A stretch of DNA of 64,000 nt, from assembly GCF_001544915.2 (NCBI RefSeq), contig NZ_FCOE02000001.1:372001-436000 (forward strand), read 5' to 3'. The DNA comes from Caballeronia pedi. GTDB lineage: Bacteria; Pseudomonadota; Gammaproteobacteria; Burkholderiales; Burkholderiaceae. Below, piece after piece: positions 1 through 64,000 of the stretch. The position numbers and the translations under genes are program-made. Numbering within the stretch: position 1 is the stretch's first letter; every line of letters begins with the position of its first letter. The notes under the pieces were generated by a model, which saw only the letters and a list, made by a program, of their open reading frames with translations, was not told the DNA's origin and made no database searches.

Positions 1-1331
1 TCTCGCACGGCACCGCCGACGACCACCGCCAGCGCGCCGAAATCGTTCGCGAGGCGGCGCGCCAGGTCGGCCGTGAAGTCGCGATCATGGCGGACCTGCA
101 AGGCCCGAAGATCCGCGTCGGCAAGTTCGAGAACAACAAGACGATGCTCGTCGCGGGCAACCCGTTCATCCTCGACGCCAACTGCCCGCTCGGCAACAAC
201 GAACGCTGCGGCCTCGATTACAAGGATCTGCCGCGCGATCTGCGCGCGGGCGACGTGCTGCTGCTGAATGACGGCCTCATCGTGCTGGATGTGACGCGCG
301 TGATCGGCGAGGAAATCCACACCATCGTGAAGGTCGGCGGCGAGCTGTCGAATAACAAGGGCATCAACCGCCAGGGCGGCGGGCTGACCGCGCCCGCGCT
401 GACCGAAAAGGACATGGAGGACATCAAGACGGCGATGTCGCTCGGCGCGGACTTCGTCGCGGTGTCGTTCCCGAAAAACGCGACCGACATGGAAATGGCG
501 CGGCAACTGGCCAACATCGCGGGCGCGCCGTACGGCATCAAGCCGAAGATGATCGCGAAGATCGAGCGCGCCGAAGCCATTCCGGCGCTGCAGGGCATTC
601 TCGACGCCTCCGACGGCATCATGGTCGCGCGCGGCGATCTCGCGGTGGAAGTGGGCAACGCGGCGGTGCCGGCGCTGCAAAAGCGCATGATCCGCATGGC
701 GCGCGAGTCGAACAAGCTCGTGATCACCGCCACGCAGATGATGGAATCGATGATCCACGCGCCCGTGCCGACGCGCGCGGAAGTGTCGGACGTGGCGAAC
801 GCCGTGCTCGACGGCACCGACGCCGTGATGCTTTCCGCCGAAACCGCCGCGGGCAAGTATCCGGTGACGACCATCGAGACGATGGCCGCCATCTGCGTGG
901 AAGCGGAGAAGTCGGAAGAGTCGCAGCTCGATCGCGATTTCCTCGACCGCACGTTCACGCGCATCGACCAGTCCATCGCGATGGGCGCGCTCTTCACCGC
1001 GTTCCATCTCGGCGCGAAGGCGGTGGTCGCGTTGACGGAATCCGGCTCGACGGCACTGTGGATGTCGCGTCACTGGACCCACGTGCCGATCTTCGCGCTG
1101 ACGCCGCGCGTGTCGAGCGAGCGCACGATGTCGCTGTACCGCAACGTGACGCCGCTGCACGTCGACACCAACATGGACCGCGACGCCGCGCTGAATCAGG
1201 CGCTCGAAGTGGTCGTGTCGAAGGGGTATGCGGCGCGCGGCGACATGGTCGTGCTGACCGTCGGCGAGCCGATGGGTCAGGCGGGCGGCACCAACACGCT
1301 GAAGATCGTGCGTGTCGGCGACCATATCTGA
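1..1331 (+). CDS. pyk: Pyruvate kinase, 5' end outside the window
   Basis: Pyruvate kinase converts phosphoenolpyruvate and ADP to pyruvate and ATP, the last step of glycolysis, in the cytoplasm. The reading frame is open from base 3, and about 442 residues are present of a family length near 480, so only the extreme N-terminus is missing. Visible family signatures are ADLQGPKIR near the start of the fragment, the catalytic-lysine segment AKIERAEA, the metal- and substrate-binding segment MVARGDLAVE, and ITATQMMESM. The C-terminal third is the usual allosteric domain. The gene sits 220 bases upstream of the class II aldolase, the common order in Burkholderia-group chromosomes. The call is secure; only the start cannot be given. 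Confidence 0.97.
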   Translation, partial: SHGTADDHRQRAEIVREAARQVGREVAIMADLQGPKIRVGKFENNKTMLVAGNPFILDANCPLGNNERCGLDYKDLPRDLRAGDVLLLNDGLIVLDVTRVIGEEIHTIVKVGGELSNNKGINRQGGGLTAPALTEKDMEDIKTAMSLGADFVAVSFPKNATDMEMARQLANIAGAPYGIKPKMIAKIERAEAIPALQGILDASDGIMVARGDLAVEVGNAAVPALQKRMIRMARESNKLVITATQMMESMIHAPVPTRAEVSDVANAVLDGTDAVMLSAETAAGKYPVTTIETMAAICVEAEKSEESQLDRDFLDRTFTRIDQSIAMGALFTAFHLGAKAVVALTESGSTALWMSRHWTHVPIFALTPRVSSERTMSLYRNVTPLHVDTNMDRDAALNQALEVVVSKGYAARGDMVVLTVGEPMGQAGGTNTLKIVRVGDHI

Positions 1332-1394
1332 CCGTCGTCAGTAATAACGAGAAAGATGCGCGGTCAAGGGCCGCGCGGTTTGTCGCAGGTCCGT

Positions 1395-1427
1395 GAGCGC
1401 TCGCCGTGCTGACAACGGCGAGCGCTC
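1395..1427. terminator. Perfect 13-bp hairpin between pyk and fba
   Basis: The arms at 1395-1407 and 1415-1427 are perfectly complementary over 13 bp around a 7-base loop (GCTGACA). No T-tract follows on either strand, so this is not a classical Rho-independent terminator. It may protect the pyk mRNA 3' end or assist Rho-dependent termination. Confidence 0.5.
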
Positions 1428-1551
1428 CACCAGACGCGCAAGACGACGAAGCTGACGTTCGTCAGTCGAGGCAACGATAAAGCCGAAAACCGCCCCAGAG
1501 CGGAATCGAGCGCGCTGCAGAATTCGTTTCACATCATGGAGTTTCACCACA

Positions 1552-2616
1552 ATGCCTCTCGTATCAATGCGTCAACTGCTGGATCACGCAGCCGAACACA
1601 GCTACGCCCTCCCGGCATTCAACGTCAATAATCTGGAACAAGTTCAGGCGATCATGGCGGCCGCGCACGAAGTGAACGCGCCCGTCATCATGCAGGCGTC
1701 CGCCGGCGCGCGTAAGTACGCGGGCGAAGCGTTCCTGCGCCATCTGATCGAAGCAGCGGTCGAGTCGTATCCGCATATTCCGGTCGTGATGCATCAGGAT
1801 CACGGCCAGTCGCCGGCGGTGTGCATGGCCGCGATCCGCTCCGGCTTCACCAGCGTGATGATGGACGGCTCGCTCGAAGCCGATGGCAAGACGGTTGCGT
1901 CGTACGAGTACAACGTCGCGGTGTCGAAGCAGGTCGTCGAGTTCTCGCATTCGATCGGCGTCACGGTCGAAGCGGAGCTGGGCGTGCTCGGCTCGCTCGA
2001 AACCATGAAGGGCGACAAGGAAGACGGCCACGGCGCCGAAGGCACGATGACGCGCGAGCAGCTTCTGACCGACGTCGAGCAGGCCGCCGACTTCGTCAGG
2101 CAGACGCAGTGCGATGCCCTGGCGATCGCCATCGGCACGTCGCACGGCGCGTACAAGTTCTCGAAGAAGCCCACGGGCGATATCCTCGCGATCGACCGCA
2201 TCCGCGAAATCCACCAGCGCATTCCGAACACGCATCTCGTGATGCACGGTTCGTCGTCGGTGCCGCAGGAACTGCTCGCGGAAATCCGCGAATTCGGCGG
2301 CGACATGAAGGAAACCTACGGCGTGCCGGTCGAAGAGATTCAGGAAGGCATCAAGCACGGCGTGCGCAAGGTGAACATCGACACCGACTTGCGTCTCGCG
2401 ATCACCGGCGCGATCCGCCGCTATCTGTTCGAAAATCCGTCGAAGTTCGATCCGCGCGATTACCTGAAGCCCGCGCGCGAGGCGGCGAAGGAAATCTGCC
2501 GTCAGCGCTACATGCAGTTCGGCTGCGAAGGCATGGCCGGCAAGATCAAGCCCGTTCCGCTCGACAAGATCGCCGAGAAGTACAAGTCCGGCGCACTCGC
2601 GCAGATCGTGAAATAA
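1552..2616 (+). CDS. fba: Fructose-bisphosphate aldolase, class II
   Basis: This 354-residue zinc enzyme reversibly splits fructose 1,6-bisphosphate into dihydroxyacetone phosphate and glyceraldehyde 3-phosphate in glycolysis and gluconeogenesis. The segment MHQDHGQ (about residues 80-86) carries the catalytic Asp83 and zinc ligand His84. Further ligand and phosphate-binding segments are [25 protein letters not shown] and NIDTDLRLA. Length and motifs fit the CbbA-like subgroup. A GGAG sequence lies about 10 bases before the ATG. It follows pyk on the same strand with a hairpin between them, and a likely terminator follows its stop, so it is probably transcribed as a unit of its own. Confidence 0.97.
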
Positions 2617-2643
2617 AGCGCGGTCGATTTGTAAAGTAAAATC

Positions 2644-2681
2644 AACGGGTTCCGGGTTCGGAGCCCGTTCGCATTTCTTTT
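2644..2681 (+). terminator. Likely Rho-independent terminator of fba
   Basis: The arms at 2644-2653 (AACGGGTTCC) and 2660-2669 (GGAGCCCGTT) pair over 10 positions with one G-T wobble, and a pyrimidine-rich tract containing TTTCTTTTCC follows. It lies just after the fba stop and before purC. Confidence 0.65.
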
Positions 2682-2734
2682 CCCCGCGCCAGAGGTCCGA
2701 GCGCGGGTTTCACCATTTCAGTCCTTCCCGGTAC

Positions 2735-3631
2735 ATGACGATGTCCACGCTATACGAATCCACGATCAAATCGCTGCCGCTGCTCGGCCGCGGCAAGGTC
2801 CGCGACAATTACGCAGTCGGTCAGGACAAGCTCCTGATCGTGACGACCGACCGCCTTTCCGCATTCGATGTCGTCATGGGCGAGCCGATTCCGAACAAGG
2901 GCCGCGTGCTCAACACGATGGCCGATTTCTGGTTCGAGAAGCTCGGGCACATCGTGCCGAATCACAACACGGGCATCGATCCGGCTTCCGTCGTCGCGGC
3001 CGATGAAATCGAGCAGGTCAACGGCCGCGCGGTCGTCGTGAAGCGTCTGGAGCCGATTCTCGTCGAAGCCGTGGTGCGCGGCTATCTCGCGGGCAGCGGC
3101 TGGAAAGACTATCAGGCAACCGGTTCCGTGTGCGGCGTCGAGTTGCCGCCGGGCCTGCAGAACGCGCAGAAGCTGCCCGAGCCGATTTTCACGCCGGCGG
3201 CGAAGGCCGAAATGGGCCATCACGACGAAAACATCACCTACGATGAGATGGAACGCCGCATCGGCACCGAACTGTCGGCGACGATCAAGCGCATCTCTAT
3301 CCAGTTGTACAAGGAAGCGGCCGAGTACGCGGCGACGCGCGGCATCATCATCGCGGATACGAAGTTCGAATTCGGTCTCGACAACAAGGGCGAGCTGTAT
3401 CTGATGGACGAAGTGCTGACCGCCGATTCGTCGCGCTTCTGGCCCGCGGACGGCTATCAGGTCGGCACGAATCCGCCGTCGTTCGACAAGCAGTTCGTGC
3501 GCGACTGGCTCGAAACGCAGACGTGGAAGAAAGAGCCGCCCGCGCCGAAGCTGCCGGATGACGTGATCGCGAAGACGTCGGAGAAGTATCAGGAAGCGCT
3601 TCAGCGTTTGACCGGCAAGACGCTCGACTAA
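2735..3631 (+). CDS. purC: Phosphoribosylaminoimidazole-succinocarboxamide synthase
   Basis: PurC (SAICAR synthetase) joins aspartate to CAIR with ATP in de novo purine synthesis. The 298-residue protein opens with the family block [12 protein letters not shown] and carries the internal blocks [20 protein letters not shown] and [14 protein letters not shown], the last being the C-terminal SAICAR signature. Two ATGs six bases apart (2735 and 2741) could start it; neither has a strong ribosome binding site. Immediately downstream are purE and purK, which carry out the preceding two steps that make CAIR, so the three form one purine operon. The length fits the longer single-domain form seen in beta-proteobacteria. 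Confidence 0.96.
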
Positions 3632-3649
3632 GCAGAGGAAAGCAGTTCG

Positions 3650-4162
3650 ATGACCAAGGCAGCGCACACGCATGAAACGCCGCTCGTCGGCGTGTTGATG
3701 GGTTCCAGCTCCGACTGGGACGTGATGAAGAACGCGGTGGCGATTCTTCAGGAATTCGGCGTGCCGTACGAGGCGAAAGTCGTCTCGGCGCATCGCATGC
3801 CGGACGAGATGTTCGCCTACGCCGAAAGCGCGCGTGAACGCGGCGTGCGCGCGATCATCGCGGGCGCGGGCGGCGCGGCGCATCTGCCGGGCATGCTCGC
3901 CGCGAAGACCACGGTGCCGGTGCTCGGCGTGCCGGTGGCGAGCAAGTATCTGAAGGGCGTCGATTCGCTGCATTCGATCGTGCAGATGCCCAAGGGCGTG
4001 CCGGTCGCGACCTTCGCCATCGGCGAGGCGGGCGCGGCGAACGCGGCGCTGTTCGCGGTGTCGATCCTGAGCGTGACGGACGCCCGTTACGCCGAGGCGC
4101 TCGCCGCGTTTCGCGTGAAGCAGAATCAGGCGGCGCGGGACATGGCGCTGCCGCCGCTCTGA
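3650..4162 (+). CDS. purE: N5-carboxyaminoimidazole ribonucleotide mutase
   Basis: PurE moves the carboxyl group of N5-CAIR to C4, giving CAIR, the substrate of PurC. The 170-residue protein has the class I PurE signatures [13 protein letters not shown] near the N-terminus, [11 protein letters not shown] with the active-site His, and [13 protein letters not shown] in the middle. It begins 18 bases after purC and has a purine-rich ribosome binding site (AGAGGAAAG) before its ATG. purK follows, and the two enzymes act in sequence. Confidence 0.96.
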
Positions 4163-4229
4163 TGACCCGGCGCGCGGACCGCGCGTCGCGCCATCGCCGA
4201 TGCCCACAGCCAGCCACCCAAGCCCCACG

Positions 4230-5417
4230 ATGAACCCACACAACTCCCCGATTTCTCCCATCCTGCCCGGCGCGTGGCTCGGCATGGTAGGCGGCGGCCA
4301 GCTCGGCCGCATGTTCTGCTTCGCCGCGCAATCGATGGGTTACCGCGTCGCCGTCCTCGATCCGGACGAGACGAGCCCCGCCGGCGCGGTTGCGGATCGC
4401 CATATCCGCGCCGCTTACGACGATAAAAACGCGCTCACCGAACTCGGCCGCCTGTGCGCGGCGATATCGACGGAATTCGAGAACGTGCCGGCCGCGAGTC
4501 TCGAATTTCTCGCGTCGTGCACGTTCGTCAGTCCGGCTGCGGGCTGCGTGGCGATCGCGCAGGACCGCGTCGCGGAAAAGCGCTTTATCGCGGCATCGGG
4601 CGTGCCGGTCGCGCCGCATGTCGTGATCGAATCGGCGCTGGCGCTCGCCGCGCTCCCCGACGAGACGATCGCGGCCGTGCTGCCGGGCATTCTCAAGACC
4701 GCGCGCCTCGGCTACGACGGCAAGGGGCAGGTCAGCGTGCGCAATGTCGCGGACGTGCGCAACGCGTATGCATCGCTGTCGGGCGTGCCGTGCGTGCTGG
4801 AAAAGCGCATGCCGCTCAAGTACGAAGTATCCGTGCTGATCGCGCGCGGCGGCGACGGCAAGTCGGCCGTGTTCCCGCTCGCGCAGAACGTGCACGTGAA
4901 CGGCATTCTCGCGAAGACGGTCGTGCCCGCGCCGGATGCATCGGCGGCGCTGGTCGCGCAGGCGCAGGACGCCGCGCTCACCATCGCGGCGAAGCTCGGT
5001 TATGTCGGCGTGCTGTGCGTCGAATTCTTCGTGCTGGAGGACGGCACGCTCATCGCCAATGAAATGGCGCCGCGTCCGCACAATTCCGGCCACTACACGG
5101 TGGATGCCTGCGCGACGAGCCAGTTCGAGCAACAGGTTCGCGCGATGACCGGCATGCCGCTTGGCGACACGCGGCAGCATTCGCCCGCCGCGATGCTGAA
5201 CCTGCTCGGCGATATCTGGTTCGATGGCGACAAGGCGCGTGCGCCCGCCTGGACGGAAGTCGCCGCGATGCCTTCGGCGCGGCTGCACCTGTACGGCAAG
5301 GAAGAGGCGCGCCGGGGCCGCAAGATGGGCCACATCAACTTCACGGCGGCGACGCTCGAAGAAGCGCGCACGGCGGCGCGCGACTGCGCGCGCATGCTGC
5401 ATATCCCGCTCGACTGA
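4230..5417 (+). CDS. purK: N5-carboxyaminoimidazole ribonucleotide synthase
   Basis: PurK is an ATP-grasp enzyme that carboxylates AIR with bicarbonate to give N5-CAIR for PurE. The N-terminal pre-ATP-grasp Rossmann segment ([12 protein letters not shown]), the GYDGKGQ glycine-rich loop and the segment [13 protein letters not shown] are all visible. An upstream in-frame ATG at 4200 would add ten residues. I chose 4230 because the resulting start (MNPHNSP) resembles Burkholderia PurK proteins; neither start has a clear ribosome binding site. It follows purE at short distance and precedes tsaC by 19 bases, so the unit purC-purE-purK-tsaC is probably co-transcribed. Confidence 0.94.
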
Positions 5418-5436
5418 GTTTTTTGCCGTAGAAGCA

Positions 5437-6468
5437 ATGACCATCATCTATCCGAGCGTCGCGCAGATCGACGAAGCCGCCGCCTTGCTCGATGGCGGCG
5501 AACTCGTCGCGTTTCCGACCGAAACGGTCTACGGACTCGGCGGCGACGCCGAGAATCCGGATGCCATCGCGCGCATCTATGCGGCGAAGGGACGGCCGGC
5601 GAATCATCCGGTGATCGTGCATCTCGCGCCCGAAGCCGATCCGGGCTACTGGGTGCGCGAGCTGCCTGCCGATGCGCAGAAGCTCATCGATGCGTTCTGG
5701 CCCGGACCTTTGACGCTGATCCTCAAGCGCGCGGCACATATTCCTGCGGCGGTGAGCGGCGGACAGGATTCGGTCGGCGTGCGGTGTCCGTCGCATCCGG
5801 TCGCGCAGCAGTTGCTGTCGGCGTTTCATGGGCGGCGTTTGGGCAGCGGGAAGCAGGGCGGCGTGGCGGGGCCGTCGGCCAATCGCTTCGGCCATGTCAG
5901 TCCGACGACCGCGCAGCATGTGCGCGATGAGTTCGGCAGCGCCGTGCATGTGCTCGATGGCGGGGCGGCGGATGTCGGCATCGAATCGACGATTCTGGAT
6001 CTGTCGCGCGGTTTTCCCGCTCTGCTGCGGCCGGGGCATGTGAGCCCGCAGCAGATCGCGGACGTGATCGGCATTGCGCCGCGTTTGCCGGACGGATCGG
6101 ACGCGACGGCGCCGCGCGCGTCAGGGACGTTGAAGGCGCATTACGCGCCGCGCACGCCGCTCGCGTTGCTGCCCTTCGAGACGATCGAGCCGCTGATCGC
6201 CGCGCAGGATCGGGCGAGCGGGAAGAAGATCGCGCTGGTCGCGCGGGCATCGCGGGCGGGCGAATGGGCGCACGCGGCGAATGTGCATTTCGTGGCCGCG
6301 CCGGAAGATCCGCAGAGTTATGCGCGTGATTTGTATGGCTTGTTGCGCGCGCTGGATCGTGCGAATGTCGAGCGGATTCTGATCGAGCGGTTGCCGGAGA
6401 CGGTGGAGTGGATCGCGGTGAATGATCGGCTGGGGAGGGCGGCGGCGGCGTTTGAGGCGGAGGAGTGA
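5437..6468 (+). CDS. tsaC: L-threonylcarbamoyladenylate synthase, Sua5/YwlC type
   Basis: This enzyme makes threonylcarbamoyl-AMP from threonine, bicarbonate and ATP, the precursor for the t6A modification of ANN-decoding tRNAs. The frame is open from 5224, but the ATG at 5437 gives the family N-terminus and lies just after purK. The first 200 residues are the YrdC-like domain, with FPTETVYGLGGDA, KGRPANHPVIVH, GPSANRFGHVSPT and STILDLS. The remainder (to residue 343) is the C-terminal Sua5 domain, linked by SGTLKAHYAPRTP, so this is the long two-domain form. Its co-orientation with the purine genes is usual in this group. Confidence 0.93.
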   Translation: MTIIYPSVAQIDEAAALLDGGELVAFPTETVYGLGGDAENPDAIARIYAAKGRPANHPVIVHLAPEADPGYWVRELPADAQKLIDAFWPGPLTLILKRAAHIPAAVSGGQDSVGVRCPSHPVAQQLLSAFHGRRLGSGKQGGVAGPSANRFGHVSPTTAQHVRDEFGSAVHVLDGGAADVGIESTILDLSRGFPALLRPGHVSPQQIADVIGIAPRLPDGSDATAPRASGTLKAHYAPRTPLALLPFETIEPLIAAQDRASGKKIALVARASRAGEWAHAANVHFVAAPEDPQSYARDLYGLLRALDRANVERILIERLPETVEWIAVNDRLGRAAAAFEAEE

Positions 6469-6539
6469 GGGTGTGTTGGGTTGCAAAAGGTTGCTTTTGG
6501 TCGCACAATAAACCACTTATGCAACTGGGAGACCTGGAC

Positions 6540-6761
6540 ATGGCCGTAGCACTCAAACTCTCCGACGAACTCGTCGAAATCGCGAAACCGCACGCGGCGG
6601 CAATGCATCGCTCTGTGCCGAAGCAGATCGAACACTGGGCACGGCTCGGAAAGGCCGTCGAAGAAAACCCGGAACTTCCCGTTCAGTTCATCAAGGACAC
6701 GCTTCTCGCTGTTGAGGAGGCCAAAGCGGGTCAAGTTTCGGACTATCAGTTTGCTTCGTGA
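6540..6761 (+). CDS. ParD-like antitoxin of a type II toxin-antitoxin pair
   Basis: A 73-residue protein (MAVALKLSDELVEIAKPHA) that resembles the ParD-like antitoxin family, which combines a short N-terminal DNA-binding element with a toxin-wrapping tail. The ATG at 6540 has a clear GGGAG ribosome binding site at 6527-6531; an in-frame ATG at 6519 lacks one. Its stop TGA shares a base with the ATG of the downstream toxin, so translation is coupled, as is typical of such modules. Antitoxins of this kind usually repress their own operon together with the toxin. The gene is AT-richer than tsaC before it, which suggests separate acquisition. Confidence 0.75.
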   Translation: MAVALKLSDELVEIAKPHAAAMHRSVPKQIEHWARLGKAVEENPELPVQFIKDTLLAVEEAKAGQVSDYQFAS

Positions 6762-7033
6762 TGTCCATGAAAGTTGTCGCTACACCGACCTTCGAGAGGG
6801 CAGCCAAGAAACTGCATGCACGCGACAGAAAGGTTCTCGATGAAGCAGTGCGTGAGATCCTCGCAGCGCCTGATGTGGGCGTCGCGAAGAAGGGGGATCT
6901 TGCAGGTGTCTTCGTTCACAAGTTCAAGCTGAACAAACAGGAAACCTTGCTCTCATACCAGTTCTCGGCGTCGACCATCGTGCTTCTGAGCATCGGCTCA
7001 CACGAGAACTTCTACCGCGATCTGAAGCGTTAA
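6761..7033 (+). CDS. RelE/ParE-superfamily toxin
   Basis: A 90-residue basic protein with the RelE/ParE layout: MKVVATPTFERAAKKLHARD (N-terminal strand and helix), a middle stretch KKGDLAGVFVHKFKLN, and a C-terminal strand with LLSIGSHENFYRDLKR. The family either cuts ribosome-bound mRNA (RelE) or inhibits gyrase (ParE); the sequence alone does not tell me which. Possible starts are GTG 6758, ATG 6761 and ATG 6767; ATG 6761 gives a TGATG junction with the antitoxin stop. A strong terminator follows directly, so the two genes form a closed bicistronic unit. Confidence 0.78.
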   Translation: MSMKVVATPTFERAAKKLHARDRKVLDEAVREILAAPDVGVAKKGDLAGVFVHKFKLNKQETLLSYQFSASTIVLLSIGSHENFYRDLKR

Positions 7034-7038
7034 CGAGC

Positions 7039-7072
7039 GCCGCCCGGCTGATCCGTAGCCGGGCGGCTTCTC
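7039..7072 (+). terminator. Terminator of the toxin-antitoxin operon
   Basis: An 11-bp perfect stem (arms 7039-7049 GCCGCCCGGCT and 7057-7067) with a 7-base loop is followed by TTCTCTCGT. It begins six bases after the toxin stop. Confidence 0.75.
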
Positions 7073-7094
7073 TCGTCAAACCGCTAGTCGTCCC

Positions 7095-8204
7095 TTACTT
7101 CCCCAACCCCGATTTCGCAATCGTCTGCTCCGCCGTCTGCGCATAGAGCGCATGCAGATGCGTCGTCGGGTGCACGGTATCGGCGTACATGTACGTCTGA
7201 TCCGCGCCTGCAACCGTCAACGTCTGCGGCGAGCAGAACAGCGAGGTCGCGAAAGCCTGCGGATTCGGTTCGCCAAACTTCTGCGCCGCCGCGGCCATCG
7301 CCTGCAGATTGCAGCCCGTGCCCGTATTCGACACCGTGAAGCCGAACTGCGCGAAATTCGCCGTGATATTGGCGAGCGGCGGAACGATGTCGAGGTAAAT
7401 GACCTTCGACATCAGCCCGCTTTGCGTCAGCGCTGCCGCAAGCGCCTGATTGAAGCCGAGCGACGCTTGCGAGAGCAGTGCGCGCGTCTGGGCGTTGCTC
7501 ATCATGCCCTGCGGCGTCGTGCCGATATCGGGCACGTTCGACACCAGCACGTGCGTCGCGCCGCTCTGCACGACCTTGCCGATCACGCCCGCCAGATCGA
7601 TCGCCGCCTTGCCGATCGCGGCGGTGGCCGCGGCTGGCGTCATCTGGCCGCTCTGGACCGCGGTGAGGTTGAACAGAATATCGTTCGCGCCGCCGTTGAT
7701 GATGACGAGCTGATTCGCATTGAAACTGCCGTGCGCGGACAGATAATTCGACACCTGCGTGACGACCGGAACCGTCAGCGCCTGCGTGTAGTTGGCGGGA
7801 TCGGTGGTCGCATGGCCGATGCCGATCGGATTGGTCACGCGCGAGCCGCCCTGCGCGTAGCCGAGACCGCCTTGCGGGGTGGGCGGCACGCCGAAGCCGC
7901 CGGTCATCGCGGGCGCCAGTGTATCGCCGTAATACTGCGCGACGTTCTGCACCCAGACCTGACCCGGATTCGTCGTGAAACGGCCACCGCCGAAGTTCGC
8001 CGCCGCGACCGGCGCATACGTGCCGACATCGGACAGGCTGTCGCCGAACGACACCACCTGCAGCTTGACGCCGCCCGGCGGCGTGGAATTGTTGTTGTCG
8101 TCACCGCCGCCGCCGCACGCGGCGAGCAGGGCAAAGGCCGCGCTGGCCGTCGCGACTTGAGCAAAGCGCACCAGTGCGGCGCGCGTCGAGCGTTGCTTGT
8201 TCAT
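7095..8204 (-). CDS. GDSL/SGNH-family esterase lipoprotein
   Basis: A 369-residue exported esterase or lipase candidate. The N-terminus is a lipoprotein signal ending in the lipobox LLAAC with Cys30 as the lipid-bearing residue, followed by a Gly/Asp/Asn linker. The SGNH blocks are present: block I VSFGDSLSDVG (nucleophile Ser56), block III NGGANDILF and block V ADTVHPTTH with the Asp-His pair. This layout matches secreted GDSL esterases of Burkholderia, with no beta-barrel autotransporter domain. A GGGAG/GAGG region precedes the ATG. The true substrate cannot be told from sequence. It is separated from dacB by about 230 bases and probably has its own promoter there. Confidence 0.88.
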   Translation of the reverse strand: MNKQRSTRAALVRFAQVATASAAFALLAACGGGGDDNNNSTPPGGVKLQVVSFGDSLSDVGTYAPVAAANFGGGRFTTNPGQVWVQNVAQYYGDTLAPAMTGGFGVPPTPQGGLGYAQGGSRVTNPIGIGHATTDPANYTQALTVPVVTQVSNYLSAHGSFNANQLVIINGGANDILFNLTAVQSGQMTPAAATAAIGKAAIDLAGVIGKVVQSGATHVLVSNVPDIGTTPQGMMSNAQTRALLSQASLGFNQALAAALTQSGLMSKVIYLDIVPPLANITANFAQFGFTVSNTGTGCNLQAMAAAAQKFGEPNPQAFATSLFCSPQTLTVAGADQTYMYADTVHPTTHLHALYAQTAEQTIAKSGLGK

Positions 8205-8436
8205 GGACCTCGTCTCCCTCTTGGGTGTTTTCTAGTTCGATTACGGCGCTGACCGTCTTGCGGTCTCACGCCGCGTACCTGCGAGTTTAAGCGATGCGGC
8301 GTGCCCGTCCCGACACGCGATGCTTCCGGCTGAACGCCGTGCCCGACAGCGTACACGCCGCGCGCGGCTTCCCGGGCGTCACTTCGTAGAAGAAATCTTC
8401 GGTCGCGCCCGCGCTGCGTGCCTGCGAGCGCGTCGT

Positions 8437-10044
8437 TCAGTCGGCCATGCCGGGCTTGCGCGCACCTTCGTAGACCCATTCGAGCAGCGCATCGTGCGCG
8501 CCGCGCGCGGCCTCGGCGCGCGGATGGTTGATGAAGCTCACGACCACGTAGCTCTCGCCGTTCGCCGCGCCGACATAGCCCGCGATCGCGCGCACGTCGC
8601 GCAGCGTGCCGGTCTTGATGTGCGCATTGCCGAGCGCGCCCGCGTTGGTGAGGCGGTTGCGCATCGTGCCGTCGACGCCCGCGATCGGCAGCGATTCGAC
8701 GAAGACCTGCGCGACCGGGCTCGCGTTCGCCGCCATCAGCAGATCGGCGAGCGAGGCCGCGGAGATGTGCTCGTCGCGCGAAAGGCCGGAGCCGTTGTCG
8801 AGCGTGAGGCCGCTCATCGGCAGGGCGCTGCGCTTCAGGAACGCCTGGATTGCGGCGGCGGATTTCACCGTGGTCGCAGGCGGCTTCGATTGCGCCGCGC
8901 CGATCGTCAGGAACAGGTTGCGCGCCATCACGTTGTTGCTGAACTTGTTGATGTCGCGCACGACGTCCGACAGCACCGGGCTGCGATGCGTGCCGACGAG
9001 CCGCGCATTCGAAGGCGTCGGGCCTTCGCGCGTGGCGCCCTGGAACGTGCCGCCCGCCTGTTTCCACAGCGCGAGGAAGCCGCCGGCGAAGAAAGTCGAA
9101 TGATCGAGCGCCGCGACATTGACGGTGCGCGAGCCGCAGCGCAGCGGATAGTCGCCGATGAACGACGCCTGCACGAAGCCGCCCTGCGTCTGCGCCACGC
9201 TCGGCGACGCCGCCTGCAGCGAGCCGGTGCACGCGCCGCGCGTGACGCGCAATTCGTTGTCGATCTGCAATTGCGCGAGTTGCGGCAAGACATCGATGGA
9301 CACTTGCCCGTCAGGACTCGGCGTCAACGTGAAGGACAGCGATTTGAACGCGTAAAGCAGCGGGTCCGGGCCGACGTTATAAGGCGCGGTGTCGTCGTTG
9401 TCGAAGGCGGGCAGATCGCGCGTGGAGGCGTCGAAGTAGCGTTTGTCGAGCACGAGCGCGCCGTCGATGCCCGTGATGCCGTTCTTGCGGATCTGCTCGA
9501 CGAGATCGATCAGTTCTTCCGGCACGAGCTTCGGATCGCCCGTGCCCTGAATGTACAGATTACCGTGCAGGATGCCTTGCGCGTCGGGTTCGCCGTCGGC
9601 GTACGCGGTCGTTTTCCAGCGATAGTCGGGGCCGAGCATCGAGAGGCCCGCGTAAGTGGTGACGAGCTTCATCGTCGAGGCGGGCAGCATCGGCTCGTTC
9701 GCGTTGACCGAGACGAGCGGCAGCGGCGCGCCGACGCGCTGCACGACGACGCTCATCGACGCGAGCGGGACGTGCGCGCGCGCGAGCGCCGCCATCACGG
9801 CCGGGGGCAGCGGGCCGGCGGGGACGCTCGCCTTCGCGACGTGCTCGGCTTTTGCACCTTTGGCCGCGCGCTTCGATTTCGCACCGCCTTTTGCCGCGCG
9901 CTCCGGCGACTGCGCCTGCGATTCGGCTTTCGTGCCGCCGCGCGCATCGGCGTCGGAGATATGGCCGAGCGCGGCGCACGCGAGGGCTGCGGCGAGCGCG
10001 AACGAAGCAAGACGGCGGGATACGGGGCGGAAAGCGAGCGGCAT
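8437..10044 (-). CDS. dacB: D-alanyl-D-alanine carboxypeptidase/endopeptidase (PBP4 type)
   Basis: DacB is a periplasmic class C penicillin-binding protein that trims D-Ala from peptidoglycan stem peptides and cuts cross-bridges. The 535-residue protein has a signal peptide (about residues 1-35) and the three penicillin-binding motifs in order: SxxK as PASTMKLV (Ser123, Lys126), SxN in NKFSNNVMARN, and KTG in HIKTGTLRD. The large insertion domain between the first two motifs is typical of PBP4. Residues about 36-75 form an unusual Ala/Lys-rich linker before the catalytic domain. It is divergent from the two-component system at 10294-12257, with the PmrA-type box in the shared intergenic region. 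Confidence 0.94.
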   Translation of the reverse strand: MPLAFRPVSRRLASFALAAALACAALGHISDADARGGTKAESQAQSPERAAKGGAKSKRAAKGAKAEHVAKASVPAGPLPPAVMAALARAHVPLASMSVVVQRVGAPLPLVSVNANEPMLPASTMKLVTTYAGLSMLGPDYRWKTTAYADGEPDAQGILHGNLYIQGTGDPKLVPEELIDLVEQIRKNGITGIDGALVLDKRYFDASTRDLPAFDNDDTAPYNVGPDPLLYAFKSLSFTLTPSPDGQVSIDVLPQLAQLQIDNELRVTRGACTGSLQAASPSVAQTQGGFVQASFIGDYPLRCGSRTVNVAALDHSTFFAGGFLALWKQAGGTFQGATREGPTPSNARLVGTHRSPVLSDVVRDINKFSNNVMARNLFLTIGAAQSKPPATTVKSAAAIQAFLKRSALPMSGLTLDNGSGLSRDEHISAASLADLLMAANASPVAQVFVESLPIAGVDGTMRNRLTNAGALGNAHIKTGTLRDVRAIAGYVGAANGESYVVVSFINHPRAEAARGAHDALLEWVYEGARKPGMAD

Positions 10045-10212
10045 GGACGAGCGTTGTTCTTGGGACTGGATGCGGGCGGCGCCGCGCGAGAAGCCGCTAT
10101 TGTAGACAAGCTGGCTTGCGGAAATCGTACGGGCGAAAAATCGCCTTCAGGCAAATGCCAAGCGAAGCGCGCGCGACACGTCGTTGTCCTCTGAAAATGG
10201 ACGCTCCGCGCG

Positions 10213-10256
10213 GTTAAGTCCCGTTTAAGCCTGTGGCGGGCACGCGCGGCTACAAT
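10213..10256 (+). promoter_or_regulatory. PmrA-type direct repeat and promoter before the response regulator
   Basis: The hexamers GTTAAG (10213-10218) and TTTAAG (10224-10229) are separated by five bases (TCCCG), the spacing and sequence of the PmrA/QseB-class box (YTTAAK-N5-YTTAAK). A -10 hexamer TACAAT lies at 10251-10256, 21 bases downstream, so the repeat covers the -35 position as in activator sites. Autoactivation of the operon is the natural reading. Divergent dacB could also be affected. Confidence 0.7.
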
Positions 10257-10293
10257 GGGCCGAAACCCAAGTAACCACGAACAGACATGTGCC

Positions 10294-10956
10294 ATGCGAA
10301 TCCTGCTTGTCGAAGATGACCGGATGATCGCCGAAGGCGTGCGCAAGGCGCTGCGCGCGGACGGCTTCGCAGTCGACTGGGTGCAGGACGGCGAGGCCGC
10401 GCTGACGGCGGTCGGCGGCGAGCCTTACGACCTGATGCTGCTCGATCTCGGCCTGCCCAAACGCGACGGGCTGGACGTGCTGAAGACACTGCGCGCGCGC
10501 GCCAACTCGCTGCCGGTGCTGATCGTGACGGCGCGCGACGCCATCGCGGATCGCGTGAAAGGGCTCGATGCCGGCGCGGACGATTACCTCGTCAAGCCCT
10601 TCGATCTCGATGAACTCGGCGCGCGCATGCGTGCGTTGATCCGCCGTCACGTGGGGCGCGGCGAGTCGCTCGTGCGGCACGGCGAACTGACGCTCGATCC
10701 GGTCGGTCATCAGGTGACGCTCGCGGGCGCGCCCGTGTCGCTGTCGGCGCGCGAGTTCGCGCTGCTCGAAGCGCTGATGGCGCGGCCCGGCGCGGTATTG
10801 TCGAAAAGCCAGCTCGAAGAAAAGATCTACGGCTGGGGCGAGGAAATCGGCAGCAACACCGTCGAGGTGTACATCCATTCGCTGAGAAAGAAGCTCGGCG
10901 CCGATCTCATCCGCAACGTGCGTGGTCTCGGCTACATGGTCGCGAAGGACGCCTGA
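10294..10956 (+). CDS. OmpR-family response regulator, QseB/PmrA-like
   Basis: A 220-residue DNA-binding response regulator. The receiver domain (residues 1-115) has the acidic pair Asp8-Asp9, the phospho-acceptor Asp51 in LMLLDLGLPKRDG, the switch Thr in VLIVTARD and the Lys of YLVKPFD. The C-terminal winged helix (about 125-218) ends with the OmpR signature TVEVYIHSLRKKLG and IRNVRGLGYMV. An open frame extends upstream to 10255, but the ATG at 10294 gives the standard MRILLVEDD start. The stop overlaps the kinase start (TGATG), so the pair is translationally coupled. The upstream PmrA-type repeat implies self-regulation. Confidence 0.93.
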   Translation: MRILLVEDDRMIAEGVRKALRADGFAVDWVQDGEAALTAVGGEPYDLMLLDLGLPKRDGLDVLKTLRARANSLPVLIVTARDAIADRVKGLDAGADDYLVKPFDLDELGARMRALIRRHVGRGESLVRHGELTLDPVGHQVTLAGAPVSLSAREFALLEALMARPGAVLSKSQLEEKIYGWGEEIGSNTVEVYIHSLRKKLGADLIRNVRGLGYMVAKDA

Positions 10957-12257
10957 TGCGGTCGATTCGCCGGCAACTGGTGATCTGGCTGCTCGCGCTC
11001 GTGATCGTCGGCGTGGGGTTTGCCGGATGGCTCATCTACCGGCAGGCGCTCGCCGAAGCCAACGAACTCTTCGATTACCAGTTGCAGCAGATCGCGGCGG
11101 CGTTGCCGTCGGAGCCGTTTTCGTCGGTGCTCAGTTCGCGCAGCGAGAGCGACGAAGGCGTCGTGATCCAGATCTGGAATCGCAACGGCGTGCTGATGTA
11201 CTACTCGCATCCGCGCGTGCCGCTCGCGCCGCATGCGGAACTCGGCTTCTCCACCGAAATGACGCCGCGCGGCGAATGGCGCGTGTATAGCGCGATCGTC
11301 GGCGATAACGTCGTGCAGCTCGCGCAGCCGCTGTCGATCCGCAATCGCGTCGCGGCGGGCGTCGCGTGGCGCACGCTGTGGCCGCTCGTGCTGCTTCTGC
11401 CGCTGCTCGGGCTGGCGATCTGGGTGATCGTCGGACGCGGGCTCGCGCCCTTGCAGCGCGTGACGCGCGCGCTCGATACGCGTCATCCCGAAGCGCTCGA
11501 TCCGCTCTCCGATCAACGTCTGCCGCAGGAAGTGCGGCCGGTCGTGCGCGCGTTGAATGCGCTGCTGTCGCGGCTGTCTACCGCGCTCGATACGCAAAAG
11601 GCCTTCGTCGCCGATGCCGCGCACGAACTGCGCACGCCGCTCGCCGCCGTGCAGATTCAGGCGCAACTCGTCGCGCGCGCGCAGGACGACGGCACGCGCC
11701 GCGAGGCGCTCAAGGACTTGCATGAAGGCATCGCGCGCGCGACGCGCCTCGCGGAACAATTGCTCGCGCTCGCGCGTTCGGAGCCGGACGGCAAGAAGGT
11801 CGAGACGCAAGTCGATCTGAACGCGCTGCTCGAAAGCTGCGTGCGCGGCTATGTGCTGGTCGCGCAGGAACGCGGCGTCGATCTCGGCATCGAGACGAGC
11901 GAGCCCGCGGCCGTCAAGGGCGATCCGGATTCGCTGCGCGTGATGTTCAACAATCTCATCGACAACGCGACGAAGTACACGCCGCGCGGCGGACGCGTGG
12001 ATGTCGGCGTGAAAGTGAAAGACGGGCGAGCGCTCGTCGAAATCTCCGATACCGGTCCGGGCATACCTCAAGAAGAACGAGAAAGAGTGTTCGACCGGTT
12101 CTATCGCGTGGGAGAGGGCGCGGATCGCGCGCGCAGCGATATCGCGGGCACGGGCCTCGGACTCGCGATCGTGCGGCGTATCGCGGACCAGCATGGCGCG
12201 GTGGTGACGCTCGGTGAATCGCAGGCCGGCGGCCTGAAGGCTTCGGTCCGATTCTGA
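10956..12257 (+). CDS. Sensor histidine kinase, QseC/PmrB-like
   Basis: A 433-residue inner-membrane kinase partner of the regulator. It has an N-terminal transmembrane helix (about 7-28), a short periplasmic sensor region, a second helix (about 140-165), a HAMP-like linker, the H-box AADAAHELRTP-type segment with phospho-acceptor His223 (FVADAAHELRTPLAA), the N-box NNLIDNATKYTP, and the G-boxes SDTGPGIP and GTGLGLAIVRRI. The periplasmic segment is too divergent for a ligand call. A region corresponding to 11431-11868 recurs, damaged, downstream of the adhesin gene at 17950-18363. Confidence 0.93.
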   Translation: MRSIRRQLVIWLLALVIVGVGFAGWLIYRQALAEANELFDYQLQQIAAALPSEPFSSVLSSRSESDEGVVIQIWNRNGVLMYYSHPRVPLAPHAELGFSTEMTPRGEWRVYSAIVGDNVVQLAQPLSIRNRVAAGVAWRTLWPLVLLLPLLGLAIWVIVGRGLAPLQRVTRALDTRHPEALDPLSDQRLPQEVRPVVRALNALLSRLSTALDTQKAFVADAAHELRTPLAAVQIQAQLVARAQDDGTRREALKDLHEGIARATRLAEQLLALARSEPDGKKVETQVDLNALLESCVRGYVLVAQERGVDLGIETSEPAAVKGDPDSLRVMFNNLIDNATKYTPRGGRVDVGVKVKDGRALVEISDTGPGIPQEERERVFDRFYRVGEGADRARSDIAGTGLGLAIVRRIADQHGAVVTLGESQAGGLKASVRF

Positions 12258-12916
12258 TCCGCGCCCCGATGCGGACGCACCAGGTTCCCCAATCCTGACT
12301 GCGGACCGGGCTGATTGTTTCAGCCCGCAGCACGGTCGCGCCGTCGAGCCGGAAACCCTTCTTCGCTCTCGCTGCGCCATTCCATTTCTAGCACGGTTTT
12401 CGCCTTTTTCGCGCCAGGCATCGCTTATTTCTTGTCGACAGCTTCGAACGGCGCACTGTCACTTCACATAATCAGGCATGTAGGTCATCGTAATCGCGGC
12501 GCCGAAGAATTGAACAGGCTCTGAAGGGCATTCCCTTGGAACGCGGCATCGCGGCGATCGCAAGCGCACAGGCTCAGTAAGCGCGTGCCGCTTGATCATA
12601 TTCAGCAGGCTCATATATCAGAGTGCGAAGCAAGTCTATAAACCAAATTCGATTTTGAGCCCGAAAGTAGGCGCTGCGTGCTCTTTTAGGAATGGGCTTA
12701 TGTTTCCGCAGGTCACGTTCTTCTACATTTCACTTGCTGCAACACAATATTAACTATTTCTCGTCAGCTAACTAAGCGATTGTTGATTGCAGAAGTGTTA
12801 TCGCAGCACTAATCAGTTCGGCTCCCTCTTTATCTCTGCCCCTGGCCCTGTTCGCCCGTCGCGCGCGCTGGTTTCCCGTGCCGGCAGGTTTTGCTCATTT
12901 TCACTAGCTGATTTTC
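12258..12916. other. 659-base noncoding region before the adhesin
   Basis: No credible gene is seen here. An 8-bp hairpin (12307-12314 with 12320-12327, loop TTGTT) follows the kinase and may end its transcript. From about 12600 the sequence becomes clearly AT-richer than its surroundings and presumably holds the adhesin promoter, but no consensus -35/-10 pair stands out. Confidence 0.5.
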
Positions 12917-15900
12917 ATGAATAAGTCTTATCGCGTTGTCTGGAGTGTCGCAACGGGTACCTTCGTAGTTGCTTCCGAATTAGCCAAGGGTCGTTCAAAG
13001 AAGGGCAAGGTCGCAAGACTGGCTGCGACCATCGTATTCGGCGCGGGCGGATTCGTCATCGCGCCGGCAGCGTTTGCGGGCACGATCGCCAACTGCAACA
13101 ACGGTAACGCGAGCACCTCGTACGCGAGCACATACGGCACCAATGCGGGTGATTGGGCGCTGGGTTCCAACCCCATGGGCTGCTCGTCGGCTGGCGCGAA
13201 CGGGATCATCATGTCGGAAAGCGGTACCTCCACGCAGTCGGGCAGCAATGCGTGGATGGCGGTCGGACAGACGTCGACCACGGGTGCCGGCACCATCACA
13301 CTGTACGGCCCGAACGGCATCACGCTGAATGGTCCGACGAGTCTGTCGAACAACAAGATCACCAGTCTTACCGCAGGCACCGTGAGTTCCGGCAGCGCCG
13401 ACGCCGTCAACGGCGGCGAGCTGTATAACACCGCCAGCACAGCGGCGAGCGCGCTGGGCACCACGCTCGGCGCCAACGGCGCCATCGTTGCCCCAAGCTA
13501 TGCGCTCACCAACGCCAACAGCATTGGCGGCACCACGGGTGCGGCCGCTGACGTGGGCAGCGCGTTCGCCAAGGTTGATACCGCACTGGGCGAGATCAAT
13601 ACGCAGGCCACCAACACCAACCGTTACTTTAAGGCGGGTGGGGCGAATAACGGCACGGATGATGCGAGCGCCGCAGCCGGTGCCGTGGCAGTAGGTGTGA
13701 GCGCCGCGGCCACCGGTATTCGTGCCACGGCTATGGGCAATGGCGCCAGCACGGCGTCTTCGGATGCGATTGCGATAGGTACGCTAGCAAATGTGGTCGG
13801 CAATGGTACGGTGGCGATTGGCTCCCACGCTTCCGCCTTCTCATCCGGTAGCGCGGCCGGTCAGAGCGTGGCGCTTGGCGCCAGCACCAGTGCTGGTGGC
13901 GATTTCTCCACGGCCCTGGGTTCGAAGGCGAATTCGACCGGCAATGGGTCAACTGCCGTTGGCGTCAATGCAACTACCATCGGCAATCGTGCCGTGGCGA
14001 TGGGTGCGAGTTCGGCAGGCGCCGGTTCCTTTGCGACGGCGGTGGGTACCTTGGCCTCGGCTGGTGGCAACAACTCGGCTGCCTTCGGCACCTCCGCCAA
14101 CGCCAGCGCGGCCAACAGCGTGGCGCTGGGCGCGGGCTCGACCACCACGACCGTCCTGACCCAGGCAGGCTACAACCCGGGTTCGGGCACGCTGTCGGGG
14201 ACGGCTTCGACCGCGAACGGCGAAGTGTCGCTGGGTTCGGCAGGCAAGGAGCGTCGCCTGACCAATGCGGCCGCTGGCAGCAGCGCGACCGATGCGGTCA
14301 ACGTCAGCCAGTTGCAGTCCGAAGATGCCAAGGTCAATAGCAACGGTTTCACGACAGCTTCGGCGCTGGGCGGTGGTGCGGCCTATAACAGCACGACCGG
14401 CTCGATCACCGCGCCGAGCTACGCATTGACCAACGCCAACAGCATTGCCGGCACCACGGGTGCGGCGACCGATGTGGGCGGCGGATTCGGCAAGGTGGAT
14501 GCGGCGCTGGGCAAGCTCAATACGTCCGTGGCTGGCAATACCACGGCGATCACCAACATCACCAACGGCACGATCGGCTTGGTGCAGCAGGCTGCCGCGG
14601 GTGCGGACCTGACGGTGGGCAAGGCCACGGATGGCGCGGCGGTGGATTTCGCTGACAAGAACAGCAACACCCGCACGCTGAAGAATGTGACGGCGGGCGT
14701 GGCTGGTACCGATGCGGTGAACATGTCGCAACTGAACACGACCAATTCCAACGTGGCGCAGAACACGACGAACATCGCCGGCAACACGACGTCGATCAAC
14801 AACATCAATACCCAGATCAGCAGCGGCGCGATCGGTCTGGTGCAGCAGGACGCGACGACGCGCAATATCACCGTGGCGAAGAACACCGACGGTACGACGG
14901 TCGACTTCACCGGCACGCCGGGCGCACGCGTGCTGGACGGCGTGGCCAACGGCGCGGTGACGAGCACGAGCAAGCAGGCGGTGAATGGCTCGCAACTCTA
15001 CGCACTGGCTGGCTCGACGGCTTCGGCCATGGGCGGCGGTTCGACGGTCAACAGCGAGGGCTCCATCACGGCGCCGACCTACAACATTCACAACGCCGAT
15101 GGCTCGACCACGACGGTGCGCAATGTAGGCGACGCGGTGACCAACATCGACGCTCGCGCGACGCAAAACACGACCGACATTGCCGGCAACACGACGTCGA
15201 TCAACAACATCAGCAGCCAGATCAGCACCGGCTCGATCGGCCTGGTGCAGCAGGCCGCCGCTGGTGCAGACCTGACGGTGGGCAAGGCCACGGACGGTGC
15301 GGCGGTGGATTTCGCCGACAAGAACGGCAACACCCGCACGCTGAAGAACGTGACGGCAGGCGTGGCTGGCACCGACGCGGCGAACATGTCGCAGCTGAAC
15401 GCGACCAACGCCAACGTGGCGCAAAACACCACCGACATCGCCGGCAACACGACGTCGATCAACAACATCAGCAGCCAGATCAGCAGCGGCACGATCGGTC
15501 TGGTGCAGCAGGCTGTCGCGGGTGCCGACCTGACGGTGGGCAAGGCCACGGATGGCGCGGCGGTGGATTTCGCCGACAAGAACGGCAACACCCGTACGCT
15601 GAAGAACGTGACGGCTGGCGTGGCTGGTACCGATGCGGTAAACATGTCGCAACTGAACGCGACCAATGCCAACGTGGCGCAGAACACGACCGACATTGCC
15701 GGCAACACGACGTTGATCAACAACATCAATACCCAGATCAGCAGCGGCGCGATCGGTCTGGTGCAGCAGGCTGTTGCGGGTGCTGACCTGACGGTGGGCA
15801 AGGCCACGGATGGCGCGGCGGTGGATTTCGCCGACAAGAACGGCAACACCCGTACGCTGAAGAACGTGACGGCTGGCGTGGCTGGTACCGATGCGGTAAA

Positions 15901-17836
15901 CATGTCGCAACTGAACGCGACCAACGCCAACGTGGCGCAGAACACGACGAACATCGCCGGCAACACGACGTCGATCAACAACCTCGATGGGCGCGTGACG
16001 CAGAACACGACCGACATCAGCAGCCTGAACACGTCCATCACCAGCCTCAACGGTCAGATGAGCGATGCGGTGATGTACGACTCGTCCGCGCACGACAAGG
16101 TGACGCTGGGTAACGCCGGTACGCCGGTGCAACTCACCAACGTGAAGGCCGGCGCGCTGGTTGCTAACAGCACGGATGCGGTGAACGGTTCGCAGCTTTA
16201 CGCGACGAACCAGCAGGTCGCGCAGAACACCACGTCGATCAACAACATCAGCAATCAGATCAACAGCGGTGAAATCGGCCTGGTGCAACAGGACGCGACG
16301 ACGCGCAACATCACCGTGGCGAAGAACACCGACGGAACGACGGTCGACTTCACGGGCACGCCGGGCGCACGCGTGCTGGACGGCGTGGCCAACGGCGCGG
16401 TGACGAGCACGAGCAAGCAGGCGGTGAATGGCTCGCAACTCTACGCACTGTCTGCCTCGACCGCTTCGGCGATGGGTGGCGGTTCGACGGTCAACAGCGA
16501 TGGCTCCATCACGGCGCCGACCTACAACATTCACAACGCCGACGGCTCGACCACGACGGTGCGCAACATAGGCGACGCGGTGACCAGCATCGACGCTCGC
16601 ACGACGCAGAACACGACCAACATCACCGACATCTCCAACCAGATCAACAGCGGTGCGATCGGTCTGGTGCAGCAGAACGCGACGACGCGCAACATCAACG
16701 TGGCGGGGAACACCGACGGAACCGTCGTGAACGTCACGGGTACTGCGGGTGCGCGCGTTCTGGAAGGCGTGGCCAATGGTGCGGTGACGCCCACGAGCAG
16801 GCAGGCGGTGAACGGCTCGCAACTGCACGCCCTCGCCAGCTCGACGGCTTCGTCGCTCGGTGGCGGCTCGACGGTGAACAGTGATGGCTCCATCACGGCG
16901 CCCACTTACACCGTCAATGGCCAGACCGTAAACAACGTTGGCGCTGCGGTGACGAATCTCGATGCCCGTACGACGCAGAACACGTCGGACATCGCGAACC
17001 TGCACACGGACGTCACGCAGAACACGACGGAGATCTCGAACCTGACGCACAACGTGATCAACAACACGGCGCAGATCGAAAAGAACACGTCCGATATCAC
17101 CAATATCACCAACCAGATCAATGCAGCCGGCGACGGCGTGGTGCAGCAGAATCAGGCCACGCACAACATCACCGTGGCGAAGAGCGCTGACGGCAAGGTG
17201 GTCGATATAACAGGCACGCAAGGCGCACGCAGCGTGACCGGTGTGGCTGCTGGCACGCTGTCGGTCGATAGCGTGGATGCGGTGAACGGTTCGCAGCTCT
17301 ACCAGACGAACCAGCGAGTGAGCAGCATCGCGAATGCGACTTCCACCATCGCATCGAATAAGTCGGACACGCCGGCCGTTGCGAGCGGTGTGGATTCGAC
17401 GGCGCAGGGCAATGGTGCGATCGCAGCGGGTGCGAACTCGGTGGCGCTCGGCAGCGGCTCGGTAGCCAACGAAGACAACACGGTGTCGGTCGGCTCGCAG
17501 GGTAACGAGCGCCGGATCACGAACGTCGCGCCGGGCGTCAGCGGCACGGATGCGGCGAACATGAACCAGTTGGCTTCGGTTCAGAACAGCGTCAATTCAG
17601 TGGCGCGTGCAGCGTACTCGGGCGTGGCGGCTGCAATGGCCATGCCGAACCTGACGCCGCGCGATCCGGGCAAGGTGCTGGTGGCGGCCGGTGTCGCGAA
17701 CTACAAGGGCTATACCGCAATGGGTGTCGGCGGTACCTACCGGTCGGAGAACAGCCACTGGCTGGTGAACGGCGCGCTGTCGCTCACGCCGCATGGCGAT
17801 GCGGGCGTCCGTGCGCAAGTCGGCTACGAGTTCTAA
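12917..17836 (+). CDS. YadA-like trimeric autotransporter adhesin
   Basis: A 1639-residue surface adhesin of the type Vc secretion family. It starts with an extended signal peptide region (MNKSYRVVWSVATGTFVVASE) ending near AFAG at about residue 55. The head (about 230-430) has YadA-type left-handed repeats such as AVAMGASS and SVALGAGS. A very long stalk of neck and coiled-coil segments follows (DAVNGSQLY, NTTDIAGNTTSINN), with 86-residue near-identical repeats. The last 90 residues form the YadA membrane anchor, ending in ...QVGYEF with the C-terminal Phe required for outer-membrane insertion. Members bind host or cell-surface ligands and drive autoaggregation; the ligand here is unknown. 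A strong terminator follows. Confidence 0.95.
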   Translation: MNKSYRVVWSVATGTFVVASELAKGRSKKGKVARLAATIVFGAGGFVIAPAAFAGTIANCNNGNASTSYASTYGTNAGDWALGSNPMGCSSAGANGIIMSESGTSTQSGSNAWMAVGQTSTTGAGTITLYGPNGITLNGPTSLSNNKITSLTAGTVSSGSADAVNGGELYNTASTAASALGTTLGANGAIVAPSYALTNANSIGGTTGAAADVGSAFAKVDTALGEINTQATNTNRYFKAGGANNGTDDASAAAGAVAVGVSAAATGIRATAMGNGASTASSDAIAIGTLANVVGNGTVAIGSHASAFSSGSAAGQSVALGASTSAGGDFSTALGSKANSTGNGSTAVGVNATTIGNRAVAMGASSAGAGSFATAVGTLASAGGNNSAAFGTSANASAANSVALGAGSTTTTVLTQAGYNPGSGTLSGTASTANGEVSLGSAGKERRLTNAAAGSSATDAVNVSQLQSEDAKVNSNGFTTASALGGGAAYNSTTGSITAPSYALTNANSIAGTTGAATDVGGGFGKVDAALGKLNTSVAGNTTAITNITNGTIGLVQQAAAGADLTVGKATDGAAVDFADKNSNTRTLKNVTAGVAGTDAVNMSQLNTTNSNVAQNTTNIAGNTTSINNINTQISSGAIGLVQQDATTRNITVAKNTDGTTVDFTGTPGARVLDGVANGAVTSTSKQAVNGSQLYALAGSTASAMGGGSTVNSEGSITAPTYNIHNADGSTTTVRNVGDAVTNIDARATQNTTDIAGNTTSINNISSQISTGSIGLVQQAAAGADLTVGKATDGAAVDFADKNGNTRTLKNVTAGVAGTDAANMSQLNATNANVAQNTTDIAGNTTSINNISSQISSGTIGLVQQAVAGADLTVGKATDGAAVDFADKNGNTRTLKNVTAGVAGTDAVNMSQLNATNANVAQNTTDIAGNTTLINNINTQISSGAIGLVQQAVAGADLTVGKATDGAAVDFADKNGNTRTLKNVTAGVAGTDAVNMSQLNATNANVAQNTTNIAGNTTSINNLDGRVTQNTTDISSLNTSITSLNGQMSDAVMYDSSAHDKVTLGNAGTPVQLTNVKAGALVANSTDAVNGSQLYATNQQVAQNTTSINNISNQINSGEIGLVQQDATTRNITVAKNTDGTTVDFTGTPGARVLDGVANGAVTSTSKQAVNGSQLYALSASTASAMGGGSTVNSDGSITAPTYNIHNADGSTTTVRNIGDAVTSIDARTTQNTTNITDISNQINSGAIGLVQQNATTRNINVAGNTDGTVVNVTGTAGARVLEGVANGAVTPTSRQAVNGSQLHALASSTASSLGGGSTVNSDGSITAPTYTVNGQTVNNVGAAVTNLDARTTQNTSDIANLHTDVTQNTTEISNLTHNVINNTAQIEKNTSDITNITNQINAAGDGVVQQNQATHNITVAKSADGKVVDITGTQGARSVTGVAAGTLSVDSVDAVNGSQLYQTNQRVSSIANATSTIASNKSDTPAVASGVDSTAQGNGAIAAGANSVALGSGSVANEDNTVSVGSQGNERRITNVAPGVSGTDAANMNQLASVQNSVNSVARAAYSGVAAAMAMPNLTPRDPGKVLVAAGVANYKGYTAMGVGGTYRSENSHWLVNGALSLTPHGDAGVRAQVGYEF
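15236..16009 (+). repeat. Three tandem 258-bp repeats inside the adhesin stalk
   Basis: A unit of 258 bp (86 codons) beginning ATCGG at 15236, 15494 and 15752 is repeated in tandem with near identity; the last part of the third copy diverges. A related copy starts at 14572. A separate segment of over 300 bp (about 14830-15160) recurs near 16270-16600. Each 258-bp unit encodes one stalk module, so copy number directly sets stalk length. Such repeats favour recombination and are also prone to assembly collapse. Confidence 0.9.
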
Positions 17837-17895
17837 GCACGCGAGCCTCACAAGGCAGTTGGCAGCAAACGCGCCGCAGCAGTAACGCGGGGTCG

Positions 17896-17933
17896 AAAGG
17901 GCGGTGTCCGGAAACGGGCAACCGCCCTTTTTT
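17896..17933 (+). terminator. Terminator of the first adhesin
   Basis: A 10-bp perfect stem (17896-17905 AAAGGGCGGT with 17921-17930) closes a 15-base loop and is followed by further T residues to 17933. It lies 60 bases after the adhesin stop. Confidence 0.8.
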
Positions 17934-17949
17934 ACGCCCGGCGCGCGCA

Positions 17950-18363
17950 TCGGACGCTGGCTCGCGCCCTTGCAACGCGTGACGCGCGCGCTCGATACGC
18001 GTCATCCCAAAGCGCTCGATCCGCTGTCCGATCAACGTCTGCCGCAGGAAGTGCGGCAGGTCGTGTGCGCGTTGAATGCGCTGCTGTCGCGGCTGTCTAC
18101 CGCGCTCGATACGCAAAAGGCCTTCGTCGCCGATGCCGCGCACGAACTGCGCACGCCGCTCGCTGCCGTGCAGATTCAGGCGCAACTCGTCGCGCGCGCA
18201 GGACGACGACACGCGCCGCGAGGCGCTCAAGGACTTGCACGAAGGCATCGCGCGCGACGCGCCTCGCGGAACAACTGCTCGGGCTCGCGCGTTCGGAGCC
18301 GGACGGCAAGAAGGTCGAGGCGCAAGTCTTGCGCGACCAGCATATAGCGCACGCAGCTTTCGA
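17950..18363 (+). pseudogene. Decayed duplicate fragment of the sensor kinase
   Basis: Bases 17950-18328 are a near copy of 11431-11815 in the intact kinase: the HAMP-like linker, the AFVADAAHELRTP H-box and the following helix are readable. Small deletions in the CGCGCG-rich stretch near 18200 and at 18255 break the frame, and both ends of the gene are missing. From 18329 to 18363 the sequence switches to the reverse complement of about 11830-11868, the very next part of the kinase gene. The fragment is therefore a rearranged duplication remnant with an inversion junction at about 18328. It lies directly between the two adhesin genes. Confidence 0.85.
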
Positions 18364-18727
18364 ACTTCCCCTGAAGTGCAGCAGGGCATCGCATCGTCAG
18401 GTCACGGCAAGTCCCCACCAACGGCGACTCAGGTTTCCGCGAAGCCGATGTCGCCCCGTGCGGACTCGTCTGCGTAGTCACTGCCAGCACGACCGCCATT
18501 CATACCCTTAGGATCGCAGATCAATGAGTGCACGTTGCTAAACTGCGCCCCGTCTCAATTCGGAGTATTCCGATTAGCTATTTCAATGGTTTGTTAGAAA
18601 TTCTCTTTCATCGCTTGAAGTCAAAGAGGCACAAGGCGATAAATTAGTAGCGCAAGAAAAAGCCCTCGAGAAAAGACGTTGGCTTCTCGCCTCCGCCGAT
18701 CTTAATAAAAAAGTTAGGAATACTTAT
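18364..18727. other. AT-rich leader of the second adhesin
   Basis: No gene is seen in these 364 bases. From about 18525 the base composition shifts towards A and T, as before the first adhesin. An AGGAA ribosome binding site lies just ahead of the ATG at 18728. Similarity to the leader of the first adhesin is not obvious by eye. Confidence 0.45.
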
Positions 18728-21045
18728 ATGAATGAGACTTTTTGCTGTGACTGGAATGAGGCCACGGGCACAGGAATTACGGCACCAGACAAATCGACGA
18801 GGAAATCGAGTTCGAAATCCGGGCGTTCCCGTTCCTTTCCGGCATGTGGAACACTCACCGGTCTGGCCTCTGGCATCCTTCTGATGGCTTCGGCGCCGGC
18901 CTCCGCGAGCGTAGTCTGTCTGAATGATGCAGGCGGTACGCATACCCTCTCATCGGCCGGTTCGATCGTCGTCGGCTGTTCGAGCTGGGTGACTGGCCTG
19001 AGCGGCCCCTATGCCGTTCTGGATAGTGGCAGTCCCGCCGGCCGTTCCGCCCTGGCGCTTACTTCCGGCCAGGCGACGTTTTACCTCGACAATGCGGGGT
19101 CGTTGACTAACAACCTTCTCACCTTGACTGCCTCGGGTTCCAATGTAGCCATGACCGGCCTTGCGCCCGGCAGCCTCTCTTCAACCAGCCTGGACGGAAT
19201 CAACGGATCTCAGCTCTACGCGACCGGCACGACTACTGCCGCAGCGCTCGGCACTAGCTTCAATGGGTCGACCGGCAACGTTGCAGCGCCTTCTTACGCG
19301 CTTGCGAAGGCGAATCAGATCGCTGGCACGGCCGGTGCGGCGACGGATGTCGGCGCGGGCTTCAGCAAGGTCGATGCCGCTCTCGGCGCCCTCGACATGT
19401 CGGTGGCAGGCAACACCACGTTGATCGACGACATCACGAACCAGATCAACAGCGGCACGACCGGTCTGGTTCAGCAAGATCAGACGACGAAGAACATCAC
19501 GGTGGCGAAGAACACCGACGGCACGACGGCGGACTTCGCTGGCACGGCGGGCGCACGCGTGCTCGACGGCGTGGCTAGCGGCGTGGTGAGTCCGGCGAGC
19601 AGGCAGGCAGTGAATGGCTCGCAGCTGTACGCGCTGGCTGACTCTACGGCATTCGCAATGGGAGGCGACTCGGCGGTGAACCCGGACGGCTCGATCACGG
19701 CGCCGACGTACGTCATTCACAACGCGGACGGCTCGACCTCGCCGGTGAACAACGTCGGCGACGCGATTTCGAACATCGACGGCCGCACCACGCAGAATTC
19801 GAGCGACATCGCCAATCTGGACCAGCAGATCAATAACGGCGGAATCGGTCTGGTGCGGCAAGACTCGGTTTCGCGCAATATCAGCGTGGGAGCGAACACT
19901 GACGGGAGCTTCGTCAACTTTGCCGGTCTCGCGGGTGCGCGCGTTCTGGAAGGCGTGGCCAACGGCGCGGTGACGAGCACGAGTCAGCAGGCGGTCAACG
20001 GCTCACAACTGCATGCGCTTTCCAGTTCGACGGCTTCCTCGCTCGGCGGCGGCTCGACAGTGAACAGCGATGGCTCCATCACGCAGCCGGCCTCAGCGTG
20101 AATGATCAGATCGTGAACACCGTTGGTGACGCGGTTTCCAACCTCGATACCCGTGTGACGCAAAACACGAATGCAATCTCGAATCTCAACTCGAATGTCG
20201 CGCAGAACACGGCCGATATCGCGAACCTGACGACTGACGTCGCCAACCACTCGACGCAGATTCAGAAGAACGCATCGGATATTGCTGACATCAACAATCA
20301 GATCAACAGTGGCTCGATCGGTCTGGTGCAGCAGGATCAGACGACGCGCACGGTCACTGTCGCGAAGAACGCAGACGGAACGGTGGTCGACATGACGGGC
20401 ACGCAAGGGGCGCGAAAGGTGACGGGCGTGGCGGCAGGTACGCTGAGCGCGGACAGCACGGATGCCGTGAACGGCTCACAGTTGTACGCGACGGATCAGG
20501 AAGTCTCGTTGCTCAGGCAGCGCGTCGTGAACATACAGAGCACCGGCGACGAACTGATGGCGTCGCAAGCTCACGACGCACCGGCCATCGCGTCCGGCGA
20601 CCATTCGACCGCGATCGGCAACGGCGCGGTTGCATCGGGTGCCAGCTCGGTTGCGCTTGGCGACAGTTCGGTGGCTGAGGAAAACCATACCGTTTCGATC
20701 GGCTCCGCTGGCAACGAGCGCCGCCTGACAAACGTGGCGCCTGGCATCAACGGCACCGACGCCGCCAACATGAACCAGTTGAACGCGGTTCAGAGCAGCG
20801 TAAATTCGGTGGCGCGCGGCGCGTTCGCGGGTGTCGCCGCCGCCATGTCCATGCCGAACATGACGCCGAGCCAGCCGGGCAAGACGGTGGTTGCAGCAGG
20901 CGTGGGCAACTACAAGGGCTACACGGCAGTCGGCCTCGGCGCGACGTATCGCTCGCGCGACAACAGTTGGCTCGTGAACGGCGCGGCGTCGATCACCCCG
21001 AGCGGTGACACCGGCGTGCGTGCTCAGGTCGGCTACGAGTTCTGA
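18728..21045 (+). pseudogene. Second YadA-like adhesin, broken by a one-base deletion
   Basis: Two overlapping frames (18728-20101 and 20098-21045) together encode one trimeric autotransporter of about 772 residues. The first holds a divergent signal region (about residues 1-60, ending ASAS), a short head and stalk modules; the second holds the rest of the stalk and the complete YadA anchor ending QVGYEF. Alignment to the paralogue at 16880-16925 shows 14 bases where 15 are expected: the codons for Gln-Pro-Ala-Tyr-Ser would be restored by one A between 20093 and 20094. Without it translation stops at 20101 and the product lacks its anchor. It could be a true recent pseudogene, a phase-variable allele or a sequencing error. 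Confidence 0.85.
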
Positions 21046-21165
21046 GTACGTGGCTTCGTAAGCGAGACGAATCTGGCGGCGCGGTCTGGCCGCCAGAAAA
21101 AATGTAAGCAGCACGCAGGGCGACTGTCCATCGTGGATAGCCGCACTCTTTCATGGGTGCGGCCA

Positions 21166-21182
21166 TTTAAGTGAGCTTTAAG
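21166..21182 (+). promoter_or_regulatory. PmrA-type direct repeat before the DegP-type protease
   Basis: TTTAAG (21166-21171), five bases (TGAGC) and TTTAAG (21177-21182) form the same direct repeat as at 10213-10229. It lies 72 bases before the protease ATG, at a distance that leaves room for a promoter. Binding by the response regulator encoded at 10294 is an inference. Confidence 0.6.
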
Positions 21183-21254
21183 CGGCGCCCCGTAAAGTCC
21201 TTTCATCGATAAAGCGCGCTCCTCAAGAGCGCATCCCCTCGTCAGGAGCACACG

Positions 21255-22763
21255 ATGAAAGCGAAGATCCTCACCCGCAGCGCCGTCGCAGTGGCTGTTG
21301 CAGTTGCCTTGTCGGCGGGCTACGTGGCCGGGCACAACAATGTCCCGGCGCCGCAGGTCATCGCGCCCGCGTCCGCGGCGGCGTTGATGCCCGCCGAAGC
21401 CGCGGCAAAAACCGGCATTCCCGATTTCTCCGGTCTCGTCGAAACCTATGGTCCGGCCGTTGTGAACATCAGCGCGAAGCACGTCGTCAAGGAGACGTCG
21501 AATCGCCGTGGCGCGACCCAGGTGCCGATGGACCCCGACGATCCCTTATATCAGTTCTTCAAGCGCTTCGGCGGCATGCCCGGCTTCGGCGGCGGCGGCA
21601 ATGGCGGCCCGGGCGCCGACCGGCCGAGCGAAGGCCTTGGTTCGGGCTTCATCGTCAGCAGCGATGGTTACGTGCTCACCAACGCGCACGTCGTGGACAA
21701 CGCCAATGTCGTCACCGTGAAGCTCACGGACAAGCGTGAATATCGCGCGAAGGTCATCGGCGCGGACAAGCAATCGGACGTCGCCGTGCTCAAGATCGAC
21801 GCGAAGAACCTGCCGACCGTGAAGATCGGCGATCCCAACGGCAGCAAGGTCGGTCAATGGGTCGTCGCGATCGGCTCGCCATACGGTTTCGACAACACGG
21901 TGACCTCGGGCATCATCAGCGCGAAGTCGCGCGCGCTGCCGAACGAAAACTACACGCCGTTCATTCAGACCGACGTGCCGGTGAATCCGGGCAACTCGGG
22001 CGGCCCGCTCTTCAATCTGCAAGGCGAAGTGATCGGCATCAACTCGATGATCTATTCGCAGACGGGCGGCTTTCAGGGGCTTTCGTTCGCTATCCCGATC
22101 AATGAAGCGATCAAGGTCAAGGACGCCATCATCAAGACGGGTCACGTGGATCGCGGCCGTCTCGGCGTGACGGTGCAGGGCATGAACCAGACGCTCGCCA
22201 ACTCGTTCGGCATGAAGTCGCCGCAGGGCGCGCTCGTGAGTTCGATCGAGCCGGGCGGTCCCGCCGCGAAGGCGGGCCTCCAGCCGGGCGACGTCATCAC
22301 GGCGCTGAACGGCGCGCCGGTGACGGATTCGACCTCGCTGCCGTCGCAGGTCGCGGGTCTGTCGCCGGGCAGCTCGGCGAAGGTGACGGTGTGGCGCGAC
22401 AAGGGTTCGAAGGATCTCAGCGTGACCATCGGCGCGCTGAAGGACGCGAAGACCGCGAGCGCGAACCCGAACGGCGACGACAACGCATCGGCGCAAGATG
22501 CGCGTCTCGGCGTCGCGGTACGTCCGCTCTCGCCGGAAGAGAAGCAGAACGATTCGCTCTCGCGCGGTCTGCTCGTGCAGCAGTCGAACGGCGCGGCGGC
22601 GAGCGCGGGCATCCAGCCGGGCGATGTGATTCTCGCTGTGAACGGCCAGCCGGTGACGTCGGTGCAGCAGTTGAAGTCGATGGTCCAGCGCGCCGGCGAC
22701 AGCATCGCGCTCCTGATCCAGCGCGACGACGCGCAGATCTTCGTGCCAGTCGATCTCGGCTGA
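21255..22763 (+). CDS. degP: Periplasmic serine protease/chaperone, DegP/MucD type
   Basis: A 502-residue Do-family (HtrA) envelope protease that degrades or refolds damaged periplasmic proteins. After a signal sequence (about 1-26) comes a trypsin-like domain with the triad His145 (TNAHVVDNA), Asp175 (KQSDVAVLK) and Ser248 (NPGNSGGPLF). Two PDZ domains follow (about 290-380 and 410-500). A Gly/Pro-rich loop at 106-122 is the usual LA loop region. The ATG has a GGAG ribosome binding site. DegP, DegQ and MucD cannot be separated reliably by eye. Its promoter region carries the PmrA-type repeat, which suggests control by the nearby two-component system. Confidence 0.93.
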   Translation: MKAKILTRSAVAVAVAVALSAGYVAGHNNVPAPQVIAPASAAALMPAEAAAKTGIPDFSGLVETYGPAVVNISAKHVVKETSNRRGATQVPMDPDDPLYQFFKRFGGMPGFGGGGNGGPGADRPSEGLGSGFIVSSDGYVLTNAHVVDNANVVTVKLTDKREYRAKVIGADKQSDVAVLKIDAKNLPTVKIGDPNGSKVGQWVVAIGSPYGFDNTVTSGIISAKSRALPNENYTPFIQTDVPVNPGNSGGPLFNLQGEVIGINSMIYSQTGGFQGLSFAIPINEAIKVKDAIIKTGHVDRGRLGVTVQGMNQTLANSFGMKSPQGALVSSIEPGGPAAKAGLQPGDVITALNGAPVTDSTSLPSQVAGLSPGSSAKVTVWRDKGSKDLSVTIGALKDAKTASANPNGDDNASAQDARLGVAVRPLSPEEKQNDSLSRGLLVQQSNGAAASAGIQPGDVILAVNGQPVTSVQQLKSMVQRAGDSIALLIQRDDAQIFVPVDLG

Positions 22764-22901
22764 CGCGCGCGCCGGCCCGCGCGATGCGGGCACGAACCAT
22801 GCTCTACGGTTCGCTGGTGCCCCATCGCGTGAAGCCGACGCATCGGGCGTGACGCCGCCGGCGCTTTCCGGCCGGGCGGCATCGGACAAAGGAGCGGAAA
22901 C

Positions 22902-23384
22902 ATGACGAGCAGAACCACGGGCAAGCTGGCGAGCGCACTTCTCGTTGCGGCGCTGAGCGCGGGCATGGCGGGCGGCGCCTGGGCGCAAGCCTCGGGCGGC
23001 ACGACCGGCGATATGTCGAGCGCCGGCAACACCAACGGCGGCGGCCTGCCGCAGATCCAGCAGCAGGGCGACGTCTCCTGGACCTCGGGCGGCGTGGGAC
23101 TCGACGAATCGCGCGCTTTGTTGCGCGAACAGGCGCACTGGCCGCTGTCGCTGCGCTTCACGGGGCCGACCGCGGATTACCTCTCGGGCGTGCACGTGCG
23201 CATCGTCGACGGCAAGGGCGGCGAGGCGCTGTCCGCCGAGTCGATGGGACCGTACATGCTCGTCAAGCTGCCGCCGGGCAGCTACACCGTCTATGCGAAG
23301 TACAAGGATCAGGAAAAGAAACAGGCGGTGAGCGTCGCGGGTCCGGGCAAGGCCAAGGCGGCGTTCCACTGGAACATTCAGTAG
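22902..23384 (+). CDS. Exported carboxypeptidase-regulatory-like domain protein
   Basis: A 160-residue protein of unknown specific function. It has a clear Sec signal peptide (about 1-29, ending AWAQA), a Gly/Ser-rich stretch, and a C-terminal half with a beta-sandwich pattern (VHVRIVDGKGGEALSAE, LVKLPPGSYTVYAKYKDQEKKQAV) typical of carboxypeptidase regulatory-like folds. A GGAGCGG ribosome binding site precedes the ATG. It follows the protease by about 140 bases on the same strand, is likely periplasmic, and may be co-expressed with it. A good terminator follows. Confidence 0.75.
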   Translation: MTSRTTGKLASALLVAALSAGMAGGAWAQASGGTTGDMSSAGNTNGGGLPQIQQQGDVSWTSGGVGLDESRALLREQAHWPLSLRFTGPTADYLSGVHVRIVDGKGGEALSAESMGPYMLVKLPPGSYTVYAKYKDQEKKQAVSVAGPGKAKAAFHWNIQ

Positions 23385-23458
23385 GCGCGCGCGTCCAAGG
23401 AAGAAGCGTCCGAGGCATCGAAAGCACTCACCCAGCCATCCAAGTTTGTCTCATAATC

Positions 23459-23492
23459 AAGCCACGGGTATCTCGATGCCTCGTGGCTTTTT
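23459..23492 (+). terminator. Rho-independent terminator after the exported protein gene
   Basis: The arms AAGCCACG (23459-23466) and CGTGGCTT (23482-23489) enclose a 15-base loop and run into TTTTC. Confidence 0.75.
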
Positions 23493-23529
23493 CTATGGAT
23501 GACGGTTCGCACGCGGGAGGCGCATCAGG

Positions 23530-23907
23530 ATGGGCACGGAACTCAACGAGGGGCACGAGGCGGCGCATCGCATCGAGATCACGCCGAACGGCCGGCGCTG
23601 CCGCGTGATCCATCAGGGCGTCACTTATGCGGACACACACGCGTCCGTCACGGTCGTCGAAGCGGGCGCCGAAAAAGTGCACTACTTCCCGCGCGCCGAC
23701 GTGAACATGGCGCGTCTGGAACGTTCCATCCACACCACGCAGTGCCCGCACAAGGGCCTGGCCACGCACTATCATCTGCTGACCGAAGACGGTCCGGTCG
23801 AAAACGCCGCGTGGAGTTACGAGACGCCGCCCGACGCCGCCGCGCGGATCAAGGGCTATCTCGCGTTTCATCGGTCGCGCGTCGATCGTATCGACGAAAC
23901 TTCATAG
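23530..23907 (+). CDS. DUF427-family protein
   Basis: A 125-residue small soluble protein with the DUF427 pattern: HRIEITPNGRRCRVIHQGVTYADT, a central YFPRADVNMARLERS, then CPHKGLATHYHLLT and the closing WSYETPPDAAARIKGYLAFH. No signal peptide is seen, so it is probably cytoplasmic. The biochemical role of the family is not established. It starts 20 bases upstream of any overlap with neighbours and stands alone between two terminator-like or spacer regions. Confidence 0.88.
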   Translation: MGTELNEGHEAAHRIEITPNGRRCRVIHQGVTYADTHASVTVVEAGAEKVHYFPRADVNMARLERSIHTTQCPHKGLATHYHLLTEDGPVENAAWSYETPPDAAARIKGYLAFHRSRVDRIDETS

Positions 23908-23982
23908 GCGCGCGTCCGAACAGACACCGCCCCGCCCGCTGAGCCATAACGAACGCATGCGATCCTGGTCCCGGAGGCTCGA

Positions 23983-24783
23983 ATGGAAGTCACCGATGCA
24001 CTGTGCGTTCCGCTCGACCCGGCGCATGTCCGGGAAGCATTGGGCGATCTGGCGCTGCTGCGCGCGAGCCTCGACAACTGCGAGTCGTTCACGCGCACGC
24101 CGGGCGGCGAATATGTCCTCACGCTGATCGTGCCGCTCGGCGCGCTGCGGGCGCGTTACGAAATCCGCGCGCACGCCGCCGGGCGCACGCGTCAGGCGGC
24201 GCACGCGGAAGGCGAAGCCACCGAATCCACCGAATCCGACGATACCGCCTACGCACGCACGCTGAGCTTCAAGGCGCGCGGCGAGGGCGTCGGCTCGCTG
24301 CGCGGGCAGATCGCGGTCGCGCTGAATCCGGACGAAGATGCCGATGCGACCTGGATCGAATACACCGTCTGGGCGACCGTCTCGGGCCCGCTCGCGGGCT
24401 TGCCGTCGCGGCAGATCGAAAACGCGCTGCGCGAAGGCGCCGACGATTTCTTCGCCGAGTTCTGCGAAGTGGTGCGCGCGAAGCACGGCCTGCCGTCGAT
24501 GCGCGCGGTCGGCGAAAACACCGCGCGGCGTCATGTGTTCCTGCGGCCGGGTTCGGTGTCGGCGGCGTTCTCGCGTCGCTCGGGCGCGCTGCGCGGTCCA
24601 TCCGCCGATGCTCACGCGAGCGGCGTGCTGCGGCATCGTCTGCCTGGACACGGCTTCGCGCATCGCGAGCACGATCATTCCCACGATTCGCATCCGCTCG
24701 GCCTGCCCGTCTGGGCGTGGGCCGCGATGCTCGTCTGCGTCGCGCTCTTTGCGTACTTCGCGCAGCATATCGGCCTGCAATGA
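23983..24783 (+). CDS. CoxG-like SRPBCC-fold protein with C-terminal membrane anchor
   Basis: A 266-residue protein. The first 160 residues (VPLDPAHVREALGDLALLRASLDNCESF through PSRQIENALREGADDFFAEFCEVV) match the SRPBCC/CoxG layout, a helix-grip fold that binds hydrophobic ligands or helps cofactor assembly or membrane recruitment. A His-rich hinge (HREHDHSHDSH) leads into one transmembrane helix (about 244-262), so the domain is probably tethered to the inner membrane from the cytoplasm. No molybdo-hydroxylase genes are nearby, so a CO-dehydrogenase role is not supported. A GGAG sequence precedes the ATG. Confidence 0.7.
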   Translation: MEVTDALCVPLDPAHVREALGDLALLRASLDNCESFTRTPGGEYVLTLIVPLGALRARYEIRAHAAGRTRQAAHAEGEATESTESDDTAYARTLSFKARGEGVGSLRGQIAVALNPDEDADATWIEYTVWATVSGPLAGLPSRQIENALREGADDFFAEFCEVVRAKHGLPSMRAVGENTARRHVFLRPGSVSAAFSRRSGALRGPSADAHASGVLRHRLPGHGFAHREHDHSHDSHPLGLPVWAWAAMLVCVALFAYFAQHIGLQ

Positions 24784-24787
24784 CGCG

Positions 24788-25744
24788 TCACACGCCGCGA
24801 AACGCGCGGCGATAAGCCGACGGCGAAGTCTTCAGCGTCAGCGCGAAGTGCTGGCGCAGCGTTGCGCCGGTGCGAAAGCCGCTGTCTTCCGCGATGCGAT
24901 CGATCGGCAGATCCGTATCTTCGAGCAGGCGCTGCGCGAACGCGACGCGTTGCCCGGTCAGCCACGCGCCGACCGTCGTGCCCGTCGTTTCCCGAAAGCG
25001 CCGCGTAAAGTTGCGGCGGCTCATCGCCATGCGCGCGGCGAGTTCATCGAGTGAATGATCCGTTTGCAGATGCGCGCGCATCCAGTCGAGCAGTCCGGCG
25101 AGTTTCTCGCCGTTGGCGCGCTCCGGCAGCGGTTCGTCGATGAACTGCGCCTGCGAACCCTGCCGATGCGGCGGCACCACGAGCCGCCGCGCGACTTGGT
25201 TGGCCGCGTGCGAGCCGGCCAGCTTGCGCAGCACGTGCAGGCAGCAGTCGAGGCCTGCAGCGGTGCCGGCGGACGTCGTGAGGTTGCCGTCGTCGATATA
25301 GAGCACGTTCGGATCGAGCCGCACGCGCGGATAGCGGCGCGCGAAATCGTCGGCCCAGGCCCAGTGTGTCGTGGCCGCGCGGCCGTCGAGCAAACCCGCC
25401 GCCGCGAGCACGTACGAACCGAGACACAGCCCGACGATATGCGCGCCGCGTGCGTGCGCTGCGCGCAGGGCGTCGAGCAGGGCGGCGGGCGGTTTCTCAT
25501 CGGGATCGCGCCAGGAAGGAACGATGATCACGTCGGCGCCCGCGAGTGCGTCGAGCGAATGCCGCGCGGCGATGGTGAACCCCGCGGACGTGGCGAGTGC
25601 ATCCGCTTCGAGCGCGCAGACGCGAAAGTCGAACGACGGCACGCCGATCCCGCCGCGCTCCTCGCCGAACACGATGCACGGCACCGCGAGATGAAACGGG
25701 CTGATGCGGTCGAATGCGACGACGGCGATCGAATGGCGATGCAT
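24788..25744 (-). CDS. FtrA/GlxA-type AraC-family regulator with DJ-1/PfpI domain
   Basis: A 318-residue transcription regulator. Residues about 1-170 form a DJ-1/PfpI-like (GATase1-like) ligand domain (VAVVAFDRISPFHLAVPCIVFGEERG, HIVGLCLGSYVLAAAGLLDGR). The C-terminal 100 residues hold two AraC helix-turn-helix motifs (LDELAARMAMSRRNFTRRFRE and LPIDRIAEDSGFRTGATLRQHF). The frame is open further upstream to 25858, but the Met at 25744 fits the family N-terminus. It is divergent from the isochorismatase-family hydrolase at 25876, a common regulator-target arrangement. The inducer is unknown. Confidence 0.88.
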   Translation of the reverse strand: MHRHSIAVVAFDRISPFHLAVPCIVFGEERGGIGVPSFDFRVCALEADALATSAGFTIAARHSLDALAGADVIIVPSWRDPDEKPPAALLDALRAAHARGAHIVGLCLGSYVLAAAGLLDGRAATTHWAWADDFARRYPRVRLDPNVLYIDDGNLTTSAGTAAGLDCCLHVLRKLAGSHAANQVARRLVVPPHRQGSQAQFIDEPLPERANGEKLAGLLDWMRAHLQTDHSLDELAARMAMSRRNFTRRFRETTGTTVGAWLTGQRVAFAQRLLEDTDLPIDRIAEDSGFRTGATLRQHFALTLKTSPSAYRRAFRGV

Positions 25745-25875
25745 GGCAACGACTCCCGCGAAACGACGAATGCAGATATTTTGGCCCGATTCAGGCGAAA
25801 GTTGGCAATCGGGCCACTTCTGACCGGTGCGCGGGCGCGGCGACAATGCTTCGACCATCCACGAAGGAGTTGAAC

Positions 25876-26508
25876 ATGCCGCGCCGCGCCCTGATCGTCA
25901 TCGACGTGCAGAACGAATATGTCACCGGCAACCTGCCGATCGAATATCCCGAGGTGAACGTGTCGCTCGCCAATATCGGCCGCGCGATGGACGCCGCCGA
26001 AAGTCACGGCGTGCCGGTCGTCGTCGTGCAGAATTTCGCGCCCGCCAGCGCGCCGATCTTCGCGCGCGGTTCAGCGCTGGCGGAACTGCACGAAACCGTG
26101 GCGTCGCGGCCGCGCGCGCATTACGTCGAGAAATCGCTGCCGAGCGCCTTTGCGGGCACTGATCTCGCGGACTGGCTGACGCAGCACGACATCGACACGA
26201 TCGTGATCGCGGGCTACATGACACACAATTGCGACGATTCCACCGTCAAGCACGCGGTGCATGCCGGTTTGGCAGTCGAATTTCTCGTGGATGCGACGGG
26301 CGCCGTGCCCTATGAAAACAGCGCGGGCCGGGCGAGTGCGGAGGAGATTCACCGCGTCTTCACGGTGGTGATGCAGTCGCGCTTCGCCGCCGTGCTCGGC
26401 ACCGACGAGTGGATCGCCGCACTGCAAACGGGCGAGCCGCCCGCGCGCGACAACATCTACGCATCGAACCAGCGGGCGCGCGCCGCGAAATCAGCCGGCA
26501 ACCGGTGA
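25876..26508 (+). CDS. Isochorismatase-family cysteine hydrolase
   Basis: A 210-residue hydrolase of the nicotinamidase/isochorismatase superfamily. The catalytic triad is visible as Asp9 (IVIDVQNEY), a Lys in HYVEKSLPSAF and the nucleophilic Cys in AGYMTHNCDDST. The substrate is probably an amide or a related small molecule. The ATG at 25876 has a good AAGGAG ribosome binding site. It is divergent from the FtrA-type regulator, which probably controls it. Its 3' end overlaps the tetR gene 3' end by 18 bases in convergent orientation. Confidence 0.88.
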   Translation: MPRRALIVIDVQNEYVTGNLPIEYPEVNVSLANIGRAMDAAESHGVPVVVVQNFAPASAPIFARGSALAELHETVASRPRAHYVEKSLPSAFAGTDLADWLTQHDIDTIVIAGYMTHNCDDSTVKHAVHAGLAVEFLVDATGAVPYENSAGRASAEEIHRVFTVVMQSRFAAVLGTDEWIAALQTGEPPARDNIYASNQRARAAKSAGNR

Positions 26509-27135
26509 CAGCAACGCCGGGCTGCAACGCAGGGCGTCGAAGCACGCGTCGATGAGCGCTTCGGCGTCGCGCTCGGGATGGACGAGATCCGGCAGCATCA
26601 GCGAGTCGCGCAGGATGCCGGTGAAGAGACAGTGCAGCATGGTGGTGGCGCGCAGCGTGTCGAGCGTCGCGGGCAACTGCTTCTTTTCGACGGCGTTGCG
26701 CAGCGCGCGCTCGATGCGCTCCATGCCGTCGCGCATGTTGTTCTGATGACGTTCGCGAACCGGCCCCATCTCCTCGACGAACTCGCATTTCGTGAACAGG
26801 ATGTCGAACACGCGGCGCCGCTGCGCGTCGGTCGTGATGTTGCGCATGCACCAGATGAACAGCTCGCGCAGGCGCGCGAGCGGGTCTTCTTCCTTGCCGT
26901 CCAGGGTCGTTTCGATGAGTTCGTCGAGCGGCAGCAGGCTGCGGTCGAACATCGCGTTGAACAGATCGCCCTTGTTGGCGAAGTGCCAGTAAATCGCGCC
27001 GCGCGTCACGCCCGCAGCGTGGGCGATGTCCGCGAGCGTCGTGCGCGACACGCCTTTTTCGTAGAAGACGCGTTCGGCTGCGTCGAGCACCCGGTTGCGC
27101 GTCGCCTGCGCTTCTTCCTTGGTTCGTCTGACCAT
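26491..27135 (-). CDS. bpeR: TetR/AcrR-family efflux repressor (BpeR/TtgR type)
   Basis: A 214-residue repressor. The N-terminal helix-turn-helix is TTLADIAHAAGVTRGAIYWHFANKG-like (about residues 30-50), and the large C-terminal domain matches the AcrR/TtgR drug-binding region (FDILFTKCEFVEEM, RERHQNNMRDGMERIERAL). The open frame extends to 27312, but the Met at 27135 gives the standard MVRRTKEEAQATR start. It is divergent from the adjacent MexA/AcrA-type gene. The intergenic palindrome at 27280-27299 is its probable operator. The symbol rests on resemblance to Burkholderia BpeR and is less certain than the family. Confidence 0.85.
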   Translation of the reverse strand: MVRRTKEEAQATRNRVLDAAERVFYEKGVSRTTLADIAHAAGVTRGAIYWHFANKGDLFNAMFDRSLLPLDELIETTLDGKEEDPLARLRELFIWCMRNITTDAQRRRVFDILFTKCEFVEEMGPVRERHQNNMRDGMERIERALRNAVEKKQLPATLDTLRATTMLHCLFTGILRDSLMLPDLVHPERDAEALIDACFDALRCSPALLSPVAG

Positions 27136-27279
27136 ATCCTGCGGCCGATGGCCGTCTGCTCCCGCAACTGCAATTGAAGGACCGCGCGATGGCGGTCGTG
27201 TCGAAGATTCGTCGAACGTAATCGATTCCCCTGAGCGGTTTTTTCTCGCTTCCAATGGGGATAAACACGTACGGTTTTT

Positions 27280-27299
27280 TACATTCATCCACGAATGTA
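27280..27299. promoter_or_regulatory. AcrR-type operator palindrome in the bpeR-bpeA intergenic region
   Basis: TACATTC (27280-27286) and GAATGTA (27293-27299) are perfect 7-bp arms around six bases. This resembles the AcrR operator of enterobacteria, which contains TACATACATT and AATGTATGTA arms. It sits centrally in the 448-base region (27136-27583) that separates the repressor and efflux genes; the rest of that region holds no gene that I can see. Confidence 0.65.
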
Positions 27300-27583
27300 T
27301 ATACAATACCACCCGTTCACCAATATTTACAATTCAGCCAGCGAGCAGATTCCGATTTAAGCTTGCATTTCGATTGCCCGTTCTGGCCGTCCTCAGGCCT
27401 TGGGGCGGCGCTTTATCAAGCGCTGCGCACGGGCATGACGACCCGGCCGCTGGCCGGCGGTTGCGCTCACTGGTCTCACTGTCTTGTTTATTGGTCGGCG
27501 TCTCACGACGCTCGTGCGCGGCATTGTCCGGGGAAGGCCGCCGCGCACCCACTTCACTCTCAGTCTTAGACAGAGGTCGCTCC

Positions 27584-28828
27584 ATGCGCGTCGAACGGGT
27601 TCCACTCCGCTTAATCACCGCCGCGACGGCTGCCGTGTTCCTGGCAGCGTGCGGACAAAAACAATCGGCACCTCCGCCACAAACGCCCGAAGTCGGCATC
27701 GTCACCGTGCAGCCGACGAGCGTGCCGGTCGTCGTCGACCTGCCGGGCCGCACCAACGCCTACCTCGTCGCGCAAGTGCGCGCACGGGTGGATGGCATCG
27801 TGCTGCGCCGTGAATTCACCGAAGGCGCCGAGGTCAAGGCCGGTCAGCGGCTCTACAAGATCGATCCGGCGCCGTACCTCGCCGCGCTGAACAACGCGAA
27901 GGCGACGCTGGCGAAGGCCCAGGCGAACGTCGCGTCGCAGAACTCGCTCGTGTCGCGCTACAAGGTTCTCGTCGCGGCCAATGCAGTGTCGAAGCAGGAT
28001 TACGACAACGCCGTCGCCTCGCAGGGCCAGGCGGTAGCGGATGTAGCCGCCGGCAAGGCATCGGTGGATACCGCGCAGATCAACCTCGGCTACACCGACG
28101 TCGTCTCGCCGATCACCGGCCGCACCGGTCTGTCGCAGGTCACGCCCGGCGCGTACGTGCAGGCGAGCGCCGCGACGCTGCTCACGACCGTGCAGCAGCT
28201 CGATCCGATCTACGTCGACCTGACGCAATCGAGCGTCGACGGACTGAAGCTGCGCCGCCAGATTCAGGAAGGGCGGCTGCAGACCGAAGGCCTTCACGCC
28301 GCGAAAGTGACGCTCGTGCTCGAAGACGGCCGCACTTACACCGAACAGGGCAAGCTGCAGTTCTCGGACGTGAGCGTCGACCAGAGCACCGGTTCGGTGA
28401 CCGTGCGCGCGATCTTCCAGAACAAGGACCGCGTGCTCCTGCCGGGCATGTTCGTGCGCGCCCGAATTCAGGAAGGCGTGAACGACCACGCACTCGTCGT
28501 GCCGCAGATCGGCGTCACGCACGATCAGAAGGGCACGCCGACCGCGCTCGTCGTCAACAAGGACGACAAGGTCGAGCTGCGCCAGCTCGTCACGAGCGCC
28601 ACCTACGGCAACAACTGGGTGGTCGATAGCGGCCTGAACGCGGGTGACCGCGTGATCGTGAACGGCGTGGAGAAGGCGAAGCCCGGCATGCAGGTGAAGC
28701 CGGTCGACGCGAAATTCCCGTATCCCGCATCGGACGCGCAGGCGGCGTCCGCGCCGGGTGCCGCCGCTCCGGCCAACGCGAGCGGGGCGAGCGGTGCGCA
28801 GGCCGCATCGGCCGCCTCGGGCGCGTAA
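27584..28828 (+). CDS. bpeA: RND efflux periplasmic adaptor lipoprotein, copy 1
   Basis: A 414-residue membrane-fusion protein of the AcrA/MexA family that couples the inner-membrane pump to the outer-membrane channel. The lipobox FLAAC places the lipid on Cys23. The biotinyl-lipoyl halves ([34 protein letters not shown] and [17 protein letters not shown]), alpha-hairpin and beta-barrel domains are in the usual order, and the tail is Ala-rich. An open frame runs back to 27095, but the ATG at 27584 gives the signal sequence. It is 18 bases from the pump gene. Burkholderia BpeA and Pseudomonas MexA/TtgA are the closest families I recognise. Confidence 0.92.
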   Translation: MRVERVPLRLITAATAAVFLAACGQKQSAPPPQTPEVGIVTVQPTSVPVVVDLPGRTNAYLVAQVRARVDGIVLRREFTEGAEVKAGQRLYKIDPAPYLAALNNAKATLAKAQANVASQNSLVSRYKVLVAANAVSKQDYDNAVASQGQAVADVAAGKASVDTAQINLGYTDVVSPITGRTGLSQVTPGAYVQASAATLLTTVQQLDPIYVDLTQSSVDGLKLRRQIQEGRLQTEGLHAAKVTLVLEDGRTYTEQGKLQFSDVSVDQSTGSVTVRAIFQNKDRVLLPGMFVRARIQEGVNDHALVVPQIGVTHDQKGTPTALVVNKDDKVELRQLVTSATYGNNWVVDSGLNAGDRVIVNGVEKAKPGMQVKPVDAKFPYPASDAQAASAPGAAAPANASGASGAQAASAASGA

Positions 28829-28846
28829 TAACAGGGAGCCTGTTAC

Positions 28847-31800
28847 ATGGCAAAGTTTTTTATCGATCGGCCGATCTTCGCGTGGGTGATCGCGATCATC
28901 CTGATGCTGGCGGGGATGGCGTCGATCTTCACGCTGCCGGTCGCGCAGTATCCGACGATCGCGCCGCCTGCGATCCAGATCAGCGCGACGTACCCGGGCG
29001 CATCGGCGAGCACCGTGGAAAACACGGTCACGCAGGTGATCGAGCAGCAGATGACCGGCCTCGACCACTTGCTGTACCTGTCGTCGACCTCCGATGACTC
29101 CGGCACGGCCACCGTCACGCTGACGTTCGCGGCGGGCACCAACCCGGACATCGCGCAGGTGCAGGTGCAGAACAAGCTGCAGCTCGCCACGCCGCTGCTG
29201 CCGCAGGTCGTGCAGCAGCTCGGCACGAAGGTCACGAAATCGAGTTCGAGCTTCCTGCTCGTGCTCGCGTTCGTGTCCGAAGACGGCAGCATGAGCAAGT
29301 ACGACCTCGCGAACTTCGTGGCGTCGAACGTGGCCGATCCGCTCTCGCGTATCGACGGCGTCGGCACCACGACGCTGTTCGGCTCGCAGTACGCGATGCG
29401 CGTCTGGCTCGATGCGACCAAGCTGACGAACTATTCGCTCACGCCGGTCGACGTGAAGAACGCCATCACCAATCAGAACGTGCAGGTGGCGGCGGGCGGT
29501 CTCGGCGGCACGCCGGCGGTGCCGGGGCAGATGCTCCAGGCGACCATCACGGAAGCGACGCTCTTGCGCACGCCCGAGCAGTTCGGCGACATCCTGCTGA
29601 AGGTGAATCAGGACGGCTCGCGCGTGCGTCTGAAGGACGTCGCGCGGATCGAACTCGGCGGCGAAAACTACAACTTCGACACCAAGTACAACGGCCAGCC
29701 GACGGCCGGCTTCGGTATCCAGCTCGCGACGGGCGCCAACGCGCTGCAGACCGCGAAGCTGGTGCGCCAGAAGATCGACGATCTGTCGAAGTACTTCCCG
29801 CACGGGCTGGTGGTGAAGTATCCGTACGACACGACGCCGTTCGTGCGCCTGTCGATCGAGGAAGTGGTCAAGACGCTGATCGAAGGCATCGTGCTCGTGT
29901 TCCTCGTGATGTATCTGTTCCTGCAGAACCTGCGGGCGACGATCATCCCGACGATCGCGGTGCCGGTGGTGCTGCTCGGCACGTTCGCGATCATGTCGGC
30001 GGTGGGCTTCTCGATCAACGTGCTGTCGATGTTCGGCCTCGTGCTCGCCATCGGCCTGCTGGTGGACGATGCGATCGTGGTGGTGGAGAACGTCGAGCGG
30101 GTGATGACCGAGGAGCATCTGTCGCCTCGCGACGCCACCCGCAAGGCGATGGACCAGATCACCGGCGCGCTGGTCGGCGTGGCGCTCGTGCTGTCGGCGG
30201 TGTTCGTGCCGGTGGCGTTCTCGGGTGGCTCGGTCGGCGCGATCTACCGGCAGTTCTCGCTGACGATCGTGGCTGCGATGGTGCTGTCCGTGATGGTCGC
30301 GCTGGTTCTCACGCCGGCGCTGTGCGCGACGCTCCTGAAGCCGCATCCGGAAGGGCACGAGCCGGAGAAGAAGGGTTTCTTCGGCTGGTTCAACCGCACC
30401 TTCAACAAGAGCCAGGAGAAGTACCACGGCGGCGTGAAGCACGTGATTCGCCGCTCGGGGCGCTGGCTCATCATTTATATCGTCGTGATCGTCGCGGTCG
30501 GGATGCTGTTCCTGCGTCTGCCGAAGTCGTTCCTGCCCGATGAAGATCAGGGCACGATGTTCGTGCTCGTGCAGGCGCCCGCCGGCTCTACGCAGGAATA
30601 CACGGCGCACGTGCTGAAGGACGTGCAGGACTATCTGCTGAAGGACGAGAAGGCGATCGTCGAATCGGTGTTCACGGTGAACGGCTTCTCGTTCGCGGGA
30701 CGTGGCCAGAACTCCGGCCTCGTGTTCGTGCGGATGAAGGACTACGCGGACCGCCAGCACAGCAACGAGAAGGTGCAGGCGCTGGTCGGGCGCATGTTCA
30801 TGCACTTCGCGCCCTACAAGGACGCGCTGATCTTCCCGGTCAATCCGCCTTCGATTCCCGAACTCGGCACGGCGGCGGGCTTCGACTTCGAGCTGCAGGA
30901 TCGCGGCGGCCTCGGCCACGCGAAGCTGATGGAAGCGCGCAACATGCTGCTCGGCATGGCGTCGAAGGACCCGACGCTCGCGCAGGTGCGTCCGAACGGC
31001 CTGAACGACACACCGCAGTTCAAGGTGAACATCGACCGCGAGAAGGCCAATGCGCTCGGCGTCGCGATTTCGGACATCGACCAGACGTTCTCGATCGCGT
31101 GGGCCTCGCAGTACGTGAACAACTTCCTCGACGTCGATAACCGGATCAAGAAGGTCTACGTGCAGGGCGACGGCCCGTTCCGCATGAATCCGGACGACCT
31201 GAGCAAGTGGTACGTGCGCAATGGCGCGGGAACGATGGTGCCGTTCGGCGCATTCGCGACCGGCAACTGGACCTACGGTTCGCCGAAGCTCGAGCGTTAC
31301 AACGGTATCTCGGCGGTGGAAATCCAGGGCGCGGCGGCTCCCGGCAAGTCGACCGGTCAGGCGATGACCGCGATGGAAGCGATCGCGGCGAAGCTGCCGG
31401 CGGGCATCGGCTACGAGTGGACGGGTCTGTCGTATCAGGAACGCCAGTCCGGTTCGCAGGCGCCGATCCTGTACGGCATCTCGATCCTCGTCGTGTTCCT
31501 GTGTCTCGCGGCGCTGTATGAAAGCTGGTCGATTCCGTTCTCGGTGATCATGGTCGTGCCGCTCGGCGTGCTGGGCGCGCTCTTGGCCGCGACGCTGCGC
31601 GGTCTGGAGAACGACGTGTTCTTCCAGGTCGGTCTGTTGACGACGGTGGGTCTGTCGGCGAAGAACGCGATTCTGATCGTGGAGTTCGCGCGTGAGCTGC
31701 GCATGCAGGGCATGTCGACGGTGGAAGCGGCGATGGAAGCGGCGCGCCTGCGGTTGCGCCCGATTCTGATGACCTCGCTCGCGTTCATTCTCGGCGTGCT

Positions 31801-32011
31801 GCCGCTCGCGATCAGCAATGGCGCGGGCTCGGCGAGCCAGCACGCGATCGGCACCGGCGTGATCGGCGGCATGTTGACCGCGACGTTCCTCGCCATCTTC
31901 ATGATCCCGATGTTCTTTGTCGTTATCAGCAAGTTCAGCAAGAGCAAGGACATGCCGGCACCGGGTTCGTCGGGCGACATCGAAGGCACGAACGGTAAGG
32001 AAGGACACTGA
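28847..32011 (+). CDS. bpeB: RND multidrug efflux pump, HAE1 family, copy 1
   Basis: A 1054-residue AcrB/MexB-type proton-drug antiporter with twelve membrane helices and two large periplasmic loops. Proton-relay residues are present at the AcrB positions: Asp407-Asp408 in [13 protein letters not shown] and Lys939 in [13 protein letters not shown]. The N-terminus [19 protein letters not shown] is typical of the family. A GGGAG ribosome binding site precedes the ATG. The pump lies between its adaptor and channel genes. The very similar pump at 35204-38383 indicates operon duplication. Likely substrates are multiple hydrophobic drugs or signals, by analogy with BpeB. Confidence 0.95.
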
Positions 32012-32012
32012 G

Positions 32013-33542
32013 ATGCTTAAACATTCCTTGATCGCGGCCGCCGTGGCGGTATTCGCCGCGGGCTGCACGCTCCAGCCGAAGTACGAGCGGCCGCCCGAGC
32101 CCGTCACGCAGACGTTTCCCGAAGGCGGCGTGTACGCGCACCAGCCGGATGCGTCGTCTTCGGCGAGCAATGGCCGCACCGCGAACGGGCAGAGCGCGCC
32201 GGAAATCGGCTGGCGCGACTTCTTCGCCGATGCGCGCCTGCAAAAGATCGTCGAGCTCGCACTGAAGAACAACCGCGACCTGCGCGTCTCGGTCCTCAAC
32301 GTCGAGGCGGCGCAGGCGCAGTATCAGATCACGCGCGCCGGACTCTTTCCGACGCTCGAAGGCGCCGCGTCGCAAAGCAAGCAGCGCACGCCGAAGAATC
32401 TGTCGTTCTTCAACCAGACGATCTCGAACACGTATTCGGTCGGCCTGAACGCGTCGTGGGAAATCGACTTCTTCGGGCGCATCCGCAGCCTGAAGGATCA
32501 GGCGCTCGCGCAGTATCTGTCGACGGCGGAATCGCGCAAGGCGGCGGAGATCGCGCTGGTGTCGTCGGTGGCGGACCAGTATCTGACGATGCTCGCCTAC
32601 GACGACGCGCTCGCGGTTACGCAGAACACGCTGAAGACCGCGCAGGAGTCGTTCCGTATCACCAAGCTGCAGTACGACAACGGCACGGGCACGGAACTGG
32701 ACTTGCGCCAGTCGGAAGGCGTGGTCGAAGAGGCGCAGGCGAACCTGCAAACGCAGGCGCGTCTGCGTGCGCAGGCGGAGAACGGGCTCGTGCTGCTGGT
32801 CGGCGAGCCGTTGCCGGCGGATCTTCCCGCTGGCATGCCGCTCGACACGCAGAACATCTTGTCCGATATCCCGGCGGGCCTGCCGTCCGATCTGCTGACG
32901 CGCCGTCCCGACATCGCGGCGGCGGAGCAGTCGCTGCTCGCGGCCAACGCGAACATCGGCGCGGCGCGTGCGGCGTTCTTCCCGCGCGTTTCGCTGACGG
33001 GCAGCTTCGGCACGCTGTCGCCCACGCTCGGCGGTCTCTTCAAGCCGGGTTCGGCGGCGTGGTCTTTCGCGCCGCAGATCACGGTGCCGATCTTCGAGGG
33101 CGGCCAGAACAAGGCCAATCTCGATCTCGCGAACGTGCAGAAGCGCATCGAGATCGCCAACTACGAGAAGGCGATCCAGACCGCGTTCCGCGAAGTCGCG
33201 GACGGCCTCGCCGCGCGCGGCACCTTCGACGAGCAGATCAAGTCGCTCGAGCGTTTCGTGAACTCGCAGAGCCGTCGTCTGGAGTTGTCGGACCTGCGCT
33301 ATCGCAACGGCGTCGACAGCTATCTCGCGGTGCTGACCGCGCAGACGGCGCTCTACGAAGCGCAGCAACTGCTGATCACGGCGCGGCTGAACCGCCTGAC
33401 CAACCTCGTCGATCTGTATCAGTTCATGGGCGGCGGCTGGATCGAGCGTTCCGGCGACGCGCCGCGCCCGGCCGATGCACCCGTCGACTACGGCTCGGAG
33501 CGCGCGCCGCAGCCGGCCTCGGCGCCGGCGGCGGCGGGTTGA
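32013..33542 (+). CDS. oprB: Outer-membrane efflux lipoprotein, OprM/OprB type, copy 1
   Basis: A 509-residue TolC-superfamily channel. The lipobox FAAGC puts the lipid anchor on Cys18. The two outer-membrane efflux protein repeats are evident, with family segments IGWRDFFADARLQKIVELALKNNRDLR, LNASWEIDFFGRIRSL, LLTRRPDIAAAEQ and SLTGSFGTLSP. The ATG at 32013 lies two bases after the pump stop, with AAGGAAGGA as ribosome binding site; a longer open frame upstream is an overlap artefact. The C-terminal tail is Ala/Pro-rich. A strong terminator closes the operon. Confidence 0.92.
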   Translation: MLKHSLIAAAVAVFAAGCTLQPKYERPPEPVTQTFPEGGVYAHQPDASSSASNGRTANGQSAPEIGWRDFFADARLQKIVELALKNNRDLRVSVLNVEAAQAQYQITRAGLFPTLEGAASQSKQRTPKNLSFFNQTISNTYSVGLNASWEIDFFGRIRSLKDQALAQYLSTAESRKAAEIALVSSVADQYLTMLAYDDALAVTQNTLKTAQESFRITKLQYDNGTGTELDLRQSEGVVEEAQANLQTQARLRAQAENGLVLLVGEPLPADLPAGMPLDTQNILSDIPAGLPSDLLTRRPDIAAAEQSLLAANANIGAARAAFFPRVSLTGSFGTLSPTLGGLFKPGSAAWSFAPQITVPIFEGGQNKANLDLANVQKRIEIANYEKAIQTAFREVADGLAARGTFDEQIKSLERFVNSQSRRLELSDLRYRNGVDSYLAVLTAQTALYEAQQLLITARLNRLTNLVDLYQFMGGGWIERSGDAPRPADAPVDYGSERAPQPASAPAAAG

Positions 33543-33582
33543 GCTGCGAGTTGAGCTGATTCGACTCGATGTGTTGCAGATG

Positions 33583-33608
33583 AAGCCCGGCCTCGCGCCG
33601 GGCTTTTT
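33583..33608 (+). terminator. Terminator of the first efflux operon
   Basis: The arms AAGCCCGGC (33583-33591) and GCCGGGCTT (33597-33605) with loop CTCGC are followed by TTTC. This separates the two efflux operons transcriptionally. Confidence 0.85.
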
Positions 33609-34010
33609 CATTGTGTTTCCAATGTCCGCTCCCGCGTCCGCACGCGCGAGACTGTGACAAAACTTTGCTTCTGCAGACGCTTCGCCATCTTTGTTTTAAT
33701 CACCATCAAATTTTCACAGATTTGCCAGTAGTTTAGGCATCCTCATCGCGGGCGATATCTATAATCGGCTGCTTGTCATAGCCAGTACCGCGCGATCGCT
33801 CGCCACATCCGGACCGAAAATTCGCGCTCGGGCCCGGTCTACATTCAGTTATCCCAAAAATATCGTCGCCTTTCAGGAGATGACGGCGCCGTCACGCGCC
33901 GGCGGCGCTTTACCGAGCGACGCGACGATCAGCCACTCCCGACGCGCCGTCGAACCGGAACACCGGTTCGCGCACGTTTCATCTTCAGCAACTTCAGAGG
34001 TCTGCGTCCC
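33609..34010. promoter_or_regulatory. Noncoding region with likely promoter of the second efflux operon
   Basis: No gene is seen in these 402 bases. The stretch 33660-33770 is AT-rich for this genome and contains a perfect -10 hexamer TATAAT at 33760-33765, though no convincing -35 at 16-18 bases. No palindrome like that at 27280-27299 is visible, so the second operon probably does not share the same operator. Confidence 0.45.
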
Positions 34011-35189
34011 ATGCTTCTCAAACGGATTCCATACCGCGTAATCGGTGTCACGACGGCGGCCCTGCTGGCAGCCGGCTGCGGGGAGAAACCTCCCGCGATG
34101 GCTTCGCACACGCCGGAAGTCGGCGTCGTCACGCTCGCATCGGTCGCGGTTCCGGTCACAGCCGAACTGACGGGCCGCACGAGCGCTTTCGTCGATGCCC
34201 AGGTGCGCGCGCGCGTCGACGGAATCGTGCTGCGCCGCGAATTCACCGAAGGCAGCGTCGTCAAGGCGGGGCAGCGGCTCTACAAGATCGATCCCGCGCC
34301 GTACATCGCGCAACTGAACAACGCGAAGGCATCGTATGCGAAGGCGCAGGCGAACCTCATTTCGACGACTGCGCAGGCGGAACGCTACAAGGTGCTCGTC
34401 GCGGCGAACGCGGTCAGCAAGCAGGACTACGACAACGCGGTGGCGTTGCAAGGTCAGGCGCAAGCCGATGTCGCTTCCGCGAAGGCCGCGATCGATACCG
34501 CGCAGATCAACCTCGGCTATACGGACGTGACCTCGCCCGTGACCGGCCAGGCCGGCATCTCGCAGGTCACGCCGGGCGCTTACGTCCAGGCTGCGCAGGC
34601 GACGCTGATGGTCACGGTCCAGCAGCTCGATCCGATGTACGTGGACCTCACGCAATCGAGCCTCGACGGCCTCAAGCTGCGCCGTCAGATCCAGGAAGGG
34701 CGTCTTTCGACCAACGGCCCGAACGCCGCGAAGGTCACGCTGATCCTGGAAGACGGCCGCGTCTATTCGGAGCAGGGCAAGCTGCAATTCAGCGACGTGA
34801 CCGTGGACCCGTCGACCGGCTCCGTCACCGTGCGCGCGGTCTTCCTGAACAAGGACCGCGTGCTGCTGCCGGGCATGTTCGTGCGCGCGCGCATCGAGGA
34901 AGGCGTGAATCCGGACGCGCTCGTCGTGCCGGTGCAGGGCGTCACGCATGACCAGAAGGGCACGCCGATCGCGATGGTCGTCGACAAGGACAACAAGGCG
35001 GCGTTGCGTCCGCTCGTGACGTCGGGCACGCACGGCCAGAACTGGGTGGTCGACGGCGGCCTGAAAGCGGGCGATCGCGTGATCGTCGAGGGCATCGACA
35101 AGGTGCGTCCCGGAATGGAAGTGAAGGCGGTGCCCGCGCATCTGCCGGAAGCGTCCGCGGATGCGGCGACGCCCGCTTCCGGCGCATAA
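34011..35189 (+). CDS. RND efflux periplasmic adaptor lipoprotein, copy 2
   Basis: A 392-residue AcrA/MexA-family adaptor closely similar to the protein at 27584-28828 over its whole length but with a shorter C-terminal tail. The lipobox LAAGC anchors it at Cys23. The same lipoyl halves ([34 protein letters not shown]) are present. An AGAGG sequence precedes the ATG. It starts a second complete tripartite operon with no adjacent regulator gene. Confidence 0.92.
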
Positions 35190-35203
35190 GGGAGGCACGC
35201 CAT

Positions 35204-38200
35204 ATGGCCAGGTTCTTTATCGATCGCCCGATTTTCGCGTGGGTGATCGCCATCATTCTGATGCTGGCGGGTCTCGCGTCGGTCACGACGCTGCCGGTCG
35301 CGCAGTATCCGACCATCGCGCCGCCCGCGATCCAGATTTCCGCCAACTATCCCGGCGCTTCGGCACAGACGGTGGAGAACACCGTCACGCAGGTGATCGA
35401 GCAGCAGATGAGCGGGCTCGACCATCTGCTGTATCTGTCGTCCACATCCGATGACAGCGGCACCGCGACCGTCACGCTGACCTTTGCCGCCGGCACCAAC
35501 GCGGACATCGCGCAGGTGCAGGTGCAGAACAAGCTGCAACTGGCCACGCCCAATCTGCCGGCCGTCGTGCAGCAGTTGGGCATCAGCGTGACCAAGTCGA
35601 GCAGCAGCTTCCTGCTCGTGCTGGCGTTCGTGTCCGAAGACGGCAGCATGAGCCGCGACGACCTCGCGAACTACGTGGCGTCGAACGTGCAGGATTCGGT
35701 CAGCCGTCTGAACGGCGTCGGCACCGTGACGCTGTTCGGCTCGCAGTACGCCATGCGGATCTGGCTCGATCCGAACAAGCTGACCAAGTTCAACCTCACG
35801 CCGGTGGACGTGCAGAACGCGCTGCAATCGCAGAACGTGCAGGTCGCGGGCGGGCAACTGGGCGGCGTGCCCGCCGTGCCCGGCCAGTCGATGCAGGCGA
35901 CCATCACCGAAGCGACGCTCCTGCGCACGCCCGAGCAGTTCGGCAACGTGCTGCTGAAAGTGAATCAGGACGGCTCGCAGGTGCGCCTGCGCGACGTCGC
36001 GCGCATCGGTCTGGGCGGCGAGAACTACAACTTCGAGACGCAGTACAACGGCCGTCCGGCGGCGGGCTTCGGCATTCAGCTCGCGACCGGCGCGAACGCG
36101 CTCGCCACCGCCAACGCGGTGCGCGCGAAGATCGATCAGCTTTCGAAGTTCTTCCCGCACGGCCTGGTTGTGAAGTACCCGTACGACACGACGCCCTTCG
36201 TGAAGCAGTCGATCTCCGATGTGATCAAGACGCTCTTCGAGGCCATCGTGCTGGTGTTCCTCGTGATGTACCTGTTCCTGCAGAACCTGCGCGCGACGCT
36301 GATTCCGACCATCGCCGTGCCGGTGGTGCTGCTCGGCACCTTCGCGATCATGTCGGCGGCCGGTTTCTCGATCAACACGCTGTCGATGTTCGGCCTCGTG
36401 CTCGCCATCGGCCTGCTGGTGGACGATGCCATCGTGGTCGTGGAGAACGTCGAGCGGGTGATGACGGAGGAAGGGTTGTCGCCGAAGGAAGCCACGAAAA
36501 AGGCGATGAGCCAGATCACCGGCGCGCTCGTCGGCGTGGCGCTCGTGCTCGCGGCGGTGTTCGTGCCGGTGGCGTTCACGGGCGGCTCGGTCGGCGCGAT
36601 CTACCGTCAGTTCTCGCTGACGATCGTCTCGGCGATGGGCCTTTCGGTCCTCACCGCGATGGTGCTCACCCCGGCGCTGTGCGCAACGATGCTGAAGCCG
36701 CATCCGCAGGGGCACGAGGAAAAGAAGACGGGCTTCTTCGGCTGGTTCAACCGCACCTTCGCGAAGAGCCAGGCGAAGTATCACGGCGGCGTGGCGCACG
36801 TCATCAAACGCTCGGGGCGCTGGCTCATCATTTATCTCGTGATCATCGTCGCGGTGGGCATGTTGTTCACGCGTCTGCCGAAGGCGTTCCTGCCGGACGA
36901 AGACCAGGGCACGATGTTCGTGCTGGTGGCCACGCCCGCAGGCGCCACGCAGGAAATGACGCAGCGCGCGCTGGACGATGTCGCGGGCTATCTGCTGAAG
37001 AAGGAAAGCGCGATCGTCGAATCGGTGTTCACGGTGAACGGCTACAGCTTCGCGGGTCATGGCCAGAACTCGGGCCTCGTCTTCGTGCGGCTGAAGGACT
37101 TCAATCAGCGCACGAGCGCCAACGAGAAAGTCCAGGCGCTGGTCGGCCGCACTTACGGCACGTTCGCAGGCTACAAGAACGCGCTCGTGTTCCCGGTGAA
37201 TCCGCCGTCCATTCCGGAACTCGGCACGGCTTCGGGCTTCGACTTCGAGCTTCAGGACCGCGCCGGTCTCGGCCACGAAAAGCTCATGCAGGCGCGCGCG
37301 ATGCTGCTCGGCATGGCCGCGAAGGACCCGACGCTCGCTCAGGTGCGCCCCAACGGCCTGAACGACGCGCCGCAGTTCAAGGTGAGCATCGACCGCCAGA
37401 AGGCGATCGCGCAGGGCGTCGATCCATCGATGATCGACCAGACGTTCTCGATCGCGTGGGCATCGAAGTATGTGAACAACTTCCTCGATACCGACAGCCG
37501 CATCAAGAAGGTCTACATGCAGAGCGATGCGCCGTTCCGCATGTCGCCGGAGAACATCGACAGCTGGTACGTGCGCAATGCGTCCGGCTCGATGGTGCCG
37601 TTCTCCTCGTTCGCGACGACCGAATGGAGCTACGGCTCGCCCAAGCTCGAGCGCTACAACGGCTTGTCGTCGATCGAAATCCAGGGCGTCGCGACGCCGG
37701 GCAAATCCACCGGCCAGGCGATGGCCGCGATGGAAGCGCTCGCGGCGAAGCTGCCGGCCGGCATCGGCTATGAATGGACGGGGCTGTCGTATCAGCAGAT
37801 CCAGTCCGGCTCGCAGGCGCCGATTCTCTACGGCATCTCGATTCTCGTCGTGTTCCTGTGTCTCGCGGCGCTGTACGAGAGCTGGTCGATTCCGTTCTCC
37901 GTGATCATGGTCGTGCCGCTCGGCGTGATCGGCGCATTGCTCGCCGTGTCGCTGCGCGGACTGGAGAACGACGTGTTCTTCCAGGTCGGCTTGCTGACCA
38001 CGGTCGGGTTGTCGGCGAAGAACGCGATTCTGATCGTCGAGTTCGCGCGTGATCTCCAGGTCTCGCAAAAGATGGGGCCGATCGAGGCGGCGCTGGAAGC
38101 GGCGCGCCTGCGTCTGCGGCCGATTCTGATGACCTCGCTCGCCTTCATCCTCGGCACCATGCCGCTCGCGATCAGCAACGGCGCGGGCTCGGGCAGCCAG

Positions 38201-38383
38201 CACGCGATCGGCACCGGCGTGATCGGCGGGATGGTGACTGCGACTTTCCTCGCCATCTTCATGGTGCCGATGTTCTTCGTCGTCGTGCGCGCGCGCTTCG
38301 GCGGCGACAAGGAGGACACGGAGGCCGCGCTCGCGCGTTATGACGCGCAGCGGCGCGCGCAACAGGGCAACGAAGGACACTGA
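35204..38383 (+). CDS. RND multidrug efflux pump, HAE1 family, copy 2
   Basis: A 1059-residue AcrB/MexB-type pump, a close paralogue of the pump at 28847-32011. The proton-relay residues Asp407-Asp408 and Lys939 are at identical positions. Differences are concentrated in the periplasmic loops and in the charged C-terminal tail ([19 protein letters not shown]), which is where substrate range or partner binding could have diverged. A GGGAGG ribosome binding site precedes the ATG, and the spacing to its adaptor is 14 bases. Confidence 0.95.
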
Positions 38384-38384
38384 C

Positions 38385-39851
38385 ATGCGTAGACTTTCCT
38401 TGATAGCAACGGCCATCGCCATGCTGGCGACCGGCTGCACGATGGCGCCGAAATACGAGCGCCCCGCGGCGCCGGTATCGGCGAGCTTCCCGACGGACGG
38501 CGTCTACGCGACGCAGCCCGGCGCGGCGAACGGCGGCGCGCGCAGCGCGGACGGCGTGGCCGCCGCGGATATCGGCTGGCGCGACTTTTTCGTCGATGCA
38601 CGTCTGCAGCGGCTCATCGACATCGCATTGAAGAACAACCGCGACCTGCGCGTCGCGATGCTCAACGTGCAGGCCGCGCAGGCGCAATACCGCATCACGC
38701 GTTCGGAGCTCTTTCCGACGCTCGACGCGCAGGGCAGCCAGTCGAAGCAGCGCACGCCGAAGGATCTGTCCTTTTTCAACCAGACGATTCAGAACACTTA
38801 CTCGGTGGGTCTGAACGCGTCATGGGAAATCGACCTGTTCGGCCGCGTGCAGAGCCTGAAGGATCAGGCGCTCGCGAAGTACTTCGCGACGGCGTACGCG
38901 CGCAAGGCGACGGAAATCTCGCTCGTGTCGCAGGTGGCGACGCAGTATCTGCAAGTGCTGCAGGCCGATGACCTGCTCGCCGTCACGCGGCAGACGCTCA
39001 AGAGTGCGAGCGATTCCTACGGCATCGTGAAGCTGCAGTTCGACAACGGCACGGCGTCGGAGCTCGATCTGAGCCAGTCGCGCACGGTGATGGAAAGCGC
39101 GGCGGCGAACCTGCAGGCGCAGGAACGCGCGCGAGCGCAGGCGGTGAATGCGCTCGTGCTGCTGCTCGGCGAGCCGATGCCGGACGACCTGCCGGGCGGC
39201 ATGCCGCTCGACGGGCAGAACCTGCTCACGGATATTCCGGCGGGACTGCCGTCGGATTTGCTGCTGCGCCGGCCGGACATCATGGAGGCCGAGCAGAATC
39301 TGCTGGCGGCGAACGCGAATATCGGCGCGGCGCGCGCGGCGTTTTTCCCGAGCATTTCGCTGACCGGCAGCTTCGGCACGCTGAGCCCGTCGCTCGGCGG
39401 GCTGTTCAAGCCGGGCTCGGCGGCGTGGAGTTTCGCGCCGACGATCACATTGCCGATCTTCGAAGGCGGGCAGAACCTCGCGAATCTGGATCTCGCAAAC
39501 ATCGAGAAGAGGATCGAGGTCGCGCAGTATGAGAAGGCGATTCAGTCGGCCTTCAGCGACGTCGCGAACGGGCTCGCCGCGCGCGGCACTTACGATCAGC
39601 AGATCGCTGCGCTCGTGCGTGATACGGCTGCGCAGCAGCGGCGGCTGGAATTGTCGACGCTGCGTTATCGGCAAGGTGTCGATAGTTATCTCGGCGTGTT
39701 GACGGCGCAGCAGGATTTGTATGCGGCGCAGCAGACGTTGATTTCGGCGAGGACGCAGCGGCTGGCGAATCTCGTGACGCTGTATCAGGCGCTGGGAGGC
39801 GGGTGGATCGAGCGGACGGGGGATGTGCCGCGGGCGGTGGATGCGGGTTAG
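38385..39851 (+). CDS. Outer-membrane efflux lipoprotein, OprM type, copy 2
   Basis: A 488-residue TolC-superfamily lipoprotein, paralogue of the channel at 32013-33542. The lipobox LATGC gives lipid attachment at Cys18. The same family segments occur (IGWRDFFVDARLQRLIDIALKNNRDLR, LNASWEIDLFGRVQSL). It starts one base after the pump stop with AAGGA upstream; an in-frame ATG at 38340 inside the pump gene is not needed. The long Ala-rich tail of copy 1 is absent. Confidence 0.92.
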   Translation: MRRLSLIATAIAMLATGCTMAPKYERPAAPVSASFPTDGVYATQPGAANGGARSADGVAAADIGWRDFFVDARLQRLIDIALKNNRDLRVAMLNVQAAQAQYRITRSELFPTLDAQGSQSKQRTPKDLSFFNQTIQNTYSVGLNASWEIDLFGRVQSLKDQALAKYFATAYARKATEISLVSQVATQYLQVLQADDLLAVTRQTLKSASDSYGIVKLQFDNGTASELDLSQSRTVMESAAANLQAQERARAQAVNALVLLLGEPMPDDLPGGMPLDGQNLLTDIPAGLPSDLLLRRPDIMEAEQNLLAANANIGAARAAFFPSISLTGSFGTLSPSLGGLFKPGSAAWSFAPTITLPIFEGGQNLANLDLANIEKRIEVAQYEKAIQSAFSDVANGLAARGTYDQQIAALVRDTAAQQRRLELSTLRYRQGVDSYLGVLTAQQDLYAAQQTLISARTQRLANLVTLYQALGGGWIERTGDVPRAVDAG

Positions 39852-39961
39852 GGAACCGGGTTGGCCACGTCGATACCATAGAGCGTCGCACGTCGGGATA
39901 GGCGAGGCCACTCGTTTAACGAAGCGCAAATCGTAGGATGCCCCACGATTCGAAATCATAG

Positions 39962-39990
39962 CGGGACGTGATCGAGCTCGCCACGTCCCG
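39962..39990. other. 9-bp inverted repeat before the HNH gene
   Basis: CGGGACGTG (39962-39970) and CACGTCCCG (39982-39990) are perfect arms around 11 bases, ending 25 bases before the HNH start codon. There is no T-tract. It could be an operator or an mRNA hairpin of the HNH gene. Confidence 0.5.
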
Positions 39991-40014
39991 AACAACGCGG
40001 ACCGGAGATTCAGA

Positions 40015-41193
40015 GTGAACCGAACCTTGAAAGCACTTATGGCGCGAGGTGTTGATTCGATAACAGCCGCGTCGATAAGTGATGGAGGGCATAGCATAGC
40101 CGCACTTAGGGCGAAATCTCTTCCGGAACTTCTCTCGCTTGGTTTGCCCGAAAATATTGCGAAAGATATATATTCGAAGCGAACACCGATTCCTGCTAAG
40201 ACGCTACTGAAACTGCTTCACGACAATAAGTGGGTGTGCTGTGTCTGTCGGTCGGAAAGTGCGCCGGTTGTGATACATCATATTGAACCGTGGGCCAAGA
40301 GTCGGTCCCACGAGGCAGACAACTTGGTCGTACTTTGTCCGTCGGATCACGCCAAGGCCCACAGCAAGGGAGCGCTTTCACAAAACCTATCACCCGAAGC
40401 GCTTCGCGACGCGAAGCGTCGTTGGGAAGAGCAAGTTCACATTGACGACGCTCTAGTGATTCGTCGGGCGGCTCAGACGGTAGGTGAATATTGGTTTTTT
40501 TTCAATCTTCTTCGTCTCCACGAAATTGCGAGTCACGAGGGTATTGATTGGACGTCTCTGCCCCATTATTCAGAGTCAAGACGAGCCGGGATACTAGACG
40601 AATGCGGCCACTTGGTTCCGGAAACCACCGACAGTAATTACGCTTACTCAGGAAGGTTCGGCTCGCTGAGATATGCATACGCGAAGGATCTGTTCCTGAC
40701 CGTGCTCGACCGATTGTCGATAGCTGACCTGTCAGGTTTTTCGAAGCGGGGCCATGTTGTAGCATCGCCCATAAAGAATGACATCATATATGTCGAAGGT
40801 GCATTCAATTTCAAACGTCTGAGTCGAACAGAGTTAGGCCCGAATCAACGAGTGCAAGCGTCGCGATTAAAGAAGGGTGTCCGCGTTACATTTTCGTTTG
40901 ATCGTTGGTATGCGACGTCTACTTCCGCGAACTCCGTGTGGTTGACTGGTCGCAAGGTTGTAGGGTGCTTTTGTAGAGTCGGTGATGTTTCTCGCGAGAA
41001 CGGAGAAATCGTATATACGTGCACAGTTCTCGCGATTTCTGAAGAGCTATCGAGCCTACGAGACTTGTCTTATCTTGATGCTTTTACGCCGGCCCTTCAA
41101 ACGCCCCAAGATCAACGAGACACGGAGCGCCCGCCGATAGACCGAGACGCGCTAATCAAGGCTCTTGAATCTCAACTTTGGCACTTTAAGTAA
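40015..41193 (+). CDS. HNH endonuclease-domain protein
   Basis: A 392-residue protein with an HNH nuclease core: the zinc-type pair Cys75/Cys78 (KWVCCVC), His88-His89 (VVIHHIEPWAKS), Asn103 (ADNLVVLCPSDHAKAH), His112 and His116. The first 60 residues look like a helical DNA-binding region. The C-terminal 220 residues are not recognised. The GTG start has a GGAG site seven bases upstream. Codon use is visibly AT-richer than in the efflux and metabolic neighbours, so recent transfer is likely. It could be a restriction or phage-defence nuclease or a mobile-element remnant; no methylase or partner is next to it. Confidence 0.82.
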   Translation: MNRTLKALMARGVDSITAASISDGGHSIAALRAKSLPELLSLGLPENIAKDIYSKRTPIPAKTLLKLLHDNKWVCCVCRSESAPVVIHHIEPWAKSRSHEADNLVVLCPSDHAKAHSKGALSQNLSPEALRDAKRRWEEQVHIDDALVIRRAAQTVGEYWFFFNLLRLHEIASHEGIDWTSLPHYSESRRAGILDECGHLVPETTDSNYAYSGRFGSLRYAYAKDLFLTVLDRLSIADLSGFSKRGHVVASPIKNDIIYVEGAFNFKRLSRTELGPNQRVQASRLKKGVRVTFSFDRWYATSTSANSVWLTGRKVVGCFCRVGDVSRENGEIVYTCTVLAISEELSSLRDLSYLDAFTPALQTPQDQRDTERPPIDRDALIKALESQLWHFK

Positions 41194-41307
41194 CATATTA
41201 GAGGTCGGCTCCGGAAGTGTAGAAGGCAAGGCGCGAGTAGGATGCCTGGCTGTGCAATTGTTTGCCTGTCACGGATTTGGAGCAGTTAGTTTGCTTGAGA
41301 GCTTTCG

Positions 41308-41338
41308 AAAAAAAGCGCCGCGATTCTCACCGCGGCGC
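41308..41338 (-). terminator. Terminator of the xanthine permease gene
   Basis: On the - strand an 8-bp GC stem (41331-41338 with 41315-41322, loop of eight bases) is followed by seven T residues (A-run 41308-41314 on the + strand). It lies just beyond the permease stop. Confidence 0.85.
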
Positions 41339-41381
41339 CCAACGCAAGCCACCAGCCAACACTTCCAGGGTTACGACTTCC

Positions 41382-42773
41382 TCAATGCGCGTCGCCCGCG
41401 TGAGCGGCGCCTTCGAATTCATGCGCTGCCTCACGCGCATCACGCCGCGCTTCACGCTCCTTGCGCACACCATTGAACACGATGTTCAAAATCACCGCCG
41501 ACACCGAAGCCAGCAGAATCCCGCTGTGAAGAATCGGCTCCAGCGCGTGCGGCAGTTGCGTGAAGAACTTCGGTGCGACCACCGGCACCATACCCATCGC
41601 CACGCTCACCGCGACGATGAACAGGTTGTGCTGATTCTTCGAAAAGTCCACGCGCGACAGCGTCTTGATGCCGTTCGCCGCCACCATGCCGAACATCACG
41701 ATGCCCGCGCCGCCGAGCACGAACGGCGGGACCGAAGCCACCACCTGCGCCATCTTCGGAAAGAGACCGAGCACGACCAGAATCACGCCGCCCGTCGCGC
41801 AGACGAAGCGGCTCTTCACGCCCGTCACGCCGATCAGCCCGACGTTCTGCGAAAACGACGTATGCGGGAACGAGTTGAAGATGCCGCCGATCAGCGTGCC
41901 GAGACCATCCACACGCAGGCCGCGCACGAGCGCTTTCTGATCGACCGGACGCTCGACGAGATCGCCGACCGCGAGGAACATGCCCGTCGATTCGATGAAC
42001 GTGACGAACATGACGATGACCATCGTCGCGACGGAGAGCGCATCGAAATGCGGCATGCCGAAATGGAACGGCAGCACGATGCCGACCCACGGCGCGCTCG
42101 CGACGCCATCCATGTTCACGTGGCCGAGCGTCGCGGCGATAACGAAACCCACGACGATCCCGAGCAGCACCGAAATATTCGCGATGAACCCACGCGCGAA
42201 CTTGTTGATGAGCAGGATCAGCGACAGCACCACGAGCGAGAGCAGCAGATACACCGGATTGCCGTAATCCGGATTGCCGACGCCGCCCGCCGCCCAGTTG
42301 ATGCCGACGCCCATCAGCGAAAGACCGATCACCGCGATCACCGTGCCGACCACGACTGGCGGAAAGAAGCGCAGCAGCTTGCCGATCATCGGCGCGAGCA
42401 GGATGCCGATCACGCCCGCCGCGATGGTCGCGCCGAACACGTCGAGAATGCCGAGCGAGGGATTCGTGCCGATCGCGACCATCGGACCGACAGCGGCGAA
42501 CGTGCAGCCCATGATGACGGGCAACCGGATGCCGAAGATCCAGAGGCCGAGCGTCTGGATCAGAGTGGCGACGCCGCACGAGAACAAGTCCGCGCTGATG
42601 AGGAACGCGACCTGATCCTTGGGCAGGCCCATCGCGGCGCCGAGAATCAGCGGCACCGCGACCGCGCCCGCGTACATCACGAGAACGTGCTGTATGCCGA
42701 GCGTGAGCAGTTGTCCGGCGGGCAGCCGTTCGTCGCACGGGTGCACGGACGGTTTCACTGAACTTGAAGCCAT
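41382..42773 (-). CDS. Xanthine/purine permease, NCS2 family
   Basis: A 463-residue inner-membrane proton symporter of the nucleobase-cation symporter 2 family. The family pattern LTLGIQHVLVMYAGAVAVPLILG opens the first helix, and the highly conserved NSFPHTSFSQNVGLIGVTGVKSRFVC segment indicates the xanthine/uric acid branch rather than the uracil branch. About 14 hydrophobic segments are present, with a charged His-containing C-terminal tail. The frame is open to 42929, but the ATG at 42773 has an AAAGGAG ribosome binding site. It is divergent from the pentulokinase gene. Confidence 0.9.
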   Translation of the reverse strand: MASSSVKPSVHPCDERLPAGQLLTLGIQHVLVMYAGAVAVPLILGAAMGLPKDQVAFLISADLFSCGVATLIQTLGLWIFGIRLPVIMGCTFAAVGPMVAIGTNPSLGILDVFGATIAAGVIGILLAPMIGKLLRFFPPVVVGTVIAVIGLSLMGVGINWAAGGVGNPDYGNPVYLLLSLVVLSLILLINKFARGFIANISVLLGIVVGFVIAATLGHVNMDGVASAPWVGIVLPFHFGMPHFDALSVATMVIVMFVTFIESTGMFLAVGDLVERPVDQKALVRGLRVDGLGTLIGGIFNSFPHTSFSQNVGLIGVTGVKSRFVCATGGVILVVLGLFPKMAQVVASVPPFVLGGAGIVMFGMVAANGIKTLSRVDFSKNQHNLFIVAVSVAMGMVPVVAPKFFTQLPHALEPILHSGILLASVSAVILNIVFNGVRKEREARRDAREAAHEFEGAAHAGDAH

Positions 42774-43107
42774 GTCTCTCTCCTTTATCGCCTTCCATTT
42801 GATTGGCCTCCAAGTTAAGTGCATTAAAAGGCGCGAACAAGACCGCGCCGCGCTATACGTCGCGTTCGCGCGCCGATATGGGTTTGACGCGCCATCGGTG
42901 GCGCAAACGGTCGCAGACCTTTGCCACAAGGGGTTTGACGCATATCGCGCGAAAATCGTCGTGTGACGGAAGGCCGCTATCTTCGGGTGGTCGTTATGAT
43001 GTGCATCACGCTGCGCGTATAGTCCGTTTTTCGCATTCTTTGCGCGATGGCGGGGTAAACCCCCGTTTTACGCGTTTTCCCTAACGTCTTTTCAGACTCG
43101 ATATTCC
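42774..43107. other. Divergent intergenic region, permease and pentulokinase
   Basis: This 334-base region must hold both promoters. It contains a direct repeat GGTTTGACGC at 42881-42890 and 42932-42941, 51 bases apart, and a GC hairpin CGGGG-TAAAC-CCCCG near 43047-43062 followed by TTTTA in the kinase leader. No open reading frame here is credible. Confidence 0.45.
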
Positions 43108-44541
43108 ATGCGTTTTTTAGGCATCGATCTCGGCACGGGCTCCCTGAAACTCGCCATCGTCGACGGCGACGGTCGCGAAACCGCAGCGTCGAGCGCCGCA
43201 TACGCCGTGACCAGCGCGCAGCCCGGATGGGCCGAAACGACCGTCGACGCGTGGTATTCGGCGCTCGTCAGTGCCGCTTCGCGCCTGCCCGCGAACGAGC
43301 GCGAAGCAGTGTGCGCGATCGGCTTTTCCGGACAGATGCACGGCGTCGTGCCTACCGCCGCCGATGGCCACGCGTTGCGCGCCGCGATGCTCTGGCCCGA
43401 CACGCGCGCCCGCGATCTGCTCGACGCCTGGCCCGGCCCGCAGCCGAATCCCGTCGCGCCCGGCATGGCTGGACCGTTGTTGCGCTGGCTTGCACTGAAC
43501 GAGCCGCAGACCGCGGCCGCCACGCGCTGGGCGCTCCAGCCGAAGGACTGGCTGCGCGCGAAACTCGGCGGAACGTTCGTGACCGATGCGTCGGACGCAT
43601 GCGCCACCGCGCTCGCCTTGCCATCGGGCGAATGGGACGATGCGCTCATCGACAAACTCGGTTTGCCGCGCGCGTGGTTCGCGCCGCTCGCGGCATCGCA
43701 TGAAAGCGGCGGCGTGCTGTCGGCGGAAGCGGCGGCCGGACTCGGCCTGCGCGCGGGCATTCCGATGGCCGTCGGCGCGGGCGATACGCCGTGCGCCGCG
43801 CTCGGCAGCGGCCTCGCCTCCGATGGCGACGCGCTGCTCACTACCGGCACGGGCGGCCAGATCGTCGTGATGTGTGCGCGAGCGCCCGCGCCGGTGCACG
43901 GCCTGCACACGTATCGTGCCGCGACTGGCGCGTGGTATCGCATGGCGGCGATGCAGAACGTCGGCGTCGCGCTGGAAGCGGTGCGCGGCTGGCTCGGCTA
44001 TCCGTCGTGGCCCGAAGCCTACGACGACGCCTTCGCCGCCGACGCGAGCGCTTCGTCGAGTTTTCTGCCGTATCTGAGCGGCGAGCGTTCTCCGTGGATG
44101 AACCCGAACGCGCGCGGCGGCTGGCTCGGTCTCGGCCTCGACGACACGCGCGGCACGATGATGCGCGCCGCCTTCGAAGGCGTGGCATTCGCCTTGCGTG
44201 CGGGACTCGACGCGATACGCGCGAACGGCGCCGCGCTCGATTCGATGTTGCTCGCGGGCGGCGGCTCCGTCGATCCGCGCTGGCGTCAGCTTCTGGCCGA
44301 CGCGCTGAGCGTCGAGCTGCACGCCGTCGATTGCCCGAACGCGGCCACGCGCGGCGCGGCGCTGCTCGGCGGCATCGCGGCGGGCCACTGGCGCATGGAC
44401 GATCTCGCCTCGCTCGCACCCACGGCGACGCTCGCCGCGACGCCGCGCGCGAACCCATCGCTCGATGAACGGCTCGCGCGCTTCATCGATCTGTACAGGC
44501 GTGCCGAAGACTGGTTCGCAGTGAAGCGCGAGTCCGCTTAA
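43108..44541 (+). CDS. xylB: Xylulokinase (FGGY family)
   Basis: A 477-residue ATP-dependent sugar kinase, most like xylulokinase, which phosphorylates D-xylulose for the pentose phosphate pathway. The N-terminal FGGY phosphate loop is FLGIDLGTGSLKLAIVD, the sugar-site segment is GFSGQMHGVV, and the second-domain ATP site is LLTTGTGGQIV with LAGGGSVDPRWRQLLAD. No xylose isomerase is next to it; a polyol or pentulose source is also possible. The ribosome binding site is weak. The downstream AGE-family epimerase may act on the same sugar. Confidence 0.85.
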   Translation: MRFLGIDLGTGSLKLAIVDGDGRETAASSAAYAVTSAQPGWAETTVDAWYSALVSAASRLPANEREAVCAIGFSGQMHGVVPTAADGHALRAAMLWPDTRARDLLDAWPGPQPNPVAPGMAGPLLRWLALNEPQTAAATRWALQPKDWLRAKLGGTFVTDASDACATALALPSGEWDDALIDKLGLPRAWFAPLAASHESGGVLSAEAAAGLGLRAGIPMAVGAGDTPCAALGSGLASDGDALLTTGTGGQIVVMCARAPAPVHGLHTYRAATGAWYRMAAMQNVGVALEAVRGWLGYPSWPEAYDDAFAADASASSSFLPYLSGERSPWMNPNARGGWLGLGLDDTRGTMMRAAFEGVAFALRAGLDAIRANGAALDSMLLAGGGSVDPRWRQLLADALSVELHAVDCPNAATRGAALLGGIAAGHWRMDDLASLAPTATLAATPRANPSLDERLARFIDLYRRAEDWFAVKRESA

Positions 44542-44582
44542 ACTTTCGTACCCTTGATCCCGATGCAATTCGCGTCGGGCAG

Positions 44583-44601
44583 TATGAAGCGACGCTTCAT
44601 A
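44583..44601. promoter_or_regulatory. Perfect 19-base palindrome before the AGE-family gene
   Basis: TATGAAGCG (44583-44591) and CGCTTCATA (44593-44601) are perfect 9-bp arms around one central A. It lies 49 bases before the epimerase ATG and 42 bases after xylB. The compact form suits an operator for a dimeric repressor better than a terminator, as no T-tract follows. Confidence 0.5.
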
Positions 44602-44649
44602 TGAGCGGTAACTGAAGCTCGCTTCGTCACGACAACATCGAACTCAGCC

Positions 44650-45864
44650 ATGTCCGCACCCTCGCCGTCACATCCCGATTTCCGCTCACGCGCGTTCCTG
44701 CGCGATCACGCCTTGCGCACGATGGCCTTTTATCACCCGCACTGCATGGACCCGGCGGGCGGCTTCTACCACTTCTACAAGAACGACGGCACGATCTACG
44801 ACCGCACCTCGCGTCATCTGGTATCGAGCACGCGTTTCGTCTTCAACTACGCGATGGCGTACAAGCACTTCGGTCTCGATGAATATCGCGGCGGCGTGGC
44901 GCACGGCATCGACTATCTGCGCGAATTTCATCGCAATGCGCAGACCGGCGGTTATGCGTGGACGCTCGACGGCCGCGACGTCACCGATGCAACCAACCAC
45001 TGCTATGGCCTCGCGTTCGTCGTGCTCGCGTATGCGAAGGCGGTCGAAGCCGGATTCGACGAAGCCCGCGCGTATCTCGACGAAACCTGGAACCTGATGG
45101 AAACGCGCTTCTGGGACGCGCCGCACGGACTCTACAAGGACGAAGCGAGCGCGGACTGGCAGGTGTCCGACTATCGCGGCCAGAACGCGAACATGCATAC
45201 CTGCGAGGCGTTGCTCGCCGCGTTCGAAGCGACCGGCGAAGCGCGCTATCTCGATCGCGCGGCCTTGCTCGCGGACAACATGGTGAACCGTCAGGCCGGG
45301 CTCGCGGGCGGCCTCGTGTGGGAACACTACAAGCCGGACTGGTCGATCGACTGGGACTACAACAAGGGCGACCGCAGCAACATCTTCCGGCCGTGGGGCT
45401 TTCAGCCGGGACACCAGACGGAATGGGCGAAGCTGCTGCTGATTCTCGACCGTCATCGTCCCGAGGCGTGGCATGCGAAGCGTGCGCGCGAACTGTTCGA
45501 CCGCGCGCTGGAACTGTCGTGGGATCACGAGCACGGTGGCATGGTCTACGGCTTCGATCCCGACGGCAAGTTCTACGACGAAGACAAGTATTTCTGGGTG
45601 CAGGCCGAATCGCTCGCGGCGGCGGCGCTGCTCGCGGATCGCGCCCAACGCGATGGCGACGCCGCGCTCGCGGTGCGTTACTGGAACGATTACGATCGCC
45701 TGTGGGCTTATAGCTGGGAGCATTTCGTCGATCACAAGTGGGGCGCGTGGTATCGCATCCTCACGCGCGACAACCGCCAGTACAGCGACGAAAAGAGCCC
45801 GGCCGGCAAGGTCGACTATCACACGATGGGCGCATGCTACGAAGTCCTGAACGTCGTGCGCTGA
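44650..45864 (+). CDS. AGE-family sugar epimerase/isomerase
   Basis: A 404-residue protein of the N-acylglucosamine 2-epimerase family, an (alpha/alpha)6 barrel. Characteristic segments are SRHLVSSTRFVFNYAMAY, the repeated helix hairpins, NMHTCEALLAAFEATGE, QPGHQTEWAKLLL with a catalytic His, and KYFWVQAESLAAA. Members interconvert free sugars such as glucose/mannose/fructose or N-acyl hexosamines; the close resemblance to mannose isomerase-type proteins is an impression, not a proof. It follows xylB on the same strand and precedes the formaldehyde genes, with 27 bases to adhC. Confidence 0.85.
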   Translation: MSAPSPSHPDFRSRAFLRDHALRTMAFYHPHCMDPAGGFYHFYKNDGTIYDRTSRHLVSSTRFVFNYAMAYKHFGLDEYRGGVAHGIDYLREFHRNAQTGGYAWTLDGRDVTDATNHCYGLAFVVLAYAKAVEAGFDEARAYLDETWNLMETRFWDAPHGLYKDEASADWQVSDYRGQNANMHTCEALLAAFEATGEARYLDRAALLADNMVNRQAGLAGGLVWEHYKPDWSIDWDYNKGDRSNIFRPWGFQPGHQTEWAKLLLILDRHRPEAWHAKRARELFDRALELSWDHEHGGMVYGFDPDGKFYDEDKYFWVQAESLAAAALLADRAQRDGDAALAVRYWNDYDRLWAYSWEHFVDHKWGAWYRILTRDNRQYSDEKSPAGKVDYHTMGACYEVLNVVR

Positions 45865-45891
45865 AACATTCACAACCTTGGGAGTTGAACG

Positions 45892-46998
45892 ATGAAGACG
45901 AAAGCAGCAATCGCATGGGAAGCCGGCAAGCCGTTGACGATCGAGGAAGTCGATCTCGAAGGCCCGCGCGCGGGTGAAGTGCTGATCGAAGTGAAGGCGA
46001 CGGGCATCTGCCACACCGACTACTACACGCTGTCGGGCGCGGACCCGGAAGGCATTTTCCCGGCGATTCTCGGGCATGAAGGCGCGGGCGTGATCGTGGA
46101 TGTCGGGCCGGGCGTCGGCACGCTGAAGAAGGGCGATCACGTCATTCCGCTGTACACGCCGGAATGCCGCCAGTGCAAGTTCTGTCTGTCGCGCAAGACG
46201 AATCTCTGTCAGGCGATCCGCTCGACGCAAGGCAAGGGCCTGATGCCCGACGCGACCTCACGCTTTTCGCTCGATGGCAAGCCGCTCTTTCACTACATGG
46301 GCACCTCGACGTTTTCGAATTACATCGTCGTGCCGGAGATCGCGGTTGCGAAAGTGCGTGAAGACGCACCGTTCGACAAGATCTGCTACATCGGCTGCGG
46401 CGTGACGACGGGCGTGGGCGCCGTCGTGTATTCGGCGAAGGTCGAAGCGGGCGCGAATGTCGTCGTGTTCGGGCTCGGCGGCATCGGCCTGAACGTGATT
46501 CAGGGCGCGAAGATGGTCGGCGCGGACAAGATCATCGGCGTCGATATCAATCCGGGGCGTGTCGAACTCGCGAAGAAGTTCGGCATGACGCACTTCATCA
46601 ACCCGAAGGAAGTCGAGAACGTCGTCGACCATATCGTGCAGTTGACCGATGGCGGCGCGGACTACTCGTTCGAATGCGTCGGCAACGTGAAGCTGATGCG
46701 TCAGGCGCTCGAATGCACGCACAAGGGCTGGGGGCAGTCGTTCATCATCGGCGTGGCGGCGGCGGGCGAGGAGATCAGCACGCGTCCGTTCCAGCTCGTG
46801 ACGGGCCGCGAGTGGAAAGGCTCGGCGTTCGGCGGCGCGCGCGGGCGCACCGACGTGCCGAAGATCGTCGACTGGTACATGGAAGGCAAGATCAATATCG
46901 ACGATCTGATCACGCATCATCTCAAGCTGGAGCAGATCAACGATGGCTTCGACCTGATGAAGAAGGGCGAATCGATCCGTTCCGTCGTCATCTATTGA
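45892..46998 (+). CDS. adhC: S-(hydroxymethyl)glutathione dehydrogenase (class III ADH)
   Basis: A 368-residue zinc dehydrogenase that oxidises the formaldehyde-glutathione adduct to S-formylglutathione with NAD, and also reduces S-nitrosoglutathione. The catalytic zinc site is seen as [18 protein letters not shown] and [11 protein letters not shown]. The structural zinc has four Cys in [18 protein letters not shown]. The NAD fold is [15 protein letters not shown]. The class III signature [13 protein letters not shown] is present. A GGGAG site precedes the ATG. It is 14 bases from fghA, the next step in the pathway. Confidence 0.96.
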
Positions 46999-47012
46999 GC
47001 GAGGAGAAGTCG

Positions 47013-47861
47013 ATGCTGGAGCTCGTGGAAGAACACCGTTGCTTCGACGGCGTGCAGCGCATCTATCGTCACGATTCGCAGACGATCGGTTTGCCGATGC
47101 GCTTTTCCGTCTTCTTGCCGAAGGCGGCCGCGTCGCAAAAGGTGCCGGCGCTGTTTTATCTCGCCGGTCTCACCTGCACCGAGGAGACGTTTCCGATCAA
47201 GGCGGGCGCGCAGCGTTATGCGGCGCAGCACGGCATCGCGCTGATCGCGCCGGATACTTCGCCTCGCGGGGCGGATATTCCGGGTGAGAAAGACGCGTGG
47301 GATTTCGGCGTCGGCGCGGGTTTTTATGTCGATGCGACGCGCGAGCCTTGGGCCCGGCGTTATCGCATGGATTCGTATGTGACGCGGGAATTGCGTGAGA
47401 CGGTGCTGGCGGAGTTGCCGGTGCGCGAGGATCGTATCGGCATCTTCGGGCATTCGATGGGCGGGCATGGGGCGCTCGTGCTCGCGTTGCGCAATCCGGA
47501 GCTGTATCGGTCGGTGTCGGCGTTCGCGCCGATTGCGGCGCCTTCGCAGTGCCCGTGGGGCGTGAAGGCGTTCTCGGGCTATCTCGGCGACGATCGCGAA
47601 GCGTGGAAGCGGTACGATGCGAGCGAACTCATCAAGGGGGATGCTGCGGCGCGCCTCGAAGGCGGGATTCTGATCGATCAGGGGCTGGCGGATCAGTTTC
47701 TTGCCGAGCAGTTACATCCGGAGGTGTTCGAGCGCAATGCGCGGGATGCGGGGCATGATGTGATCGTGCGTCGGCACGAAGGTTATGACCACGGGTATTT
47801 CTTTATTTCGACGTTCGTCGGTGAGCATGTCGCGCATCATGCGAAGGTGCTGTGTCGGTGA
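47013..47861 (+). CDS. fghA: S-formylglutathione hydrolase
   Basis: A 282-residue esterase-D family enzyme that hydrolyses S-formylglutathione to formate and glutathione. The nucleophile is Ser148 in GHSMGGHGAL, with LAGLTCTEETF forming the oxyanion-hole region and EGYDHGYFFI carrying the catalytic His. A GAGGAGA ribosome binding site fixes the ATG at 47013. It is coupled closely to adhC, so the two make a complete glutathione-dependent formaldehyde detoxification unit. It converges with znuB. Confidence 0.95.
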   Translation: MLELVEEHRCFDGVQRIYRHDSQTIGLPMRFSVFLPKAAASQKVPALFYLAGLTCTEETFPIKAGAQRYAAQHGIALIAPDTSPRGADIPGEKDAWDFGVGAGFYVDATREPWARRYRMDSYVTRELRETVLAELPVREDRIGIFGHSMGGHGALVLALRNPELYRSVSAFAPIAAPSQCPWGVKAFSGYLGDDREAWKRYDASELIKGDAAARLEGGILIDQGLADQFLAEQLHPEVFERNARDAGHDVIVRRHEGYDHGYFFISTFVGEHVAHHAKVLCR

Positions 47862-47904
47862 GGGATCTGGCTGGTTTGGTCCACAGCAGCCCAAGCCAGC
47901 CGCA

Positions 47905-48693
47905 TCAATGCCCCCGCCGCCCAAGCAGACTCGCGCCATACACGAGCGCCGCCAGCATGGTGATCCAGAAGCTCGTCGGCCAGTCGGTGTAATACGCGAG
48001 CGTGAGCCCGACCCACGCTTGCCCGAGCGCGAACAACGCCGCGAGAACCAACCCTGACGACAGCCGCGTCGTCACGTTCTGCGCCGCGGCCGCAGGCCCG
48101 ACCATCAACGCGAAGACGAGCAGCACTCCAACGATCTGCGTGCAAGCCGCAACCGCCAGTGCGGTAATGGCAAGAAACAGCACGGAAACGAGCCGCAGCG
48201 ACACACCCTTGGCTTCCGCAAGCTCCGGCTGCAACGACGCGAACAACAAAGGCCGCATGATGAAGCCGAGCGCGCCGAGGCTCACGACCGCGAGCCCCGC
48301 GAGCACGACGAGCGTCTCATGACTCACACCGAGCACGTTACCGAAGAGCAGCGCCGTAGCCTGCGTCGCATACGCGGTGAAGAAGTGCAGAAACAGCAGC
48401 CCGAAGCCGAGCGATAGCGAAAGAATCACGCCGATCGCCACATCGCGGCCCGACAGCCGCTCGCCGAGCGCGCCCATGCCGACGCCCGCCGCGAGCGTGA
48501 AGCCGACCATCCCCCAGAGCGGCGACACGCCGAGCAGCACTGCGCCCGTCGCGCCGGTGAAGCCCACGTGCGACAGCGCATGACCCGCGAAGGTCTGCCC
48601 ACGCAGCACGAGAAAATACCCGACGATCCCCGCCAGCACCGCGACGATCCCCGACGCCGCGAATGCATTCACCATGAAGTCGTATTCGAACAT
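47905..48693 (-). CDS. znuB: Zinc ABC transporter permease
   Basis: A 262-residue ABC-3 family membrane permease with about eight to nine helices. Family segments are VLRGQTFAGHALSHVGFTGATGAVLLG near the N-terminus and VGVLLVFALMVGPAAAAQNVT in the second half. It is the last gene of the zur-znuACB unit, eight bases after znuC. It ends close to the convergent fghA. Confidence 0.93.
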   Translation of the reverse strand: MFEYDFMVNAFAASGIVAVLAGIVGYFLVLRGQTFAGHALSHVGFTGATGAVLLGVSPLWGMVGFTLAAGVGMGALGERLSGRDVAIGVILSLSLGFGLLFLHFFTAYATQATALLFGNVLGVSHETLVVLAGLAVVSLGALGFIMRPLLFASLQPELAEAKGVSLRLVSVLFLAITALAVAACTQIVGVLLVFALMVGPAAAAQNVTTRLSSGLVLAALFALGQAWVGLTLAYYTDWPTSFWITMLAALVYGASLLGRRGH

Positions 48694-48701
48694 TGTGCTT
48701 T

Positions 48702-49586
48702 CTATTTGATGTGGCTGTGACCGTGACCGTGCTCATGCGCGTGATCATGCTCATGCTCGTGTTCATGCTCCTCGCCTTCCTCGTGCGCGTGATCGAGCTT
48801 GTCGATTTCCACATCGCCCGACATCACGAAGATGCGGCCGTTCACGCGCATCACGTCGATGGGCGATCCATACAGACGCGACAGCACAGGTTTGGAGATG
48901 ACTTCATCGACGGTGCCGAGCGCCGCGCGCCCGCTGCCGAGATACAGCACGCGGTCGAGCGAATTCAAAAGCGGATTGAGTTCGTGCGCTGAGAACAGCA
49001 CGGTGATGTTCAACTCGCGCTGCACGCGCCGAACGAGTTCGACGACACCCGTCTGATGACGCGGATCGAGGCTGATCAGCGGCTCGTCGAGCAGCAGCAG
49101 ACGCGGATTGCCGAGCAGACACTGCGCGAGCAACAGGCGCTGACGCTCGCCGCCCGACAGTTCCGACAGCGGACGCGAAGCCAGTTGATGCGCGCCGACG
49201 AGATCGAGCACGCGTTCGACATCCGCGCGCGTGCGTGCATTGCGATGCGGCAGACCCCAGTGATGCCCGTCTGCCGCCATCGCGACGAAATCGCGGCCCA
49301 GCACGCGCCGGTTCGCGAGTCCGGTACGAATCTGCGGCATATAACCGATCGACGCATTGCCGCGCTCGACCACCTCACCGTTCACGCGGATCGTGCCGCT
49401 CTTGACCGGCACGAGCCCGAGCAGCGCGCGCATCAGCGTGGTCTTGCCCGCGCCGTTCGGCCCGAGCACGCCGATGAACTCGCCGTTGTGCACGGTGAAA
49501 CTCGTGTCGTTGAGAATCTCGCGTCCGCCGAGCGCGAGCGTCACGCGATCGACTTCCAGCGCGGCTTGCGTTGCGGCGGCGTTCAT
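48702..49586 (-). CDS. znuC: Zinc ABC transporter ATPase with His-rich tail
   Basis: A 294-residue ABC ATPase that powers zinc uptake through ZnuB. The Walker A motif is GPNGAGKTT, the signature is LSGGERQRLLLA and Walker B is LLLLDEPLISLD. The start at 49586 is chosen because its ATG overlaps the znuA stop (ATGA); the frame is open to 49640. The C-terminal 30 residues are an extreme His/Glu tail with 12 His, mostly as EH, DH and GH pairs, which must bind metal and could buffer or sense zinc at the cytoplasmic face. Confidence 0.93.
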   Translation of the reverse strand: MNAAATQAALEVDRVTLALGGREILNDTSFTVHNGEFIGVLGPNGAGKTTLMRALLGLVPVKSGTIRVNGEVVERGNASIGYMPQIRTGLANRRVLGRDFVAMAADGHHWGLPHRNARTRADVERVLDLVGAHQLASRPLSELSGGERQRLLLAQCLLGNPRLLLLDEPLISLDPRHQTGVVELVRRVQRELNITVLFSAHELNPLLNSLDRVLYLGSGRAALGTVDEVISKPVLSRLYGSPIDVMRVNGRIFVMSGDVEIDKLDHAHEEGEEHEHEHEHDHAHEHGHGHSHIK

Positions 49587-50464
49587 CGTTGCCATCCTTG
49601 CAGTGCGCCCGCGAGCGCGTCGAGTTGCGACTGCATCCATTGCTGATACGTCTTCTGCGCAGGCAAGGTCTCCGTCACGCTGATGCTCGGCACATGCGCG
49701 TCCTTCGCGACGTTGAGCAGACGCTTCGTCAGCGCGCCTGTCGCCTGACTGTTGTAGATGAGCACGTGCACGCGGCGCTCGCGCAGATCCTTTTCGAACG
49801 CGGCGATATCGGCGGGGCTCGGCTCGGTCTCGTTCATCGACGCCAGCTGGAAGCGCTGGTTGCGCATCTCGAAACCGATCGCGTCGGCCATATAGCCGAA
49901 CACCGGCTCGGTCGCCGTCACGGGCACGCCTTTGTAGTGCGCCTTCATCTGCGCGACGCTGGCGTCGATGGGTTTCATCGAAGCGAGGAAAGTCGCGAGG
50001 CGCGCGTCGTAGTCGCTCTTGTGCGACGGGTCCGCGCTCGCGAGATACGCACTCACCGCTTTCGCGACGGCGGGCATCGTCGCCGGGTCGTACCAGAGGT
50101 GCGGATTGTCGCCGGTCTTCTTGCCGACGAGCTTCGCAGCGACGATCACCGTTCGCTTGTCATTGCCCTTCGATGCCGCGAGCAGCTTGTCCATCCACGG
50201 GTCGTAGTCCGCGCCGTTATAGACGACGAGCGCCGCGTGCTGCAACGCGCGAGCTGTCTTCGGGCTCGCTTCGAACAGATGCGGATCTTCGTCAGGATTG
50301 CTGAGGATGCTCGTCACCTGCACGCGATCGCCGCCGAGCTGGCGGATGACGTCGCCGTAGAAGTTCTCCGCCGCGACGACCGGCACGCGCGCGGTCTGCG
50401 CCGATGCCACGTTGCAAAAGCCGAGCGCGAGGGCGAAGCAGGTCAGGACGTGCGCGAATTTCAT
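49583..50464 (-). CDS. znuA: Zinc ABC transporter periplasmic binding protein
   Basis: A 293-residue cluster A-I metal-binding protein with a signal peptide (about 1-22, ending ASAQ). Likely metal ligands are the His of DEDPHLFE and the His of GDNPHLWYD, with acidic residues in the C-terminal lobe (NSQATGALT region). The His-rich acidic loop of many ZnuA proteins is missing here, while the ATPase partner carries a His-rich tail. Zinc specificity is inferred from the zur neighbour. Confidence 0.9.
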   Translation of the reverse strand: MKFAHVLTCFALALGFCNVASAQTARVPVVAAENFYGDVIRQLGGDRVQVTSILSNPDEDPHLFEASPKTARALQHAALVVYNGADYDPWMDKLLAASKGNDKRTVIVAAKLVGKKTGDNPHLWYDPATMPAVAKAVSAYLASADPSHKSDYDARLATFLASMKPIDASVAQMKAHYKGVPVTATEPVFGYMADAIGFEMRNQRFQLASMNETEPSPADIAAFEKDLRERRVHVLIYNSQATGALTKRLLNVAKDAHVPSISVTETLPAQKTYQQWMQSQLDALAGALQGWQR

Positions 50465-50503
50465 CGGGTTCCTCGGGTTGTAGTGTTCTCGATGCGAAGC
50501 GCT

Positions 50504-50962
50504 TCAGGCGCCGCGATGCTTTTTCTGGCAATCAGCGCACAGCCCGCTCAGCTCGACGACCTGGTGATGCACCTGAAAGCCATGCGCGGGCGGACTTGCG
50601 GACAGCGACGAAGCAAGTTCGCGGCCCTGGATTTCGAGCGTGGCGCCGCATTCATCGCAGATGAGGAACTGGCTTTCGTGCGGCGTGCCCGCGTCGCAGC
50701 ACGCGACGAACGCGTTCTTCGACTCGATGCGGTGCACGAAGCCGTTCTCGACGAGAAAATCCAGCGCGCGATAGACGGTGGTCGGCGGCACGCGCGCGCC
50801 GCGCTTGGGCTCCATGACGTCGATGAGGTCGTAGGCGCCGATCGGCTTGTGCGCCTTCAGCACGAGTTCGTACACCTGGCGGCGCAGCGGCGTGAGTGCG
50901 ACGCCGCGCTCGATGGCAAGGGCTTCGGCGCGCGCCAGGATGGATTCGAGGGATGCGGTCAT
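50504..50962 (-). CDS. zur: Zinc uptake regulator, Fur family
   Basis: A 152-residue Fur-family repressor that shuts off zinc uptake when zinc is plentiful. The winged helix (LTPLRRQVYELVLKAHKPIGAYDLID, PPTTVYRALDFLVENG) is followed by the regulatory zinc region (HRIESKNAFVACCDAGTPHESQFLICDECG) and a C-terminal CxxC (LCADCQKK). The Met at 50962 gives the family start; the frame is open to 51019. It heads the znu genes on the same strand, and a candidate Zur box is 83 bases upstream. Confidence 0.92.
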   Translation of the reverse strand: MTASLESILARAEALAIERGVALTPLRRQVYELVLKAHKPIGAYDLIDVMEPKRGARVPPTTVYRALDFLVENGFVHRIESKNAFVACCDAGTPHESQFLICDECGATLEIQGRELASSLSASPPAHGFQVHHQVVELSGLCADCQKKHRGA

Positions 50963-51044
50963 GTCAGGTCGGCCACCGGGGCGGCGCATTTGAAGATGTC
51001 TACGTCCCGACGCGCGCAATGGCGGACGTCAGGAAAAGTTGAGA

Positions 51045-51059
51045 TGATATAATGTATCA
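51045..51059. promoter_or_regulatory. Candidate Zur box
   Basis: TGATATAATGTATCA has 5-bp inverted arms (TGATA and TATCA) and an AT-rich core, close to the proteobacterial Zur consensus TGTTATAATATAACA. It lies upstream of zur in the divergent promoter region, consistent with autoregulated zur-znuACB transcription. Confidence 0.65.
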
Positions 51060-51207
51060 CATTGAGCCGCTAGAAGGGCTCCTCAACTTGCGCCTCGGTG
51101 AACTCAGAGCAGAAGGAAAGGATTTTCAAGCGATATTGTTGCGATGGTCGCGCGAACGCCACTGCGAAGCGCGACGGAGACTTCCTTCGACGAAAGTGGC
51201 CACGCGC

Positions 51208-51732
51208 TTATCGTGGTTGACTTTCCACGCTACGGACCAGAAGCACGGACAGGGTGAAGCCCGCGCTATGAAAATCGATGGAGCCGTCCGTGAGATTGAA
51301 GTAGTAGTACGTGCCGGGCATGGCTACCGTCGAGGTCCAGAATTTTGCGCCTTCGCCGAAGTCAGATAGCGCGACATCCGGAAACGCTCTGGCATCGATC
51401 TTGGGCCCCTTGCACGAATTCACGCGGATCGTGTCCATTTCACGTCCAGTAGGAACGCGCCATCCTGGACCTGCTCGTTGCGCAGCCCGTCGTGCTTCGT
51501 ACTGACTCAGACCGGCTGGCTGACCGGCGCATCGTTGTTTATTCTTGTCCCATTCCCTGCCGACGGCACATCTTTTCCAGATCAGACCGGTCTTTCGGAT
51601 GACCGCGAGGTCGCCTTGCAGCGTGATGTCTTTATCGAATCCTCGAACGCAGGTTGCCTTGCCTTCAGAGCATGTCAGAAATGACAACAGGGATACAAGA
51701 GGCAAACACCATCTCATTTTCGCAATATTCAT
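51208..51732 (-). CDS. Exported DUF1566/Lcl-like protein, last gene of the car cluster
   Basis: A 174-residue exported protein. The signal peptide is about residues 1-26 (LVSLLSFLTCSEGKATC). The rest resembles the DUF1566 (Lcl C-terminal) fold: DLAVIRKTGLIWKRCAVGREWD, AQRAGPGWRVPTGREMDTI, FWTSTVAMPGTYYYFNLTDGSIDF. Two Cys pairs could form disulfides in the periplasm. It follows the 149-residue protein by about 18 bases on the strand of the biosynthetic genes. No enzyme activity is indicated. Given its place, a self-protection or accessory role in carbapenem production is possible, but this is inference only. Confidence 0.7.
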   Translation of the reverse strand: MNIAKMRWCLPLVSLLSFLTCSEGKATCVRGFDKDITLQGDLAVIRKTGLIWKRCAVGREWDKNKQRCAGQPAGLSQYEARRAAQRAGPGWRVPTGREMDTIRVNSCKGPKIDARAFPDVALSDFGEGAKFWTSTVAMPGTYYYFNLTDGSIDFHSAGFTLSVLLVRSVESQPR

Positions 51733-51750
51733 GGGTTGTGATGTCCTGAT

Positions 51751-52200
51751 TCATTTCGCTGAGTAGCTCAGTCGGCCGGCGCGCGCGTCATGCATGATCG
51801 CGTAGATGAGCGGATCGTTCGTGACGCGAATGCGGCCGGTGTGCACGAGCTTGTTGCCGATCAAGGTCGTGCCGCGCACGAACTGGCAGTTGTCGAAGCA
51901 ACTCAATGTTCCGCTGCTCGCGCCATCCTGATATCGGATGACAGGTTCGTTCTCCTTGCTCGTGCCCGCGTACCAGACCAGCACCAGGCTCTGCACGTCG
52001 TCTGCGTCGCCGCCGGGCACCTTTGCATACTCATACGCGTCGCCTTTCCTGCCGACATAGTAGTGATTGGGTATGGGTGTTGACGTAGCGCGCCCGGCAG
52101 ATGATCGGTCGACCGCTGAGTCCCCGAGAGTCGGGTGAGCGACGAACAGCGCTGGAAGCAGGACCACCTGAAACCTGAGAATGCGAAGAAGCAGGTTCAT
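51751..52200 (-). CDS. Small exported protein of unknown function in the car cluster
   Basis: About 149 residues from the ATG at 52200, which starts a signal peptide (MNLLLRILRFQVVLLPALF, cleavage near LGDS). An ATG at 52212 overlaps the preceding gene stop (TGATG) and would suggest translational coupling, so the start is uncertain. The mature part is rich in beta-type sequence (NHYYVGRKGDAYEYAK, SLVLVWYAGTSKENEPVIRYQDG) with one close Cys pair (SCFDNC). I do not recognise the family. Its size and export match the carbapenem immunity proteins CarF/CarG in general terms only. Confidence 0.6.
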   Translation of the reverse strand: MNLLLRILRFQVVLLPALFVAHPTLGDSAVDRSSAGRATSTPIPNHYYVGRKGDAYEYAKVPGGDADDVQSLVLVWYAGTSKENEPVIRYQDGASSGTLSCFDNCQFVRGTTLIGNKLVHTGRIRVTNDPLIYAIMHDARAGRLSYSAK

Positions 52201-52211
52201 GTCCCGACACA

Positions 52212-53003
52212 TCACATGCGACGCGGATTGCCCGCGAGACTTCTGGCGTCGAGATCGATATTCTCAGCCCGGGCAAACTCTGGCATGGTGTGCCACTTCG
52301 CGACACCGTTCGGCAAACCATACGCGAGCTCGCCATCCTTCGGCTCATCATAGGTATCGGGCGCGCTTGTAAAGCGTGTCTTTCTCCATGCCAAAGCGAT
52401 GAGCTGCCTCTTTTTGCCAGGCAGCACCTTGAAGACACGGATCCATGCCGGGTGCTCGTCGAGCGCGGACAGCTCAGAACCATCACTGTCGCCCATGGAA
52501 GATGCACGTGCCCAGCCGACCTCGATGATCTTCACTGTTTTGCCCGCTTGATCCAGTTGCTCCTGCCTTTGAACCTGTTTGCCCAGTAACTGAAAGCGCG
52601 ACACCGGAATATGCGAGCCGGCCCGAAAGTATTCTGCGATGACCCAGTCTCCGCCCGAGGAAACAATGGGCACGTCCCGGCGGCGGTCATAGCCATAGAT
52701 TCCGGTCAGGTGCGACAGCAACGATTGTGGAACTTGAGCATCGGGAAATGCGTAGCGGGCGGGCTTGAAGTCGCCGGTTTCGGATGCGATCGAGTTGGCT
52801 GCATTCATATCGAGCTTCAACTGCTGAGGCGGCAAACTAATCGAGATGAGTCGCCCATTGGCGACGATGGCGACGTAGGGCGGATGCACGGATTGGACCG
52901 TCCTGGTCAAACGCGGGTTCGAAGTCAGAGTTGTAGCGCCGGAATGTTTCGAAGTGGCGATGAGTGCGGCCGTGAGCAAGAGCCCTATATGCCAAAATTT
53001 CAT
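52212..53003 (-). CDS. Exported protein of unknown function in the car cluster
   Basis: A 263-residue protein. The Met at 53003 starts a good signal peptide (MKFWHIGLLLTAALIATSK, cleavage near SGATT). The frame is open to 53096, but 53003 fits the 13-base gap to the preceding gene. The mature region has a beta-rich pattern (HPPYVAIVANGRLISISLPPQQLKL, IPVSRFQLLGKQVQRQEQL) and a C-terminal part with WIRVFKVLPGKKRQLIALAWR. No conserved domain is recognised. It is one of four consecutive exported proteins that follow the carbapenem-type enzymes. Confidence 0.65.
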   Translation of the reverse strand: MKFWHIGLLLTAALIATSKHSGATTLTSNPRLTRTVQSVHPPYVAIVANGRLISISLPPQQLKLDMNAANSIASETGDFKPARYAFPDAQVPQSLLSHLTGIYGYDRRRDVPIVSSGGDWVIAEYFRAGSHIPVSRFQLLGKQVQRQEQLDQAGKTVKIIEVGWARASSMGDSDGSELSALDEHPAWIRVFKVLPGKKRQLIALAWRKTRFTSAPDTYDEPKDGELAYGLPNGVAKWHTMPEFARAENIDLDARSLAGNPRRM

Positions 53004-53016
53004 GATTCGGAAATCT

Positions 53017-53577
53017 TCAACGAGTGAGAGGCGGACGAGCGGTCCGTTCGAGGTCAAAAGAGCAGTGAGTTCCCATCGCATACTTGATTTCTTCAATGCC
53101 GCTATCGCCTGCGTGGCAGAACCATTTCACGGCTTCCCGACAATTTGCGGACGTGCCAGTACCGGTCGCATACAGGTAAGCGACGATCATCGCGGCTTCC
53201 ACGTCGCCGTGTTCCGCGGCGCCAAGAAACGAGGCGAACGCTCGCTTCGAATCCTTCTCCGCGTGCTTGCCTGTCAGGTATGCAGCTCCGATATCGAAGC
53301 GCATCTCGTTCGACATCGTTCGCTCCGTTTGCGCATGGGGCGAAGCGATATCGCCGTCAGATGGCAGCCTTTTCGATCTTTGTTCGCTGAGGCGAAATGC
53401 AATCGCATTTTCTATATCCACACGGGTGACGATACTTCGCAGTAGCCCGCTTTCGAGCGCGCACGATGCAGGTTGGGCCAAGGTCTGCTGGTGCCCGTGC
53501 AAAAGAGATAAGCAGAGGGCGGCGCGTAGCAGGCGCCGCAGGATCGACGTCAGGCCCGCCACAAGCGAGCCCGTCAT
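53017..53577 (-). CDS. Exported Sel1-repeat-like protein coupled to the second crotonase
   Basis: A 186-residue protein from the ATG at 53577, which overlaps the stop of the crotonase gene as ATGA. A signal peptide spans about residues 1-35 (ending TLAQPA). The C-terminal half has two Sel1/TPR-type helical repeats (FDIGAAYLTGKHAEKDSKRAFASFLGAA and AAMIVAYLYATGTG, REAVKWFCHAG). Sel1 proteins act as protein-protein scaffolds. The 4-base overlap with a biosynthetic gene is the strongest evidence that the exported proteins belong to the same operon and function. Confidence 0.72.
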   Translation of the reverse strand: MTGSLVAGLTSILRRLLRAALCLSLLHGHQQTLAQPASCALESGLLRSIVTRVDIENAIAFRLSEQRSKRLPSDGDIASPHAQTERTMSNEMRFDIGAAYLTGKHAEKDSKRAFASFLGAAEHGDVEAAMIVAYLYATGTGTSANCREAVKWFCHAGDSGIEEIKYAMGTHCSFDLERTARPPLTR

Positions 53578-54320
53578 ATCTGGTCTACGTCGAACAGTTT
53601 CTTGTACATGTGCCGGGCAGCCGGAAGACACGACTTCAGTTCCTCGACCATGTCGCGCGCGACGATGCGCTTCGTGTGCGCGAAGACCTGCGGCGAATAG
53701 CCGGCGAGCCTTTGTGCCCAGTGTAACGCGGTGGGCGTCAGGTCCTGGTCACGCACTGCCGAATTGATCAGGTTGTATTCCATGGCGGCAATCGCACCGA
53801 TTTCGCGGCAGCCGTAGATCATTTCGGTGGCGACGCCATACGAGACGAAGTGTCGAAGGATCGTTGCACCGACCGCGCATCCCACGCCTTGAGTGAGTTC
53901 CGGTTCGGCGAATTGCGCGCCGTATGCCGCGACTCGAATATCGCAGAGCAGGGCAAGCTGCAGGCCTTGCCCCTTTACCTCGCCCTGGATGGCCGCGACG
54001 ATGGGTTTAGGGCAATTGAGCAACGCAAGGTAGAGCGCGATGATGCTGTCCAGCCAGGCATCGACATCGTTTTCGCCTCTGATTCCGGCGACGTCCCGGA
54101 CGTCTCCGCCGGCGCAGAACGACGCGCCGGCAGGACCCGAAAGGATCAACGATGCGATCTCGGGGTCGCGGCCCGCGGCCTCGATCGCGCGGACGGTTTT
54201 TCGCCGCGCATCCGCATCCAGGAAGTTGCTCGGAGTTGCGCCGTCCAGAGTCAATTGAACGACCTTCGACGAAGGATGTTCCACCCGAACGAGATTGTCC
54301 ATGAAGCTGATTGTTTTCAC
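53574..54320 (-). CDS. Second CarB-like crotonase of the carbapenem-type cluster
   Basis: A 248-residue crotonase-fold enzyme. The GTG at 54320 is preceded by GGAGGAG; an in-frame TTG at 54332 overlaps that site and is unlikely. Sequence pattern follows CarB more than ordinary enoyl-CoA hydratases: the oxyanion-hole segment SFCAGGDVRDV, then GEVKGQGLQLALLCD, and the Glu141 block EPELTQGVGCAVGATILRHF, which matches CarB PELKHGIGCSVGAAIL. It lacks the second Glu of hydratases. It is clearly diverged from the CarB at 56631-57407. Possible roles are a carboxymethylproline synthase with another acyl-CoA, a thioester hydrolase in the pathway, or supply of an alkyl-malonyl unit. Confidence 0.8.
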   Translation of the reverse strand: MKTISFMDNLVRVEHPSSKVVQLTLDGATPSNFLDADARRKTVRAIEAAGRDPEIASLILSGPAGASFCAGGDVRDVAGIRGENDVDAWLDSIIALYLALLNCPKPIVAAIQGEVKGQGLQLALLCDIRVAAYGAQFAEPELTQGVGCAVGATILRHFVSYGVATEMIYGCREIGAIAAMEYNLINSAVRDQDLTPTALHWAQRLAGYSPQVFAHTKRIVARDMVEELKSCLPAARHMYKKLFDVDQI

Positions 54321-54419
54321 TGTCTCCTCCAAACTAACGAGTCACCGCGCGAACGCAGCCCCGCGAGGCCTGCACGCATCAGATCGTCGCATGTAAAAAT
54401 GTAAAATTGATTCGGATGA

Positions 54420-54460
54420 CAAAATAATACAGCGTCACATCCATGACGGATGAAACGCTG
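54420..54460 (-). terminator. Terminator or attenuator between carC and the second crotonase
   Basis: Read on the - strand, a two-part stem (outer arms 54455-54460 with 54430-54435; inner arms 54448-54452 with 54438-54442) is followed directly by TATTATTTTG. It lies 21 bases after the carC stop. The AT-rich stretch that follows (54395-54430) could hold a secondary promoter for the downstream genes. Confidence 0.6.
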
Positions 54461-54480
54461 TCGTGGAACCAGCCGGGCGC

Positions 54481-55356
<876 letters not shown>

Positions 55357-55440
55357 CTATCTAGAGGTGGGAGGGTTTTTCCGAAAATCCCGTCGAGAGC
55401 GGCGACGCGCCGCCGCCGTCAGCGGAATAGTGAAACGCAA

Positions 55441-56634
55441 CTACGTTGTGTAATGGCTGTTCAACTCGACATACGAGGGCGACAGGTCGCATCCCAGCAC
55501 CTCGGCGCGCCCGTCGCCGATCGCTAGGTCAACGTGGATGTCCAGATGTCGCGAGCCGCGCATCGATTCGCGTACCGCAAGGACATCCGGTTCGCCTGAT
55601 GACGGGTACACGCGGATGCCACAAATCGAAATGCGTGTGCGTTCCGGATCGATACGGTAGTTGCGATCGCATTTGCCAATGGCCATCGCGACTCTGCCCC
55701 AGTTAGGGTCATTGCCGTGAATGGCTGTCTTGACCAGTGGAGAGTTAGCAATCGACTTCGCGATCGCCTTGGCGACCGATGCCGATTCGGCCTGTTCGAC
55801 GATGACCTTGAAGATCTTGGTCACGCCCTCGCCGTCGCCCATAACCATCGTCGCGAGGTGCGAAGCGGCATCGACCAATGCGTGTTTGAATGCGTCGGCG
55901 CCGACCGGACCAGCGAGTCCGTTCGCGAAGATCGCACAACTGTCGCTGGTGGACGTATCCGAATCGACCGTGATGCAGTTGAACGTCTCGTCGATGACCG
56001 AGGCAAGACTCGACTGCAAGATGGGCTGGGCGATTTGCGCATCGGTAAAGAAGTAGACGAGCAGCGTTGCCATGTCCGGCTCGATCATTCCGACGCCCTT
56101 CGCAACTCCTACGAGCACACTGTTCCCAACCGGAATGCAGACCGCCTTGGGCGTCGTGTCGGTGGTCATGATCGTTTGCGCGAAGGCGCGAAAGTCGGCT
56201 GGCGCGGTCAACCGGTCCCGATCAGAAGGCAGCGCCTTCGCGATCCTGTCAACGGGCAGTCGTCTGCCGATGACGCCCGTCGCGGCGCTTTGCACTTCGT
56301 CGGGGGCAATGGCGAGTTGCCCGGACAAGCGCCGTATGAGCGAGTCCAGATCCGCCACTCCCTGCGGGCCGGTCGCGACGTTCGCGTTCTTGGAGACAAC
56401 GAGCAACGCGCGCGCCGAGCCATGGATCAGTTGCCGGCGCGACGCTCGAACCGCCGGACTGGCAAAGTGACTGCGTGTGTAGACGCCGGCCACCGCGCAC
56501 GGGACTTCGCTGAACATCACGGCGACGTCGCGTGACGCATCCTTGATTCCAGCGGAGGCGACGAACGTTCTGAAACCGCGCGGCATCGGCGAGGCATCAC
56601 TCAATGGCAGTGAAATGAAATCACGGTCTTTCAT
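55441..56634 (-). CDS. ArgJ-type glutamate N-acetyltransferase inside the car cluster
   Basis: A 397-residue ornithine acetyltransferase of the Ntn fold, which moves the acetyl group from N-acetylornithine to glutamate, releasing ornithine. The autocleavage motif is present as KGVGMIEPDMAT followed by LLVYFFTD, with the new N-terminal Thr as nucleophile. The oxyanion segment TDTTPKA and the C-terminal NSHYTT are also seen. Its ATG overlaps the carB stop (ATGA). The clavulanic acid gene clusters carry an analogous OAT. Known car operons instead have carD (proline dehydrogenase) and carE. Here the enzyme would raise ornithine and hence glutamate semialdehyde/P5C, the CarB co-substrate. A housekeeping argJ is presumably elsewhere. 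Confidence 0.88.
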   Translation of the reverse strand: MKDRDFISLPLSDASPMPRGFRTFVASAGIKDASRDVAVMFSEVPCAVAGVYTRSHFASPAVRASRRQLIHGSARALLVVSKNANVATGPQGVADLDSLIRRLSGQLAIAPDEVQSAATGVIGRRLPVDRIAKALPSDRDRLTAPADFRAFAQTIMTTDTTPKAVCIPVGNSVLVGVAKGVGMIEPDMATLLVYFFTDAQIAQPILQSSLASVIDETFNCITVDSDTSTSDSCAIFANGLAGPVGADAFKHALVDAASHLATMVMGDGEGVTKIFKVIVEQAESASVAKAIAKSIANSPLVKTAIHGNDPNWGRVAMAIGKCDRNYRIDPERTRISICGIRVYPSSGEPDVLAVRESMRGSRHLDIHVDLAIGDGRAEVLGCDLSPSYVELNSHYTT

Positions 56635-57407
56635 TGGGCGTCCATGCTCACTTCGCTTTCACCGAGCACGCGTGCGAAATGTGCGTGCGGACTGCGGGCT
56701 AAGAACGCAGCCTTGTGAACGCGCTTGGATGCATCAGCGGATTGCAGCAGCACTTCGCGCATGCTTTGCACGATGGTCTGCTTGGTCGCGCGATAGGGTA
56801 CTTGCGGGTACGACGCCATCTCTTCCGCACGAGCGATGGCGTCGAGCAATAGTTGCTCGGGCGTCGATAGCCGGTTCACGATGCCATAGGTCATGGCCGT
56901 CTCCGCGTCTATCGGTTCGCACGCGAATACGATTTCCTGCATGCTCGAATACCCCAGGGCGTGCCGCAATATCGCTGCACCCACCGAGCAGCCGATACCA
57001 TGCTTCAACTCCGGCATGCGAAATTCCGCCGACCTGGCGGCTTGCCGCCAGTCGAACATCAACGCGAACTGAAAGCCCATGCCGATGGCGTAGCCATCGA
57101 TGGCCGCGACCGTGGGCTTGTCGACAGTCAGGACGCTCGAATACAGATCCGTGATTCTGTCGATCCAGCGATCGACTTCCTCGCCGCCCTTCATCAGCTT
57201 CACTTCGTTGAAATCACCACCTGCACTGAACGAGCGGTCCGGACCGCCTGTCACGACGACGGCGGTGACGGAGGGGTCGGCGTTCGCTCGCGCGAGCGCT
57301 GCCTTGATGCTGTTTTCGAGTTCAGCGCTGAACGGATTCATTCGGCTCGCGTGATTCAGCGTCACGACGCGGACGCCTCGTACATTGGTTTCCATGACCA
57401 GCGACAT
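56631..57407 (-). CDS. carB: Carboxymethylproline synthase CarB, crotonase superfamily
   Basis: A 258-residue enzyme. CarB condenses malonyl-CoA with P5C/glutamate semialdehyde to form (2S,5S)-carboxymethylproline, the first committed step. Oxyanion-hole residues Gly64 (RSFSAGGDFNEV) and Met110 (DGYAIGMGFQFALMFD), and the catalytic Glu133 (MPELKHGIGCSVGAAIL), all lie two residues beyond the Pectobacterium CarB positions I recall (62, 108, 131). Other shared stretches are ALARANAD and SKRVHKAAFLAR. AGGAGA precedes the ATG. Its gene overlaps the OAT gene and lies 24 bases after carA. Confidence 0.93.
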   Translation of the reverse strand: MSLVMETNVRGVRVVTLNHASRMNPFSAELENSIKAALARANADPSVTAVVVTGGPDRSFSAGGDFNEVKLMKGGEEVDRWIDRITDLYSSVLTVDKPTVAAIDGYAIGMGFQFALMFDWRQAARSAEFRMPELKHGIGCSVGAAILRHALGYSSMQEIVFACEPIDAETAMTYGIVNRLSTPEQLLLDAIARAEEMASYPQVPYRATKQTIVQSMREVLLQSADASKRVHKAAFLARSPHAHFARVLGESEVSMDAQ

Positions 57408-57431
57408 CGATCTTCTCCTGTTGAGGTAACG

Positions 57432-58934
57432 TTAATGCTTGTGCGTTTCCGCGTCGGGCGGCGCGTCTTCGCCGGACAGATACGCCCGATACTTGCAATA
57501 GGTGTATTTCGTCTTTGCTGCGTAGTCGCTGGTTTCGACGCCAACGTGGGCCGCGAAGATGCTGTTCACGGAAGATCCTTCGTGGATCCCGATCTTGCGT
57601 CGCCAGACGATCTCCTCCGGAAGCAGCGCGTTCTCCGCCGCGCATTCCCGCAGCATGACTTTGACTTCGTCATCCGAAACCTTCATCTCCGGCGCGAGGT
57701 TGAGCGCGAACGTCATGAGACGCGTCGTCCAGAACGGGTGGTGAACTTCGAGGCCGTATCGATTGGCGCCGTATTGAGAAAACTCACCGGTCCAGCGCGT
57801 CCGATAGACTTGCCGCCATAGTTCCGCATTTGCGTCATTAGGCGCGCTGCCGGCCTTCAGAACGCCGCCGAACAGCAGATCCGAGCCATAGCCCGTGACG
57901 ATTCGACCGCCAGTGCTCTCAAGCGACCTGTACAGACACAGGAGACTGGCCTGGATTTCGGCCGACAAGCCGTCGAATATCTCGTTGTAGTAAATGGCTT
58001 CGTGGGCTCCTCGTAGGATCGCATCGTCGCTGAAAGTCAACTCGCGATGTGTGGTGCCGACATGGCGCGCCACCGTCTGCGCGAACGCAAATTCGTTGCT
58101 TGTGCCGGTGCCAATCGCGAACGTGCTGAGTTCCGGTCGATGCCGTGCGGCGATCGCTGTCACCATGCTCGAGTCCAGACCGCCGGACAGGGGAATCGAA
58201 ACCGGACCGCTCGTATCCGTAACGCTTTTCACCGACGCTGAAAGCAATGAATAGGTCAGTTGTCGCGCGTGTTCGCGTTTCAGTCGCTGGGGCGTCGCGA
58301 GCCTGAGCGTCAGATACTGGCGTGCGTTGATCATCGAATGACCACGTCCATCGAAGCCGAATTGGCAGACTGATCCCGGCCGGATGCGCTCTGCGTTGCG
58401 AATGGGCAGAAAGGTATCTGCCCGGTCGTCGTGCGCGATGACCTCGTTCTCGGGCAGGAAATCGAATTCTCCCGGCCCGCACAGGCCAACATTCTTGAGT
58501 TCGGAGGTCACCCACAATGCGCGGCCGCGCACTACGTGGACGGGCTGCAAGCCGAGCGCGTCCGTGGCGACGGTCAGCTTGCCTCGCGGCCCGAAGGTCA
58601 GGAGGGTGTACGGCCCTTCGACGAGGGAAAGAATCGCGTCGCCGTAGGCTTCGAGAAGGATCACCAAGACTTGAACGATATTCGCCGACAGCGCTTCCGC
58701 CGTCACCAAAGTCGCGACCGAGCGCAACTCGTCCGCGTTGGTCGGGCGTCCGATCAGGACGTGAGTCTGATTGTTTTCGACATGCATGATTTCTGATTGA
58801 TGGGTGCCGCGCCATCTTTTTAACCAGAATTGCCAGCCCGATATTTCGAGAATGTCCCCTTGGCGTCGTAAATCCGCCAGGGAAGCCGTAAGTGGCCGGG
58901 CTGCATTCGGAGTGGCGACAAATGAGAATGTCAT
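57432..58934 (-). CDS. carA: Carbapenam synthetase CarA, beta-lactam synthetase family
   Basis: A 500-residue ATP-dependent ring-closing enzyme related to asparagine synthetase B. CarA adenylates carboxymethylproline and closes the beta-lactam ring to form carbapenam-3-carboxylate. No Cys follows the start Met, so the N-terminal domain cannot act as a glutaminase, which is a hallmark of beta-lactam synthetases. The PP-loop is SGGLDSS (250-256). The catalytic dyad Tyr349 (TGYGSDLLFGG) and Glu384 (RTRWTGEFS), and Lys447 (WRRKIGIHEGSSVN), lie four residues beyond CarA Tyr345, Glu380 and Lys443 as I recall them. YYNEIFDGLSAEIQ is also shared. No clear ribosome binding site is seen. Base composition is AT-richer than in the flanking operons. 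Confidence 0.94.
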   Translation of the reverse strand: MTFSFVATPNAARPLTASLADLRRQGDILEISGWQFWLKRWRGTHQSEIMHVENNQTHVLIGRPTNADELRSVATLVTAEALSANIVQVLVILLEAYGDAILSLVEGPYTLLTFGPRGKLTVATDALGLQPVHVVRGRALWVTSELKNVGLCGPGEFDFLPENEVIAHDDRADTFLPIRNAERIRPGSVCQFGFDGRGHSMINARQYLTLRLATPQRLKREHARQLTYSLLSASVKSVTDTSGPVSIPLSGGLDSSMVTAIAARHRPELSTFAIGTGTSNEFAFAQTVARHVGTTHRELTFSDDAILRGAHEAIYYNEIFDGLSAEIQASLLCLYRSLESTGGRIVTGYGSDLLFGGVLKAGSAPNDANAELWRQVYRTRWTGEFSQYGANRYGLEVHHPFWTTRLMTFALNLAPEMKVSDDEVKVMLRECAAENALLPEEIVWRRKIGIHEGSSVNSIFAAHVGVETSDYAAKTKYTYCKYRAYLSGEDAPPDAETHKH

Positions 58935-59879
58935 GGCAATGATCAGTTGAGTTGAGCGCTCTCGCGCGTTAAATGCGCTAAATGCCTTAAAACAACAGGT
59001 CGGCGATTTTTAGCGGTGTCTGAATCGGGAATTTCTAGGCGAACAGCGCCAATGGCGCCCGTTCGCGGCCCCGAATCGCCATCGGCAATATTCACTCGTT
59101 GAGACTTCGTGCATGCGAGTTTGCTTCGTCGAGCAAGATCGCCATGAAATCCCGGCGAAACAGTCGTATCGCGGCAATAAAGACTGGGTGAGTCCTTTAC
59201 TCGGCCGAGACGTGACGAAATGGGCTCAAGCGTGGATTGTCGTCGCCCGACTCTCTCTCGGTCAGGAGGCAAGAGGCCGAGCGCATCACGATCGATGTTT
59301 TTGTTCTTGCGCGAAATCGCGTCTGTGCTGGATTGGAATTGCTGAATTTAGGCAACATGAGGCGTCTCCTTTTTAAGCGCTCGATAGGGCGCTTCTACTG
59401 GTAAAACGTGAATCTATCTTTTCGCAAGTTGAATCGATGGGGAAGATTAAAGCATAACTAAGCATTTTATAAAATGGATTTGATTCGCAAAATTTTGTAA
59501 CTCTCGTAATGTATCGCTTGTCGTGTGAATTGATTAATTTCGGGATGAGAGAAATTGCGTGATGCGTAATTCTGAAAAGGCATATTTATTGAGCGTGTCT
59601 GATCGATATTTAGCCCGACCGATAATTAGGAGAATCTCGGACCGAGATTATGCATCCATAATCGATCGTCCTTCGCGGTACGCTCCTTGCTCATTTGCCC
59701 CGTGCCAGACGGGTTTTCCCCAGCACCTCCGGCCGTTTGCGCGCCGCAACATCGAAACCCGCGCCGATGCCTTGACACGATCACGCACAACGCCGATCAT
59801 TCGATCAAACAGAGAGCAATTGTTCACTCGCAGAGCGTTCGCTCACGCGAGAGGCGATTCAAAGCTATCGGAGACATCG
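58935..59879. promoter_or_regulatory. 945-base AT-rich divergent region, carA and smoS
   Basis: No credible gene is seen; small open frames at 58943-59272 and 59113-59376 overlap each other on opposite strands and resemble nothing. The part from 59380 to 59690 is strongly AT-rich. A direct repeat TAAATGC occurs at 58970-58976 and 58979-58985, about 40 bases before carA. No lux-box-like palindrome and no regulator gene is visible, in contrast to carR-controlled operons. The region marks the right edge of the accessory cluster. Confidence 0.5.
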
Positions 59880-60653
59880 GTGAGACTGAAAGACAAGGTC
59901 GCGATCATCACGGGCGCTGCGAGCGGCATCGGCGAAGCGGTCGCGCGGCGCTATCTGGAGGAAGGCGCGCAGGTCGTCGTCGTCGACGTGAAAGACGAGC
60001 ACGACATGGCGCAGCGCTTCACGGATGTCGCCACGCGCGTGCTCGCGCTCAAGGCCGACGTCACGCGACGCGAAGATATCGAGCGCATCGTTGCGCGTAC
60101 CGTCGAGCAGTTCGGCGGCGTCGACATTCTCTTCAACAACGCGGCGCTCTTCGACATGCGCCCGATCCTCGACGAATCCTGGGACGTCTACGACCGCCTC
60201 TACGCGGTCAACGTGAAAGGCATGTTCTTCCTGATGCAGGCGGTCGCGAAGCGCATGGTCGAGCAGGGGCGCGGCGGCAAGATCATCAATATGTCATCGC
60301 AGGCCGGGCGGCGCGGCGAGGCGCTCGTGTCGCATTATTGCGCGACCAAGGCGGCGGTGATCAGCTATACGCAATCGGCGGCGCTCGCACTCGCGAAGGA
60401 ACGCATCAACGTGAACGGCATCGCGCCGGGCGTCGTCGATACCCCGATGTGGAAGGAAGTCGACGCGCTCTTCGCACGCTACGAAAACCGCCCGCTCGGC
60501 GAAAAGAAGCGTCTCGTCGGCGAGGAAGTGCCGCTCGGGCGCATGGGACTGCCCGCCGATCTGACCGGCGCGGCGCTCTTTCTCGCGTCATCGGATGCGG
60601 ATTACATCACCGCGCAGACGATCAACGTCGATGGCGGCAACTGGATGAGTTGA
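59880..60653 (+). CDS. smoS: Short-chain dehydrogenase, SmoS-like polyol dehydrogenase
   Basis: A 257-residue classical SDR. The NAD-binding motif is TGAASGIG, and the catalytic Ser140, Tyr153 and Lys157 are in NMSSQAGRRGEALVSHYCATK. The length and the C-terminal GLPADLTGAALFLASSDADYITAQTINVDGG fit the sorbitol/L-iditol 2-dehydrogenase (SmoS/PolS) branch. The GTG at 59880 has GGAG six bases upstream; the longer frame to 59559 is not supported. It heads a polyol ABC transport cluster, which supports the polyol substrate, though the exact sugar alcohol is inferred. Confidence 0.82.
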   Translation: MRLKDKVAIITGAASGIGEAVARRYLEEGAQVVVVDVKDEHDMAQRFTDVATRVLALKADVTRREDIERIVARTVEQFGGVDILFNNAALFDMRPILDESWDVYDRLYAVNVKGMFFLMQAVAKRMVEQGRGGKIINMSSQAGRRGEALVSHYCATKAAVISYTQSAALALAKERINVNGIAPGVVDTPMWKEVDALFARYENRPLGEKKRLVGEEVPLGRMGLPADLTGAALFLASSDADYITAQTINVDGGNWMS

Positions 60654-60682
60654 TGCTATTGCACTCGCGCGCGGCTTACGGC

Positions 60683-60710
60683 TTGAAGCGCGGGAAGCAC
60701 CGTCTATAGT
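60683..60710 (+). promoter_or_regulatory. Likely sigma-70 promoter of the ABC importer
   Basis: TTGAAG (60683-60688) and TATAGT (60705-60710) are separated by 16 bases, in the gap between the dehydrogenase and the binding-protein gene. This would allow the importer to be expressed apart from smoS. Confidence 0.5.
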
Positions 60711-60880
60711 GAAACGGCGTCAGGACGAAGGCGCCATGGTGACGAAGGAAGGATAAACCCGGCAAGTACGCGATCCACGATCGCGCACCCTCGAAAGCAG
60801 GCAGCGGCATACACGGCACGTGCGGTCATGCATCGAGACCATCCGCTGTGCCCGTGCCAACAAAAAGGAGACGAACTTCC

Positions 60881-62239
60881 ATGAAACGCACTCAACGCAT
60901 CGTTCGAGCACAACCGCGCGCGCGCCGCGCCGTATCGGTTCTGTCGGCCGCGCTGGCCGCCGCCGCGCTCGTGCCGTTGTCGGGGCATGCCGCGACGACC
61001 ATCACGATCGCCACGCTGAACAACCCCGACATGATCGAGCTGAAGAAGCTCGCGCCGGCGTTCGAGAAGGCCAATCCCGACATCCAGCTGAAGTGGGTGA
61101 TCCTCGAAGAAAACGTGCTGCGTCAGCGCGCGACGACCGACATCACCACCAACAGCGGCCAGTTCGACGTGATCACCATCGGCACGTATGAGGCACCGCA
61201 ATGGGGCAAGCGCGGCTGGCTCTCGCCGATGACCGGCCTGCCCGCCAATTACGATCTCGACGACGTGGTGAAGACCGCGCGCGACGGCCTATCGTCCGGC
61301 GGCGTGCTCTATGCACTCCCGTTCTACGTCGAAAGCTCGATGACGTACTACCGCAAGGATCTGTTCCAGGCGGCGGGCCTCAAGATGCCCGACCAGCCGA
61401 CCTACGACCAGATCAAGCAGTTCGCCGACAAGCTCACCGACAAGTCCAAAGGCCAGTACGGCATCTGTCTGCGCGGCAAGGCGGGCTGGGGCGAGAACAT
61501 GGCGTTCGTGTCGACGGTCGTGAACACCTTCGGCGGGGAATGGTTCAACGAGAAGTGGCAAGCGCAGCTCGACACGCCCGAATGGAAGAAGGCGGTCGGC
61601 TTCTACGCGGATCTGCTGAAGAGCGACGGCCCGCCGGGAGCGAGCTCGAACGGCTTCAACGAGAACCTCACGCTGATGTCCTCCGGCAAGTGCGCGATGT
61701 GGATCGACGCGACCGTCGCCGCTGGCATGCTCTACAACAAGGCGCAGTCGCAGGTGTCGGACAAGATCGGCTTCGCGGCCGCGCCCGTCGCCGTCACGCC
61801 GAAGGGCTCGCACTGGCTGTGGTCGTGGTCGCTCGCGATCCCGAAGACGTCGAAGCAGCAGGACGCCGCGAAGAAGTTCGCCGCGTGGGCGACCTCGAAG
61901 GAATACATCGAGATGGTCGGCAAGGACGAAGGCTGGGCCTCGGTGCCGCCGGGCACGCGCAAATCGACCTACGCGCGCCCCGAGTACAAGCAGGCCGCGC
62001 CGTTCGGCGACTTCGTGCTCAAGGCGATCGAGACCGCGGACCCCAACGACGCCACGCTCAAGAAGGTGCCGTATAGCGGCATCCAGTTCGTCGGCATTCC
62101 GGAGTTCCAGTCGTTCGGCACGGTGGTCGGTCAGTCGATCGCGGGTGTCGTCGCGGGTCAGACGGGCGTCGATCAGGCGCTGAAGGCGGCGAACGCAGCC
62201 GCGGATCGCGCCGTGAAGCAAGCTGGCTATCAGAAGTAA
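60881..62239 (+). CDS. smoE: Polyol ABC transporter periplasmic binding protein (SmoE/MtlE type)
   Basis: A 452-residue family 1 solute-binding protein with a basic, long signal peptide (about 1-37, ending GHAA). The mature start TTITIATLNNPDMIELKKLAPAFEKANPDIQLKWVILEEN matches the sorbitol/mannitol binding proteins SmoE and MtlE, as do FDVITIGTYEAPQWGKRGWL and TYYRKDLF. It delivers sugar alcohols to the permease pair encoded downstream. The ATG at 60881 has AAAGGAG upstream; an earlier in-frame start lacks a site. A perfect hairpin separates it from the permease gene and may keep its transcript abundant. Confidence 0.87.
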   Translation: MKRTQRIVRAQPRARRAVSVLSAALAAAALVPLSGHAATTITIATLNNPDMIELKKLAPAFEKANPDIQLKWVILEENVLRQRATTDITTNSGQFDVITIGTYEAPQWGKRGWLSPMTGLPANYDLDDVVKTARDGLSSGGVLYALPFYVESSMTYYRKDLFQAAGLKMPDQPTYDQIKQFADKLTDKSKGQYGICLRGKAGWGENMAFVSTVVNTFGGEWFNEKWQAQLDTPEWKKAVGFYADLLKSDGPPGASSNGFNENLTLMSSGKCAMWIDATVAAGMLYNKAQSQVSDKIGFAAAPVAVTPKGSHWLWSWSLAIPKTSKQQDAAKKFAAWATSKEYIEMVGKDEGWASVPPGTRKSTYARPEYKQAAPFGDFVLKAIETADPNDATLKKVPYSGIQFVGIPEFQSFGTVVGQSIAGVVAGQTGVDQALKAANAAADRAVKQAGYQK

Positions 62240-62253
62240 ATCCGCGCGGTACA

Positions 62254-62280
62254 CGGGCCGTTTCATCATGAAACGGCCCG
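62254..62280 (+). other. Intercistronic hairpin between binding protein and permease genes
   Basis: CGGGCCGTTTCAT (62254-62266) and its exact inverse complement (62268-62280) flank a single central C, giving a stem of about 11 bp with a short loop. No T-tract follows. Such elements usually protect the upstream message and lower downstream expression, matching the need for more binding protein than permease. Confidence 0.6.
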
Positions 62281-62307
62281 CAGGCATCATCATCGAGAGG
62301 TGAAACG

Positions 62308-63246
62308 ATGAGTCAACTGAATCCCCCCATCACCGATCATCCTCTGGAGGAGTCCGCCGCCGAGCGCGACAAGCGGCGCGCGAAGTCGGTGCGCTGGCTG
62401 ATCTCGCCATCGACCGGACTGCTCTTCCTGTGGATGGCCATTCCGCTCGCGATGACGATCTGGTTTTCGTTCTCGCGCTACAACCTGCTGAATCCCGATG
62501 TCAAAGGCTTCGCGGGCTTCGACAACTTCGAGTTTCTCGTCACCGATCCGGCCTTCGGTCCGTCCATCGGCCACACGCTGACGCTGATCATTTCGGTGCT
62601 CGTCATCACGGTCGTGGGCGGCGTGCTGCTCGCCGTGCTGTTCGATCGCAAGTTCCTCGGGCAAGGCATCGCGCGGCTGCTCGTGATCGCGCCGTTCTTC
62701 GTGATGCCGACGGTGTCCGCGCTCATCTGGAAGAACATGATCCTGCATCCGGTGTACGGCCTGATCGCCAGCCTGATGCGCTCGATGGGCATGCAGCCGA
62801 TCGACTGGTTCGCCGACTATCCGCTCTTCGCGGTGATCGTGATCGTCGCGTGGCAATGGCTGCCGTTCGCGTTCCTGATTCTTTTCACGGCGATTCAATC
62901 GCTCGACCAGGAGCAGAAGGAAGCGGCGCGCATCGACGGCGCGGGTCCGTTCGCGATGTTCTTCTTCATCACGCTGCCGCATCTGAGACGCGCGGTCGCT
63001 GTCGTCGTGATGATGGAAACCATCTTCCTGCTGTCGATCTTCGCGGAAATCTATACGACGACCGGCGGCGGCCCCGGTACCGCGACGACCAACCTCTCGT
63101 ACCTGATCTACGCGCTCGGCCTGCAGCAGTTCGATGTCGGTCTCGCGTCGGCGGGCGGCATTCTCGCGGTCATTCTCGCCAACATCGTCGCGTTCTTCCT
63201 CGTGAGAATGCTCGCGAAGAACCTCAAAGGGGAGTACGAGTCATGA
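62308..63246 (+). CDS. smoF: Polyol ABC transporter permease 1 (SmoF type)
   Basis: A 312-residue inner-membrane permease of the MalF-like sugar family with six membrane helices. The cytoplasmic EAA loop that contacts the ATPase is QKEAARIDGAGPFAMFFFITLPHL. An N-terminal charged segment of about 25 residues precedes the first helix. A GAGAGG ribosome binding site is present. Its stop overlaps the next gene start (ATGA). Confidence 0.88.
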   Translation: MSQLNPPITDHPLEESAAERDKRRAKSVRWLISPSTGLLFLWMAIPLAMTIWFSFSRYNLLNPDVKGFAGFDNFEFLVTDPAFGPSIGHTLTLIISVLVITVVGGVLLAVLFDRKFLGQGIARLLVIAPFFVMPTVSALIWKNMILHPVYGLIASLMRSMGMQPIDWFADYPLFAVIVIVAWQWLPFAFLILFTAIQSLDQEQKEAARIDGAGPFAMFFFITLPHLRRAVAVVVMMETIFLLSIFAEIYTTTGGGPGTATTNLSYLIYALGLQQFDVGLASAGGILAVILANIVAFFLVRMLAKNLKGEYES

Positions 63247-64000
63247 GCACCCAACCGGTTTCCGGCGTGCCGCGCACCACCGCGCTCGGTCACGCCAAGA
63301 ACATCGTGCCCGGCATCGTCGCGTGGCTCGTGTCGATCCTGCTGTTCTTCCCGATCTTCTGGATGACGATCACCGCGTTCAAGACCGAGCAGCAGGCGTA
63401 TTCGTCGTCGCTCTTCTTCACGCCGACGCTGGACAGCTTTCGTGAAGTGTTCGCGCGCAGCAATTATTTCGGCTTCGCGTGGAACTCGGTGCTGATCTCG
63501 CTGGGCGTCACGGTGATCTGTCTGCTGCTCGCCGTGCCGTGCGCCTACGCGATGGCCTTCTTCCCGACCAAGAAGACGCAGTCGGTACTGTTGTGGATGC
63601 TTTCCACGAAGATGATGCCGTCGGTCGGCGTGCTCGTGCCGATCTACCTGCTGTGGAAGAACACGGGCCTGCTCGATACCGTGTCCGGGCTCGTCATCGT
63701 GTACACGCTGATCAACTTGCCGATCGCGGTGTGGATGGCCTACACGTACTTCAACGAAGTGCCGAAGGACATTCTCGAAGCGGGCCGCATCGACGGCGCG
63801 ACGACCTGGCAGGAAATCGTCTATCTGCTGATGCCGATGGCGCTGCCCGGTCTCGCCTCGACGGGCCTCCTGCTCATCATCCTGTCGTGGAACGAGGCGT
63901 TCTGGAGCATCAACCTGTCGAGCTCGAACGCGGCGCCCCTCACGGTGTTCATCGCGTCGTATTCGAGTCCGGAAGGCCTGTTCTGGGCCAAGCTCTCGGC
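63243..64000 (+). CDS. smoG: Polyol ABC transporter permease 2 (SmoG type), 3' end outside the window
   Basis: The ATG at 63243 overlaps the stop of the first permease, and the frame stays open to the window end, giving about 252 residues of an expected 280 or so. It is a MalG-like permease: several hydrophobic helices and the EAA loop DILEAGRIDGATTWQEIVYLLMP are visible. An ATPase gene and possibly a mannitol or kinase gene would be expected beyond the window. Confidence 0.87.
   Translation, partial: MSTQPVSGVPRTTALGHAKNIVPGIVAWLVSILLFFPIFWMTITAFKTEQQAYSSSLFFTPTLDSFREVFARSNYFGFAWNSVLISLGVTVICLLLAVPCAYAMAFFPTKKTQSVLLWMLSTKMMPSVGVLVPIYLLWKNTGLLDTVSGLVIVYTLINLPIAVWMAYTYFNEVPKDILEAGRIDGATTWQEIVYLLMPMALPGLASTGLLLIILSWNEAFWSINLSSSNAAPLTVFIASYSSPEGLFWAKLS

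Follow-up and report, generated by a model that had tools for sequence, protein, structure and literature searches.

The stretch of DNA analysed here (the window; 64,000 nucleotides from a genome assigned to Caballeronia) carries nine genes, all located on the - strand at positions 51208-58934 and all with open frames, for which the predicted product is most likely (5R)-carbapen-2-em-3-carboxylate. The nine genes are arranged in an overlapping, operon-like order and probably form a cluster for a simple carbapenem, in which pyrroline-5-carboxylate (P5C) would likely be supplied via an ArgJ-type acetyltransferase (OAT) and self-protection would likely be provided by exported proteins of the types designated X7 and X8. 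An earlier note had described the named genes as - strand ORFs of a Burkholderia-group host; ORFs are indeed present at these coordinates, and the group assignment held, with the genus refined to Caballeronia. In the predicted pathway, CarB would make carboxymethylproline from malonyl-CoA and P5C, CarA would use ATP to form the beta-lactam ring, and both C5 epimerisation and ring desaturation would fall to CarC; these reactions are described for the Pectobacterium enzymes in PMC6097109.

By sequence comparison, CarA, CarB, and CarC are full-length orthologues of the carbapenem enzymes and not generic AsnB, crotonase, or TauD proteins, and the orthology proposed in the earlier note was corroborated by PDB matches, trees, and residues. 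The carA gene (57432..58934, -) encodes a carbapenam synthetase orthologue of 500 aa that scored over the cut-off of PF09147 CarA_N and had 1q15 as its best PDB match (E 1.7e-110), followed by the beta-lactam synthetase 1jgt (7e-30) and asparagine synthetases (about 2e-21). The carB gene (56631..57407, -), situated 24 nt after carA, encodes a carboxymethylproline synthase orthologue of 258 aa matching 2a7k (E 1.2e-86); all 21 CarB sequences formed one starred clade separate from nine generic crotonases of the same genome, so that the branching with generic crotonases named in the earlier note as contrary evidence did not occur. The carC gene (54481..55347, -; GTG start) encodes a carbapenem synthase orthologue of 288 aa that matched 1nx4 at E 1e-122, with the next other oxygenase at 2e-6. 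Loss of catalytic residues, likewise named as contrary evidence, was not observed on alignment, as all residues checked were in place: the synthetase residues Y349, E384, and K447 in CarA; the oxyanion-hole Gly/Met pair and the Glu (G64, M110, E133), together with W81, Q113, and H231, in CarB; and the iron ligands and 2OG Arg (H104, D106, H254, R270) and the epimerisation tyrosine, Y168, in CarC. Except for the CarB oxyanion hole and the CarC tyrosine, the roles of these residues are presumed or are those given in the earlier note. Alignment confirmed the proposed residue offsets of +2 for CarB and +3 for CarC, while that of +4 for CarA applied to the C-terminal half; the local CarA alignment starts at residue 56 with an offset of +5 and then moves to +4, so a constant offset over the whole protein was slightly too strong a description. 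The oxyanion-hole residues of CarB, Gly62 and Met108, are described in part of PMC6542682, and the epimerisation role of CarC Tyr165 in the excerpt of PMC6097109. The three proteins do belong to the asparagine synthetase, enoyl-CoA hydratase, and TauD superfamilies, and no Car-specific NCBIfam model was among the matches listed (for crotonases, the best 25); nevertheless, a reading as generic paralogues is refuted by the alignments and trees, which side with the Car enzymes, as do the CarA_N match and the kept residues.

The gene encoding OAT (55441..56634, -) overlaps carB by 4 nt. The protein is an ArgJ ornithine acetyltransferase according to both family scores (NF003802, 394.7 bits against a cut-off of 351; TIGR00120, 323.8 against 298) and Thr190, which we take to be the self-cleavage/nucleophile residue. 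Its best PDB match was 1vz6 (E 1.5e-95), named ornithine acetyl-transferase and presumably OAT2 (orf6) of the clavulanate cluster of Streptomyces clavuligerus, and the genome encodes a separate ArgJ, with which OAT shares 36-38% identity. OAT may channel N-acetylated intermediates of the arginine pathway into P5C, with ornithine as a stage on the way or by deacetylating N-acetylglutamate semialdehyde directly. No ornithine aminotransferase scored over the family cut-off in the genome (best 292.5 bits against 378.4), and the ornithine route would therefore lack a dedicated enzyme. A glutamate-5-kinase-like gene, representing another P5C-directed step, was found in the related clusters of Paraburkholderia acidicola and a Burkholderia plantarii-like genome. 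Judged from these sequences, P5C supply is likely helped by the dedicated OAT; alternatively, OAT may merely boost the ornithine/arginine supply. OAT was present in all five beta-proteobacterial clusters (the window, L016, L017, L018, and L042) and in none of the 16 gamma-proteobacterial ones, whereas CarD, CarE, and CarG showed the reverse distribution (0/5 and 16/16), a gene content that sets the beta-proteobacterial cluster apart as a type of its own.

Downstream of carC lies a second, CarB-related crotonase gene (crot2; 53574..54320, -), which probably starts at the GTG of 54320, preceded by GGAGGAG, while the listed ORF starts with TTG at 54332. The best PDB match of crot2 was CarB (E 2.4e-38), and it joined CarB with a support of 92 in a tree rooted on nine generic crotonases, for which the tool issued a long-branch warning. 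It keeps the equivalents of CarB Gly62, Trp79, Gln111, and Glu131, the last three of which we take to be key residues, and it appears from its sequence to be a divergent carboxymethylproline-synthase-like enzyme. At the position of CarB Met108, which steers stereochemistry according to part of PMC6542682, crot2 has Gln.

The remaining genes are Sel1 (53017..53577, -), whose ATG at 53577 overlaps the crot2 stop and whose Sel1-repeat Pfam match was just below the cut-off; X7 (52212..53003, -); X8 (51751..52215, -), encoding a small, beta-rich protein; and X9 (51208..51732, -), encoding an Lcl_C (DUF1566-type) protein. The claim that all four are exported agrees with N-termini resembling signal sequences in 4/4, as inspected by eye, and export is thus presumed. 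For X7, Pfam gave no match and the PDB none that was clear, and its named homologues were all from Burkholderiaceae; the X8 family comprised 17 database proteins, X8 itself included, with no clear match to known structures and no known fold or domain. X9 bears a faint resemblance to CarF, an FGE-sulfatase-type protein; when a profile built from five X9 sequences was compared with one built from 17 CarF sequences, the probability was 16%, with E 0.0016 in a single pair. PF21955 and PF03781 did not match the cluster proteins P0006-P0009, while the models did fire on CarG of L020 and CarF of L018. Upstream of carA, an A+T-rich region (58935..59558, -) is the presumed promoter/leader; it had no Rfam match and, by eye, shares patches with Caballeronia sp. 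INDeC2 and C. jiangsuensis MP-1. The insertion site is flanked upstream by a short-chain dehydrogenase (SDR) ORF (59559..60653, +) and downstream by a zur-like Fur-family regulator (50504..51019, -) followed by znuA, znuC, and znuB, these names being presumed from the sequences.

The same cluster was found in C. jiangsuensis MP-1 and Caballeronia sp. INDeC2, with identical gene order in these two further species. At the zur-SDR junction of 42 same-genus genomes, the whole cluster was present in three, X7-type exported genes only in nine, and neither in 30; all 12 same-genus X7 matches lay at this junction. Three of the nine orphan X7 copies were broken or fragmentary, and a Sel1 C-terminal piece adjoined X7 in two of the nine. 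According to PMC6813493, carF/carG persist in non-producing Pectobacterium, and carFG confers protection on a sensitive strain. Because some car-less relatives keep X7-type genes at the locus in the same manner, X7 and X8 are, by analogy, likely immunity proteins; protection of the periplasm is the role predicted for these two and perhaps also for X9 and Sel1. X7 would be dispensable in some clusters, since none was found in the 20 kb that surround the cluster of the B. plantarii-like genome. A distant X7 adjoins a class C beta-lactamase gene in two related genomes. Since these beta-lactamases are 91% alike, the pairing counts as a single event; it was absent from the other 8/10 X7-bearing genomes within the stretch examined.

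It is somewhat unlikely that X7, X8, X9, and Sel1 have no immunity role and are instead ordinary envelope genes that lie at an integration hot spot. Such a role would fit the 17 of 20 X7-bearing family genomes without CarC, the high turnover of the junction (the flank tree shows nine changes, against a mean of about 11 after shuffling), and the want of a known fold or domain in X7 and X8; against it stand the occurrence of X7 and X8 within the differently ordered P. acidicola cluster, the small number of X8 proteins, the Sel1 pieces beside orphan X7, and the pN/pS of five X7 pairs with intact orphan copies (0.27-0.38), near the in-cluster values (0.18-0.31), although synonymous sites are near saturation in some pairs. 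The X7 tree agreed poorly with the flanks (rho 0.28 over 65 non-independent pairs); for example, X7 of genome G001 is 83% like that of the window, and X7 of G119, the flank sister of G001, 61%. With regard to the product, a modified carbapenem or a carbapenam, arising if crot2 accepted another imine or a malonyl-CoA bearing a substituent, or if OAT acted on the product side, is unlikely. The presence of crot2 and OAT in addition to the three core genes, the Gln of crot2 in an otherwise conserved set of key positions, and its pN/pS of 0.20-0.26 point in that direction, but P. acidicola lacks crot2 and yet has a CarC 81% identical, none of the nine genes encodes an additional tailoring oxygenase, methyltransferase, or transferase, and OAT is a clear ArgJ-family member.

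Less probable still is a silent or decaying remnant, which would be consistent with the absence of a regulator among the nine genes (the P. acidicola and B. plantarii-like clusters have a LuxR-type one) and of the cluster from most same-genus relatives examined. The open frames and operon-like order argue against decay, as does a pN/pS below 1 for all nine genes among the three Caballeronia species compared, a result given without a significance test: 0.05-0.14 for carA/carB, 0.09-0.18 for carC, 0.16-0.20 for OAT, 0.24-0.38 for X9, 0.40-0.55 for X8, and 0.46-0.66 for Sel1, the last two thus being fast-evolving. The simple carbapenem remains our preferred prediction.

Carbapenems are last-line drugs and, to our knowledge, detailed work on the simple natural carbapenem has been carried out in Enterobacterales. 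Carriers of such clusters go beyond the producers listed in the earlier note (Pectobacterium, Serratia, and Photorhabdus), as clusters were also found in further Caballeronia, P. acidicola, and the B. plantarii-like genome. An antiSMASH match in B. plantarii is already in print (part of PMC11153758), and several metagenome proteins have been auto-named '(5R)-carbapenem-3-carboxylate synthase'. The open-licence literature searched yielded no description of a Caballeronia car cluster; carbapenem/lactam terms did not occur in the main text of either PMC8506256 or PMC13178297, and PMC7912996 contained no mention of carbapenem biosynthesis, lactam, or carbapen-2. A second architecture with another precursor supply and self-protection would offer non-enteric producers for study, and its exported proteins form a testable set that may tolerate a carbapenem and yet be unlike beta-lactamases. 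Given the tally at the junction, a simple deletion test could answer which exported gene is the antidote. More tentatively, this could be a beta-proteobacterial carbapenem pathway of its own kind, with P5C drawn by OAT, X7/X8 as a new class of beta-lactam immunity protein, and carC travelling together with the immunity genes as an exchangeable toxin-step/antidote unit, of which non-producers would keep the antidote alone; the mosaic in P. acidicola would be an example.

When compared to the carRABCDEFGH cluster of Pectobacterium/Serratia, the carA-carB-carC orthologues are common to both and the same core chemistry is predicted; small exported proteins lie downstream in both, and non-producers retain immunity genes (part of PMC6813493). 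In contrast, the window has OAT, a second crotonase, and other exported proteins instead, as the earlier note had anticipated in describing a gene content unlike that of known producers. CarR, CarD, CarE, CarF, CarG, and CarH gave no tblastn match in the 64-kb window (E 1e-3), which thus has neither the CarD/CarE P5C supply, also missing from the four related beta-proteobacterial loci (0/4), nor CarF/CarG immunity. P. acidicola ATCC 31363 (L018) shares CarC, OAT, Sel1, X7, and X8, but differs in gene order and has its own LuxR-type regulator, glutamate-5-kinase-like gene, EamA exporter, and CarF; its CarA and OAT are each 49% identical to those of the window, and no crot2 or X9 was found. Its cluster is a mosaic, with carC of the Caballeronia type (81%) and carA/carB/OAT of the B. 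plantarii type (78-81%). The B. plantarii-like cluster (L042) shares CarA, CarB, CarC (only 58%), and OAT, and has LuxR-type, glutamate-5-kinase-like, and EamA genes of its own, with X7, X8, and Sel1 not found in 20 kb. Finally, the clavulanate cluster of S. clavuligerus is another beta-lactam cluster with an ArgJ-type acetyltransferase dedicated to it, but clavulanate is built from arginine and glyceraldehyde-3-phosphate, precursors unlike the P5C and malonyl-CoA of carbapenems.

The car-type cluster of Caballeronia pedi comprises nine genes on the minus strand (51208-58934), in the order carA, carB, OAT (an ArgJ-type acetyltransferase), carC, crot2 (a second crotonase), Sel1, X7, X8, and X9, the last four encoding presumed exported proteins. 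Overlaps of 4 bases occur at carB/OAT, crot2/Sel1, and X7/X8; carA and carB are spaced by 24 nt, and the largest gap in the cluster, from carC to crot2, is approximately 160 nt. The G+C content is 0.555-0.61 at 50-60 kb, compared with 0.60-0.68 over most of the remaining window, in a host genome of 9.14 Mb. In the A+T-rich stretch located 5' of carA (58935-59558), short patches similar in Caballeronia sp. INDeC2 and C. jiangsuensis MP-1 were seen by eye. This stretch, in which no Rfam match was found, may represent a long leader for carA. Apart from the car genes, a protein with an HNH-endonuclease domain is encoded in another A+T-rich island of the window (40015-41193; G+C 0.549).

The best PDB matches of CarA, CarB, and CarC were the solved Car proteins, far ahead of all others, and the alignments placed the catalytic residues where the earlier note had read them, at the offsets it gave from the reference numbering in CarA (Tyr349, Glu384, Lys447; +4), CarB (Gly64, Met110, Glu133; +2), and CarC (His104, Asp106, His254, Arg270; +3). 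The four CarC residues were invariant across an alignment of 18 CarC proteins, and the window CarC also has the equivalent of Tyr165, which, according to PMC6097109, probably donates the hydrogen when C5 is epimerised. In the tree, this CarC clusters with Burkholderia sp. THE68 and C. novacaledonica. A phylogeny including generic crotonases, proposed in the same note as a check, agreed with its orthologue assignment: all 21 CarB proteins formed one starred clade, apart from nine same-genome crotonases. The nearest relative of crot2 is CarB (36% identity; 145 bits, where the genome's next crotonase reaches 73), and in a tree rooted on nine generic crotonases it joined the CarB clade with a support of 92, accompanied by a long-branch warning. 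The protein retains the key Gly and Glu and, among the clusters compared, is confined to the three from Caballeronia.

CarC is rare. From 5.8 billion proteins, 1395 candidates were taken, and 62 of them proved to be homologues at E ≤ 0.001. Within the family, four of 398 genomes carried CarC, the window's own being one of them, and among 399 genomes sampled from the order only that genome did. A search of 61 genomes gave some CarC match in 24, with strong matches restricted to the window's genome and those of strains MP-1 and INDeC2 (G005, G008) and the best remaining match at 1.6e-11. When each species was represented by a single genome, 20 CarC loci were recovered. Close CarC homologues (P0029, P0030, P0021) carry the names of Azospirillum, an Oscillatoriales metagenome-assembled genome, and Variovorax humicola, which suggests a spread of the car pathway outside Burkholderiaceae and gamma-proteobacteria. 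The CarC of Paraburkholderia acidicola (P0017) bears the public label 'spore coat protein CotH', apparently a misannotation. A CarC-like oxygenase of Rosenbergiella (L035, 9902-10795; 36% identity) was excluded from the cluster comparison, as neither carA nor carB had a match in the 20-kb stretch around it that was examined.

With the window counted among the beta-proteobacterial clusters, OAT occurred in 5/5 of these versus 0/16 gamma-proteobacterial ones, whereas CarD, CarE, and CarG were found in none of the five and all 16, CarF in 1/5 versus 16/16, and CarH in 0/5 versus 14/16. The other two Caballeronia loci (L016, L017) reproduce the window's gene order, both flanks included. In P. acidicola ATCC 31363 (L018), the cluster contains carC, a glutamate-5-kinase-like gene (179.4 bits; cut-off 186), carA, carB, an EamA exporter, Sel1, CarF, OAT, X7, and X8, with a protein containing an autoinducer-binding domain upstream. 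The Burkholderia plantarii-like cluster (L042, genome G371) contains CarA, CarB, CarC, OAT, EamA, and glutamate-5-kinase-like and LuxR-type genes; the last three had no match anywhere in the 64-kb window.

The OAT of the window is a full ArgJ-family protein, above both NCBIfam cut-offs, whose Thr190 aligns where the two chains of solved relatives separate. Its closest PDB entry is 1vz6, which we take to be OAT2 of the clavulanate cluster of S. clavuligerus. The genome's other ArgJ is only 36-38% identical, and the cluster OAT is therefore a dedicated copy. A paper on the ornithine acetyltransferase activity of S. clavuligerus ORF6 is named in the reference list of PMC9927107. A supply of pyrroline-5-carboxylate (P5C), the predicted precursor for CarB, by way of OAT has against it that no ornithine aminotransferase above the family cut-off was found in this genome; such a supply would call for an aminotransferase of broader range or a path through the acetyl-semialdehyde. 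In the gamma clusters, CarD and CarE provide P5C from proline. Judging by gene content, P5C in the beta clusters may instead be supplied through OAT and, in two of the five, the glutamate-5-kinase-like gene, both offering steps able to lead to it.

The CarA, CarB, and OAT of L018 share 78-81% identity with L042 and 49-62% with the window, while its CarC shares 81% with the window and 59% with L042. On these identities, the P. acidicola cluster (L018, 10001-19819) is a mosaic, its carC being of the Caballeronia type and its carA, carB, and OAT of the B. plantarii type. L018 also has X7 and X8 in common with the window-type clusters, and neither was found in L042; our boldest reading is that carC may have been exchanged jointly with X7/X8. 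Between the window and L016/L017, synonymous divergence was 0.52-0.85 for cluster genes versus 0.26 for znuA and 0.30-0.37 for zur. The pN/pS ratio, taken without a significance test, was below 1 for each of the nine genes in every one of the three species pairs; carA had the lowest values (0.05-0.11), Sel1 (0.46-0.66) and X8 (0.40-0.55) the highest.

The cluster lies at a chromosomal junction between a zur-like regulator and a short-chain dehydrogenase gene (zur-SDR). Among 42 readable same-genus genomes, this junction held the full cluster in three, X7-type genes only in nine, and none of the searched genes in 30. The nine carried X7+X8+X9 (two, one with a stop within X7), X7+X8 (two), X7 alone (three), a broken X7 (one), or an X7 fragment (one). 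In two of them, a Sel1 C-terminal remnant adjoins X7 (36 residues, E 6e-10; 27 residues, E 7e-8), which resembles a deletion boundary within a formerly complete cluster, although the same mark would be left by a Sel1-X7 island that lacked car genes. Presence at the junction required nine changes on the flanking-gene tree against a shuffled mean of approximately 11, and is therefore only slightly clustered.

All 12 same-genus X7 genes found sit at this junction; outside the genus, X7 occurred in eight genomes of two other genera, with no car genes in the stretch examined. The X7 family numbers 62 database proteins, all those with an organism name being from Burkholderiaceae, and the X8 family 17. 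A Pfam search of the four exported proteins matched only Sel1 (below the cut-off) and X9 (Lcl_C), with no match to CarG (PF21955). The predicted models of X7 and X8 had mean pLDDT values of 84 and 78, with confident folded parts, and no known structure clearly matching either was found. In two of the eight genomes from other genera, a distant X7 directly adjoins a class C beta-lactamase (L120, 6678-8763; L121, 5667-7855; 524 and 520 bits, cut-off 415). In L120, the only one searched for it, a divergent PenR-like regulator below the cut-off follows, and in L121 the X7 frame is split into two pieces. Ten of 144 genomes of the genus of these two carry X7, only these two with a beta-lactamase within the examined stretch; the two genomes are close relatives, and the adjacency is one event and weak support for an immunity role of X7.

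The chemistry of the cluster is of a known kind. Automatic annotation already recognises such car genes in database protein names, as does antiSMASH (PMC11153758). What is new is a car-type cluster in Caballeronia, with OAT, a second crotonase, and different exported genes; no description of one was found in the open-access literature searched. For X7 and X8, as predicted immunity proteins, the closer precedent by analogy than the beta-lactamase neighbourhood is Pectobacterium, in which, as PMC6813493 reports, strains without the car cluster keep carF/carG and carFG protects a sensitive strain.
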